Source of the DNA: a virus
Strand: one strand, 5' to 3'
DNA: 41,330 bases
Virus record (IMG/VR): IMGVR_UViG_3300049893_002378
Span: 1-41,330 of that record
In this document: positions 1 to 41,330 of the stretch, piece by piece
Position numbering within the stretch: the first letter of the stretch is position 1
Layout of the letters: every line of letters starts with the position of its first letter
Position numbers and translations under genes: made by a program
Notes under the pieces: model-generated
What the model was told of the DNA's origin: nothing
The model's input: only the letters and a program-made list of their open reading frames with translations
Database searches by the model: none

Positions 1-1
1 C

Positions 2-871
2 TACCGGGCCGCTGTCGATGCCCTGCGAGACGGTCAGCGGGCGATGTTCAACGAAATTTCCCGGCTGCGCCATGATACCGCGGTGGCCAAAGTCCCCGCG
101 GTGATCGCTCACCTCGAAGATGCCATCGGCGAGGGGGAGCACAAGGTTGTCCTGTTCGCCCACCATCACGATGTGGTCAACGAGGTCAGGGAGCACTTTG
201 GCGATCGCTGCGTGGTCCTAACCGGCGAGACGCCAATGGCGGATCGCCAGGCGGCAGTCGATAGATTCCAGGCCGATTCCAACTGCTCGCTATTCATCGG
301 CTCGATTACTGCGGCTGGCGTGGGCATCACGCTAACGGCGGCGTCCCATGTCGTGTTTGCCGAGCTTGACTGGGTGCCGGGCAACATGAGCCAAGCCGAG
401 GACCGCTGCCATCGCATCGGACAAACGGATAGTGTGCTCATCCAACATCTTGTGCTGGAGGGGTCACTGGACGCCGTCATGGCCCGGACCTTGGTTGAGA
501 AACAGGATGTCATTGACCTCGCCTTGGACGTTGAGAGGGCCAAGCTCCTCGATGAACCAGTGGCGCCGTTTACCAGTGCGGCCTCCCGGTTCTCGCCGGA
601 AAAGTTAAGGGCGGAAGCCGAACGCATGACTCCGGAACAGGTCAACGCGGTGCATTACGCGCTGCGCTACTTGGCCGGTATGTGCGACGGCGCACAGGCA
701 AGGGACGACATGGGCTTTAACGGCGCCGATACCCGGATCGGTCACTCATTAGCAGAGGCTCCGTTCTTGTCCCCACGACAGGCTGCGCTAGGCAAGAAAA
801 TCGTCCTGCACTACAAGAACACTCAACTACCTGCGGACACCGTCCGCACCATTGAAGGGAGTCCGTTATGA
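2..871 (+). CDS. SNF2-family DNA helicase/translocase, C-terminal part (5' end outside window)
   Basis: The reading frame is open from base 2, so the gene begins upstream of the window; the first internal ATG is at 44. The visible 289 codons cover the second RecA-like domain of a SNF2/SMARCAL1-type ATPase. A stretch reading KVVLFAHHHDVV is followed by LTGET, then FIGSITAAGVGITLTAASHV (motif V region) and the motif VI signature QAEDRCHRIGQ, which holds the arginine finger and is diagnostic of SNF2 proteins. After it lies about 100 residues of unassigned C-terminal sequence. Such proteins move on dsDNA and can remodel forks or anneal strands; phage versions sit in replication or recombination blocks, which fits the exonuclease three genes downstream. 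The stop overlaps the next start by 4 nt (ATGA), so the two are translationally coupled. Family call is secure; the precise role is not. Confidence 0.93.
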   Translation, partial: YRAAVDALRDGQRAMFNEISRLRHDTAVAKVPAVIAHLEDAIGEGEHKVVLFAHHHDVVNEVREHFGDRCVVLTGETPMADRQAAVDRFQADSNCSLFIGSITAAGVGITLTAASHVVFAELDWVPGNMSQAEDRCHRIGQTDSVLIQHLVLEGSLDAVMARTLVEKQDVIDLALDVERAKLLDEPVAPFTSAASRFSPEKLRAEAERMTPEQVNAVHYALRYLAGMCDGAQARDDMGFNGADTRIGHSLAEAPFLSPRQAALGKKIVLHYKNTQLPADTVRTIEGSPL

Positions 872-1056
872 AAATCATCACCTACGCCGACATCGTCGCC
901 AAATGCCCCGTCCTAACAACGCAGGACGTCTATCACCAGCAGCAAATCCTCATCGCCTATATGGCAGGCCGTGGCGATGCCCAACAGGAAAGCATCGACC
1001 GTGACCTGACCAAATTCGTGTCCGCTTATCAACCCCAAAAAGAGGAGGGAAAGTAA
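868..1056 (+). CDS. Small hypothetical protein, 62 aa
   Basis: A 62-residue soluble protein starting at the ATG of an ATGA overlap with the SNF2 gene. I recognise no family. It has no membrane segment and is mildly charged, with the lysine/glutamate-rich tail QPQKEEGK. The stop is followed one base later by the next start, and the ribosome site of that next gene (AGAGGAGGG) lies within its last codons. This tight packing suggests one operon with the SNF2 helicase, the OB-like protein and the exonuclease, so a small accessory role in replication is possible but unproven. Confidence 0.7.
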   Translation: MKIITYADIVAKCPVLTTQDVYHQQQILIAYMAGRGDAQQESIDRDLTKFVSAYQPQKEEGK

Positions 1057-1057
1057 A

Positions 1058-1903
1058 ATGGCAACGGAAACCATCACAGTGCAGGCAGTGGCCAAGCAGT
1101 CCCGGCAATATAGCGGCCAGACCATATGGCCCGTCAAGGTCAGGGACGACGGCACCAAAATGGGCGTGTGGTACAACCTCTACACCGAGACCAAGCCCAA
1201 CAAGGGCGAGTCGTTTACCGTGGACTGCAAGACCAACGCGGGTAAAGACGGCAGGATGTTTTACGACGCCACGATCGTGACCATGGCGCAACCAGCGCAG
1301 CCAGCGCAATCGACAACGCAGCCCAGGCCCAACGGTGGCACTAACAACCGCACCACGCCTTACACCGTGACCTGGTCAGCGTATGAGATCATGGCGCACA
1401 AGGCTCACGCCCTAGCCGCAGAGCTGGAACCCGCGCCGGAGGCCGGACAACCGAGAGCGTCAATCTTCGCCACCATCATGATCGCCTTTGGCGATGGCAA
1501 GATAGACGCCAGTGACGGATGGGAAAGCGTTGACCCCTGGCCGGCGCAGCCCGCACTCTATGCAGAGACCCAAGCGCACATCGACCTTGAGAACGCCCTG
1601 CATCAAACCGGGATGAGTCTCGCCGAGGCGTCAGGCAGGACACTGGCCAACGTCCGCGAGCTATCATCTGACGAAGTGCAAAAAATCCTGGCCAAGATAG
1701 AAGAGAAGGCTCTCAAGGTAAAGGATTGGCATGTCGAACTCGCCGCAGCCGTGCAGAAATACTGCACTGATAACACCCTCGACTTCGCCAAGGAAAAATT
1801 CAACGTCCTACTTAGCGTCGCCGGCACCAAAGACTTGAAGTCGCTGTCGATCAAAGACGCTTACGATGCGGTTAAGAAAATATCAACCCTCCCCAAGCTA
1901 TAG
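1058..1903 (+). CDS. Possible ssDNA-binding (OB-fold-like) protein with helical C-terminal region
   Basis: A 281-residue protein with a good ribosome site (AGAGGAGGG) before its ATG. Residues 1 to about 78 look like a single beta-rich domain with alternating hydrophobics and aromatics (VKVRDDGTKMGVWYNLY, then GRMFYDATIV), the pattern expected of an OB fold. A low-complexity Pro/Gln/Asn/Thr linker follows (about 79-107), then a mostly helical region with many Ala/Lys/Glu to the end. It sits between a SNF2 helicase and a 5'-3' exonuclease. The arrangement would suit a single-strand DNA-binding protein, but I cannot match it to a named family, and there is no acidic SSB-type tail. The ssDNA-binding role is inference. 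Confidence 0.55.
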   Translation: MATETITVQAVAKQSRQYSGQTIWPVKVRDDGTKMGVWYNLYTETKPNKGESFTVDCKTNAGKDGRMFYDATIVTMAQPAQPAQSTTQPRPNGGTNNRTTPYTVTWSAYEIMAHKAHALAAELEPAPEAGQPRASIFATIMIAFGDGKIDASDGWESVDPWPAQPALYAETQAHIDLENALHQTGMSLAEASGRTLANVRELSSDEVQKILAKIEEKALKVKDWHVELAAAVQKYCTDNTLDFAKEKFNVLLSVAGTKDLKSLSIKDAYDAVKKISTLPKL

Positions 1904-1914
1904 AAAGGCAGGAT

Positions 1915-2697
1915 ATGTCCATGTTTACCATTATCGACGGCCATGGATGGTTCTACCGCGCGTATTACGGTTCGTTGAAAACCGCGAATGGCGAACCCGA
2001 TCACGCGTTGACGACCTTCCGGGCCATGCTCAAGGACTACGTGGATAAGTACAAACCCGATCAACTCGTTGTGGCCAGGGACGCCGGCAGGGAGTCGTTT
2101 CGCCATGAAATCTTTCCCAACTACAAGAGCAACCGCAAAGCCGTGCCGGATGGCATTGCCGAGCAGCTCTCGCGCTTTCCGGCTTATCTTGACAGTTTGG
2201 GCGTGCCCCACCTGGGGTGCCCGAACTTCGAGGCCGACGACATTGCCGGAACGCTATGCTCCCGGTTTTCCGATACGTATCAGATATACTTGGCAACAGG
2301 AGACAAAGACTGGCTGCAACTGGTGAACGATCGCGTGTCTGTCATCAACTCCAAAAACGAACTGATGGCACCCACCGATGTTGCTGTAAAGTTCGGCGTC
2401 ATCCCCGAGCAGGTCGTGGAGGTATTAGCGCTGATGGGCGACGCCACCGATGGCATCCCCGGAGTCGCCGGCATCGGCGAGAAAATCGCAGTGGCACTGA
2501 TTCAAGGCTGGCTCAATCTGGAACATCTCTATGATCATCTAGGCGAAGTGGAAACAAGCATCAAGAGCGGCCCAAGGATTCACGGTCTGTTAGAAGTCGG
2601 CAGGGAAGCCGCGTTCCTCAGCCGAGAGCTGGTTACCATCAACCGCAAGGCGCCCGTTTATGCCATGGGCGATTTTGAATGGCGTGCACAACTGTAG
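1915..2697 (+). CDS. 5'-3' exonuclease / flap endonuclease (FEN/PIN-like)
   Basis: A 260-residue protein of the family of T5/T7 exonucleases and the DNA polymerase I 5'-nuclease domain. It begins with the metal-binding FTIIDGHGWFYRAYY, followed by the helical-arch region with RESFRHEIFPNYKSNRK, then FEADDIAGTL and LATGDKDWLQL, which carry the clustered acidic metal ligands of a PIN-type nuclease. A helix-3-turn-helix motif for DNA binding follows (ALMGDATDGIPGVAGIGEK). Length matches stand-alone phage enzymes. The ATG at 1915 has an AAAGG box upstream; the second ATG at 1921 is better spaced from AGGA at 1909-1912 and could be the true start. It probably removes RNA primers or trims flaps during phage replication, together with the upstream helicase and OB-like protein. 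Confidence 0.95.
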   Translation: MSMFTIIDGHGWFYRAYYGSLKTANGEPDHALTTFRAMLKDYVDKYKPDQLVVARDAGRESFRHEIFPNYKSNRKAVPDGIAEQLSRFPAYLDSLGVPHLGCPNFEADDIAGTLCSRFSDTYQIYLATGDKDWLQLVNDRVSVINSKNELMAPTDVAVKFGVIPEQVVEVLALMGDATDGIPGVAGIGEKIAVALIQGWLNLEHLYDHLGEVETSIKSGPRIHGLLEVGREAAFLSRELVTINRKAPVYAMGDFEWRAQL

Positions 2698-2710
2698 AAG
2701 GGTAACCGTC

Positions 2711-3490
2711 ATGGCCAGAACAGCAAGAAAGAAAACCGAAATAGAGGTGGTTGCACACACGCAGCCACCCGCGGAAGTATTCCCACCCATCCCTCCATTG
2801 CCAGTGTTTGCCGAGCACATCGGCAACCTACTAGCCGAAGTCGAGGGCTTTAAGTGCGCCAACGTGGATGACTTCTCGCGTGGCGCCAAGTGGAGAAGTA
2901 GAGCCATCGACCTGCGCAACCAAATCACTGCCGCCTATCAGCCCAGAAAACAGGCTTTCGATGCGGCAAAGCAACCAGCCATCGACGCCGAGAAGGCCGA
3001 CTTGGCCAAGGTTAATCTCGCCGTGGGCAACGTGGACTCGCAGTGTATCGCCTGGCAGAGAGAGAAGAAGCGCAAGGCGGATGAGGAAGCCGAACGCCAG
3101 CGCCAGGCAGAAATAGCCAGGCGCGAACAGGAGAAACGCGAGCGAGCCGAGGAGCAACAGCGCAAGGCCGACTTGCTAGACGCCTGGGGAGACCCCGAAG
3201 GCGCCAAGTTGGCCGAGCAGGGCGCAAAGGACATCGAAGCCGAGGTGGTCATCCTACCTCGTCCCACCACGCCGGGTGTCCCCACCTATGCCAAGGGCGT
3301 GAGGACTCAGCCCAAACTCGTGGCCTCCATCACTAACCCCAGCGCGGTCAACCGCGCGTTTTGCATCCCGTCTCAGGCTTTGGTAAACGCCAAGGTTAAG
3401 ACGTTCACCGATTTCAACAAGAAACCCACTGCCGAGCAGATAGCCGAACTGGCAGCGGAGATCGGCGGGGTTAGCCTGGAGTGGCAATGA
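2711..3490 (+). CDS. Hypothetical protein with long charged coiled coil
   Basis: The start at 2711 is chosen because GAAGGG lies just upstream; the frame is open back to an ATG at 2660, but that lies inside the exonuclease gene. The product is 259 residues. A Pro-rich N-terminus (residues about 16-35) is followed by a helical region, then a very charged Lys/Glu/Arg/Gln segment around residues 112-160, typical of an elongated single helix or coiled coil. A compact C-terminal domain follows (about 175-259). Similar proteins are found beside phage recombination genes, but I cannot name a family with confidence. It is likely in the same operon as the exonuclease. Confidence 0.75.
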   Translation: MARTARKKTEIEVVAHTQPPAEVFPPIPPLPVFAEHIGNLLAEVEGFKCANVDDFSRGAKWRSRAIDLRNQITAAYQPRKQAFDAAKQPAIDAEKADLAKVNLAVGNVDSQCIAWQREKKRKADEEAERQRQAEIARREQEKRERAEEQQRKADLLDAWGDPEGAKLAEQGAKDIEAEVVILPRPTTPGVPTYAKGVRTQPKLVASITNPSAVNRAFCIPSQALVNAKVKTFTDFNKKPTAEQIAELAAEIGGVSLEWQ

Positions 3491-3502
3491 AAGGAGAATT
3501 CC

Positions 3503-3727
3503 ATGGCCAAAATCATCAAATTCCCCGACCGCAAACGCGCCATCACCCAAGCCGAGGCGCAGCGCCGATGGCTGGAGACCAACGAAATCCCCGTGCAGTA
3601 CGGCTGGAAGTGGCCGACCGATAGTTGGCTAACAAGGCGACTGTCTCTGGTAAGAAAAAAAACAATTGAGGAGTCAACAATTGGATTGCTACAGCAAGAA
3701 CGAACTAATGAGAAAGAAACGCCTTGA
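3503..3727 (+). CDS. Small hypothetical protein, 74 aa
   Basis: A basic 74-residue protein with a clear ribosome site (AAAGGAG) 7 nt before its ATG. Residues 1-50 contain several aromatic residues (YGWKWPTDSW). The last third follows a run of eight adenines near 3655-3662 and becomes low-complexity Glu/Thr/Lys. The 3' end overlaps, in another frame, a short ORF (3681-3758) with its own ribosome site. No family recognised. The A-run could support frameshifting into that other frame, but nothing here proves it. Confidence 0.6.
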   Translation: MAKIIKFPDRKRAITQAEAQRRWLETNEIPVQYGWKWPTDSWLTRRLSLVRKKTIEESTIGLLQQERTNEKETP

Positions 3728-3758
3728 CGCCATCCGGGGCGAGCAGAACAAACGCTGA
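3681..3758 (+). CDS. Very small candidate ORF, 25 aa, TTG start
   Basis: A 25-residue frame beginning at TTG 3681, 7 nt after GAGGAG, and ending at TGA 3756-3758. It overlaps the end of the 74-residue gene in a different frame. The predicted peptide is strongly basic (MRKKRLDAIRGEQNKR at its end). The ribosome site in front of it is the best one in this stretch and has no other gene to serve. It could instead be the lost or frameshifted tail of the 74-residue protein, joined through the run of eight A residues. Low to moderate support. Confidence 0.4.
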   Translation: MDCYSKNELMRKKRLDAIRGEQNKR

Positions 3759-3837
3759 GGCGTATATGTGGGTATTTTATGCGTTTGACAGCAGACTGTT
3801 GTGGGCGTAGGGAGATTAGAGGAATACGAGCAAACAG

Positions 3838-3856
3838 AAGGAGGGTAGATAATGGA
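3838..3856 (+). repeat. 19-nt duplicated ribosome-site/start block, copy 1
   Basis: This 19-nt block (AAGGAGGGTAGATAATGGA) is identical to 4080-4098. It includes a strong Shine-Dalgarno sequence, the in-frame TAG and the ATG. Here the ATG at 3852 opens only a three-codon frame. Confidence 0.85.
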
Positions 3857-3863
3857 GAGATGA
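3852..3863 (+). promoter_or_regulatory. Three-codon leader frame (Met-Glu-Arg-stop) coupled to the next gene
   Basis: The strong ribosome site at 3838-3847 drives ATG 3852, which reads Met-Glu-Arg and then TGA at 3861-3863. That stop overlaps the ATG at 3860 (ATGA), which opens the 76-residue gene. Ribosomes finishing this tiny frame could restart on 3860. The arrangement probably arose because the ribosome-site block was copied from, or into, the gene at 4094. Whether it regulates anything is unknown. Confidence 0.5.
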
Positions 3864-4090
3864 GAGATATGATTCATACAAGCAAGAATGGTCGATCCAC
3901 CGCTACTCTTGAGGGTGTCGCGTCGCGCTTCCACAGAGAAGTCGGATTGCCAAAAAGTCTTTCGCGGCGCCTTTCGAAGAAGTTCAACAAATTGGCAAAA
4001 AAGGTTGATTGGGCCGTTCCACTTCCTGAGCGAGACATTCCCGCTTATGCCTATACCAAGCGATCCAAAGCTCCCTTGAAAGGAGGGTAG
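3860..4090 (+). CDS. Small basic hypothetical protein, 76 aa
   Basis: I chose the ATG at 3860 rather than the upstream in-frame ATG at 3779, because 3779 has no ribosome site while 3860 sits directly behind the strong site at 3838 and its coupled three-codon frame. The product is 76 residues and rich in Lys/Arg (SKSLSRRLSKKFNKLAKK in the middle is similar to an amphipathic basic helix). This could bind nucleic acid, but no family is recognised. Its last codons (AAA GGA GGG TAG) form the ribosome site of the next gene at 4094, so the two are coupled. Confidence 0.6.
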   Translation: MRDMIHTSKNGRSTATLEGVASRFHREVGLPKSLSRRLSKKFNKLAKKVDWAVPLPERDIPAYAYTKRSKAPLKGG

Positions 4091-4098
4091 ATAATGGA
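4080..4098 (+). repeat. 19-nt duplicated ribosome-site/start block, copy 2
   Basis: Identical to 3838-3856. Here the ATG (4094) opens a full 200-residue gene, so this copy is the functional one for a long product. Confidence 0.85.
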
Positions 4099-4696
4099 AA
4101 AAGGTTTGAAGGAGTTAGTCGAGATGTGGTTAAGCAAGGCCAAAGGCGATTACGAAAAGGCCCACGACATGGGCGTAAACGAATTACTCCACGACAAAAC
4201 TTTACAAAAACAGCACTTGACTAAGATGATAGTCTGTTACGTAAGCAAATCGCTGCACGAGTACCGCAGCGGCATCAGGGCGGGCACCGTCATAGAGGAA
4301 GTCAACTTACAGGTTAAAGGAAGATCAGGGGAACGGTACTCTACTCTTGAAAACGACATCGTAGATAAGGGCCGCAACCCCCTCCAATCCGGCAAGGCGA
4401 TCAAAGACGCCACTGTTGAAGAGGTCATCGAGGACATCTTGAAGTACCAAAACAACCTGCGCGGCAACTGCCGGAACGTGGCCTTCAACTTCGCGTCGAT
4501 TCGAGGTCTTGAACTCAAAGACGTAGTGGGCAAAAAGGTAAGCACTACGATGTTCAGTTGCCACTGGGCAGAATCTGAAAAGGTCGGGGAAGAATACGCT
4601 AATTACATCATCAACAGTTTAGCGAAGAAATACAGTCGACAATTTAGCGCGACCGCCTACTTAGTGCGACCGGCTATTCAATGCGACGCGATTTAG
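4094..4696 (+). CDS. Hypothetical protein, 200 aa, ending inside the first repeat array
   Basis: A 200-residue soluble, mixed-charge protein with a strong ribosome site in the copied 19-nt block. I recognise no domain. It contains a Lys/Asp/Glu-rich helical N-terminus (about 1-60), a middle region around DIVDKGRNPLQSGKAIKDA, and a C-terminal part with two Cys residues (GNCRNVAFNF and FSCHW). Its TAG stop (4694-4696) is made of the last T of the gene plus AG shared with the TTAGACCA at the start of the first repeat unit. The coding region therefore runs directly into the array with no gap. It may belong with the array and the IS110-like gene downstream; that is a position argument only. Confidence 0.7.
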   Translation: MEKGLKELVEMWLSKAKGDYEKAHDMGVNELLHDKTLQKQHLTKMIVCYVSKSLHEYRSGIRAGTVIEEVNLQVKGRSGERYSTLENDIVDKGRNPLQSGKAIKDATVEEVIEDILKYQNNLRGNCRNVAFNFASIRGLELKDVVGKKVSTTMFSCHWAESEKVGEEYANYIINSLAKKYSRQFSATAYLVRPAIQCDAI

Positions 4697-4928
4697 ACCA
4701 TCGTGGTACTGTAACCCACGCGCGTGATGTCTTATTTTTATATTAGACCAGCAAAGCGATGTAACCCATGAAACCTATGTCTTATTTTCAGGTTAGACCA
4801 GACCGTGACTGTAACCCAGACTTAACCTGTCTTATTTTCAGGTTAGACCAATAAAGCGATGTAACCCAACAATCTGCTGTCTTATTTTTATGTTAAACCA
4901 TGCCCGTGTAACCCAACTCCGCCTTGTC
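4696..4928. repeat. Array 1 of split-variable repeats: 5 units, 50-bp period
   Basis: Five units follow the pattern GACCA, 9 variable nt, TGTAACCCA, 9 variable nt, TGTC. TGTAACCCA cores are at 4710, 4760, 4810, 4860 and 4907. The first four units repeat every 50 bp exactly, with a 14-nt AT-rich linker (TTATTTTTATATTA or TTATTTTCAGGTTA). The fifth is degenerate: AACCA in place of GACCA and only 6 variable nt before the core. The variable blocks differ in every unit and I see no consistent pairing between the two blocks of a unit. A short AGAC/GTCT complementarity exists between the unit ends. The array fills most of the 308-nt gap between the genes at 4094 and 5005, and I see no other feature there. 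Confidence 0.9.
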
Positions 4929-5004
4929 TATATACTAAGGCCAGCGGCAAGATGCAATCCAATCGGCAGGTGCCTACCTCAAAACCAGAAAGGCCAAAGG
5001 AAAC

Positions 5005-6195
5005 ATGAAATCCAAACAAAACTTGCTTATTAAAGAAAAGACCAGCATGGCAATGCAACCCAAAATCCCGCTGTCTTCAATCAGTTCAGAGCTGCTGCTC
5101 GACTTGAAACGAGCTAGCGAAGAGTACGAAGACGTCTTACGTACCAAAGGCAAAATAGAGCTGGCGCTAAAGGCCAAAGAGCGCCGCTTTATGGCCGCTT
5201 TGGGGCTAAAGAGCATAAAGAAAGGAGGAGTCATAGTAGATCAATTGATGAACGGTAAGCGCGACAAGCTGATGCTCGCTATCCAACATGACGTGGCCAA
5301 GTTTTTAGCTGATAACTATGTCTCTATTGACAAGAAAGACCATAATGGAGATGTAACCCATCCGGGGATTGTCATTAAAAAAGACCAAAATCGTCGTGTA
5401 ACCCATGCACGGTCTGTCATTAAAAAAGACCACCCGTTGACTGTAACCCATATGCGGGGTGTCATTAAAAAAGACCAAAATCACCGTGTAACCCAGGCGC
5501 AGCATGTCTCCAATAACGGCCATCATCAACGTGTAACCCAGGGCCCATCTGCCGACTTGATTCTAGACTTCATCGACAGGCTAAACCCTCATCTAGCCGC
5601 GCTAGAGCCGATATTGACCGAACGCGACCGTTGGGAGAACACGTTAAAACACCTGGCCACTAAGTTACCTGTATGGCCCTGGGTAGAAAGAGACGTTAAG
5701 GGCGTAGGTGGCTCATCGTTAGCTCGCATCGTCGGAGCCACGGTCAACAAGGACTTCGTCACCGGCAAGATACGCTGCATTGACGATTATCCTAGCCCCG
5801 CTAAGCTGTGGAAGCGCATGGGCCTAGGGATGGTCCAGTACGCCGACGGTACCCAGGAGATACAAAAGCGCAGCAAGGAGTACGGCACCATCCACAAGTA
5901 TAATCCCGTCCGCCGCTCGTTGATGCACGTGGTGGGCGAGTGTATAGTCAAAGCCAATGACTATTACAAGAAGGAGATATATGACTCTTACCGCGTCCGC
6001 CTAGAGGCTAAATATCCCGAGTGGGAAACTGCTAAGACCAAAGACGGCGCAAAGGCGCACCCCGGCCACTATAATAAATGCGCTATGCGCTATATGGAAA
6101 AAAAATTTCTAAAAGACCTGTGGGTAGAATGGCACAAGGCGTTAGGGCTGTACGACAGAATTGAGTGCGCAGATAAGACCACGCGCCGAATGTAA
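5005..6195 (+). CDS. IS110/Transposase_20-like (helix-hairpin-helix) protein carrying an in-frame repeat array
   Basis: A 396-residue protein. Residues 1 to about 108 are helical and charged and do not resemble the RuvC-like DEDD domain of IS110 transposases. Residues 112-184 are five 15-residue repeats of the type KKD(H/Q)xxxxVT(H/Q)xxxxV, encoded by the repeat array itself. Residues about 185-230 form a probable coiled coil. Then comes VKGVGGSSLARIVG, a helix-hairpin-helix matching the GIG motif of Transposase_20, followed by SPAKLWKRMGLGMVQYADGTQ, NPVRRSLMHVVGECI and YRVRLEAKYPEW, in the order seen in IS110-family C-terminal domains. At the place where I expect that family's catalytic serine (often an SG after GLxP), I read DG, so the serine may be missing; this is an eye alignment. 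The stop TAA lies inside the first unit of array 3. The start at ATG 5005 follows AAAGGA. Probable role: nucleic-acid binding linked to the repeats. Confidence 0.75.
   Translation: MKSKQNLLIKEKTSMAMQPKIPLSSISSELLLDLKRASEEYEDVLRTKGKIELALKAKERRFMAALGLKSIKKGGVIVDQLMNGKRDKLMLAIQHDVAKFLADNYVSIDKKDHNGDVTHPGIVIKKDQNRRVTHARSVIKKDHPLTVTHMRGVIKKDQNHRVTQAQHVSNNGHHQRVTQGPSADLILDFIDRLNPHLAALEPILTERDRWENTLKHLATKLPVWPWVERDVKGVGGSSLARIVGATVNKDFVTGKIRCIDDYPSPAKLWKRMGLGMVQYADGTQEIQKRSKEYGTIHKYNPVRRSLMHVVGECIVKANDYYKKEIYDSYRVRLEAKYPEWETAKTKDGAKAHPGHYNKCAMRYMEKKFLKDLWVEWHKALGLYDRIECADKTTRRM
5338..5553. repeat. Array 2 of split-variable repeats inside the coding region: 5 units, 45-bp period
   Basis: Five units with cores at 5352, 5397, 5442, 5487 and 5532, repeating every 45 bp exactly. 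The 36-nt unit (GACCA-N9-TGTAACCCA-N9-TGTC) is unchanged from array 1, but the linker is 9 nt (ATTAAAAAA, or TCCAATAAC after unit 4). The fifth unit is slightly degenerate (GGCCA and TGCC). Because 45 is a multiple of 3, the array stays open in the gene and encodes 15-residue repeats; the core is read as x-GTA-ACC-CA, avoiding its TAA. The same core is read in a different phase at the end of the gene. Confidence 0.92.
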
Positions 6196-6544
6196 CCCAG
6201 CGGTAAGCTGTCTTTAGTAATGCAATGACCAGTCTTATGCTGTAACCCAGTACGCGGCTGTCTCTGATAATAATGACCAGGCGGACGGTGTAACCCAAAA
6301 TCCGAATGTCTCTGATAATAATGACCAGGTAAAAAATGTAACCCAGCGAGAAAGTGTCTCTGATAATAATGACCAGTGTCGCGATGTAACCCAGTAAACA
6401 TTTGTCTCTGATAATAATGACCAGCATCAAAATGTAACCCAGATGAGTACTGTTAATAATTAAGACCATGCGCGCATTGTAATCCATCTCGGTTATGTCA
6501 ATAAGAAAGACCATTCGCAAATTGTAACCCAATAAAAAACTGTC
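6177..6544. repeat. Array 3 of split-variable repeats: 8 units, mainly 48-bp period
   Basis: Eight units with cores at 6191, 6241, 6289, 6337, 6385, 6433, 6478 and 6523. Units 2 to 5 are followed by a 12-nt linker (TCTGATAATAAT), giving a 48-bp period; the first linker is 14 nt and those after units 6 and 7 are 9 nt. Unit 7 has TGTAATCCA instead of TGTAACCCA and unit 6 ends TGTT. The first unit overlaps the end of the IS110-like gene, whose TAA stop is bases 3-5 of the core. The last unit ends 18 nt before the GTG start of the epimerase gene. The array occupies almost the whole 367-nt gap between these genes. Confidence 0.92.
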
Positions 6545-6562
6545 TTTATGAGAAGGTGAAGC

Positions 6563-7489
6563 GTGAAAATCTTAGTCACCGGAGCCGCTGGCTACTTAGG
6601 CAGCGTACTGTGCGAGTTATTATTAAACGAGGGCCACTCCGTAGTTGCCATAGATGATTTGCGTTACAGGCAAACTTCGCCGTTGAGCTTAATAAATAAA
6701 CCGTTGTACGCTTTTCATCACCTAGACTGCTTTAGCGATAGGATAGAAGAGTTAATACCGGGGTGCGATTTCGTGGTGCCGTTGGCGGCGGTAGTCGGTG
6801 CTCCGGCTTGTGACCGCCACGAAACCGAGGCTTGGCGGGTGAACGCGCACGCCGTGCGTTATTTGGCGGCCTTGGCTACGACTCGCGGCTTCGGTCTCAT
6901 CACCCCTAACACCAACAGCGGGTACGGTACTACGGGGGCCGCCGCCTGCGACGAAACCACGCCGCTCAACCCTGTATCGCGTTATGGAGCCACTAAAAAA
7001 GTAGCCGAGGAATCGACCTTAGAGGCCAATGGCGTGGTGTTTCGCTTTGCTACGCTGTTTGGCGTGTCGCCGCGCATGAGACTTGACCTGCTCGTCAACG
7101 ACTTTACCTTCCGTGCCGTGCGCGACAAGACGCTGGTGTTGTACGAGCCGCACTTTCGCCGTAATTACCTGCACGTGCGCGACGGCGCTAGGGCCATCCT
7201 CCACGCCATGACTAACTACGACTTGATGAGGGGCCAAGCCTATAACGCTGGGATGCCCGATGCTAACCTGACCAAGGCGCAACTGGCGCTGAAAATCAAA
7301 GAGCACGTACCCGACCTGACCATCATGGAATCGGCTGCCGGCTCTGACCCTGATAAGAGAGATTACCTGGTTGATAATACGAAGCTGCTCGCCACCGGCT
7401 GGCGACCTAAATACACGTTGGACCAAGGTGTCGAAGAAGTTATCAAGGCTTATCCGATATTAGCGAGCAGCCTATGGACGAACGCTTAA
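6563..7489 (+). CDS. NAD-dependent sugar epimerase/dehydratase (extended SDR)
   Basis: A 308-residue protein starting at GTG 6563, behind GAGAAGG. The N-terminus carries the NAD(P)-binding MKILVTGAAGYLGS (Gly-rich Rossmann loop), and VAIDD supplies the acidic residue that usually selects NAD. The catalytic Tyr-Lys pair appears in SRYGATKKVAEE (YxxxK). The region around RNYLHVRD and AYNAGMPDANLTK is typical of nucleotide-sugar epimerases and dehydratases. It probably acts on an NDP-hexose or NDP-heptose in the cytoplasm. Its stop overlaps the start of the nucleotidyltransferase gene by 16 nt, so the two form a sugar-activation unit. The exact substrate cannot be told. Confidence 0.92.
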   Translation: MKILVTGAAGYLGSVLCELLLNEGHSVVAIDDLRYRQTSPLSLINKPLYAFHHLDCFSDRIEELIPGCDFVVPLAAVVGAPACDRHETEAWRVNAHAVRYLAALATTRGFGLITPNTNSGYGTTGAAACDETTPLNPVSRYGATKKVAEESTLEANGVVFRFATLFGVSPRMRLDLLVNDFTFRAVRDKTLVLYEPHFRRNYLHVRDGARAILHAMTNYDLMRGQAYNAGMPDANLTKAQLALKIKEHVPDLTIMESAAGSDPDKRDYLVDNTKLLATGWRPKYTLDQGVEEVIKAYPILASSLWTNA

Positions 7490-8097
7490 GCAACTACGAC
7501 GTCTTGGTCCTCTGCGGCGGCTACGGTACGCGCCTAAAGGGCATCATCCCCGCCGGCCTGCCCAAATGCCTAGCCGACGTCAACGGCAAGCCCTTTTTAT
7601 ATTACCAACTTGATTACCTAAAGCGTCAGGGTTTTCGAAAAATCGTGTTGTGCACCGGGTACGGCAGCTCCCTCGTGCAGCAGGCGACTTACAACTGGGC
7701 AGATAGGCAACGTTGCTTGTTCTCTGACGAGGGCACGCCTAAAGGCACCATGAACGCCGTTAGAACGGCCATCTTATCGTTAGCTAAATGCGGCTTGACG
7801 AATGAGTTTTTTATAGTTAACGGCGATACTTATTTAGACACCGACTTGGAAAAGCTAGCGGCCCCGGTAAGCGAGAAGATCATCTTTGGAGTATCGCCCC
7901 AATTTCAGCCAGTAGGGGTATACAAAGCCTCAGCCTCATTTTTTCTGCTGAACGATAGCGAATCATTTCACAACCTAGAAGACGCCATTATTCATCGTCC
8001 GCTAAGCTGTACCTGGCGTCTGGTAAAAGAGCCGTTTCACGACATTGGCACGCCTGAGGGGCTGGCTATTTTCCGCGCTCTAGCCAAGACCCTATGA
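7474..8097 (+). CDS. Sugar-phosphate nucleotidyltransferase (HddC-like guanylyltransferase family)
   Basis: A 207-residue NTP_transferase-fold enzyme. The nucleotide-binding signature LCGGYGTRLKG is followed by LPKCLADVNGKPFLYYQLDYL, and the metal-binding VNGDTYLD and the C-terminal HDIGTPEGLA fit the family. The combination LPKCLAxVNGKPF ... DIGTPE is characteristic of D-glycero-D-manno-heptose-1-phosphate guanylyltransferases (HddC), though a hexose-1-phosphate enzyme is possible. It starts inside the epimerase gene and probably supplies an activated sugar for the glycosyltransferases elsewhere in the window. Its 3' end overlaps the convergent DegT-like gene by 32 bp. Confidence 0.88.
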   Translation: MDERLSNYDVLVLCGGYGTRLKGIIPAGLPKCLADVNGKPFLYYQLDYLKRQGFRKIVLCTGYGSSLVQQATYNWADRQRCLFSDEGTPKGTMNAVRTAILSLAKCGLTNEFFIVNGDTYLDTDLEKLAAPVSEKIIFGVSPQFQPVGVYKASASFFLLNDSESFHNLEDAIIHRPLSCTWRLVKEPFHDIGTPEGLAIFRALAKTL

Positions 8098-9202
8098 CGC
8101 TGGCCACGTGCTGGCAGTCTTCCTCTGACATCCCTTCATGACAACCAAAGTGCAGCCCCGTGCGGCCTATGCGCTTGCTGACGGGAGCATTGTCAACGGC
8201 GCTGCCGAACTTGGCAAACGCTGAGTGAGAATGAGGCAACGAGCCGAACAGCGTTTTGCACTCCACCCCGCGATTTTCTAGCCAGGTGTAAAGAGAGGTC
8301 ACGGCAGCCATCTCATCTCTTAGTAACAGAGGAAAAGCGTGTGGCGCTATGACCTCGTTGGCCTCGTCACGGTACAGGATTAAATCGTCCTCGTATGGGC
8401 TGAGTAGGTCCAGTAGCCGCTGGCGCACCTGACGACGGACCTTGAACGTCTCACTGAAATTAGCCAGCGACTCTAAGGCCACGGCGGCGTGTAGATCAGA
8501 CCACTTGGCGTTGAAGCCAACGCGCTCAAAGCTAAAGTAGCTACTCCCCGCTGGCCTGCCGTGGCTCTTGATAGACCTACACATCTGCGCCAGATCGTCG
8601 TCATTGGTAACAATCACGCCGCCCTCTACGCCGACTATCAAGTGAGCCGGGTACAGGCTGTAGATGGCCGCGTCGCACAGGTGGTCGGCGGGCTTGCCGT
8701 CTAGCAGCGCCCCGTGAGCTTCACAAAAGTCACCCACCAGCGGCTTGTTATAGCGCCGGGCGACCTCTTTCACCACGGGTAGGGGCGATGCCTTGCCCAT
8801 AGTGGCCACAAATTGGATGCCTAATATCGTGTGCCGCAGCGGGATGGACGCTGCCAGTTTCAGCGGATCTAGGTTTAACGTGCTCGGTTCTACGTCTACA
8901 AATACTGGATTGAGCCGAGCGGCGGCTAAGCAGCTAGCCGTGGCCACGAAGGCGCAGGCCGGAGTCAAAACGTCAACGCCCCTGTGTCGTTCGGCCAGCG
9001 CCGCCCACACTACCTCTCCGGCGGTGGTGCCGCTAGAGGTAGCGATAGCGTGGCGCCAACCGAACTTGCGTTTAAACTCGGTCTCAAACTCCGCCGTCAG
9101 CAGCCCCTCAGTCAGCTGCCCGCTCGACAGCGCCCGCTCGATATTATCACGGGCTTGTTGTCCGATGACTACCCTGCCAAATGGGATACCGCCCTGCTGC
9201 AT
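8066..9202 (-). CDS. DegT/DnrJ/EryC1-family PLP enzyme with His at the lysine site (probable sugar 3-dehydratase)
   Basis: A 378-residue fold-type I PLP enzyme. I place the start at 9202 because AAGGAGG lies just before that ATG; a longer reading from 9220 would encode the ribosome site itself. Family features include ATSSGTTA (phosphate-binding turn), TPACAFVATASC, FVDVEPSTLNLD and DFCEAHGA (Asp to the PLP nitrogen). At the position of the usual internal-aldimine lysine, the motif reads YSLYPAHLIVGVEGG, so lysine is replaced by histidine. This is the hallmark of ColD and of the CDP-6-deoxy-hexulose 3-dehydratase E1 group (their motif is SFYPAHHIT-type), which remove the C3 hydroxyl rather than transaminate. 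I infer a deoxysugar-forming step. Confidence 0.88.
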   Translation of the reverse strand: MQQGGIPFGRVVIGQQARDNIERALSSGQLTEGLLTAEFETEFKRKFGWRHAIATSSGTTAGEVVWAALAERHRGVDVLTPACAFVATASCLAAARLNPVFVDVEPSTLNLDPLKLAASIPLRHTILGIQFVATMGKASPLPVVKEVARRYNKPLVGDFCEAHGALLDGKPADHLCDAAIYSLYPAHLIVGVEGGVIVTNDDDLAQMCRSIKSHGRPAGSSYFSFERVGFNAKWSDLHAAVALESLANFSETFKVRRQVRQRLLDLLSPYEDDLILYRDEANEVIAPHAFPLLLRDEMAAVTSLYTWLENRGVECKTLFGSLPHSHSAFAKFGSAVDNAPVSKRIGRTGLHFGCHEGMSEEDCQHVASVIGSWLERGK

Positions 9203-9225
9203 GCCCACCCTCCTTAACATCGCTC

Positions 9226-9414
9226 TTATTGCCCAGATGGCAACTCCGCTGCCAACACGTTGGCTAATACCACCTTTAAGTCGGCGCTGATAGTCGCTAA
9301 CTTTAGCTTGGCCTCCTCAGGCGTGGCTGGATCGTCCTTGACAGCGTTGACTATGTTTAAGATTGAATTCACCAGCCCCGGTAACAACGGGATTAACGCG
9401 AGTGCAATCGGCAT
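9226..9414 (-). CDS. Small hydrophobic hypothetical protein, 62 aa
   Basis: A 62-residue protein behind a good ribosome site (GGAGG, 9 nt before ATG). Residues 1-25 are hydrophobic (IALALIPLLPGLVNSILNIV), a possible membrane-associated or amphipathic helix, followed by a charged helical stretch with DDPATPEEAK. It begins 2 nt after the stop of the 134-residue membrane protein. The two plus the holin-like gene form a small cluster that may be a lysis cassette. Family not recognised. Confidence 0.6.
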   Translation of the reverse strand: MPIALALIPLLPGLVNSILNIVNAVKDDPATPEEAKLKLATISADLKVVLANVLAAELPSGQ

Positions 9415-9416
9415 GG

Positions 9417-9821
9417 CTATTTACCTCCGTGATGGGCCTGAATCACGCTGACGGCAAACGCGCTCAGGTCGCCGGCCAACTTAGTGATTAGCAGCCTTAA
9501 ATTACTCTGCGCCTCGGTATCATTGGCCTCTCTGGCCACCTCCCACAGCTGCACCGCTACGGGGTAGCTGCGTTGGAACTCTAAGCCAAAGGCCCTGAAC
9601 TTCTTGCACTGCTCGGGGGCAATCGCCTTGGTGATGTCACACCCTTGCTTGTACACGGCAGCCACTTCAGTAAACTCCTGGCCAACGCCTTTAAGCGTCT
9701 CGCCCGTTACGGCTAGCGATCTGCTCGTCATTTGGCAACCGTGAATGATTGCCGTTATGATCAAGACCACAGCCAGCATCCAAGTCGTCGTAAGAACAAA
9801 CTCCTTTGCCGCGATACTCAT
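9417..9821 (-). CDS. Membrane-anchored small protein, 134 aa (possible lysis accessory)
   Basis: One N-terminal membrane segment (residues about 11-28, TWMLAVVLIITAIIHG) is followed by a Cys at residue 29; IHGC is a weak lipobox-like site. The remainder is a soluble helical domain with two more Cys (GCDITK, EQCKKF). Its start overlaps the stop of the holin-like gene by 4 nt (ATGA). Single-span proteins next to holins are often inner-membrane spanins or holin partners. The sequence does not prove this. Confidence 0.55.
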   Translation of the reverse strand: MSIAAKEFVLTTTWMLAVVLIITAIIHGCQMTSRSLAVTGETLKGVGQEFTEVAAVYKQGCDITKAIAPEQCKKFRAFGLEFQRSYPVAVQLWEVAREANDTEAQSNLRLLITKLAGDLSAFAVSVIQAHHGGK

Positions 9822-10096
9822 TTGGCTGGCCCTCCTTTACCTAGTACGGTGCTGCGCCCCAACTCGTAAGCCAGTGATGCCCCGCCAGCGTACAGGATGG
9901 CGGTTTTGGTTACGGCTTGCCAATTGCTCGCTTCGCCTGCCATCACAAAGCCCGCTCCCAAACCCAGCGCCAGCGGTATTAGCGGCACCGCTCTCCAGTA
10001 CGATTCCGGCAGCGCTCGCTTGACCATCTCCGTGATCACCACCAGCGCTAGTATGAAGGCCGCGTCCAACGGCCCTAATAACTTATTAACGTCCAT
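9818..10096 (-). CDS. Holin-like membrane protein, 92 aa
   Basis: A 92-residue protein with two or three membrane segments: residues about 10-25 (LDAAFILALVVITEMV), 36-53 (AVPLIPLALGLGAGFVM) and a weaker one at 63-80. The tail is basic (GRSTVLGKGGPAK). Size, topology and charged tail fit phage holins, which open the inner membrane at the end of infection. The GH108 lysozyme lies about 8 kb upstream in the same transcription direction. AGGAGG lies before the ATG. Confidence 0.55.
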   Translation of the reverse strand: MDVNKLLGPLDAAFILALVVITEMVKRALPESYWRAVPLIPLALGLGAGFVMAGEASNWQAVTKTAILYAGGASLAYELGRSTVLGKGGPAK

Positions 10097-10109
10097 AAAC
10101 CACCTCCTG

Positions 10110-10337
10110 TTATTTGGGGCAATCAGCCCCGGTTAATTTGCCGACAATCATCACTATCATATTCATCGGTTGCGAAGCCGTATCGTTGGAAAATAATCCG
10201 TCTAACGTAGCCCCTGCTGGTATTGGCAGCGGGGTTGGGAATAGCATGGGTGTCATTTCGTTCAGCGTAAATAAATTTGTTAATACCACGCTGCCTGTTC
10301 TAACCACGCCATCACCGCCCACCGTAGTTAGCCCCAT
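10110..10337 (-). CDS. Small hypothetical protein, 75 aa
   Basis: A 75-residue frame with a weak ribosome site (CGGGG). It contains hydrophobic, Thr/Pro-rich sequence (FPTPLPIPAGATLDG) and a Met-rich patch (MNMIVMIVGKL), with one Cys near the end. No family recognised. The frame just upstream (10312-10386) encodes a signal-peptide-like sequence with a better ribosome site and overlaps its start, so this protein may be the second half of a secreted protein reached by a +1 shift. Confidence 0.45.
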   Translation of the reverse strand: MGLTTVGGDGVVRTGSVVLTNLFTLNEMTPMLFPTPLPIPAGATLDGLFSNDTASQPMNMIVMIVGKLTGADCPK

Positions 10338-10386
10338 AAACAGACCCCGTAAATAACACCAACCAAATAATAATAACCGCTAACAT
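10312..10386 (-). CDS. Signal-peptide-like mini ORF, 24 aa
   Basis: A 24-residue frame starting at ATG 10386 with AGGGGATATT in front. It reads as a short start, a hydrophobic core (LAVIIIWLVLFTG) and a small-residue end (SVYGAN), which together look like a secretion signal with a cleavage site. It then runs into TGA at 10312-10314. The 75-residue frame opens at 10337, one base later in phase, inside this ORF. Either a tiny membrane peptide overlaps that gene, or the two are one protein joined by a +1 shift. Confidence 0.35.
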   Translation of the reverse strand: MLAVIIIWLVLFTGSVYGANYGGR

Positions 10387-10396
10387 AATATCCCCT

Positions 10397-11560
10397 CTAT
10401 ACAGCGTTATTTGGCATCTTGTAGCCTACGACGTAGACATGCTGTCCGGCCCCGCCGGCTGGTGATGAGTCCCACATATACAAAAAGTTTTGACCGACAT
10501 TTGGGATTTCAAAGGAACCTAGCGTCGCGCCGACGTTATCTACTAACCATTGACTCTGACCAGATGCTACCTGCACGTAAAAATTATTATTAGTCCCAGC
10601 TCGCAAACCTAGCATTAAAACGCTCATGGCGTTGGGCGGTACTACCCCGGCAATGCTTACGCTAGTCGGAACGGCAGCAGTACCATCGGATAAAACCAAC
10701 TGCGCCGCATCGTAAAAGGCCGTGTTACCCCTAATGCGCACGGCGGCGAATTGACTGGAGGCGTTGAAGCGAACAGTGCCGACGTAATTCCAATGTGTGT
10801 GTCCATTAGCCACCGAATTTGGCCCAGTTGGCGGCGCTGATGAACTGGCCAACAAGCCATAAGTGGTGGTGTCCGTTACCTGATACATATGCACCCACGA
10901 CCCAGCGGCAAACGTGCCCGCCATATCGCGCCCGCCTATCACTGGACCTGAGTTGACGCGACACTGTAGCGAGCCGACGCTGTATGTGGTCATGGCAAAG
11001 TTGGTGCCTCTGCCTCGGAACATGATGCCATCAGCGTAAACGTCATAGGTAGAAATTGAATTGGTATAGCCCATCAGACCTACCGAGCCATAGAGGGCCT
11101 GGGTGCGCGTCGAATTGATAAACGGCCTGCGATCTTTAAAAATATAACCGTTAGCGCTGTCGTCGGTGTTCTTGATCGACGTCATGCCCACGCGACAAAA
11201 TACAGAACACAAAGGGATGACGTGATCTGGTATGGTCGGCTCGGTAGGACTCGCCGCCTCGGTGCCGTTTGTCCAGCTCAAGGTACCAAAGGCATCTACG
11301 GTCAATACCGATATGCGGTTATTCCCGCTAGGAGCAGTGATAGACGGAGAATTACCGCCTGAGTAATTAAGTGGCGTGTTGCCCCCGTAGTAGGCCGTGT
11401 CTTGATCGGCCGCGACCTGGAGCGTCATGTTGGGTGCACTCTGCGCTCTTGGTCGCAGGGATTTTAAGTCCATCTGAAACAATGCGTCGAGATTATCACG
11501 TACCGGCTGGCTCGCTAGCGCAGCGCTCGTTGCCGGTTGGTTCTCTGTGAACTTGGCCAT
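10397..11560 (-). CDS. Probable tail fibre / receptor-binding-type protein
   Basis: A 387-residue protein rich in Gly, Ser, Thr, Asn and Ala with few charged residues, as in trimeric beta-rich fibre proteins. The N-terminal 40 residues (PATSAALASQPVRDNLDALFQ) form a helical segment typical of the part that joins a fibre to the tail. The remainder is beta-structured with repeated small motifs. It lies directly downstream of the tail tip gene and a small protein, the usual place for fibre genes. No enzyme motif seen. The function is inferred from composition and position. Confidence 0.65.
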   Translation of the reverse strand: MAKFTENQPATSAALASQPVRDNLDALFQMDLKSLRPRAQSAPNMTLQVAADQDTAYYGGNTPLNYSGGNSPSITAPSGNNRISVLTVDAFGTLSWTNGTEAASPTEPTIPDHVIPLCSVFCRVGMTSIKNTDDSANGYIFKDRRPFINSTRTQALYGSVGLMGYTNSISTYDVYADGIMFRGRGTNFAMTTYSVGSLQCRVNSGPVIGGRDMAGTFAAGSWVHMYQVTDTTTYGLLASSSAPPTGPNSVANGHTHWNYVGTVRFNASSQFAAVRIRGNTAFYDAAQLVLSDGTAAVPTSVSIAGVVPPNAMSVLMLGLRAGTNNNFYVQVASGQSQWLVDNVGATLGSFEIPNVGQNFLYMWDSSPAGGAGQHVYVVGYKMPNNAV

Positions 11561-11562
11561 GC

Positions 11563-11970
11563 CTACACCTCACGTAGCTGATTCTTTATGTCGCTAATGT
11601 AATGTCGAACCAATGCCGATATCGACTCTATGGCTGGCTTTTCGCGAGCGAGTTTTTGCGCGTATATATTTGCATACGCCGTGCCCTGTCGTGCCGAGGT
11701 GACAACGTCTTGATAGGCTCTATGCTCGCTAACAACGCCAGCGTAAAAGACCGGGCAAATAGAAGCTATGTCTACGTTATCTAGTGACCTTTCGAAACAG
11801 TAATCATCTACGTTATCTCCAGTCATGCCGTGCTTTCGAGCCTTGATCTGCTCTAGCACCACTGCCTTAAGTTTATCCATCTCATCGCTGCTCATGGCTT
11901 GGTTCGCTCTCGCAGCAGCGACTTTCACGTCTATCGCTTCTTTTACTGACTTATTTAATGCCGTAGCCAT
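11563..11970 (-). CDS. Hypothetical protein between tip and fibre, 135 aa
   Basis: A 135-residue, mostly helical charged protein (KSVKEAIDVKVAAARANQAM..., ending ISDIKNQLREV) with two Cys (DYCFERS, ASICPVF). It sits 2 nt from the fibre gene and 11 nt from the tip gene. Good ribosome site (GGAGGG) before the ATG. A fibre-assembly helper is a possibility suggested by position only. Confidence 0.6.
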   Translation of the reverse strand: MATALNKSVKEAIDVKVAAARANQAMSSDEMDKLKAVVLEQIKARKHGMTGDNVDDYCFERSLDNVDIASICPVFYAGVVSEHRAYQDVVTSARQGTAYANIYAQKLAREKPAIESISALVRHYISDIKNQLREV

Positions 11971-11981
11971 GTGCCCTCCTA

Positions 11982-14900
11982 TTATATTCCTGCCACTTGA
12001 TATATTACACTTCCTGATGCCGGAATGCTCGTTGACGATATGTCGAACAGCTTAACGTTGAACCCGTAAGCGTCTAAGCTAGAGATCACAAATATTCTAC
12101 TTGCCGTAGTTGTCCTGGCATCGAGAGTCGGCGTGTCTAGAAATTTCGGGTTAAAGGTGACGTTGGTACCACCGGCGCTCGTTACCGCTACCTCTTCGGC
12201 CCACGCCCTGCGCTGGGCATCAACGTGGATCATCCATTGATCGATCCGAGGGTTGCTGCCTGTATTTGCCGCTGTCAGTGCCATCTGTACCTTGAAAACC
12301 TTAGCAGATTCATCACCCGCACCAAGTAACTTGTAATCGGAAAACAGCAACCCGTCATCGCTTAGTGCTGCTGAGAACGTTACGTCTCCCTCGCGATCAA
12401 ACCAGCGGTATTCCATTTGCGAGCGTAATATACTCAAACGATTGAAATCGAGCGCCTCTGTAGTATAGGTGCCATAAGCCCCAATCCCTTGATCCCACGC
12501 GACTCCAGCGGCATCCCACGCAGCTCCAGGCGCGTCCCATGTCTCAGTCGACTCTAATCCCAACGCCAGCTTGTCATCACTCGCTGTCGTGCTAGTGGTG
12601 TTGACGTAGCGGTTGGCTTGTAGCCCGGTTTCCAGTTGCGCACCCCACACGTATACAGGCGCCGTATTTAGCCCCCGATTCGTCAGCACCGCATAAGCGT
12701 ACCCGCTAGCCGCGCCAGTAAACCCCCCCGATACGTCAACGCGCTCCCAGGACTTACCCACGGTGATGTATTTCTGCGCATAGTGGCTGAGCGGCGTGAA
12801 AGAGTCTCGTATCTCAACGGCATAGTTTGCCGCGTTGAATCCTGCCGATTTTAGCCACACAGAGAACGTCAGGTCTTTTGACTGCGTGTATAGAGCTGAG
12901 GTCTGAACAAGGGTTGCCGTGTTGACAAACACTGATTGCGCGCTGTGGGGGGAGATGATATTTACATAGCCCATCTTGCGGGCGTTTAAATTATTGAACG
13001 GATCAGTATATGCAACAGGCACTCCGGCTGAATCCGAATAGGTGTAAAAACCATTGAGTAATAACCAAACAGGCGATGGGGAGTTGGCCCACCCGTCTAT
13101 CTGACCGCTATGTCTGAGTTGGTTTGTTACCGATCCTACCACTAGGGCCGTAGTACCGGAAAATACCCCAGTTAATTGTTCTATCTCATCCCGCAGCACG
13201 AACTGCCCACGCAGCTCGGCCTCGCTGATGTGGACCTCATATTCTGTCGCATCTGCGGACTCGTTGTCTGATCTGTCCACTGCCTTGATCAGGAAATTGT
13301 GGTTTCCCGGCACGTAGCTCTGCATCTCAAAATGCGTGCGGAATATCTGATCCTCCACCGTATTTGCGGTCTCCCACGTTGAGCCCTCGCGAATCTCATA
13401 GTGTGATAGGTCGGAGTCCTCTACCGGGGTCCACGTGTGGAGCATCGATCCGCCGACCTGTGAAACCGAGTAGTCCTGTACGTCCTGCGGACACGTGGAG
13501 TCCGCAATCGCCGTCATACTCACAACCCAAGTGCCGACTGTGTTGCGGACAGAATTCTCGGTAAATGGAACAATCTTCCACAACAGCGAACGTGACGTGG
13601 TGTCGTCGCTCCACTCTGCGCGCCCGCCCACGTAGGTGCCAAATATCGTCCACTTATCGTCGCTCGGCGCTATGGTAGATGGCTGGCTGTAGAGGTCGAA
13701 GCCTAGAAACGCCGGCGTGCGATAGCCGATCATGTAGTCATCGCCAGAGTTTGGCGCCGCCGCTAGCGCCGGAGACACCGTGGCTAACTTACCGCTGTTC
13801 GATACACTGTAGCTCGTGATTATGCTCCACGCCGTGCTCGATGATACCCCGCTGACCATGCGCAGCCCGTCGCCAATGAGGGCATCAGTTATCGGGGCGT
13901 GAGACCCGCCAAGCCAAATCACGGTAGCGCAGCCTGCTGCCGTTATCAGCCCACCTTGAAATCGCGGTGCCGGGCTTACCTCAACCATGCCGAGGGCAAT
14001 CTTGCTGCCGTCGATCATTTTTTGAAATACTACCGTGGTGACAGCAGATATCGGTTGCGCGCACGGCCCGTTCAGATCGAACGTCATCCCTTTTCCGAGC
14101 AACGAAGGTGTCGTGGGGTTGATGCGCACAAACTGTTCAGCGGTTATCTCGTGGCCACCCGACGGATCGCGTCTTACGGACTTAACGCGAACATTCATTA
14201 AGTCCTCGGACGTTACCCCCAGCGCCCACCTGTCATTGACTTCCACGGGGTAGGTAAAATTGGACGTGGGTACCGCAACAATAAAAGTACACGCGCTCAG
14301 GCCGCCGCTTACCGTATTTGCTAGCGTGCGCGTTTCTGGCGTATTGGCTGTCGTGTGCCATACAAATATCTCATACGGGTAACCGCTCTTTACCTCGAAT
14401 TCACGGTCACACACTACGCTGCTCAGGCTTGAGCCAACCATCGCTCGCCCGCCGTACCCAAGTTCGTAGTTGGTCGTGACGATGCCAACTCGTGCCATGT
14501 CACCGCGTTCAACGACAACACCCTCTAACCCCGTTACAAATTTTATCTCGCGCCTAGTTTCTCGCCTCCTCTGCATCTGCCAGCCAGCTTCGCGAAGAGC
14601 CTCGCTCGTCCTAGTGATGCCAATCAAGGACATATCAAAACTCTTGATCGGCGTCCCCGCAGCCGTGCCAGAAGCCGTGACATAAAGCACGTCCTGCTCG
14701 TACTCAAGCAACTTATTTGCAAATCTAATCGTTGCTTGGTTTGGCGCCAACGGATCTTTAGTTATAGTGATTTGAGTTTTTTGCGGCACCGTATTACCGG
14801 CATGAAATACTTGTCTGAGTGGCAGGTCTGCCCTGTCGCTAATGATCTTCCACTTACCATTTGAGTTAATGATATCGCTACGATATAAGCCAAGGATATC

Positions 14901-16349
14901 TTGTACCCATGACCAATGTGGCTTACGCGCATCCATGACAAGATCGAGCCTGTGCTGTTCTTCCCAGCCTCCCGCGCCGTTCGGCACTTGGCTATCACAC
15001 AGCGTGGCAAAATCAATAAACGACTGCATGTCTACGTCATTCGTAGTAATCCACGCGCCCATGCCATAAATTGAATTGGTCATGTAATCGAGCACGCACC
15101 ACGCGGGATTAGCCGTCCACGTCTCTACGTAGGTTACCGTATCCGAGTACGCCCTGACGCTTCTCCCCTTAACCATCGTGGTGACATTGGGCCTGCCGCC
15201 ATGGAGCTGCGCCGTCGCCACTGCGCGCAATGCTAATAACGCTGTACCCGAATGCGCTTCCGTGGATTGAGGGTCGCTTATCTCTGGTATTTCGGTAACC
15301 GAATCGATGTTCAAATCGTCTTGCACAAATTCTACGCTGTATGACCCCTCCGCCTCATATCTTTGAATCCACTGCAACCGAAAATCCCAGGCATCAGCGT
15401 GGTCAAGTTGGATATTGATCCATAACCACACAGCCGACCTTGTCTGACCGTTCATTTGGTATTGCCCGACTAGATCCCAAGCAGTTGAACCTTGTACGCG
15501 CTTCTCAACTTGAAACATGATGCTATGTCCGCCCTGCCTAGGATGACTACCGCCGTACTGCACATACAAACCACCACGCGCTACTACGTAAATCGTGACT
15601 GCCCTAATATTGTCGCCTTGAGTCGAGTATATGATAGGTGTTCCGGGATCATAGAATGCTCTAGGCCCGTTAGGCCCAGATGCTAGCGGCCTTCCATCGG
15701 CAAACGTATTTTGTATTGATTCAAAGCCCAGGATCGGAGCTTGGCTACTGGTACCTAACCTATAGTCTACGGTGGCCTCTGGAAATGCCGTGAGTGCAGT
15801 GCCGTTGATTGATTGGCAGCTGATGTCGGTGATGACGCCCTCGCATAACCCCAATAACATGCCGAGCTTGTTGCTACCGATAGAGCTTTCGCGTTCCGTA
15901 AACAGCGTCAATACCTGTCCGCCCATGCGGTGCTCACCGTAAACGACGGGGATCGCGCCGCCAGGGCTGAAAGAGTCGCGTATGCCGTCAAAGGAATATG
16001 TTGGGCTGCTGTCGTGCTCGGCCCTGGCTTTCGGCGCTTTAGGGCGGTTAAACAAGCTGATAAAGAATTGTACCACAGATACAACAGCTGATATGACCTG
16101 GATTATCGCAGGAATAATTGCAAGAAACGGACCCTGCGGAACAACGCTAAGCTCGACCTTATCGCCGTGATCGGGTGTTAAGTCGCGCCAGTTGGTTATG
16201 AGTGAGCCATTGTAGCGTGCCGAGACGATGTTGATATTTTTGAGCTTATCATCACCGTCAAATATCTCGCCGAGCGTCAAGTCTGGCGGCAAGGCTATGT
16301 GGCCAAGCGCCTTTCTGTTGCCAATGATGTCTTCAATCTCAAGAATCAT
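11982..16349 (-). CDS. Tail tip / host-specificity protein (lambda TipJ-like)
   Basis: A 1455-residue protein in the size range of lambda J. The N-terminus holds a ubiquitin-like segment and a hydrophobic stretch (FLAIIPAIIQVISAVVSVVQFFISLF, about residues 94-119), then PGGAIPVVYGEHRMGGQ, a sequence typical of J-family proteins. A central region with WCVLDYMTNSIYGMGAWI and LGLYRSDIINSNGKW is the conserved hub domain. A fibronectin-type III-like domain follows around residues 970-1050 (HTWTPVEDSDLSHYEIREG). The C-terminal third is beta-rich and probably reaches the receptor. Its start overlaps the NlpC/P60 gene by 4 nt, matching the lambda K-I-J order. Confidence 0.92.
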   Translation of the reverse strand: MILEIEDIIGNRKALGHIALPPDLTLGEIFDGDDKLKNINIVSARYNGSLITNWRDLTPDHGDKVELSVVPQGPFLAIIPAIIQVISAVVSVVQFFISLFNRPKAPKARAEHDSSPTYSFDGIRDSFSPGGAIPVVYGEHRMGGQVLTLFTERESSIGSNKLGMLLGLCEGVITDISCQSINGTALTAFPEATVDYRLGTSSQAPILGFESIQNTFADGRPLASGPNGPRAFYDPGTPIIYSTQGDNIRAVTIYVVARGGLYVQYGGSHPRQGGHSIMFQVEKRVQGSTAWDLVGQYQMNGQTRSAVWLWINIQLDHADAWDFRLQWIQRYEAEGSYSVEFVQDDLNIDSVTEIPEISDPQSTEAHSGTALLALRAVATAQLHGGRPNVTTMVKGRSVRAYSDTVTYVETWTANPAWCVLDYMTNSIYGMGAWITTNDVDMQSFIDFATLCDSQVPNGAGGWEEQHRLDLVMDARKPHWSWVQDILGLYRSDIINSNGKWKIISDRADLPLRQVFHAGNTVPQKTQITITKDPLAPNQATIRFANKLLEYEQDVLYVTASGTAAGTPIKSFDMSLIGITRTSEALREAGWQMQRRRETRREIKFVTGLEGVVVERGDMARVGIVTTNYELGYGGRAMVGSSLSSVVCDREFEVKSGYPYEIFVWHTTANTPETRTLANTVSGGLSACTFIVAVPTSNFTYPVEVNDRWALGVTSEDLMNVRVKSVRRDPSGGHEITAEQFVRINPTTPSLLGKGMTFDLNGPCAQPISAVTTVVFQKMIDGSKIALGMVEVSPAPRFQGGLITAAGCATVIWLGGSHAPITDALIGDGLRMVSGVSSSTAWSIITSYSVSNSGKLATVSPALAAAPNSGDDYMIGYRTPAFLGFDLYSQPSTIAPSDDKWTIFGTYVGGRAEWSDDTTSRSLLWKIVPFTENSVRNTVGTWVVSMTAIADSTCPQDVQDYSVSQVGGSMLHTWTPVEDSDLSHYEIREGSTWETANTVEDQIFRTHFEMQSYVPGNHNFLIKAVDRSDNESADATEYEVHISEAELRGQFVLRDEIEQLTGVFSGTTALVVGSVTNQLRHSGQIDGWANSPSPVWLLLNGFYTYSDSAGVPVAYTDPFNNLNARKMGYVNIISPHSAQSVFVNTATLVQTSALYTQSKDLTFSVWLKSAGFNAANYAVEIRDSFTPLSHYAQKYITVGKSWERVDVSGGFTGAASGYAYAVLTNRGLNTAPVYVWGAQLETGLQANRYVNTTSTTASDDKLALGLESTETWDAPGAAWDAAGVAWDQGIGAYGTYTTEALDFNRLSILRSQMEYRWFDREGDVTFSAALSDDGLLFSDYKLLGAGDESAKVFKVQMALTAANTGSNPRIDQWMIHVDAQRRAWAEEVAVTSAGGTNVTFNPKFLDTPTLDARTTTASRIFVISSLDAYGFNVKLFDISSTSIPASGSVIYQVAGI

Positions 16350-16723
16350 GGGATATTAGGTCTTGCTACGTGCAAGAGCCTATCTTGCCAACGATTGATC
16401 GAGTCGCACACCACGCCGCCGTACTGCTCTCCAGCGTGAATAAAATCAGCTGACGATATCGCTACGCCGACGTGGCCTATGGTACCGAGCGGTGCGCCTT
16501 CGCCCTCGAAACACAGAACATCCCATTTGCGGATGGGGAACGCTAGCTCGGGCGGCATCACGGTAGCAAATTTTCGCCACCCTATAACGTCATCTGGCAA
16601 TTCTATATCAAATACGCGGCAAATGATTATCTTGACAAGCCCGTAACAGTCTATTCCGCCGTCTACCGCTCCTCCGCCGCGCTTATACGGGATGCCGATG
16701 AGTGATTCTAGCCAAGGCTCCAT
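16346..16723 (-). CDS. NlpC/P60 cysteine peptidase, tail assembly (gpK-like)
   Basis: A 125-residue NlpC/P60 domain. The catalytic Cys lies in GGIDCYGLV, His in IGHVGVAI, and the third polar residue in FIHAGEQYGGV. Phage proteins of this type are tail-tip components that cut peptidoglycan peptides during DNA entry or help tip assembly. Length matches a single domain with no extra cell-wall binding part. Position directly before the TipJ-like gene supports the assignment. Confidence 0.9.
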   Translation of the reverse strand: MEPWLESLIGIPYKRGGGAVDGGIDCYGLVKIIICRVFDIELPDDVIGWRKFATVMPPELAFPIRKWDVLCFEGEGAPLGTIGHVGVAISSADFIHAGEQYGGVVCDSINRWQDRLLHVARPNIP

Positions 16724-16732
16724 TTGAGACCG

Positions 16733-17227
16733 TTAAATAAAGGCGAATTGCCTCGTGTTGTAAGGGATGCTTGGAAAATCGGTGCGATTAAACGTGCGCC
16801 GTGGCCCCTCTACGTCGTAGTTAAAATTGTACCCCAGCGTGAATTGTGCCGTTTCACCGTCGAAAACGCTGCTGAGGATCTGTCGCTTTGTTAACGCGCC
16901 GCTGTCGGTTAGAAAGCCAACATTTACCAGGCGTATGGTGACGTCGTTTAGCGATAAATCATTATCCTTAGCAAACGCGAATGCCTGGCCATCGTAGTTA
17001 GACACGCCCACGATCAGTTGCGGCAGCTCGCCGCCCGAAGGCTGGTCGTCGCTGCCTAGAACGAAGGGCACTGGTCTATAAATATTGCCTGCGCTGCTTA
17101 GCGTCTCAGGGTGGCTGGTGAAGTATGCTACGGAATTGACATTAACAGTAAGGTCTAGCGTAAATGCCCAAGTCTGCCCTTCCAGCTGATTAAGCAGAGC
17201 GATATAGCTGGTAGTAAACGTTCTCAT
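16733..17227 (-). CDS. Minor tail protein (gpL / DUF1833-like)
   Basis: A 164-residue beta-rich protein. The C-terminal signature FNRTDFPSIPYNTRQFAF resembles minor tail proteins of the lambda gpL and related DUF1833 type, which connect the tube end to the tip. The middle region (PQLIVGVSNYDGQAFAF) also fits. It lies between the tube/tape-measure side and the NlpC/P60 protein, the usual place. I do not see the Cys cluster that binds iron-sulphur in lambda gpL, so the family name is tentative. Confidence 0.7.
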   Translation of the reverse strand: MRTFTTSYIALLNQLEGQTWAFTLDLTVNVNSVAYFTSHPETLSSAGNIYRPVPFVLGSDDQPSGGELPQLIVGVSNYDGQAFAFAKDNDLSLNDVTIRLVNVGFLTDSGALTKRQILSSVFDGETAQFTLGYNFNYDVEGPRRTFNRTDFPSIPYNTRQFAFI

Positions 17228-17460
17228 CGTCTCTTGTCCCTCGAAGAGTCAATGGCGTCCCACAGGTTAGCTATTTCTTCGTGGCAAGTACGCCGACAAT
17301 CATCGTAATTCTTTATGTGGTCGATCAAGCGTTGAGAAAGCACGCTGATGCGCACGTGCATTGAGATGATCCCAAATATAGAGGCGGCCAATAAGCCCAG
17401 TGCCCACTGCAGCAGGGATTGAACCGCCTCCCACATCTGCGTTATCGTAATTACGTCCAC
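17224..17460 (-). CDS. Small single-span membrane protein, 78 aa, GTG start
   Basis: I place the start at GTG 17460, 5 nt behind GGAGG. A TTG at 17472 in the same frame would place that ribosome site inside the gene. The product has one membrane segment (residues about 13-34, LLQWALGLLAASIFGIISMHV) followed by a charged helical tail with two Cys (DDCRRTCHEE). It sits between the lysozyme and the gpL-like gene and overlaps the latter by 4 nt. A holin or holin-partner role is possible because of the neighbouring endolysin; this competes with the other holin candidate at 9818. Confidence 0.6.
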   Translation of the reverse strand: MDVITITQMWEAVQSLLQWALGLLAASIFGIISMHVRISVLSQRLIDHIKNYDDCRRTCHEEIANLWDAIDSSRDKRR

Positions 17461-17478
17461 GGGTACCTCCAACGCTCT

Positions 17479-17973
17479 TCATATCTGTACTCGACTTAGC
17501 CACCCCCTGGCAAAGACTTTTTGACTGGCATCTTTTTCTACTATCTCTAGGTATTTTTTAAACTGTAAGCCGTTAAGCACTTTTACCAAAACCAAACAAT
17601 CGCTGGTCTTAAGACTATTGGCGGCGTCCAAGGTTAACGAGCCTATCACGCCGTCTACGTCCAAGCTGGCCCCTAAATAATTTAAGCCTTGTTGCAGGTG
17701 CTTGCCTGCCTGTGTTAAACCAAAGTTGACGGCTTGCTCAAAGACCTCTTTGGCTGTGGCTAAATCAGTCATCAAGTGACAATTCAGCTTACGCCAGTAA
17801 TCATTATAGTAGATCGTCTTAGCCTGTTCTAACGTTAAGTTCTTGATGTCCAGACCTGGATAAGCTGCCTTACTGATGCCGTATTTGGTTTCGCCGCCCC
17901 TATCGCTAACGTGATTAGAGTAGCCGCCTTCAAAGCCTATTACCTGTCCAAACGCCCGGTCAAAGTTCGTCAT
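17479..17973 (-). CDS. GH108-type lysozyme (endolysin)
   Basis: A 164-residue protein of the glycosyl hydrolase 108 family with the following peptidoglycan-binding-3 type domain. The catalytic Glu lies in IGFEGGYSNH (about residue 15), followed by the family signature DRGGETKYGIS. The C-terminal half has VDGVIGSLTLDAAN, typical of the small binding domain of these enzymes. It cuts peptidoglycan glycan strands. No signal peptide, so it needs a holin to reach the wall. It is placed inside the tail gene block, overlapping the DUF2460-like gene by 4 nt, rather than in a separate lysis cassette. Confidence 0.92.
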   Translation of the reverse strand: MTNFDRAFGQVIGFEGGYSNHVSDRGGETKYGISKAAYPGLDIKNLTLEQAKTIYYNDYWRKLNCHLMTDLATAKEVFEQAVNFGLTQAGKHLQQGLNYLGASLDVDGVIGSLTLDAANSLKTSDCLVLVKVLNGLQFKKYLEIVEKDASQKVFARGWLSRVQI

Positions 17974-18554
17974 GTGGTTAGCCCCGATTGAATCAGCCTC
18001 AACTGTACCGTATAAAGCCCCGCCGCTACCTCTTCAGTGACAAATTGCTCAGGATCAAAATGGACGCGATACTTACACCCGTATTTAGCCAATATGTCAT
18101 CGCCAGAAACAGGAATGGTCAAAAAGGTCACCAACCCGGCATTAGTGTTAAGATTATAACCTGACGCCCAATTTGAGCTGGCTCCAGTAGAGGGGCGGTA
18201 AGTTTGCACTGATAACGAGTTTTGATGGACATAGCGGTCAGGCAATAAATACTGTGCCCTGACGCCATCGGCCTCGCCAAATATCTGATAGTTGGTCATG
18301 TGGCCCCATCGCCCGCCATCCCAGAAAAAGCTGCGTCCGCCTTGGTGCAGCGCGTGCAGCGCTGACAAACACCTGACCTCGCTTTCGGTCAGTGGTCCCA
18401 ACGTCATCTCAAAACTATAGAGCGGGCGCTGCATACGGTTAAATACCAAGTACATGCCAGCGTCAGCGTACTCTGTGTGGTTAGACACGGTATGAGCTAC
18501 GCGCCGGACACCTGGGTTAGGAGTGAAAGTCAGCGTGCGCGTGGCTGGGATCAT
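17970..18554 (-). CDS. Tail assembly protein, DUF2460-like
   Basis: A 194-residue beta-rich protein. Features include YSFEMTLGPLTESEVRCLSALHALHQGGRSFFW near the middle and YRVHFDPEQF near the end, a pattern typical of DUF2460 and related distal-tail proteins. It lies between the tape measure gene and the gpL-like protein, the position of distal tail or tip-connector proteins. It overlaps the tape measure stop by 4 nt. It probably caps the end of the tail tube. Confidence 0.75.
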   Translation of the reverse strand: MIPATRTLTFTPNPGVRRVAHTVSNHTEYADAGMYLVFNRMQRPLYSFEMTLGPLTESEVRCLSALHALHQGGRSFFWDGGRWGHMTNYQIFGEADGVRAQYLLPDRYVHQNSLSVQTYRPSTGASSNWASGYNLNTNAGLVTFLTIPVSGDDILAKYGCKYRVHFDPEQFVTEEVAAGLYTVQLRLIQSGLTT

Positions 18555-21500
18555 CGGTTCCTCCGCAACACGTTGGCGATCATGTCGCCTATCGGCCCCT
18601 TGCGCTCACCGTTATCTACGATGATCCTAACTACGTCCTCTGGCTTCATGTCTGGACGGCGCGGAGTGATGTCGCCGTTGATCTCCACTTTTACGTTAGG
18701 CTCGTTCTTCTTGCCCATCTTAGACTTAGGAATAACGTACTCATCCTCGCCGCCCTCGCCTAACAGGGCTAACGTGGGGCCTTGCACCATGCCACCTGCG
18801 GCAAACCGCCTTACCCCCATGACGTCTAATAAAGCGCTCGGCAACTTACCGTTGTTGTACCCGCCCAATACGGCCATGCCCTCCTTAGCGCCCCCGCCAA
18901 AGAAACTGCCAAATATGCTCCCAATACTAGACAGTATGCTCATAAAACCACCACCGCTACTTCCGCCTCCTCCGCTTCCCATCAAGCTGCCCAACATGTT
19001 GCCTATTTGAGAAAGCACGGAGATGAACGTGGCGATGGCCCCGCCAATGCGCCCGATGTCACCACCGATGCCGCTGAGTCCCCTGGCCACAGCCGCCGCC
19101 CCGCTGGACATATCTTCCAATTTCATCGAACCAGTCACCATGCTGTCGATCAGCCTGCCTTCCACTTCCGTGATCGTAGTCTCGCGTTGCCCATACTCGT
19201 ACAACCCGCTCTCCTCGTCCAGCTGCACCTCACGAGGAGGCTGCTCTTCTGGCTGTCTTTTCTCTATAGAGGCCTTTAACACGTTTAGTGGTGATTCTGC
19301 GGACGAAGCGGCAGACGACCCAGGGATCGACCTTGACAGCAGTTCAGCCGCGTTAACCAGCGAAGTGCCCGCCGTAGTTAACACTTCAGCCGCTTGAATG
19401 TGTCCTTGCGCTGCCGCGTCTAGCCGCTCTGCGCTTGCGTTAAGCAGATTGACGCTGCTTTGTATGACGGTCGGCTCTCTGGCTGAAACGGCCTGCAATC
19501 CGCTTACTTGCGGAACCTGCGCGCCATAAGGCTCGCCGGTAAACGGATTTATCTCTTCAGATCGCCTGGTTCCGGCTCCCGAGCGCCCGCCCGGAACACC
19601 TCTATCAGGCAGCTTGTAATCTATTGACAGGATAGACTGCTCAGGCGATCCTTCTGTCGTCGTCGGTTTAATGGAAAACATGGTCCTCAGGCTTTCCATT
19701 AGCTGCTGAGCCACCGACTGTAGCGCCGCACTGGCTGATCGGAATAATTCTATGGCTGAGGAGAACGAGCTGCTAACAACGCTTTCTAACTGAGTAGACG
19801 CAGCTTGTAACGCCAAGCCGCTATTTTCTATCGTTACGCTGCTAATAGGTTGGGCTGGGCTAGGTTCTGCCGTAACAGCAGGGCCTTGCTTAGCTGATGC
19901 GATGGGAAATGCCTGCCGCAAGCTATCAGCAGCGCTCAACAGCGCTGTAGCCGCATTAGATAGCTGCTCTGAGGACGACGTTAGGTCCTTAGTGGCTACA
20001 TTGCTAAGGTCACGTGCCGCCGCCTTTATCGGGTCCTCTGGCGTTGGGGACTGAACCTCTTTTTTACCGAAGCCTAAAAATATCTTCAGCTGCTCGCCTA
20101 ACAATCCGGCCACGGTAGTAGGAGTCTTGCCGGTTTGCTTTTTTATGTTTTCAAGCTGCGGCGCGAATAAATCTTCTAACAGCGACTGCCCCAACGAGAC
20201 CAGGATAGTTTTACCCGTAGCCTGCACGAACTTCAGCATGGCATCTTTAAAACCGCCCTGCCCGTTAACGTCCAACAGCTCCACAAAATGATTGGCAAAA
20301 TCCCTAGCCAGTGACTCAGAAGCGTCCCTGATATCGCGCTGGGCTTGAGCCATCACCTTGCGCACACCGTCACCGATAGTCTCTTTAGATGCCTCTAGCT
20401 TGGCTAACTGAGCTTCGGCCAAGGCCAGGTCTTGTTGGCTAATTTGCCCTGCCTGAAATCGGGCCTTGGCTACCTCTACGTCTACTCGCTGCTGCTCGAT
20501 CTTTTTCTGTAAGATGGCCAGCTCTAACTTGTCTAGCTCGGCAGTGAAATTTATGATGGTTTGGAGCGGGGCCTCTTGGTCCTGCAACACCTGTAATTGA
20601 TGCTGCAATACTTGAACCCGAGACTCGTCGCCAGTGATCAACGCCTCCAAGCCGGTCTTTTGGTCCTGAGACCGCTGAGCCAGTATGCCAGCGGCCTCTT
20701 TTACGCGGGCGGCGGCAATATCGGTAGGGGCCTGACGCAGCTTAGTTAATTCGGCGTTGATGCCGTTGATCTCGGTGCGTATCTTGCTGATCTTAATCGC
20801 GGTGACCGCCGAGTCGCCTCCGAGCTGGTCCAGGTAGTCTATCGTTTCTTGCAGCTCTTGGCGCTGTGTCGTTAGCTCTTGCTGCCTTGCGGCATTGGTT
20901 GCCAACTGAGCCTGGGCCAGCTGTCCTAGCTGCGCCAATTGTAGCTCTATAGGAGCGTTCTGTTCTTTTAAGATCCTGAGACGCTGCTCTTCCTCGCCAA
21001 CCAGCGCCTCAGTCAACGCTAATATGCTCTTAACCTCGGCTTCTTCGGCCTGTTTAAACTCTTGACGCTGCTTTTGGTTGGCCGCACGGGTGATGGCATC
21101 GACGATCTTGGCGCGCACGGCGGCAAACTGCCCCTCGCCTATCTTCAAGCCGTCGGCAACCCCTTGGTTGAACTTTTCGACAAAGTCCTTGATGGCGCGG
21201 TCAATACCCTCGGTGCCTAAAGAGACTTCTAATATCGAGCCTTCCTTTTCCAGCTTGGTGCGTAGGTCTGCCAGTTGGCGAGTGAGTCCCTTAGCGAACT
21301 CTTGCACCTGACGGTCGGCAGCTGATTTGCCCAGGATAAATTCTTCTTTTTCTCCTTTATCTTTACCCCCAGCGGGGGTTAACAGTTCGTTTATCTTTTT
21401 TTGGACATCTTCTAATGCCGCCAGCCGGGAGCGTTTTTCCGCCAACTGCTTATCAATCAATAGTCTGCTGGCGGGAGACTGACCGCTCTGAACAAATTGT

Positions 21501-22762
21501 TTAAACTGCTTGGTGGCTTCTTCTGGAGTTAGCTTGGAAAAATCTTGTTGCGCTACGGGCGCAGAGGCTTGTTCTTGTAATTTGGCTATCTCGTCTTTTA
21601 AAGCCGTTATCTTATTAGTGACTTCCGTAAGTTTTTGAGGGGCGTTTTCTTTAGTCAGATTGTCTAATTGAACGTCATTGACTTGACCTTTTAAGTAGGT
21701 AATGGCCGCGCTTAAAGCCGTAATAGAAACGGTAAGCGCGGCTATCACCGGATGCGTCTTAAGTAAGTCAAGGGCCAGCACCACACCGCGAATAGCAGCT
21801 ATCAAGCCAACTCCGCCGGTAAAAGCCAAAGTCACTGCGGCTAACGTGGTGATAAAGGTCTTGTTCTCCTTAATTACCTCTGAAATCGTATTTACAAAAC
21901 TCACCATCGACGGCAACACGGTGTTACCGATGGCATAGGCCACGCCTTCAAACGTCTGTTTAAGAGTGGTCAAACTGTCGTTAAACTGCTTGCCTTGCTT
22001 GGCGGTGAACTCGTCGGTGAGGACGCCCAGCTCCTTGGCCTTTTGTCTGTACGGCTCGATGCCCTCGGTGCCGATAGCCGTCAGCGTCTGAATGACCTCA
22101 CGCCCGCCCTTGCCGAAAAAGCGCATGGCCACTTCGTTTTGAGTAGCCGAGCTTTTAATAGTGGTGAATTGCTTGGCAAACTTGACCAGCGCGGCCTCGG
22201 TATCGCCGGTATCGCGCAATAAGTCCTTCAACCCCATATCGGTAAAGGCGTCACGAGCCTCGCCGCCGCTACGAGCCGCTAGGGATAAATTGCGTTGAAA
22301 AAACCTGATGCTATTAGTGAACTCTTGTAACGTGCTGTCGTTGTCTTCAGCGACCACGCGCAAGGCTGATAAGAACTCCGTTGACGTGCCCGTGACCTTG
22401 CTCAGCTTGGCCAGCTCAGCACCATTTTCAGCCGCCTTCTTGCCTAGAGAGGTCAAGGCGCTTATAGTAGCACCCAAAGCGATGATCGGCGCACCAGCCT
22501 TAAGCGCCATAAACGCCTTGTTGACGAGAAGTACAGAGTTTTCAAACTTTTGAAACGCCGATCCCGCCACCGTGGCCACGTCACTGAGCACGCCCAAGGT
22601 ATCTGACGCGCTCTTAGTGGCCGAAGCTGTGCCTTCTAACGATTTATTGGCGCCGTCGGTGGTCTTCTTAAGCGAGTCAAGATTAGTCTTGATCGTCTGA
22701 ACATCGCCGGATAGCTGATCAACGCTCCTGATCAATATCTCTATGACGTTTTGCTCAGCCAT
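18551..22762 (-). CDS. Tail tape measure protein
   Basis: A 1403-residue protein with long helical, coiled-coil-prone stretches. The N-terminal 100 residues are charged helix (DVQTIKTNLDSLKKTTDGANKSL). A hydrophobic region around residues 300-355 (LAAVTLAFTGGVGLIAAIRGVV and following) and Gly-rich hydrophobic segments near residues 1230-1290 may contact the membrane during DNA ejection. Such proteins set tail length and are released on infection; at about 0.15 nm per residue a tail near 200 nm would be expected if the family rule holds. The start overlaps the chaperone extension by 8 nt. Confidence 0.95.
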   Translation of the reverse strand: MAEQNVIEILIRSVDQLSGDVQTIKTNLDSLKKTTDGANKSLEGTASATKSASDTLGVLSDVATVAGSAFQKFENSVLLVNKAFMALKAGAPIIALGATISALTSLGKKAAENGAELAKLSKVTGTSTEFLSALRVVAEDNDSTLQEFTNSIRFFQRNLSLAARSGGEARDAFTDMGLKDLLRDTGDTEAALVKFAKQFTTIKSSATQNEVAMRFFGKGGREVIQTLTAIGTEGIEPYRQKAKELGVLTDEFTAKQGKQFNDSLTTLKQTFEGVAYAIGNTVLPSMVSFVNTISEVIKENKTFITTLAAVTLAFTGGVGLIAAIRGVVLALDLLKTHPVIAALTVSITALSAAITYLKGQVNDVQLDNLTKENAPQKLTEVTNKITALKDEIAKLQEQASAPVAQQDFSKLTPEEATKQFKQFVQSGQSPASRLLIDKQLAEKRSRLAALEDVQKKINELLTPAGGKDKGEKEEFILGKSAADRQVQEFAKGLTRQLADLRTKLEKEGSILEVSLGTEGIDRAIKDFVEKFNQGVADGLKIGEGQFAAVRAKIVDAITRAANQKQRQEFKQAEEAEVKSILALTEALVGEEEQRLRILKEQNAPIELQLAQLGQLAQAQLATNAARQQELTTQRQELQETIDYLDQLGGDSAVTAIKISKIRTEINGINAELTKLRQAPTDIAAARVKEAAGILAQRSQDQKTGLEALITGDESRVQVLQHQLQVLQDQEAPLQTIINFTAELDKLELAILQKKIEQQRVDVEVAKARFQAGQISQQDLALAEAQLAKLEASKETIGDGVRKVMAQAQRDIRDASESLARDFANHFVELLDVNGQGGFKDAMLKFVQATGKTILVSLGQSLLEDLFAPQLENIKKQTGKTPTTVAGLLGEQLKIFLGFGKKEVQSPTPEDPIKAAARDLSNVATKDLTSSSEQLSNAATALLSAADSLRQAFPIASAKQGPAVTAEPSPAQPISSVTIENSGLALQAASTQLESVVSSSFSSAIELFRSASAALQSVAQQLMESLRTMFSIKPTTTEGSPEQSILSIDYKLPDRGVPGGRSGAGTRRSEEINPFTGEPYGAQVPQVSGLQAVSAREPTVIQSSVNLLNASAERLDAAAQGHIQAAEVLTTAGTSLVNAAELLSRSIPGSSAASSAESPLNVLKASIEKRQPEEQPPREVQLDEESGLYEYGQRETTITEVEGRLIDSMVTGSMKLEDMSSGAAAVARGLSGIGGDIGRIGGAIATFISVLSQIGNMLGSLMGSGGGGSSGGGFMSILSSIGSIFGSFFGGGAKEGMAVLGGYNNGKLPSALLDVMGVRRFAAGGMVQGPTLALLGEGGEDEYVIPKSKMGKKNEPNVKVEINGDITPRRPDMKPEDVVRIIVDNGERKGPIGDMIANVLRRNR

Positions 22763-23400
22763 TTTCCTTCATCTCTATCAGCGCCTGCTCTGCCCTTCGA
22801 GCCAACGATTGCGCCTCGGCGCGGCTAGACGTAAAACGGCTATTGGGCTTAGTCCTCATCGCCTCATCGTACGCCTTACGCTCTATGTGCGCCCCGACTA
22901 TCATCACGTTAAAGTCAAAGCTCAGCCGGTCCAGATCACTCTTTAACAGCCCCCTCGGCAACAGGCTCGACGGCCTCACTCCGTACCTCTGCCCCATTGA
23001 GTCCAATATCTGCGGCCACTGGCTCTCGAAAAAGACGCTCCAATCTTTGAGGAGTGTTGCTGTAGGCAATGATCTCCTGCACCAACAAGTCTAAGTCGCT
23101 CCCCAAGTCAAGATAGAACAACTGGTCGTCAGGGCACGCTGTCTCGTCCCCAAACCAGATCTTGGGCGAGATTACGCCCCGCTCAGCGTAAAACCGAGTG
23201 ATGCGCTCCTCCGTGCCCACGTCACCCGCCTCAGCCTTACTGCTTAAGCCCTTGATAATGTCCTGAACCGTGCCATTAGTAGCTAACGGCAGCATGCCTA
23301 AGTCAGCTACAAACTCCTTGAGCCTCACCCGCCGTACCAAAAACTCCTGCCCGGTCAACGGCGCAACCACCGTTTTTTGAAACTTAGTTTTGTCGATCAT
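22755..23400 (-). CDS. Tail assembly chaperone, frameshifted long form (gpGT-like)
   Basis: The 154-residue frame from 23400 and a second frame running to 22755 overlap and together match the G/GT layout found just before tape measure genes in most long-tailed phages. The second frame has no good separate start. A shift at a run of five G (22954-22950) would join residue 150 of the first frame to LLKSDLDRLSF of the second, giving about 214 residues. The relation between frames is +1 (or -2), not the -1 seen in lambda. The extension (FDFNVMIVGAHIERKAYDEAMRTK) looks like a gpT-type helical domain expected to bind the tape measure protein. Strong by position, unproven experimentally. Confidence 0.7.
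22936..23400 (-). CDS. Tail assembly chaperone, short form (gpG-like), 154 aa
   Basis: A 154-residue acidic protein preceding the tape measure gene and its overlapping frame. It contains TGQEFLVRRVRLKEFVADLG at the N-terminus and a helical C-terminal half (SDLDLLVQEIIAYSNTPQRLERLF). It corresponds to gpG, the abundant short product that coats the tape measure protein during tail assembly. A good ribosome site (GGAGGG) lies upstream. Confidence 0.75.
   Translation of the reverse strand: MIDKTKFQKTVVAPLTGQEFLVRRVRLKEFVADLGMLPLATNGTVQDIIKGLSSKAEAGDVGTEERITRFYAERGVISPKIWFGDETACPDDQLFYLDLGSDLDLLVQEIIAYSNTPQRLERLFREPVAADIGLNGAEVRSEAVEPVAEGAVKE
22950..22954 (-). promoter_or_regulatory. Candidate programmed frameshift site (GGGGG-C)
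   Basis: On the coding strand the frame reads GAG GGG GCT GTT AAA GAG TGA. The Gly tRNA on GGG can re-pair perfectly one base downstream (GGG again), putting CTG TTA AAG next, which is the frame of the chaperone extension. A -2 slip would reach the same frame; phage Mu uses a -2 slip at a similar G-run. The site is five codons before the short-form stop. Confidence 0.55.
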
Positions 23401-23414
23401 GTACCCTCCTGAGA

Positions 23415-23762
23415 TTAGCCTCTGATCTTTGTCAATAACTCCTCTATCTCGTCGTTGTCTATCAAATCTTTGCCGCTGAGCGTGCGCGCTTGACTGACTT
23501 CGTCAAAATAAATCCCCAACCGCAAAAAATTCTTCACCACGGTGTCGATATCAACGGCTCCGGCACACTTGCTCTCTAGATCAACGGTCACATCGTCCGC
23601 TTCGTCGTCGCGATTGGCCAGGCGGTAAAACCTCGCCATCTTAAACAGCGAGGTTGCATAGCTGGCTCCGTAGCGAAACCAAGCCAGCGCCTCTGGACCA
23701 GCGTTAACCAGTTCAGCAGCCCGCTGCCTCATTACGGTCAAGTTGGTCTCGTCCTCTGCCAC
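23415..23762 (-). CDS. Hypothetical tail-region protein, 115 aa
   Basis: A 115-residue acidic, mostly helical protein (ADDVTVDLES, DNDEIEELLTKIRG at the end). It lies between the tail tube gene and the tail chaperones. In many phages a small chaperone or extra tail protein occurs here. No family recognised. Confidence 0.65.
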   Translation of the reverse strand: MAEDETNLTVMRQRAAELVNAGPEALAWFRYGASYATSLFKMARFYRLANRDDEADDVTVDLESKCAGAVDIDTVVKNFLRLGIYFDEVSQARTLSGKDLIDNDEIEELLTKIRG

Positions 23763-23767
23763 GGTTC

Positions 23768-24754
23768 TTAATCGAACATGATGCGGTACTCGTCGTTGCC
23801 GTTCCGCTCGTAAGCCTGGTAATCAATGCCAAACACCGCTAACCCCTCTTTGTCCTGCCAACGCAACGTCTTGCTGATGATCTGAGAACTGGTCAGCGTA
23901 AAGCGGTTACCTTGAACTGTGCCAGCGGCCACGTTCACATAGGCCCCAGAGGTTGAACGCCACGCGTTGATCCAATCGTAGCTGCTGGCGTTAGTCGCTT
24001 CAGGATCAAAGCTGCCGCCCGGTGACCGTTCGGTGATAACCACCTTGATGATGCCCGAACCGGACAGCGCCAAAGAGGCCCGCTGCTCGAATATCTTGTT
24101 GTTGGTGTTGAAATTCATGTTCTCAACAACCGCAGCTAGACTCGCCACTATGATCGAACCGCTGCCTACCCAACGCGGCGGGGTGCCGCTTGGCAGGCCA
24201 ACTGGCGTACTGCGCAGAGTGTTGGCCTCAGTCGAAAGTAAGCCTCTGAAATTAAACTCCGCGATGATGGGCGACGCGCCGACCATTATGAAATTTACGT
24301 TGCCCATCGCGCCTAAGATGCGGTGCTCGTACCCATCAACATGGGCTACCAGCGTATGAGACGCTTGAGACTGAACACGCCCAGCCGGGGCGTAGGTATA
24401 AGCCGGGCGGCCAAACTCATTACTTGATACGAACGTCTCAATCATGCCACAACCACGGAGCAGGTCTCCCAGCGGCGGCTTGTTGTTAGCTGTATACGAC
24501 CCGGCGTCGTGGCCAACTACGAAAGTTCTAAATGTCACGCCAACAGGGCGCACCGTAGCATAGGGTCGTGAAAAGCCCAGCGTGCTCAAGCCGCCATTCT
24601 GCTCGATGACCTCTTGGCCCAGGTCAACGGTGAACGGCTCTATGAGCCGTATAGCCTGGTAAGAATTGGCCTCTTGCGGGGCACGGTCAACTCCGTATGA
24701 ACTCTCCACCGCAGAGAGTAAAATCTGTCGTCTATTTATTGCTACATCAGGCAT
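23768..24754 (-). CDS. Major tail tube protein
   Basis: A 328-residue beta-rich protein with a strong ribosome site (GGGGGGAA) before its ATG. Its start (RRQILLSAVESSYGVDRAPQEANSY) and LGDLLRGCGM, VDGYEHRILGAMGNV and AEFNFRGLL are typical of the tail tube proteins of this type of siphovirus. It lies between the terminator-like protein and the chaperones, as expected. It should be the most abundant tail protein and would build the tube around the tape measure protein. The 78 nt upstream (24755-24832) contain no gene I can support. Confidence 0.88.
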   Translation of the reverse strand: MPDVAINRRQILLSAVESSYGVDRAPQEANSYQAIRLIEPFTVDLGQEVIEQNGGLSTLGFSRPYATVRPVGVTFRTFVVGHDAGSYTANNKPPLGDLLRGCGMIETFVSSNEFGRPAYTYAPAGRVQSQASHTLVAHVDGYEHRILGAMGNVNFIMVGASPIIAEFNFRGLLSTEANTLRSTPVGLPSGTPPRWVGSGSIIVASLAAVVENMNFNTNNKIFEQRASLALSGSGIIKVVITERSPGGSFDPEATNASSYDWINAWRSTSGAYVNVAAGTVQGNRFTLTSSQIISKTLRWQDKEGLAVFGIDYQAYERNGNDEYRIMFD

Positions 24755-24832
24755 TGGGTATTCCCCCCTTTTCTGTTATACCTTGTCGTTATTGTTACCG
24801 CCAATTTGTTCAGCCACTCGTTTAAGCGTGGG

Positions 24833-25309
24833 TCACCTCCCGCTCCCAGAGTAGATGTCGTACTCTGCCGTGATAGAGTGCATGCCAACGTAGCCCTCGC
24901 TGGCTCGCTCCGTGTGTAGCATCCACACCAGCGGGCTCTCGTGTCGCAAGCCGACCCCCTTGGGCTGATCAAAATCCGTGAAGTCTCTGATAAAGTCCAT
25001 TAACAATCCGCCTTGCCAACATAACTCCTCGGTCATCTGCTGCTTGTCTGGATTATACAGCCATAAATTAAACATGATCCTGACCACCATGCGCCGCGTC
25101 TGTAACGTGTAAGAACCGCTGCCCCGCGCTACGTCTTCCCATGGACTCTGCACGAAATAGATCAACGCTGGCATCTCTGAAAATGGCAGCTCTTCCATGT
25201 AATCGTACAGTACATTCTTCAGCTGATAGAACCGCTCGTCGGCCCGGATGCGCTCGCCCATTGGCGCTATCAAGTCGCGATACACATCTATGCTCGGCGT
25301 CAATGCCAT
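24833..25309 (-). CDS. Tail terminator-like protein, 158 aa
   Basis: A 158-residue protein in the position of the tail terminator (lambda gpU-like). It has a central beta-strand region (ALIYFVQSPWEDVARGSGSYTLQTRRMVVRIMF) and ends with a strand (GMHSITAEYDIY), consistent with the fold of terminators that cap the tube and stop its growth. Start and the stop of the upstream gene overlap (TGATG). Assigned mainly from position. Confidence 0.6.
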   Translation of the reverse strand: MALTPSIDVYRDLIAPMGERIRADERFYQLKNVLYDYMEELPFSEMPALIYFVQSPWEDVARGSGSYTLQTRRMVVRIMFNLWLYNPDKQQMTEELCWQGGLLMDFIRDFTDFDQPKGVGLRHESPLVWMLHTERASEGYVGMHSITAEYDIYSGSGR

Positions 25310-25926
25310 CAGCCGCCCTCGCCTTGTTGCATCACGTAGTTATTAGCCGCTTTTAACAACTTCGGCAGTAACACTGGGTCATCGGTCTTAGGCAACATGC
25401 GTCTAGCGGGCAACCCCGGATGCATGACTTGCTTGGCAAACACAAAATCGCCCTTAGCTGACGCAATTGAGTACGTCTTGCCGGCTGCCGTAGTTTTGGT
25501 AAACACTCCTGTGCTAGTGGCCATCTTGAATCTTAACCACTTACCTTTTGGCCTTGGCTCTTTTGGTATCGGATAAGGCCCCTTGGTGCCGTACTCATGA
25601 TATTTAGCTATCTCTAGGTCGCTGCCTACGCTGGCCTCTATAGAGTTCCACCTAGGCAAAAAGCTCCCTCTCAATATGCCGTTGTCTTGTAATACCCTGC
25701 CAGATCCACCGCTTCTACCTGCTAACGTATTTGGCGACAACGGCTTCCACCCGCCGACCAAACCGCCCTCCGACGCGAAATTACGCATCACCCAGTTATG
25801 CGCTAATATGGCGAACCGAGCGTGCAGTGCCGTGCGGTCCTTAGCTCGCCCGGCTATCTTAGCCAGTCTGAGCATGGCCTGCTGCAAGCCCTTGACTGAG
25901 AGTTTAATCTCTATCCCTTTAGCCAT
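25309..25926 (-). CDS. Virion morphogenesis / tail completion protein (HK97 gp10 or gpS-like)
   Basis: A 205-residue protein with the features of the Phage_tail_S/HK97 gp10 group: an N-terminal amphipathic helix (GLQQAMLRLAKIAGRAK), then GGWKPLSPNTLAGRSGGSGRVLQDNGILRGS, a signature W-x-PLS-x-T and L-x-x-x-G-x-L pattern, and a region YHEYGTKGPYPIP typical of the family. It helps join heads and tails or completes the tail end. Neighbouring genes (connector upstream, terminator downstream) support it. Confidence 0.85.
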   Translation of the reverse strand: MAKGIEIKLSVKGLQQAMLRLAKIAGRAKDRTALHARFAILAHNWVMRNFASEGGLVGGWKPLSPNTLAGRSGGSGRVLQDNGILRGSFLPRWNSIEASVGSDLEIAKYHEYGTKGPYPIPKEPRPKGKWLRFKMATSTGVFTKTTAAGKTYSIASAKGDFVFAKQVMHPGLPARRMLPKTDDPVLLPKLLKAANNYVMQQGEGG

Positions 25927-26636
25927 TTATTATACCCGCTAAGATACTTACCTTCGTCCAGCAAATCATCAAAACCTGCCGACGCAAGAAATGCTAACAG
26001 TTCTTGCCTTGCCGTAGATGTATTTTTATACGAAGGATTATGCGCGTCAAACCACGATGAAGTAAAATATTCCGCGTTGATTGGATCGTGAATTTCCAAA
26101 TCTAAAAACTTAACCTTTCGTCTTAGTATGTCTCTATTTTCCTCAGTAGCTGAAAATAACCAAAACTCCGATCCTTCTATGTCTACTTTTAGATAGTCTA
26201 CATCTTTACCAACCATACGGATTATGTCGGGCAAAGAAATTGTTCTTGCCATTCCAACCACTGTAAAAAACTCACTGAACGTAGCGCTTAATTGTCCCGA
26301 ATTAGTGCCTGCAATCCTTAAGGGCACAACAGCACCGCTTTCTGACCATGCCGCCAAATTAAGAGGCAGCACTCTACCGTAGACGCTGTTGTGTCTGATA
26401 TTTGTCCAAAGTACTTCAAAATTGCTGGCCATTGCTTCAAATGCATATACTGTACTAGCGCCTAAACCTACTGCTCCTAAAGCCGACACGCCTATGTGTG
26501 CCCCAATATCTACTACAACTTCAGGTTTTCCACCAAAACGCTCTAGCCCCCTAATGGCGCTATGTTCGCCGTCAAGAAAAAATTTTTCAGTTTCACTGAT
26601 CAATACTTCGAAATTCTTAAATTTTACCAACTCCAT
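25911..26636 (-). CDS. FkbM-family SAM-dependent methyltransferase
   Basis: A 241-residue protein with the class I methyltransferase motif I VVDIGAHIGVSALGA, then YAFEAMASNFEVLWTNI (acidic ligand for the SAM ribose) and the family hallmark VDYLKVDIEGSE. FkbM enzymes usually O-methylate sugars or small molecules. It sits between the connector gene and the morphogenesis gene, overlapping the latter by 16 nt, an unusual place for such an enzyme. It appears more AT-rich than its neighbours, which suggests a late insertion (a moron). With the sugar genes in the window it may modify a virion or host-surface glycan. Ribosome site GGGGGTAGGT. Confidence 0.9.
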   Translation of the reverse strand: MELVKFKNFEVLISETEKFFLDGEHSAIRGLERFGGKPEVVVDIGAHIGVSALGAVGLGASTVYAFEAMASNFEVLWTNIRHNSVYGRVLPLNLAAWSESGAVVPLRIAGTNSGQLSATFSEFFTVVGMARTISLPDIIRMVGKDVDYLKVDIEGSEFWLFSATEENRDILRRKVKFLDLEIHDPINAEYFTSSWFDAHNPSYKNTSTARQELLAFLASAGFDDLLDEGKYLSGYNKWLKG

Positions 26637-26671
26637 ACCTACCCCCTGCTGTTGCGCACGCCTGTATCATT

Positions 26672-27472
26672 CTAGTCATCTTGAGCATCTTCATCATCCA
26701 AAACATCTTGATCTATTGACTGCTCGGACCAGTCGCGGCGGCCAAACGTAGGAGTGCCTCCTTCGATGCCGCCGTTAAAGGCTGTAATCACGTCAGATCG
26801 AGCCATCGCGCCATCTATGGTAGCGGTGCCCTGTATTACGTCGTCTAAGAACTTCACAAAGTCCTCGCGTAACTGGGCAAAGGCAGGTGGTATCTCGCCC
26901 TTCTCAGTCGCACCGAATGAGCCGTACAGCGTGTAGACGGCTAGCACCTCTTCGCCCTGGGCGATGTAGCTAGATGCTGGCGATAAAGGCACGTCCAACA
27001 CGGCTCCTAACCGGCTATCGATGTAGCTCTGCGCCGCTAGCATGTGCGGCTTTACGTCGCGTTCGGTTAAGTCGCCACGCCCGATTAACTGCCTAGCCAC
27101 TCTCAAGACGTTGCCCTTGCTGCCATAGGTAGAAAAGCTAACTGCTTCAGTCTTGGCGATCTCAAACACTCCACGTTCTGTTACGAACAGCGAATTCTGA
27201 ATTGACCCGCTACCAAATGCCTTCCACTCGTAGGTATAAAATCCTGCGCTGGTCGGCAGCTGGCGGAATATATAGAACATTCCGCTGGTCGCAGCCCCGC
27301 TAGCTACTACTGACTGTCCAGACTGTACGGCCACCGGCGCCAACAGAGCACCGTCAGTATTATAGACAGCAAAGGCCACCGTAGACGGGATGGACAGCGT
27401 GTTAACGTAGCTGAACATCCGCAGGTCTTCGCTCTCAAACCGATCTATGTTTCCTGTCAAGTCGATAGCCAT
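26672..27472 (-). CDS. Head-tail connector-like protein, 266 aa
   Basis: A 266-residue protein. The N-terminal half (1-115) is beta-rich (SIPSTVAFAVYNTDGALLAPVAVQSGQSVV). The C-terminal half is helical with DVKPHMLAAQSYIDSRLGAVLDVPL, which resembles the DUF1320/gp36 connector domain of Mu-like phages. It ends in a very acidic tail (DQDVLDDEDAQDD). Its stop lies 35 nt before the FkbM start. Assigned from position and partial similarity. Confidence 0.6.
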   Translation of the reverse strand: MAIDLTGNIDRFESEDLRMFSYVNTLSIPSTVAFAVYNTDGALLAPVAVQSGQSVVASGAATSGMFYIFRQLPTSAGFYTYEWKAFGSGSIQNSLFVTERGVFEIAKTEAVSFSTYGSKGNVLRVARQLIGRGDLTERDVKPHMLAAQSYIDSRLGAVLDVPLSPASSYIAQGEEVLAVYTLYGSFGATEKGEIPPAFAQLREDFVKFLDDVIQGTATIDGAMARSDVITAFNGGIEGGTPTFGRRDWSEQSIDQDVLDDEDAQDD

Positions 27473-30225
27473 TAGGATATCTCGGTATCGTTGCTGCCCG
27501 AGGGCTTATTACCAGTAATAGGCTTGCCGCTCGGCTTAATAGTATCCACGTTCCTGTTCGACGTACTAGTAGACTTCCTAGTCCTACCAAAAGCTCCGCG
27601 CACCGTTTGACTCATGCGATTATAAGCTAAATGGATGCCCGCTAGTATCTCGATCCCCAAGGTCTTAAATACTACAGGTGTCGCCAAAGCCGTAGCTGCC
27701 AACGTCCTAAACAGCTCCATGCGCTTGTTAAGCGCCGCCACTAACGCGCCATCGGCAGATAACAGCCTGACCAATGATAGCCGCTTAACTAGGACGGCCA
27801 CCGCCACCATAACCGCCGCGATCACCTTGCCCACGGTCTTAGTAAAAGCGGCCACGACGGCCAATTGAGCAGACAGCCGTCTAGAGACGAGCTTGACGAT
27901 ATCGGTGGCCTCTGCAGCCGTTGAAGCCAACGCCCGCCTTAAGCTCATTAGCTTGTTTAAAACGGCAATCTCGGCAGCCGAGGCAGCCAAGGAGCGGGCA
28001 AACGTCAACCTTTGAGTCAACGCGACTACGCCCGCCGTGACGCCGTTGACCAGCTTACCAACTCGCCTATTAACAGATGCGGTCAAGGCCGTAGTAGTCG
28101 CCAACACACGAAGCAATAATTTAGTGACGGTCGCGACGGTCTCTAAGGTAGCCGCCAGGGCTTGTTGATAGGCCTGGGTAACAAACGCTGCTTTGCTGAT
28201 GGCCACTGCCAGTATAGCCGTTGCGTTGATTGACCTGAAAAAACTAGCTACCTTAACTAACGCAGGCGTCATCACGCCCCCTACAGACATAGACCGTCTC
28301 ATGCTCCTAGCGATATTGGCGGCCAGCTCAGCCGTAGCGGTTATCGTCCTTTGTACTAAGCCGCGCAGCTGAGTAACAGATGCCGTGAGTAGCGCTTCTG
28401 CTCTCAACCGCGAAGTGATCAATCTGGTAACGGACGTTAGGCCCACCACGGTAGCCGCCACGGCTTGTTGAAACGTCTGAGCTACCGAGGATGCTCGCCC
28501 TACGGCGGCGACGAATATAGCTTCTGGGTTTAAAGTACGAAACAGGCTCATCAACTTGTTGAGAGTGGGAGTCAATAGCGCCTCCGCGCTCATCACACGA
28601 CGCAGCATCTTTAGCAAACTGGCCGCACCCTCGGTAGTCGCCGTGATGGCCCTTTGAACCAGCCCCCTGGCTTGAGACAAAACGGATGTTTCTATGGCCC
28701 CTGCGGAAAGCGGCTTCGTTACCAATCGGACCAAGCTCGTGGCCCCTATCACCGCTGCCACCATTGCCTGCTGAAGGGTTTGAGCGGCGGTGCTGACTTT
28801 GGTAATAACAGCCTGCCCGATGGTCGTAGCGCCTAACGTCCTAAACAAGATCATCAGCTTGTTAAGCGCTGGGCTGGTCAACGCCTCGGCCAACAAGGCC
28901 CTGACGTAATTGACTTGAACGGTAGCGGCGACGACGAGCTGAGCTGTGCTCCGAACGGCCATCTGCACTAACCCACGAGTCATATTAAGGGCAGGCGTCA
29001 GCAGTGCCTCGCTTAAAACTCGCTTACTGATACTCTTAGCGAATTGAGCGGCTAACGACGCAGCGCCATCAATCAGCTTGCCGACCTTGTTTCTAAGCTC
29101 CGCCGTTAGCGACGACGCTACGAGCAACCTGGAGGACACACCTTTGTACACAACCGACGACAGAGCAGCCGTAGAAGCTGCCGTGTTATACAAGCCCTTG
29201 AATACCCCACCGGCCAAGGCATCTGCGCTCGTCATCAACAGAAACGACAGCTTATTCAGCCTAATAGCCGACAGCTCTGTGGCTGATAGGCTCTGAAGGT
29301 ACAGCTGTGGCCCAGGGGCCGTTTGCGGCATAGAACCAATGCGACCCCACATGAGCGGGGGCATGGCGCGAAACCCACCTAGTATAAATACCCAGGCATT
29401 TTTTAGCAGCGAAGCGGCAACCTGTAACTGGCCTGCAACGGCCTGAAGGTTGAGCTTGAACCCCGATTTGGCCACCTGCGGCGCTGCTATCGTAACCGCA
29501 TTAGATTGGCGTAACCCCATGCTTCTGTAAAACACGCCTTCGCCTACGCCTTGAGCGGCTAAAGAATTTAAATTGGTAACGTCGCGCTCGCCTACTCCTA
29601 CGGCTGAGAACGCCACGTCGTCAGCTGCCGCCGAGCAGGCCATGGTGAACGTGCCAGACGAGGCCGAGTTCTGTTGCGTGAACACGGCAGTAAAGTTACC
29701 GGCCAGCTCATTACTAGATACCTTGAAAGTATTCGTGCCCGCCAATATTGACGTGTGGGCCGTGAGACCAGAGTAGAACGCCGCAAAGGCAATGCCCGTA
29801 TTTACGCCGTAAGTTAGTCCAACGGACGGATTTTCTTGGGTACCTGATATGCTGATGCCGCTATTGGCCAACACGACGAGTGGCTTGCGACCGCTGAGAG
29901 TTACGCTCAACCCTAATATGTCATCCGTAGTAGCAGTGTTTAACGAAGCTACCACGGCCTGTGTGCCTGTGGGCAAACCGGACCCGCTGCCAGCAAACCA
30001 CCACTCACTAGCCCCTTGTTCCGTAGTGGTGTCCTCATTACGGAGTACTCTAGTCAAATTAACGGTGCCGTACTTTACAGCGGCCACGTGATCAGTGTTA
30101 GACGCGCCGTGTAAAAAGCCTACCAGTACGCCCATGGTAGAGCTGACGCCCACGGCGTGACTCCACGACATCGGATTACTGGTGTCCGTGCGAAGAAATT
30201 CTGTACGACCGTCTACCTGAGGCAT
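27472..30225 (-). CDS. Large structural protein: beta-rich head plus long alanine-rich helical repeats
   Basis: A 917-residue protein. Residues 1 to about 215 are beta-rich (domain with GVSSTMGVLVGFLHGASN and YGTVNLTRVL) as in some phage appendage or collar proteins. Residues about 310-870 are almost entirely helical, rich in Ala, Leu, Val, Thr, Ser and Arg, with almost no acidic residues. From residue 482 the sequence repeats every 101 residues (QTLQQA at 482, QTFQQA at 583, QAYQQA at 684), each built of four segments of about 25 residues. The tail is basic and Ser/Thr/Asn/Pro-rich. It may be a long rod-like structural protein or an ejected internal protein. No enzyme motif. It overlaps the connector start by 1 nt. 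Confidence 0.6.
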   Translation of the reverse strand: MPQVDGRTEFLRTDTSNPMSWSHAVGVSSTMGVLVGFLHGASNTDHVAAVKYGTVNLTRVLRNEDTTTEQGASEWWFAGSGSGLPTGTQAVVASLNTATTDDILGLSVTLSGRKPLVVLANSGISISGTQENPSVGLTYGVNTGIAFAAFYSGLTAHTSILAGTNTFKVSSNELAGNFTAVFTQQNSASSGTFTMACSAAADDVAFSAVGVGERDVTNLNSLAAQGVGEGVFYRSMGLRQSNAVTIAAPQVAKSGFKLNLQAVAGQLQVAASLLKNAWVFILGGFRAMPPLMWGRIGSMPQTAPGPQLYLQSLSATELSAIRLNKLSFLLMTSADALAGGVFKGLYNTAASTAALSSVVYKGVSSRLLVASSLTAELRNKVGKLIDGAASLAAQFAKSISKRVLSEALLTPALNMTRGLVQMAVRSTAQLVVAATVQVNYVRALLAEALTSPALNKLMILFRTLGATTIGQAVITKVSTAAQTLQQAMVAAVIGATSLVRLVTKPLSAGAIETSVLSQARGLVQRAITATTEGAASLLKMLRRVMSAEALLTPTLNKLMSLFRTLNPEAIFVAAVGRASSVAQTFQQAVAATVVGLTSVTRLITSRLRAEALLTASVTQLRGLVQRTITATAELAANIARSMRRSMSVGGVMTPALVKVASFFRSINATAILAVAISKAAFVTQAYQQALAATLETVATVTKLLLRVLATTTALTASVNRRVGKLVNGVTAGVVALTQRLTFARSLAASAAEIAVLNKLMSLRRALASTAAEATDIVKLVSRRLSAQLAVVAAFTKTVGKVIAAVMVAVAVLVKRLSLVRLLSADGALVAALNKRMELFRTLAATALATPVVFKTLGIEILAGIHLAYNRMSQTVRGAFGRTRKSTSTSNRNVDTIKPSGKPITGNKPSGSNDTEIS
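27874..28782 (-). repeat. Three 303-bp (101-residue) tandem repeats within the 917-aa gene
   Basis: Copies start at codons 482, 583 and 684. The first two keep exact spacing throughout (for example LxGLVQRxITAT at about 520 and 621); the third is more divergent. Each contains four helical segments of about 25 residues. Weaker versions continue on both sides. Confidence 0.75.
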
Positions 30226-30228
30226 AGG

Positions 30229-31098
30229 CTATTGGTTACACAATATACAGTTAGGATTTTTCGTGTTTCGGTTTATATGCCATCGGGTGTGAAGCTGGGC
30301 TAGGTATCGATCTTTGTCGTGCCTTGGCGCGGTAAACGCTTCGGCTATAGACCAGCCGTGCTCGAAAATGCGCGACCATATCGTTGACCATGGTTTACCC
30401 AATTCCCTACTCCATTGATAAAGCGTTTGAGTTTTTCCATCGTAAGTGAGCAATCGCATTTTTCTTTGCCCTAGCGGGATTAGGCGTGGCTTTAATACAT
30501 GCTCAATCGGCAAGCCTCTTTTCAGTCTACCGAGAATTGTCGTGACGGGTATATTCAATTCACGGCTCCAGTCGGACACGACTTGCGTTTTGCTATTAAA
30601 GGTCAACATTTTAGTGCTTCGCGTATTTCGAACTTGATAAAATTTGCTTGCCCATCTGCAATTTCCCGGCTCATAACCCCGATTATTATCTATGCGGTCA
30701 AGACTCATACCTTCAGGGCAAGGCCCCATCTCACGGTAAAATGCAATAAAATTATTTCTCCACTCTTCGCAAACCTTTATCCCACGACCGCCATAATCGG
30801 CGTATGCTTGATTCTTTGGATTAAAACATCGAGCTTTCGCTGCTACCCATGATCTATATTCGGGTTCTTTGTGCCGCCCGTGCTTCCAGTGAACTCTTTT
30901 TTGGATACACCCGCAACTAATAATCTTTCCACTAGTAAGATGATTAGAAGCTATGACTTTTTTCCTTCCACAATCGCATAGACAGAGCCAGCAAATGCGA
31001 TGATTCAGCTCGTTGGCAAGTTGCTCCAGTGCTTGTAATTTACCGAAGCGTTGCCCAGTTAAATCCCTGATTCCCCTTTTTTCAAACTCGTTAGGCAT
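30229..31098 (-). CDS. Free-standing HNH endonuclease
   Basis: A 289-residue protein. I place the start at 31098 because AAGGGGGTG precedes that ATG; the frame is open further up but has no ribosome site. Residues 10-70 contain the module LTGQRFGKLQAL ... WLCLCDCGRKKVIA ... CGC, a Cys-rich segment common in this HNH group. Residues 77-155 form the nuclease: YRSWVAAKARCFNP, YGGRGIKVCEEW, then SLDRIDNNRGYEPGNCRWA, which supplies the conserved H/N-type metal-binding core (D in place of the first H). The C-terminal half has two repeats ending in QxxxWSRELxxP, probably DNA-binding. It sits between two virion genes and probably acts as a homing endonuclease. Its start codon is inside a perfect 10-bp hairpin. 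Confidence 0.85.
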   Translation of the reverse strand: MPNEFEKRGIRDLTGQRFGKLQALEQLANELNHRICWLCLCDCGRKKVIASNHLTSGKIISCGCIQKRVHWKHGRHKEPEYRSWVAAKARCFNPKNQAYADYGGRGIKVCEEWRNNFIAFYREMGPCPEGMSLDRIDNNRGYEPGNCRWASKFYQVRNTRSTKMLTFNSKTQVVSDWSRELNIPVTTILGRLKRGLPIEHVLKPRLIPLGQRKMRLLTYDGKTQTLYQWSRELGKPWSTIWSRIFEHGWSIAEAFTAPRHDKDRYLAQLHTRWHINRNTKNPNCILCNQ

Positions 31099-31124
31099 AA
31101 ACACCCCCTTATATTTATGCCTAA
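31091..31124 (-). promoter_or_regulatory. Hairpin covering the HNH start codon, ribosome site in loop
   Basis: TTAGGCATAA (31091-31100) and TTATGCCTAA (31115-31124) are perfect 10-bp inverted repeats with a 14-nt loop. In the mRNA the ATG (31098-31096) lies in one arm and AAGGGGG in the loop. Such a structure could reduce translation, as known for hairpins before T4 homing endonuclease genes such as I-TevI. A second small palindrome, ATCATGGCTATGAT, lies at 31129-31142. Confidence 0.6.
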
Positions 31125-31196
31125 CAGTATCATGGCTATGATTTTTACTCAAACTCGAACGAGAGTAATCCCTACGAATCAATAACATATTGATTT

Positions 31197-31766
31197 CTAT
31201 GCAGGATCGGATTCCACAATCGGATCGGCAGAGGCATTGGTAGTAAGAGTTGCCGTCCACACCGCCGTCGAGTCATTCTCAGCGAACACTGACATGATGC
31301 CCCCCGATGTTGTAATCCTATTCCTCAGCGCCCGCCACGCGTTAATTGGTGAACGGGCGTTGACCGTAGCTGTCAACGACGACATGTCTACGGCGAACAC
31401 ATTGGCCTGCTTCATCTCCCACAGCCCGCTGCTGCCGGTAATCACATAATCGTACTCGTTGCTCGGTAATACGGTAAACTCATGCCACACAGGCAGCGCC
31501 GCAAGTGATGTCGTGGCCACCATCAACCTACCGAGGCTCCCGGTGTCCGTGTTGTCGAGCATGGCCGAGTAGTACCCGGCAACGAAGTCCGCCCTTTGTG
31601 ACGCCGTGGTGGTTTCATTCTTGGCCGCGAAGGGCGTGCCGTTTTTAGACAGCATGATGCGGCTTTGAGTTAACGTGGTGCCAAGACTCGACACAAACAC
31701 TCCGCTGGTGTCAGTGAATGGCCCAAGCATAATAGAAGCCGAAGTGGCTTGTCGTAGGTAAAACAT
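31197..31766 (-). CDS. Phage structural protein, unknown role, 189 aa
   Basis: A 189-residue beta-rich protein beginning MFYLRQATSASIMLGPFTDT, then LSKNGTPFAAKNETTT and DFVAGYYSAMLDNTDTGSLGRLMVAT. This arrangement is common in small phage proteins next to fibre or appendage genes and is probably a beta-sandwich virion protein. It is contiguous with the lectin-like gene (1 nt apart). About 98 nt between its stop and the HNH start hold the hairpins but no gene. Confidence 0.65.
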   Translation of the reverse strand: MFYLRQATSASIMLGPFTDTSGVFVSSLGTTLTQSRIMLSKNGTPFAAKNETTTASQRADFVAGYYSAMLDNTDTGSLGRLMVATTSLAALPVWHEFTVLPSNEYDYVITGSSGLWEMKQANVFAVDMSSLTATVNARSPINAWRALRNRITTSGGIMSVFAENDSTAVWTATLTTNASADPIVESDPA

Positions 31767-32924
31767 TTAGACTCTCCTTCGCCTTGCTAAAAAAACAGCA
31801 GCGCCACTTGATCCATCGATCCATTCTACGTTCGCCCACAACGCACTTACCCTACGCGGCTTGGTCGCCGTGTCCGTGATATTCTCGTAGCCGACATTGA
31901 AACTCTGGACGTTAGCCTTTGTGCGCGTGCCAAGGTTGAAAACTTGATGCTCGTTATTGGCGAGAATACGCCAACCGTTTACCGCGAAATCGACGGTCGG
32001 CCCGTTCGTCAAGATGCTGCCCTCGTCCCATATTTTAAGCCTCCCGCTCGTCGGGGCCGTTGATGCCGCCGTCCCGCCGACACGAGCATAAACGTCCATT
32101 AGCACCATGTCCGCGCCGCTATCAATTCCAGCGGGAAGCGTGGCTAGTCCAAATCGATCAATACTGTTGAGGGCGGCTGTTTCTTGGTTAAAGTCTGCGT
32201 CGTTTACAGCACCCGGAATATCGTCCACGTTGTTAAATGTACTCGCGCCCGCTGTCTCATCTTCCCAATCGTTCGTGACATTACTGCCAACAGTGACAAT
32301 ATCGATCTTGCCCGCGCCGGGTAAGCCATCTTGAAACCCGCTGGCGTCGTCAACGTTGATCGCCACGTCGTCGAAATAAATATTTACGCCACCATTGTCC
32401 CCCTCAGTCGCCAAACGAAAATCGTTAAAATTCGTGTCGAGCGTGTCGACTCCTGTCTGACCGCTGCCTACCTCCACGCCGTCGACGTAAAGATGCAGCT
32501 CGCCCGTTGAGTCATGGATTACCCACTTGATTTCGACTCGATACCAAGTGTTTGCAGTTAGCCCGCTCGTCGTCGCCAGGTCTGTACCTGTCTCACTATT
32601 ACGCAAAATTAGCTGGCCACCCGTGCTGAGTTTAAGACGCCAATTTGCGTTGTTGGTATTGTTGGTAGCTTGCATCAGACCGAATAGCTCGACGGAGGGA
32701 GAACCAGACCACCGAATATAGGCACGGAAATAGTACGTTCCCGACGTAACCGCCGATGGCAAGTTACGAACAAATCGATTTAAGTTGGCGTTATCAGGGC
32801 AAATCGCGGCGTAGGTGCCGGAGCGGACAACGGAAGTTTGAATGGCGGCGTCGCTAGTCAGGTTATGCCACATAACATCGGTGCCGGCGTTCTCTTCGAA
32901 GCCGCATGTAAAGAGTCTGCTCAC
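31767..32924 (-). CDS. Concanavalin/LamG-like virion surface protein, 385 aa
   Basis: A 385-residue protein. Residues 1 to about 205 form a jelly-roll of the concanavalin A/LamG type: MSRLFTCGFEEN at the start, TYYFRAYIRW, NTWYRVEIKWVIHD, GELHLYVDGVEVGSG and IYFDDVAIN at the end are typical strand motifs. The C-terminal half is beta-rich and ends RRRRV. Such domains bind carbohydrates and are common in phage fibres and capsid decorations. It overlaps the beta-helix gene by 4 nt. Confidence 0.75.
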   Translation of the reverse strand: MSRLFTCGFEENAGTDVMWHNLTSDAAIQTSVVRSGTYAAICPDNANLNRFVRNLPSAVTSGTYYFRAYIRWSGSPSVELFGLMQATNNTNNANWRLKLSTGGQLILRNSETGTDLATTSGLTANTWYRVEIKWVIHDSTGELHLYVDGVEVGSGQTGVDTLDTNFNDFRLATEGDNGGVNIYFDDVAINVDDASGFQDGLPGAGKIDIVTVGSNVTNDWEDETAGASTFNNVDDIPGAVNDADFNQETAALNSIDRFGLATLPAGIDSGADMVLMDVYARVGGTAASTAPTSGRLKIWDEGSILTNGPTVDFAVNGWRILANNEHQVFNLGTRTKANVQSFNVGYENITDTATKPRRVSALWANVEWIDGSSGAAVFLARRRRV

Positions 32925-34378
32925 GGCATTGCTCCGAATATCGCTTCCATTTGCTGCGTAACGCCGTTGCCACTGCCGCCGAAAATAGTGTCTGGATTTT
33001 TCCCCGCTATAGTTAGCGCAGCGCGAATCCTAGCATCCATCGGCCACGGCCACAGAGTATCGCTAGTCAACGTGCCGTCGACATAGCGAAACCAAACTCT
33101 CGCGCCATTTCCCGTATTGGTCCACAGATTAGGAGCGCTGACGATATCGGCAACATCACTATTCTCAGTTGATGTCCAACCCGAGCCGGTTATCGATGAC
33201 GTGCCTCCGATTTCAGTACAATGGTTTTTAACGCCGCCAGTAGTGTTACCAAGATCGTAGGGAACCTTGCCTGTCCATGAGGTATCCAAAAATACGCAGA
33301 CATTGCGTAGTTCGGCCCCTGATGTTACCAGATTCGACACGAAGCATACTTGTCCCGGTGTATAATCGCTGGAATTTTTAACATAAAGGATGCAACCGAG
33401 AACCTTTAACCCGGTGCCGCCCCCACCATGACCAACTTGGACTGTACCATATGCCTGTAAAGAGCTTGTTGCATCCGCCCAAGTGAACACGCAGTTTTCG
33501 ATAGTCAAACCAGAACTATTATATATCCCCTCAACGTTTCCCTCTGGACCGTTATTGACTAATTGAGTTTCCCACTGCGCCCAACATCGTCGTAACGTGA
33601 TATTATTGCCGCTGCTAGTAGCTGCAAAATTGTTTCTTCCTTCGCCAAAAACAGCAACATCCTCAAAAAGAACATTTGAACAGTTATTAGCGTTGACAGT
33701 ATGGACGTTGACCGTGCTGTCGGCATCCCAAGCGATACAACGCTTTATCTGTATGTTTGTTGATCCACCATGAACCGTGATAACTGAACCGCTCGAATTA
33801 TAGGCGTTCACGCCTTGAATCGTGATGTAATCATTGCTATTCACCACGTCGATGGGCACCCTTGCGTGCTCGCCGTTGATCGCCGCGCCACCGTCATTGA
33901 CGGCCCTGATTACGACCGGATTTCCCGATGACCCATTAACCCCGACACTTGGAACAATCATCGAATTTGCGCCGGTATAGGTGCCATCGAGCAGCCCAAG
34001 AGATACCCCAGGACCGGCTACTGCCCAAAAATCAGATATCCGAAACGGCGAACTAAAAGTTCCATTACCAGTGCCGTTTGGTGATGCGAAATAATCAAAA
34101 TTTGGAATAGCCGATACCAGAACCCTAGAAATTGCACTTTGAGTTATATTTTTAATATCCAATACGCGTTGATAAATCACGCTAGGCGCAGGCGAGGTGC
34201 TGACCTTGGATAGTGATCCTAAGCTTCGTAGGCCAGCATTTAACGCCTGTTGCCACAGATGCGGGATCTCGCCGGGCCGTGCCGACAATAAAATATGATA
34301 CAGATTAGACTGCGCCATAACTTGCGCTCTTAAGCTCTTGCGGTACAGCCGCCCTTTTCTATTTCGCCGCTTAGGCAT
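32921..34378 (-). CDS. Beta-helix protein (tailspike-like) with helical N-terminus, 485 aa
   Basis: A 485-residue protein. The first 110 residues are basic and helical (MPKRRNRKGRLYRKSLRAQV), similar in style to the alanine-rich proteins next to it. From about residue 115 a right-handed parallel beta-helix begins (FDYFASPNGTGNGTFSSPF), with repeated short strands such as YITIQGVNAYNSSGSVI, IQIKRCIAWD, VLFEDVAVFG and NITLRRCW. Such folds are typical of tailspikes that bind or cut polysaccharides. I see no certain catalytic residues. It ends 2 nt from the next gene. Confidence 0.75.
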   Translation of the reverse strand: MPKRRNRKGRLYRKSLRAQVMAQSNLYHILLSARPGEIPHLWQQALNAGLRSLGSLSKVSTSPAPSVIYQRVLDIKNITQSAISRVLVSAIPNFDYFASPNGTGNGTFSSPFRISDFWAVAGPGVSLGLLDGTYTGANSMIVPSVGVNGSSGNPVVIRAVNDGGAAINGEHARVPIDVVNSNDYITIQGVNAYNSSGSVITVHGGSTNIQIKRCIAWDADSTVNVHTVNANNCSNVLFEDVAVFGEGRNNFAATSSGNNITLRRCWAQWETQLVNNGPEGNVEGIYNSSGLTIENCVFTWADATSSLQAYGTVQVGHGGGGTGLKVLGCILYVKNSSDYTPGQVCFVSNLVTSGAELRNVCVFLDTSWTGKVPYDLGNTTGGVKNHCTEIGGTSSITGSGWTSTENSDVADIVSAPNLWTNTGNGARVWFRYVDGTLTSDTLWPWPMDARIRAALTIAGKNPDTIFGGSGNGVTQQMEAIFGAMP

Positions 34379-34379
34379 G

Positions 34380-35981
34380 TCATCTGCCGAACCGTCCCAA
34401 TATGTTCGTTAGCCATCGGAAGCCAGGGACCCTGTTGCGGTGATAAACGGTGATGCGCACAGAGTCTATTGAAAATGTAGCGAATGTAGCAGACGCTCTC
34501 CTTATAGCTACGCCAAAGTCACTACGATTTATATCAGCAGGCGTAATGGTTGTGCCCCACATCTCTGTATTACCGACACCAGCAGTGCGAAATGTCTCCG
34601 TGCCATCAAAAGCGATGATCTTATTAGTACTGCCAATGCTCCCGTATTTAACCAACCTCGATGAGATGATATAAGGCTGACTAGGATCGCCCTTCATTTC
34701 AGCTTCCAACTTTACGCCAGTGATCTCTCTCCCTGGATACACGCTAAAATTAAACCCAGTAACGACTAACCACGTGCTAGTCTCTCCGACTAGAGTAACA
34801 GTGGCATAGGAATCATCAGAGCTAGTAACATTGCCCGTGTTGACCCACGCCACATCGCCAACCGAGGAGTCATTGACCGCTACGGTGCCGTAGTTAGGCC
34901 CGTCAAAGTCTCCAACCGCCGCCGCAGGCACGCCCCTCAGGCGGCTAAATAACACCACTGGCAAGCGATAAAACCCAGCTAAGACATTTGACGCTTGGCG
35001 GTTGAGAGCTATAGCGGCTTGCGTAAAGGCCCCGTAAAAGGTCATCCAGGCCTGACGAAACAAAGAAGTCTCTGCCGTCACCTGAGCAGTTAAGGTACGC
35101 TGAAAAAAGTTAACGACCGTCGGCTCTATCACCGTGCCTAATCGCCGCCCGGCGTAAGCTAAGACGTTCAACGCTCCTTGCAAAGCGCCTCGTCTTGGCG
35201 TGTTCAGAACAGCCGTCAAGCTTGCCCAAGCACCATTGAATGTCAACCAAGCCTGTCTGACGATTGCCCCATCAAACAGAACTATGGCAGCCATGGCTTG
35301 TTGTATAAAAGCCGATGTTCTGTTAAGCGCTGTAGTCGCTATCGTAGCAGCCGCCATGCTCGTTCTGATATACCGAATTACCGCTGGCGTCTCGTAGGCT
35401 ACGGCTGTCATGACTTGAAACAACAGGTTAGAGGTCCCGCTAGTGATGATCCTAGAGGCGGTTGTAACAGCTGCGCACAAAGCCTGTAGCTTAAAACCAA
35501 CCTTTTTAGAAAAAGAAGATACGGCCCGTGTCGTTGCTCTCAAACTAACGCGTCGATTACCGCTAAACAAAACTGTTATGGCTTCGGTAACTGTTGTCAG
35601 CGTTGCCGCCAAACCCTTATTGACAGACGGAGCGGCGCGACAAGCCAGGGCAAATGTCTTGGAGAAAAACCGTAGCAGCCCGACCGCTAGGTTGAGCTGC
35701 ACGGCGAATCTATCTCTGAAGTAAAAGAAGCGCTGGAACGCAGGAGCTAAAACTACACTACCATCAAGGTGATAAGGTCGAGCGGCTGAACTAAAGACCG
35801 AATAGACAACATTACTAATCATCTCTGCGCCCAGGTATATCCTAAAAAGGTTCTCGCTCCCGATATAGCCGACCGGGCCACCAGTTACCCGTGACTGGGC
35901 GCGTTTAGCCCGGCGGGGCCCAATCAGGCTGGCCAGCCGCGACTGCCGATAACTGCCTCCCTTGGTCCGTAAAAATGCCAT
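34380..35981 (-). CDS. Helical-repeat plus jelly-roll structural protein, 533 aa
   Basis: A 533-residue protein. The N-terminus is basic (RTKGGSYRQSRLASLIGPRRAKRAQSR region). Residues about 80-360 hold Ala/Thr/Leu/Val-rich helical segments (FIQQAMAAIVLFDGA, FRQAWMTFYGAFTQAAIAL) in the style of the 917-residue protein. The C-terminal 160 residues form a beta-sandwich with YATVTLVGETSTWLVVTGF, PGREITGVKLEAEMKG and DFGVAIRRASATFATFSIDSVRITVYH, a domain widespread in minor virion proteins. Probably an appendage or neck fibre. No enzymatic motif. Confidence 0.65.
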   Translation of the reverse strand: MAFLRTKGGSYRQSRLASLIGPRRAKRAQSRVTGGPVGYIGSENLFRIYLGAEMISNVVYSVFSSAARPYHLDGSVVLAPAFQRFFYFRDRFAVQLNLAVGLLRFFSKTFALACRAAPSVNKGLAATLTTVTEAITVLFSGNRRVSLRATTRAVSSFSKKVGFKLQALCAAVTTASRIITSGTSNLLFQVMTAVAYETPAVIRYIRTSMAAATIATTALNRTSAFIQQAMAAIVLFDGAIVRQAWLTFNGAWASLTAVLNTPRRGALQGALNVLAYAGRRLGTVIEPTVVNFFQRTLTAQVTAETSLFRQAWMTFYGAFTQAAIALNRQASNVLAGFYRLPVVLFSRLRGVPAAAVGDFDGPNYGTVAVNDSSVGDVAWVNTGNVTSSDDSYATVTLVGETSTWLVVTGFNFSVYPGREITGVKLEAEMKGDPSQPYIISSRLVKYGSIGSTNKIIAFDGTETFRTAGVGNTEMWGTTITPADINRSDFGVAIRRASATFATFSIDSVRITVYHRNRVPGFRWLTNILGRFGR

Positions 35982-36000
35982 TCATGCGATCTTGCGCAAT

Positions 36001-36630
36001 CTACATCAAACACTCTAACAACTGCCTACCGATAAATTCGGTGTAGGCAGGCGGAATAGCTTCTTTAACTTCACCCCAAGTCTGCATCCACCCAGTATTC
36101 ATGGCTTCATTTGCATCTTCGACGTTGCCGGCCCTCATGGCAGTGAATTTCCTACTAACTAATGTTTTCTGTGGATGATCACCATAGACCCCAACTACAG
36201 TTGATTGCAGATGATGCGCACAACGACGACCCCACAGAGGAAGATTTGATTCAAAGAGACGATGACGCCTAACCTGCAAGTTGAACGACGATCCGCATAA
36301 AGTTACCGGCTCAATCAGCGGAGCACCTGGTACATTCTCGATAACATAGGGCCTTTTTTTAAGTTTCTCTCGTACCGCCTCAATTAGTCGAGGACGACAA
36401 CTAGTCCCGTTTCGCAGTCGCGCTGCCGAGCTATACGCTTGGCAAGGTGGACTCGCATGGACAACATCGAATCCACGCATGGGATATGTAAACGCATCGG
36501 CCTTGTGAAACTCAAATGGATAATTAGGTTGTGGTCTAAAATCCACACCCACCACATCAAAACCTGCGCGAGCATAACCCACGGCAGCACCACCGGCTCC
36601 ACAAAATAAATCAAGCAATCTAGGCTTCAT
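36001..36630 (-). CDS. Small C5-cytosine DNA methyltransferase, 209 aa
   Basis: All core motifs of a 5-methylcytosine methyltransferase are present in only 209 residues: motif I LLDLFCGAGGAAVGYARAGF, motif IV ASPPCQAYS with the catalytic Cys, motif VI YVIENVPGAPL, motif VIII QVRRHRLFES and motif X-like IPPAYTEFIGRQLLE. The target-recognition region between motifs VIII and X is very short (about 60 residues), against several hundred residues in typical bacterial enzymes. It may protect phage DNA from host restriction. It overlaps the upstream LAGLIDADG gene by 4 nt. Confidence 0.92.
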   Translation of the reverse strand: MKPRLLDLFCGAGGAAVGYARAGFDVVGVDFRPQPNYPFEFHKADAFTYPMRGFDVVHASPPCQAYSSAARLRNGTSCRPRLIEAVREKLKKRPYVIENVPGAPLIEPVTLCGSSFNLQVRRHRLFESNLPLWGRRCAHHLQSTVVGVYGDHPQKTLVSRKFTAMRAGNVEDANEAMNTGWMQTWGEVKEAIPPAYTEFIGRQLLECLM

Positions 36631-37370
36631 TTATCTATCCATTCGTTTCCAGATGGTGCAAACTCGCATACTTCAAGAACTTTACGAATCTGTTCTTTTC
36701 GACGAGATGTTAAAAACTGATAAATAGTCATCAAAAAACCGCGCGCGCGCGGACCGTGAATTGCCCAAGTATATCCCCTATACTTGCCAATATAGTCGCC
36801 CGTCCGAAATAATCCTTGATCCGTAACATAGCCACCAAACAAATCGCGCATCTTATCTAAGAGTTCTCTATCCTTTTGTCCAACGCTTGCATTTTGTGTC
36901 TTAGTGGTGCCATCTGGGTTTTTCATTATCTGGCACCATCCCTCACCTTCGTATATTCCTGCGGCCCACTGAATATCTCCAGTGGTAGGATGCTTAGCAG
37001 CCTTGAGTCGCTCAAAGTAACCATCTTGATGATTTAATATACGGCCCTTTTTGCTTCCGCCTACTAGGATTCGCTCGCGATATTTCCATTTCGTTGAGCA
37101 ACTATTTGAACAAAATCGTCTCCCCTGCGAACCGCGATGAGCTAAACCGCCGATAAGAAACTCGGCGCCGCAAAGTTCACATTGTTTTTTTGTCGGCTCA
37201 ACTTTAAGACCAGGCCGTTCTCGATGCGCACCGGGAGTTTCATAGCAAGCTCGTGAACAAAATTTTCCTCGTCCATCTTTAATCTGCCAACTGCGAACAA
37301 GAAATTTTGTACCGCATTTAATGCAGGCACACTCCACATCAATCGATATCTTTGGTCTTCCTCGTGGCAT
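36627..37370 (-). CDS. LAGLIDADG-type homing endonuclease with N-terminal zinc fingers
   Basis: A 247-residue protein. Residues about 12-100 contain two Cys-rich zinc-finger modules (CACIKCGTKF ... FCSRACYE; QCELCGAEF ... RFCSNSCSTKW). The nuclease part carries IQWAAGIYEGEG, the LAGLIDADG-helix (LAGxxDGEG type), then VGQKDRELLDKMRDLFGG and YTWAIHGPRARGFLMTIYQFLTSRRKEQI, the remaining parts of a single-copy LAGLIDADG domain that would work as a dimer. A strong ribosome site (AAGGAGGAT) precedes the ATG. Upstream DNA holds two tandem hairpins. Its probable role is homing into phages lacking the gene. Confidence 0.82.
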   Translation of the reverse strand: MPRGRPKISIDVECACIKCGTKFLVRSWQIKDGRGKFCSRACYETPGAHRERPGLKVEPTKKQCELCGAEFLIGGLAHRGSQGRRFCSNSCSTKWKYRERILVGGSKKGRILNHQDGYFERLKAAKHPTTGDIQWAAGIYEGEGWCQIMKNPDGTTKTQNASVGQKDRELLDKMRDLFGGYVTDQGLFRTGDYIGKYRGYTWAIHGPRARGFLMTIYQFLTSRRKEQIRKVLEVCEFAPSGNEWIDK

Positions 37371-37422
37371 AGCAATATCCTCCTTGAAAGAGTTATTGCA
37401 TAATACACACTTGGAGTAAAGA

Positions 37423-37447
37423 TAAATGATAGAATAGCGATCATTTA
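37423..37447. promoter_or_regulatory. Perfect 8-bp inverted repeat upstream of the LAGLIDADG gene (1)
   Basis: TAAATGAT (37423-37430) and ATCATTTA (37440-37447), 9-nt loop. Too AT-rich for a typical terminator and without a clear T-run. It may be a control element for the homing endonuclease gene or a binding site. Confidence 0.5.
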
Positions 37448-37449
37448 TT

Positions 37450-37477
37450 ACGTAATCCAGTAACTAATTGATTACGT
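37450..37477. promoter_or_regulatory. Perfect 8-bp inverted repeat upstream of the LAGLIDADG gene (2)
   Basis: ACGTAATC (37450-37457) and GATTACGT (37470-37477), 12-nt loop. One arm includes the TAA stop of the 117-residue gene (37472-37474). It lies 2 nt from the first hairpin. Confidence 0.5.
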
Positions 37478-37825
37478 GGACGTTAGTGTGATCGTGAACT
37501 CGATCCGATCATTCGTCTGCAACGCTACCGTGCTGAAATCACCTTTGATCAGCAGAGTGCCCGAATTGTTATGAAACAACCCGGCATTGGTGATCGATCT
37601 AACGGCAGATGCCGTCAGCGTGCTGATCCACTGCTCCTGATTGAACACGGTGATCGAGGTAGCCGCTATGATGCGCGACTGCGCCTCGCTAAACAGCGTG
37701 GTATCAGTCTTAGCGGCGGTGCCGGCCCCCTCCCCCCAGCCTACAAAGTAGGTCGTGGAAGTGATCGTAGCGTTCATAAGCTGCGTTAACCACGCGGTGC
37801 CACAGTTTGTAAATACAGTTGCCAT
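37472..37825 (-). CDS. Small virion-type protein, 117 aa
   Basis: A 117-residue beta-rich protein, Thr/Ser/Ala-rich (TSTTYFVGWGEGAGTAAKTDTTLFSEAQSR; NAGLFHNNSGTLLIKGDF; DRIEFTITLTST). This pattern is common in small structural proteins of tailed phages, often next to fibre genes. A strong ribosome site (TTAGGAGGTAACG) precedes the ATG. No enzyme motif. Confidence 0.65.
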   Translation of the reverse strand: MATVFTNCGTAWLTQLMNATITSTTYFVGWGEGAGTAAKTDTTLFSEAQSRIIAATSITVFNQEQWISTLTASAVRSITNAGLFHNNSGTLLIKGDFSTVALQTNDRIEFTITLTST

Positions 37826-37916
37826 CGTTACCTCCTAACGTCTCCCACTTGCCGGTCGCCGCTCTGTAAACCCTGACCTTAATATCTATCTTCTTGCCCG
37901 TCGTCGCGCCTTCCAT
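37710..37916 (-). CDS. Candidate small overlapping ORF, 68 aa
   Basis: A frame from ATG 37916 whose first 30 residues (MEGATTGKKIDIKVRVYRAA) look like a beta-strand-rich small protein and fill the gap between the glycosyltransferase gene and the 117-residue gene. The remaining 38 residues overlap the 117-residue gene in another frame and look random (Arg/Gly/His). Either the gene is real but ends by overlapping, or only the first part once coded for something. Low support. Confidence 0.3.
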   Translation of the reverse strand: MEGATTGKKIDIKVRVYRAATGKWETLGGNDGNCIYKLWHRVVNAAYERYDHFHDLLCRLGGGGRHRR

Positions 37917-37925
37917 GTGACGTCC

Positions 37926-40900
37926 TCACGCTCGATAAGCCCCCTCATAAGGAGCAAACTTTGCCTGTAACAACTTTTCAATGACCAATTTGGCCTCTTC
38001 TTTGTCCACGGCCCTGAACCGCGTGGTGCCGTTGAGCTGGGCATTCGTCGGTTTCACGTCAAGCGACACACAAACCTCCGTGCCCTGACCCAAATACGCC
38101 AGCGCCTCGGAGTAATAATTAGTCGCGTCCTCAGCCAAAAAGGCGTAGTCCCCCGTCAAAAAGTTCTTACGATAAGCCGCCACCACTTTTTCCAGTAGCG
38201 CTCGGACCTCTGGCGTTACCCTACGCCCGTTAGACTCCATCGCGTACTTGGCCAGGTGCATGTTGTCGCGCATGTCGTATAAGAATATACCTAATACTCG
38301 TTCTGGGTACTTCAGCCGGTCGCACTCCAACAGCTTCAAGTTACGCCAAAACCGCTTGCGTCTAATGGTCTCAGTCAGGTAGCCGTCGTGGTGTATGTGC
38401 ACGTCGTTCAACAGCATGCACCCAGCGCCTACTCCCCTGTTGATACCTAGCTCAAAGTGCTCGTGCACCTTGCCGTAACACGAGATGCCCACCCTATTGC
38501 GGAACAGTCTCACTGGGATATCCTTCTTCAACACACCCGGAGGGTCCACCGCTATGTGGTGCTGCGGCACGGCGTAGCCTAGCAGGTGATTGGCTCTCAG
38601 GTACTTCCACAAGCAACGCCACTCCAGCAGGTCCTCGTCCGAGTCTATCCACAATATCCAATCGGTCCAGGCGGGCTCAACCGACTCGTTGCGCGGCGTC
38701 TCAAACCCGGCCATCTCGCAGACCCCTGGTTGAATGCTCATCGGGTCGTGCTCGGTGACGTGAGCGTAACACCAGAACGGGCTGGTCCCCGCGTAGATGT
38801 CCTCGGTGTACTCCGCAACCACGTTAACGGTACGGTCGCTCGACGGCCCGTTATCTAAGATGACTATCTGATCGGCTATCCTGTTAACTGACCTCAAGCA
38901 GCGGTGAATCACGTCCTCGTTGTTGTTGGTGATCATGCACACGGCTACGGTCTCACGCGGCCCCTGGAGCAGGAACTTGCGCTCGTAGTCTATCTTGCCC
39001 ACCGGCTTGTCGTCTTTACGATAGGCCGCCATGTACCACCCGGCAAACGTCCTATCCAACTCCAGCTCTTTTAGATCGCTGAACGCCTGCAGCTGGAAGT
39101 CCTGGCGATGACCAAACAGATCCAACAAGTCGTGCTGGTCAAAGGCATGCACGTGAACGGGCGGCACCTGCTTTATCACGAACTCATCGCGCTCGCGGTT
39201 GCCTATCGGCACGGTAAATACCATCCAACCGTTAGGCTTGCAGTGTTTTTCGAGCTTGGCGATAGCCCCCTCTATATCAGGCAGGTGCTCTAGCGTCTCC
39301 ATGCAGACGACGCAGTCATATTGCTCAGGCAGCGCGACCTCGTCCCCACCGCAAACGAAGTCCACGTTGTCGGGATAAAGAAAAGCTGGCGTGCCGTCGG
39401 GCAGCTGCGCCTGCCTCAGCTCCTCGGCACACCGGATGAGGGAGGGAGATACGTCCACTCCTGTGACACGGAGGGTAGGGCTAATCGTGTTGGAGATTGT
39501 ACGGGCGTATCCCCCATGGGCGCAGCCAAAATCAAGAACCGAATTGATCTCGTTCTTGCGCTGCGAGAGGAACTCCAGCAACACCTTGAGTCTTGGCTCG
39601 GTGTCTGCCCAAAACGCCGTGCGGTAATCCGCGTCAGCGCCGCCGCTGCGTTCCTCATAAAATTGGGCCAAGGCGCGTTGCTGGGCCGCGCCGCTCAGCT
39701 TTAAAAACGGCATAAAGCGGTCGACGTGACGGTCCACGGCCCGCTGAAGCACGGAGTCTCCCAACTGCTCAGCGTACTTTTGCGCCGCCACTACGTCGGA
39801 GCGGAACAGGAAGTGCTTGATCACACGACGCGGCTCACTGCTCTTAGCAAATATGATCTCGTGAAACAGCTCCGTCCACTCCTCCGCCACAGGCCCCCAC
39901 TGCCACTTCTCGGCCCGCTGCCTACCGGCCTTCTGCAGCTGCTCGTAGCGCGAGTCGTTGTGCATCAGGTCGACGGTCTGCTCCACAAAGGCCTTGATAA
40001 AGGCATCCGTTACCGGCTTAAAGCCTGGGTCAACCGGGTCGCCCTCTTGACCAATAGATCCGTCGTCTTTGATCAACACATGACAGCCCGCGCAGGTCTC
40101 CGGTAATGCCGCTTTCCAAGGACCAACCATCACATCATTGCACGCCGCTACTTCCATTGAAGTGATGCAATTATGCACGACAATTCCATTAGCTACGAAA
40201 TTGTGCGTGTCGTCTACCTCCATGCAGTATGCATCGGCGTCATCGGCATGCTCAATAGATACTACAACGTGATTCTCCTCCTGTTGTAGTCTACGATTGT
40301 TCCAACCACGTTTTGCAGCTGTACTCCTGAAGACGTGCTCTTCCTCGGCGGATTTATCCGCGTGCATATTATGGAGCAATGCAGTCTTTTCGGTTATTCG
40401 CTTAGCGCGTTCTTCAGCATCTAGCCTTTCCCAATAGTTCCTTATATGCAGAGAATGGGCTGCCCAAACTTGCAGATTACTCGGATCATTATTGCTCGGA
40501 TCGCCATCTAGATGATCGACTATCTCGCGCATAGATAGCTTTCGCCCAAGCATCATTTCTGCTACATAGCGGTGCTCAGGCACTCTATCCGATAGGTTAG
40601 ATCGACTGACATACCAGTAGCGTTTAGTCAGGCCGTCTTTTCTATGTTTAAATTGTCCGAAACCGGGAGTCCTGCCAAAAGGCATTAGCCGATCACCAGG
40701 CTTAAGAGCATCCGCCCTTACATACTCACCAGACCTGAGCATCACTTCATGATCTGGTGTTAGAGTAAGTGTAGTTTCACAACGAGCCTTGCAGCCCGCC
40801 GTCGGTTTCATCCGAATAGTCAACATTTTGGTATTGAGGCGAGTTCGCACGACGCGATTTGCCTTGGCCAACACCATTCGTTTTTCATTTACATCCCACG

Positions 40901-41330
40901 ACCAAACCCAGAAGTTACGTCGATTTTCCTTCCACAAATTCTCTATCGTCTCTCTGCCGCTTGGCATGTCAACGATAGAATCGCCGCGAAGTGGAGAAAT
41001 CTCTTCAAATACGCTCGGATAGAGTTGTAGCCGCGCCTGCTTGTAGTGAGTGTACAGCTGCTCCTTGCCCAGGTTGCCGAGGTCTATCACCGAGTCACCG
41101 TACTGCTTGGCAATTTGCGCCAGCTCGGTATAAAGCGGCAAGGTAGCCGGATCGGAGTATCTGGAAAGATAGAGCTTGGCCCGCGGCTCGCGTCTTAATA
41201 TCTCTGGCCATACTCGCGTCAACAAGATATCTAGTCCGCGCTCGGGCCTAGCCGTGAACATCAGCTTAAAGCGATCACGCTGCTGAGCAGGCACCTTGTC
41301 AATGAGGCCCAGGTCGATCCCGTTGCGCGT
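37926..41330 (-). CDS. GT4-methyltransferase-GT2 fusion protein interrupted by an intein (5' end outside window)
   Basis: The frame is open to base 41330, so the N-terminus is missing; counting from GTG 41294, 1122 residues are visible. Residues 1-100 and 376 to about 482 are the C-terminal half of a GT4-type glycosyltransferase (LYLSRYSDPA, LYPSVFEEIS joined to CITSMEVAAC). Residues 101-375 are an intein. Residues about 570-770 are a class I SAM methyltransferase (VLDFGCAHGGYA, VTGVDVSPSL, CMETLEHLPDIEGAI). Residues about 782-1040 are a GT2-type glycosyltransferase (VAVCMITNNNEDVIHRCLRSV, IVILDNGPSSDRT and the DxD-like WIDSDEDL). A helical C-terminus follows. It would build and methylate a glycan on the virion or host. 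With the epimerase, nucleotidyltransferase and DegT-like gene it forms a sugar pathway. Confidence 0.85.
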   Translation of the reverse strand, partial: TRNGIDLGLIDKVPAQQRDRFKLMFTARPERGLDILLTRVWPEILRREPRAKLYLSRYSDPATLPLYTELAQIAKQYGDSVIDLGNLGKEQLYTHYKQARLQLYPSVFEEISPLRGDSIVDMPSGRETIENLWKENRRNFWVWSWDVNEKRMVLAKANRVVRTRLNTKMLTIRMKPTAGCKARCETTLTLTPDHEVMLRSGEYVRADALKPGDRLMPFGRTPGFGQFKHRKDGLTKRYWYVSRSNLSDRVPEHRYVAEMMLGRKLSMREIVDHLDGDPSNNDPSNLQVWAAHSLHIRNYWERLDAEERAKRITEKTALLHNMHADKSAEEEHVFRSTAAKRGWNNRRLQQEENHVVVSIEHADDADAYCMEVDDTHNFVANGIVVHNCITSMEVAACNDVMVGPWKAALPETCAGCHVLIKDDGSIGQEGDPVDPGFKPVTDAFIKAFVEQTVDLMHNDSRYEQLQKAGRQRAEKWQWGPVAEEWTELFHEIIFAKSSEPRRVIKHFLFRSDVVAAQKYAEQLGDSVLQRAVDRHVDRFMPFLKLSGAAQQRALAQFYEERSGGADADYRTAFWADTEPRLKVLLEFLSQRKNEINSVLDFGCAHGGYARTISNTISPTLRVTGVDVSPSLIRCAEELRQAQLPDGTPAFLYPDNVDFVCGGDEVALPEQYDCVVCMETLEHLPDIEGAIAKLEKHCKPNGWMVFTVPIGNRERDEFVIKQVPPVHVHAFDQHDLLDLFGHRQDFQLQAFSDLKELELDRTFAGWYMAAYRKDDKPVGKIDYERKFLLQGPRETVAVCMITNNNEDVIHRCLRSVNRIADQIVILDNGPSSDRTVNVVAEYTEDIYAGTSPFWCYAHVTEHDPMSIQPGVCEMAGFETPRNESVEPAWTDWILWIDSDEDLLEWRCLWKYLRANHLLGYAVPQHHIAVDPPGVLKKDIPVRLFRNRVGISCYGKVHEHFELGINRGVGAGCMLLNDVHIHHDGYLTETIRRKRFWRNLKLLECDRLKYPERVLGIFLYDMRDNMHLAKYAMESNGRRVTPEVRALLEKVVAAYRKNFLTGDYAFLAEDATNYYSEALAYLGQGTEVCVSLDVKPTNAQLNGTTRFRAVDKEEAKLVIEKLLQAKFAPYEGAYRA
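40170..40994 (-). other. Intein (275 aa) with HNH homing endonuclease domain, Pro at position 1
   Basis: The flanks VFEEIS and CITSMEV rejoin to a normal GT4 motif, placing the ends at Pro (40994) and Asn (40170) with Cys at +1. Block A reads PLRGDSIVDMPSGRETIENL, block B TLTPDHEVMLRSG, and the C-terminal blocks AYCMEVDDTHNFVANGIVVHN then Cys. Position 1 is Pro rather than Cys or Ser. Block F carries Cys where most inteins have Asp. Residues about 138-185 of the intein are an HNH domain (VPEHRYVAEMMLGRKLSMREIVDHLDGDPSNNDPSNLQV). The intein appears more AT-rich than its host gene. Confidence 0.85.

What the first reader, a model, noticed from the sequence alone, without database searches (positions are those of the whole stretch)
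4696..6544. Three arrays of a split-variable repeat surround and enter an IS110-like gene: candidate new guide-type system
Eighteen units of GACCA-N9-TGTAACCCA-N9-TGTC lie before, inside and after one gene. The two 9-nt blocks differ in every unit, while the flanking words and all distances inside the unit are fixed (one degenerate unit excepted). The gene's C-terminal half resembles the coiled coil plus Transposase_20 domain of IS110-family enzymes, which are known to use a bridge RNA with paired guide segments. Two variable segments bracketing a constant core next to such a protein suggest a multi-unit guide RNA or a set of specific DNA sites. Repeats and domain are seen or recognised; guide function is inference.
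Basis: partly seen in the sequence, partly recalled or inferred. Interest (0 to 1): 0.95.

Follow-up and report, generated by a model that had tools for sequence, protein, structure and literature searches.

The report
Phage guide-RNA array inside its effector gene
This phage carries a TIGR-Tas system, a kind of RNA-guided DNA-binding machinery first described in 2025, and, unusually, part of its guide-RNA units lie in frame inside the gene for the protein that uses them, an arrangement that also turns up in many related phages and would let one messenger RNA make both the protein and its guides.

Summary
The repeat is real and longer than reported: 21 units, not 18, in three blocks (4696-5075, 5338-5553, 6177-6544). 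It is not a new guide system. The 36-nt unit (5+9+9+9+4) and the gene 5005-6195 are a TIGR array and a nuclease-less Tas protein (TasA) of the TIGR-Tas family (Faure et al. 2025). The protein passes NCBI's curated TIGR-Tas cut-off (101.7 vs 100 bits). Its nearest solved folds are TasR and TasH, then IS110 and Nop5.

What is new to me, and absent from the main text of the discovery paper, is where the units lie. Five are in frame in the middle of tas, encoding a loop predicted disordered between two coiled-coil helices. One spans the start codon, and one supplies the stop codon. Motif-only search finds 42 units inside tas ORFs of 21 relatives; in all loci 48 sense, 0 antisense, 0.4 after codon shuffling. 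The relatives' units keep stem complementarity (z = 13), so RNA structure is constrained inside coding sequence. Some also sit in a conserved upstream partner gene. I propose that tas mRNA doubles as tigRNA precursor, coupling guide and effector supply, perhaps with feedback repression (inferred). No targets were found.

The parts
4094..4696 (+). Upstream partner gene, 200 aa, predicted helical, no Pfam family. Its family sits directly upstream of tas in most relatives.
   Evidence: Family cluster of upstream ORFs in 35 loci. Window member fits the family HMM only weakly (E 0.0019); the bacterial relatives' members fit at 1e-10 to 1e-56. AF2 helical, pTM 0.38.
4696..5075 (+). TIGR array 1, 8 units: 4696-4731, 4746-4781, 4796-4831, 4846-4881, 4896-4928 (spacer A only 6 nt), 4939-4974, 4992-5027, 5040-5075. 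Edge repeat TGTC-N14-GACCA in the first units; pitch 43-53 nt.
4992..5027 (+). Unit spanning the tas start: AAGGAA (SD-like) lies in spacer A, and the TG of the ATG start is box D
   Evidence: GGCCA-AAGGAAACA-TGAAATCCA-AACAAAACT-TGCT
5005..6195 (+). tasA gene, 396 aa, nuclease-less TIGR-Tas protein: coiled-coil helices 28-65 (to 104) and 183-218, plus C-terminal Nop-type domain 224-394
   Evidence: NCBIfam NF052498 101.7 bits vs cut-off 100; profile vs PDB 9mty TasR E 8e-21, TasH E 1.7e-8; Foldseek top hits TasR/TasH; AF2
5338..5553 (+). TIGR array 2, 5 units of 45-nt pitch, in frame inside tasA; encodes residues 112-183 (D-H/Q-xxx-V-T-H/Q-xxx-V-I-K-K)
   Evidence: predicted disordered, pLDDT about 37-57, between helices of pLDDT above 90
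6177..6544 (+). TIGR array 3, 8 units starting at 6177, 6227, 6275, 6323, 6371, 6419, 6464, 6509. The first contains the tasA stop codon TAA in its loop repeat.

Best explanation
This is a phage-borne TIGR-TasA system. The arrays are transcribed on the tas strand and cut into 36-nt tigRNAs (box C - 9-nt spacer A - box D/loop/box C - 9-nt spacer B - box D). Each is bound by a dimer of the nuclease-less Tas protein, which the two spacers lead to a DNA site whose two strands they pair with in tandem. Bound TasA would block or bend that DNA rather than cut it. What sets this locus apart is that the units run through the effector gene itself: across its start codon, as an in-frame 5-unit insert at the tip of its coiled coil, and across its stop codon. 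The same sequence is read twice, as guide RNA and as a tolerated disordered peptide. The tas messenger is therefore also a tigRNA precursor, so guides and effector come from one transcript. Binding and processing of these units should destroy or block the messenger, capping TasA level. Shown by sequence: family membership, unit anatomy, in-frame embedding, RNA-level constraint inside ORFs of relatives, and the partner gene's recurrence. Inferred: processing, DNA targeting and feedback (about 0.4 for feedback). The confidence below is for identity plus dual use of the embedded units.
For: Tas membership: NCBIfam TIGR_Tas equivalog above cut-off, all 43 aligned sequences match it; profile hits on TasR and TasH; folds. 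The 36-nt unit equals the published tigRNA length, with UG/CCA boxes and 9-nt spacers. Embedded units: 48 motif-only units inside tas ORFs of 22 loci including the window, vs 0 antisense and 0.4 after codon shuffling. Arms of the 42 relatives' in-ORF units pair at 6.74 of 8 positions vs 4.35 when re-dealt (z 13.4). An independent stem-loop scan gives 52 sense, 5 antisense, 1.6 shuffled. Phase 2, the phase free of stop codons for both loop types, is used by 36 of 48 (P 4e-9) and phase 0 never. In the window insert the box codons GAC/GTA/ACC/GTC are kept (P 5e-10 by codon usage) while spacers differ. Conserved helices lie on both sides of the insert, so it is translated. No sense-strand terminator-like site between 3500 and 7000.
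Against: No transcript or protein data. Window units lack the long stems of relatives (2-5 bp), so RNA-level constraint in the window rests on box identity, which recent duplication could also produce. Start codons of N-terminal units in relatives are not verified. Target and effect stay open. TaTasR gave no protection against phage or plasmid uptake in E. coli.
Confidence: 0.8

Rival explanations
1. The internal units are relics: an array was captured into the reading frame, is translated as a harmless spacer peptide, and no longer yields guides. Only the flanking arrays work.
For: The internal segment is predicted disordered; its last unit has drifted to GGCCA/TGCC with another linker.
Against: Box codons are kept at synonymous positions; the drifted unit keeps complementarity by a paired change; in relatives in-ORF stems pair as well as those outside (6.74 vs 6.63 of 8), which relics would lose.
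Confidence: 0.12
2. The repeats code for a peptide repeat that matters to the protein (for instance DNA or partner binding by its basic V-I-K-K-D stretches); the RNA unit shape is a by-product of its origin.
For: All five internal units keep one frame and similar peptides.
Against: The same nucleotide unit occurs in non-coding arrays full of stop codons; synonymous positions are kept; relatives put units at the N-tail, tip, C-tail and in another gene.
Confidence: 0.04
3. The array is a set of DNA sites (partition or binding sites) for TasA or its partner, not an RNA precursor.
For: A ParB-like partner is known in some TasA loci; an upstream partner of unknown fold is present here.
Against: Units follow the tas strand (125 vs 2); stems and boxes match processed tigRNAs of the family; the partner family has no ParB match.
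Confidence: 0.04

Closest known systems
TIGR-TasA with dual-repeat arrays (Faure et al. 2025, PMC12045711; e.g. FpTIGR)
   Same: Nop-domain protein without nuclease; [quoted passage not shown] 9-nt spacers; box C CCA and box D UG; phage-borne
   Different: Edge repeats here are about 18-23 nt (published 8-12) and differ between the three blocks; units run through the tas gene, whereas the paper describes arrays upstream and/or downstream
TIGR-TasA with stem-loop arrays (same paper, Fig. 7)
   Same: Protein sequence: the window's relatives carry stem-loop units with the same boxes and 9-nt spacers
   Different: Window units have only 2-5 bp next to the boxes and a conserved edge instead of a stem: a form between the two published array types
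TnpB (OMEGA) processing its own mRNA into omegaRNA (Nety et al. 2023, PMC10278001)
   Same: Guide RNA derived from the effector's own messenger
   Different: Unrelated protein with nuclease; one guide per transcript as described there; here many guide units lie at the start, middle and end of the gene
IS110/IS1111 transposase with bridge/seek RNA
   Same: Related RNA-binding domain (26 of 43 sequences hit NCBIfam transpos_IS110; ISCro4 in the Foldseek list)
   Different: No N-terminal DEDD domain; many guide units; the PHROG label 'transposase' (phrog_4285) is misleading

Membership tests
TIGR-Tas | Tas protein of the Nop-domain family | tested here: met
   NF052498 101.7 bits vs cut-off 100; 9mty E 8e-21 and TasH E 1.7e-8 by profile; top Foldseek hits
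TIGR-Tas | Array of dual spacers (8-12 nt) between two alternating repeats with UG / CCA boxes | tested here: met
   20 full units, 9+9 nt spacers, TG and CCA in all
TIGR-Tas | Processing to 36-nt tigRNA bound by Tas | not testable with these tools
   Unit length 36 nt fits; no RNA data
TIGR-Tas | tigRNA-directed DNA binding with spacers A and B pairing to opposite strands | not testable with these tools
   No target found in the window, own or related viral records, or one host genome
TIGR-Tas | Arrays upstream and/or downstream of tas | tested here: met
   Arrays 1 and 3; array 2 lies inside the gene in addition
TIGR-TasA subclass | No RuvC or HNH nuclease domain | tested here: met
   Residues 1-27 unstructured, then coiled coil; no nuclease family hit
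TIGR dual-repeat array | Edge repeat 8-12 nt, constant in the locus | tested here: not met
   Edges 18-23 nt, several versions in one locus
TIGR stem-loop array | Palindromic stem in place of the edge repeat | tested here: not met
   Only 2-5 bp; window z 0.7-1.8 vs 13-16 in relatives
IS110 transposase | N-terminal DEDD/RuvC-like domain and transposon ends with bridge RNA | tested here: not met
   No such domain; transposon ends were not searched for
TasParB-TasA operon | ParB-like gene next to tasA | tested here: not met
   Upstream family has no ParB hit in Pfam or PHROGs and no PDB fold match; the low-confidence fold model limits this test

The most novel reading that the evidence does not exclude
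In a large group of phage TIGR-TasA systems the effector mRNA (and that of a conserved partner gene) is itself the tigRNA precursor: functional guide units are overprinted on protein-coding sequence, and their capture by TasA closes a feedback loop on tas expression, at the start codon in this phage.
Probability: 0.4. Interest if true: 0.85.

Novelty: new variant of a known kind. Interest (0 to 1): 0.7.

Why it matters
TIGR-Tas biology is mostly unknown: native targets, maturation and regulation are open. Guide units overprinted on the effector's own coding sequence, recurrent in a phage TasA group, give a concrete handle on maturation and dosage control. They come with a conserved partner protein. 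They also mean that array searches limited to intergenic DNA miss a large share of guides. The window array joins features of the two published array types.

Tried and rejected
Self-targets: A + 0-2 nt + reverse complement of B, and the mirror order, in the window score like re-paired spacers. The same holds in 18 related viral records plus the window, own (mean 14.06 vs 14.01) and pooled. Five guides of the Rhodoplanes prophage against its host genome gave no hit better than 2 mismatches. A pattern was mis-spaced by one base and says nothing; it served only to get handles. Rfam: no match. PADLOC: none. Single-sequence searches with P0001 found no viral relative, no meaningful PDB chain and one Rhizobium phage; the two-sequence alignment was needed. 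The partner's fold gave no match. The AmiA-like Pfam hit (E 0.0085) is below its cut-off and falls partly on the array-encoded repeat: rejected. Tas tree: the window sits on a long branch (2.85), so its exact place is unsure; the in-ORF trait is scattered (15 changes).

Full report
OBSERVATION. The repeat is real. With up to three mismatches the frame GACCA-N9-TGTAACCCA-N9-TGTC occurs 18 times, all on the + strand from 4696 to 6544, against 0.03 expected. A structure-aware scan adds units at 4939 and 4992, and a unit with a 6-nt first spacer lies at 4896. The 21 units form three blocks: 4696-5075 (8), 5338-5553 (5) and 6177-6544 (8). The spacers differ in every unit; the boxes do not. The two pairs next to the boxes are kept in all 20 full units by GA/UC, GG/CC, GG/CU or GA/UU.

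IDENTITY. The unit is 5+9+9+9+4 = 36 nt, the length of tigRNAs, with box C (CCA), box D (UG), loop repeat and two 9-nt spacers as published. The gene 5005-6195 passes the curated NCBIfam TIGR-Tas cut-off (101.7 vs 100 bits), and all 43 aligned sequences match that model. A profile of the relatives finds TasR 9mty (E 8e-21) and TasH (E 1.7e-8) in the PDB. Its predicted fold matches TasR and TasH first, then ISCro4, Prp31 and Nop5. No nuclease domain precedes the coiled coil, so it is of the TasA type.

POSITION OF THE UNITS. Array 1 does not stop before the gene. Its seventh unit (4992-5027) contains the AAGGAA and the ATG of tasA, and its eighth lies inside the gene. Array 2 lies wholly inside, in frame, with a 45-nt pitch. 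It encodes a stretch predicted to be disordered (pLDDT about 37-57), flanked by confident coiled-coil helices that relatives also have, so it is translated unless the gene is dead. The loop repeat of the first unit of array 3 supplies the stop codon. No sense-strand terminator-like site lies between 3500 and 7000, so the whole stretch can be one transcript. This is inference; the promoter calls are weak.

RELATIVES. A search found 48 viral loci and 11 bacterial ones, mostly Alphaproteobacteria and some of them copies of the viral set. Their units are of the stem-loop type. Over the 48 viral loci, the Rhizobium phage and the window the scan gives 125 sense units, 2 antisense and 2 in shuffles. 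In 18 whole or near-whole viral records the units are, with few exceptions, at the tas locus. Using the box motif alone, 48 units (42 in 21 relatives, 6 in the window) fall inside tas ORFs, against 0 on the other strand and 0.4 after codon shuffling. The arms of the relatives' in-ORF units, not used for selection, pair at 6.74 of 8 positions against 4.35 when dealt anew (z 13.4), as well as those outside tas (6.63). The reading phase is biased: 36 in phase 2, 12 in phase 1, none in phase 0. A second scan by stems gives 52 sense, 5 antisense and 1.6 shuffled. Units sit in N-terminal leaders, at the coiled-coil tip (L021, window) and in C-terminal tails (L020, L045), spread over the tree. N-terminal cases depend on the start codon chosen; tip and C-terminal cases do not.

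PARTNER GENE. A family of about 200 aa lies upstream of tas, often overlapping its start by a few bases, in 35 loci. An HMM built from the viral members without the window finds it in all 11 bacterial loci and in a 266-kb viral contig that also encodes Tas. In L018, L035, L037, L045 and L055 units lie inside this gene too. The window gene 4094-4696 has the right place and size but only a weak match (E 0.0019), so its membership is likely, not shown. The family has no ParB, Pfam or PDB fold match and so differs from the published TasParB, as far as these tools tell.

MECHANISM. Shown here: anatomy, family, in-frame embedding, and RNA-level constraint in relatives. For the window insert, box codons are kept at synonymous sites (P 5e-10 by codon usage) while spacers are not, though recent duplication of boxes could contribute. 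Known for the family: Tas is needed for processing into 36-mers, and two spacers address opposite strands. Inferred: the tas mRNA is also a tigRNA precursor, as TnpB mRNA is for its omegaRNA, and capture or cleavage of units in the messenger lowers TasA output, most directly at the unit covering the start codon. Targets were not found in the phage itself, its relatives or one host genome, which fits foreign targets but proves nothing.

NOVELTY. The system is a known kind. The main text of the discovery paper describes arrays upstream and/or downstream of tas and does not mention units inside it; its supplements could not be read, and nothing on the point was found in a review. The window array also has long, block-specific edge repeats without stems, between the two published types.

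Noticed in passing
window 37926-41294 (-): 1122-aa ORF holding an intein (splicing domain 116-375 with an HNH endonuclease) in front of a methyltransferase and a glycosyltransferase family 2 domain.
   Followed up: partly
window 6563-9220: Sugar-nucleotide genes directly after array 3: NAD-dependent epimerase, nucleotidyl transferase, DegT aminotransferase, perhaps for glycan modification.
   Followed up: no
window 5005-6195 (PHROG phrog_4285): The PHROG family is labelled 'transposase, integration and excision', but the window protein that matches it is a Tas protein; phage annotation built on it will hide TIGR-Tas loci.
   Followed up: partly
L010 3160-4750 (MW960032.1, Rhizobium phage RHph_X2_25): A cultured phage with tas, the partner gene and stem-loop TIGR units, one inside tas (codon about 97): a ready laboratory model.
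   Followed up: partly
L009 2853-4694 (-): 266-kb viral contig with tas, partner gene and scattered stem-loop units, one in the window's exact GACCA/TGTAACCCA/TGTC frame.
   Followed up: partly
L065 and L066 (Rhodoplanes elegans DSM 11907, NZ_NHSK01000074.1): Two loci 63 kb apart on one contig with the same tas coordinates and the same eight units: duplicated prophage or assembly effect.
   Followed up: no
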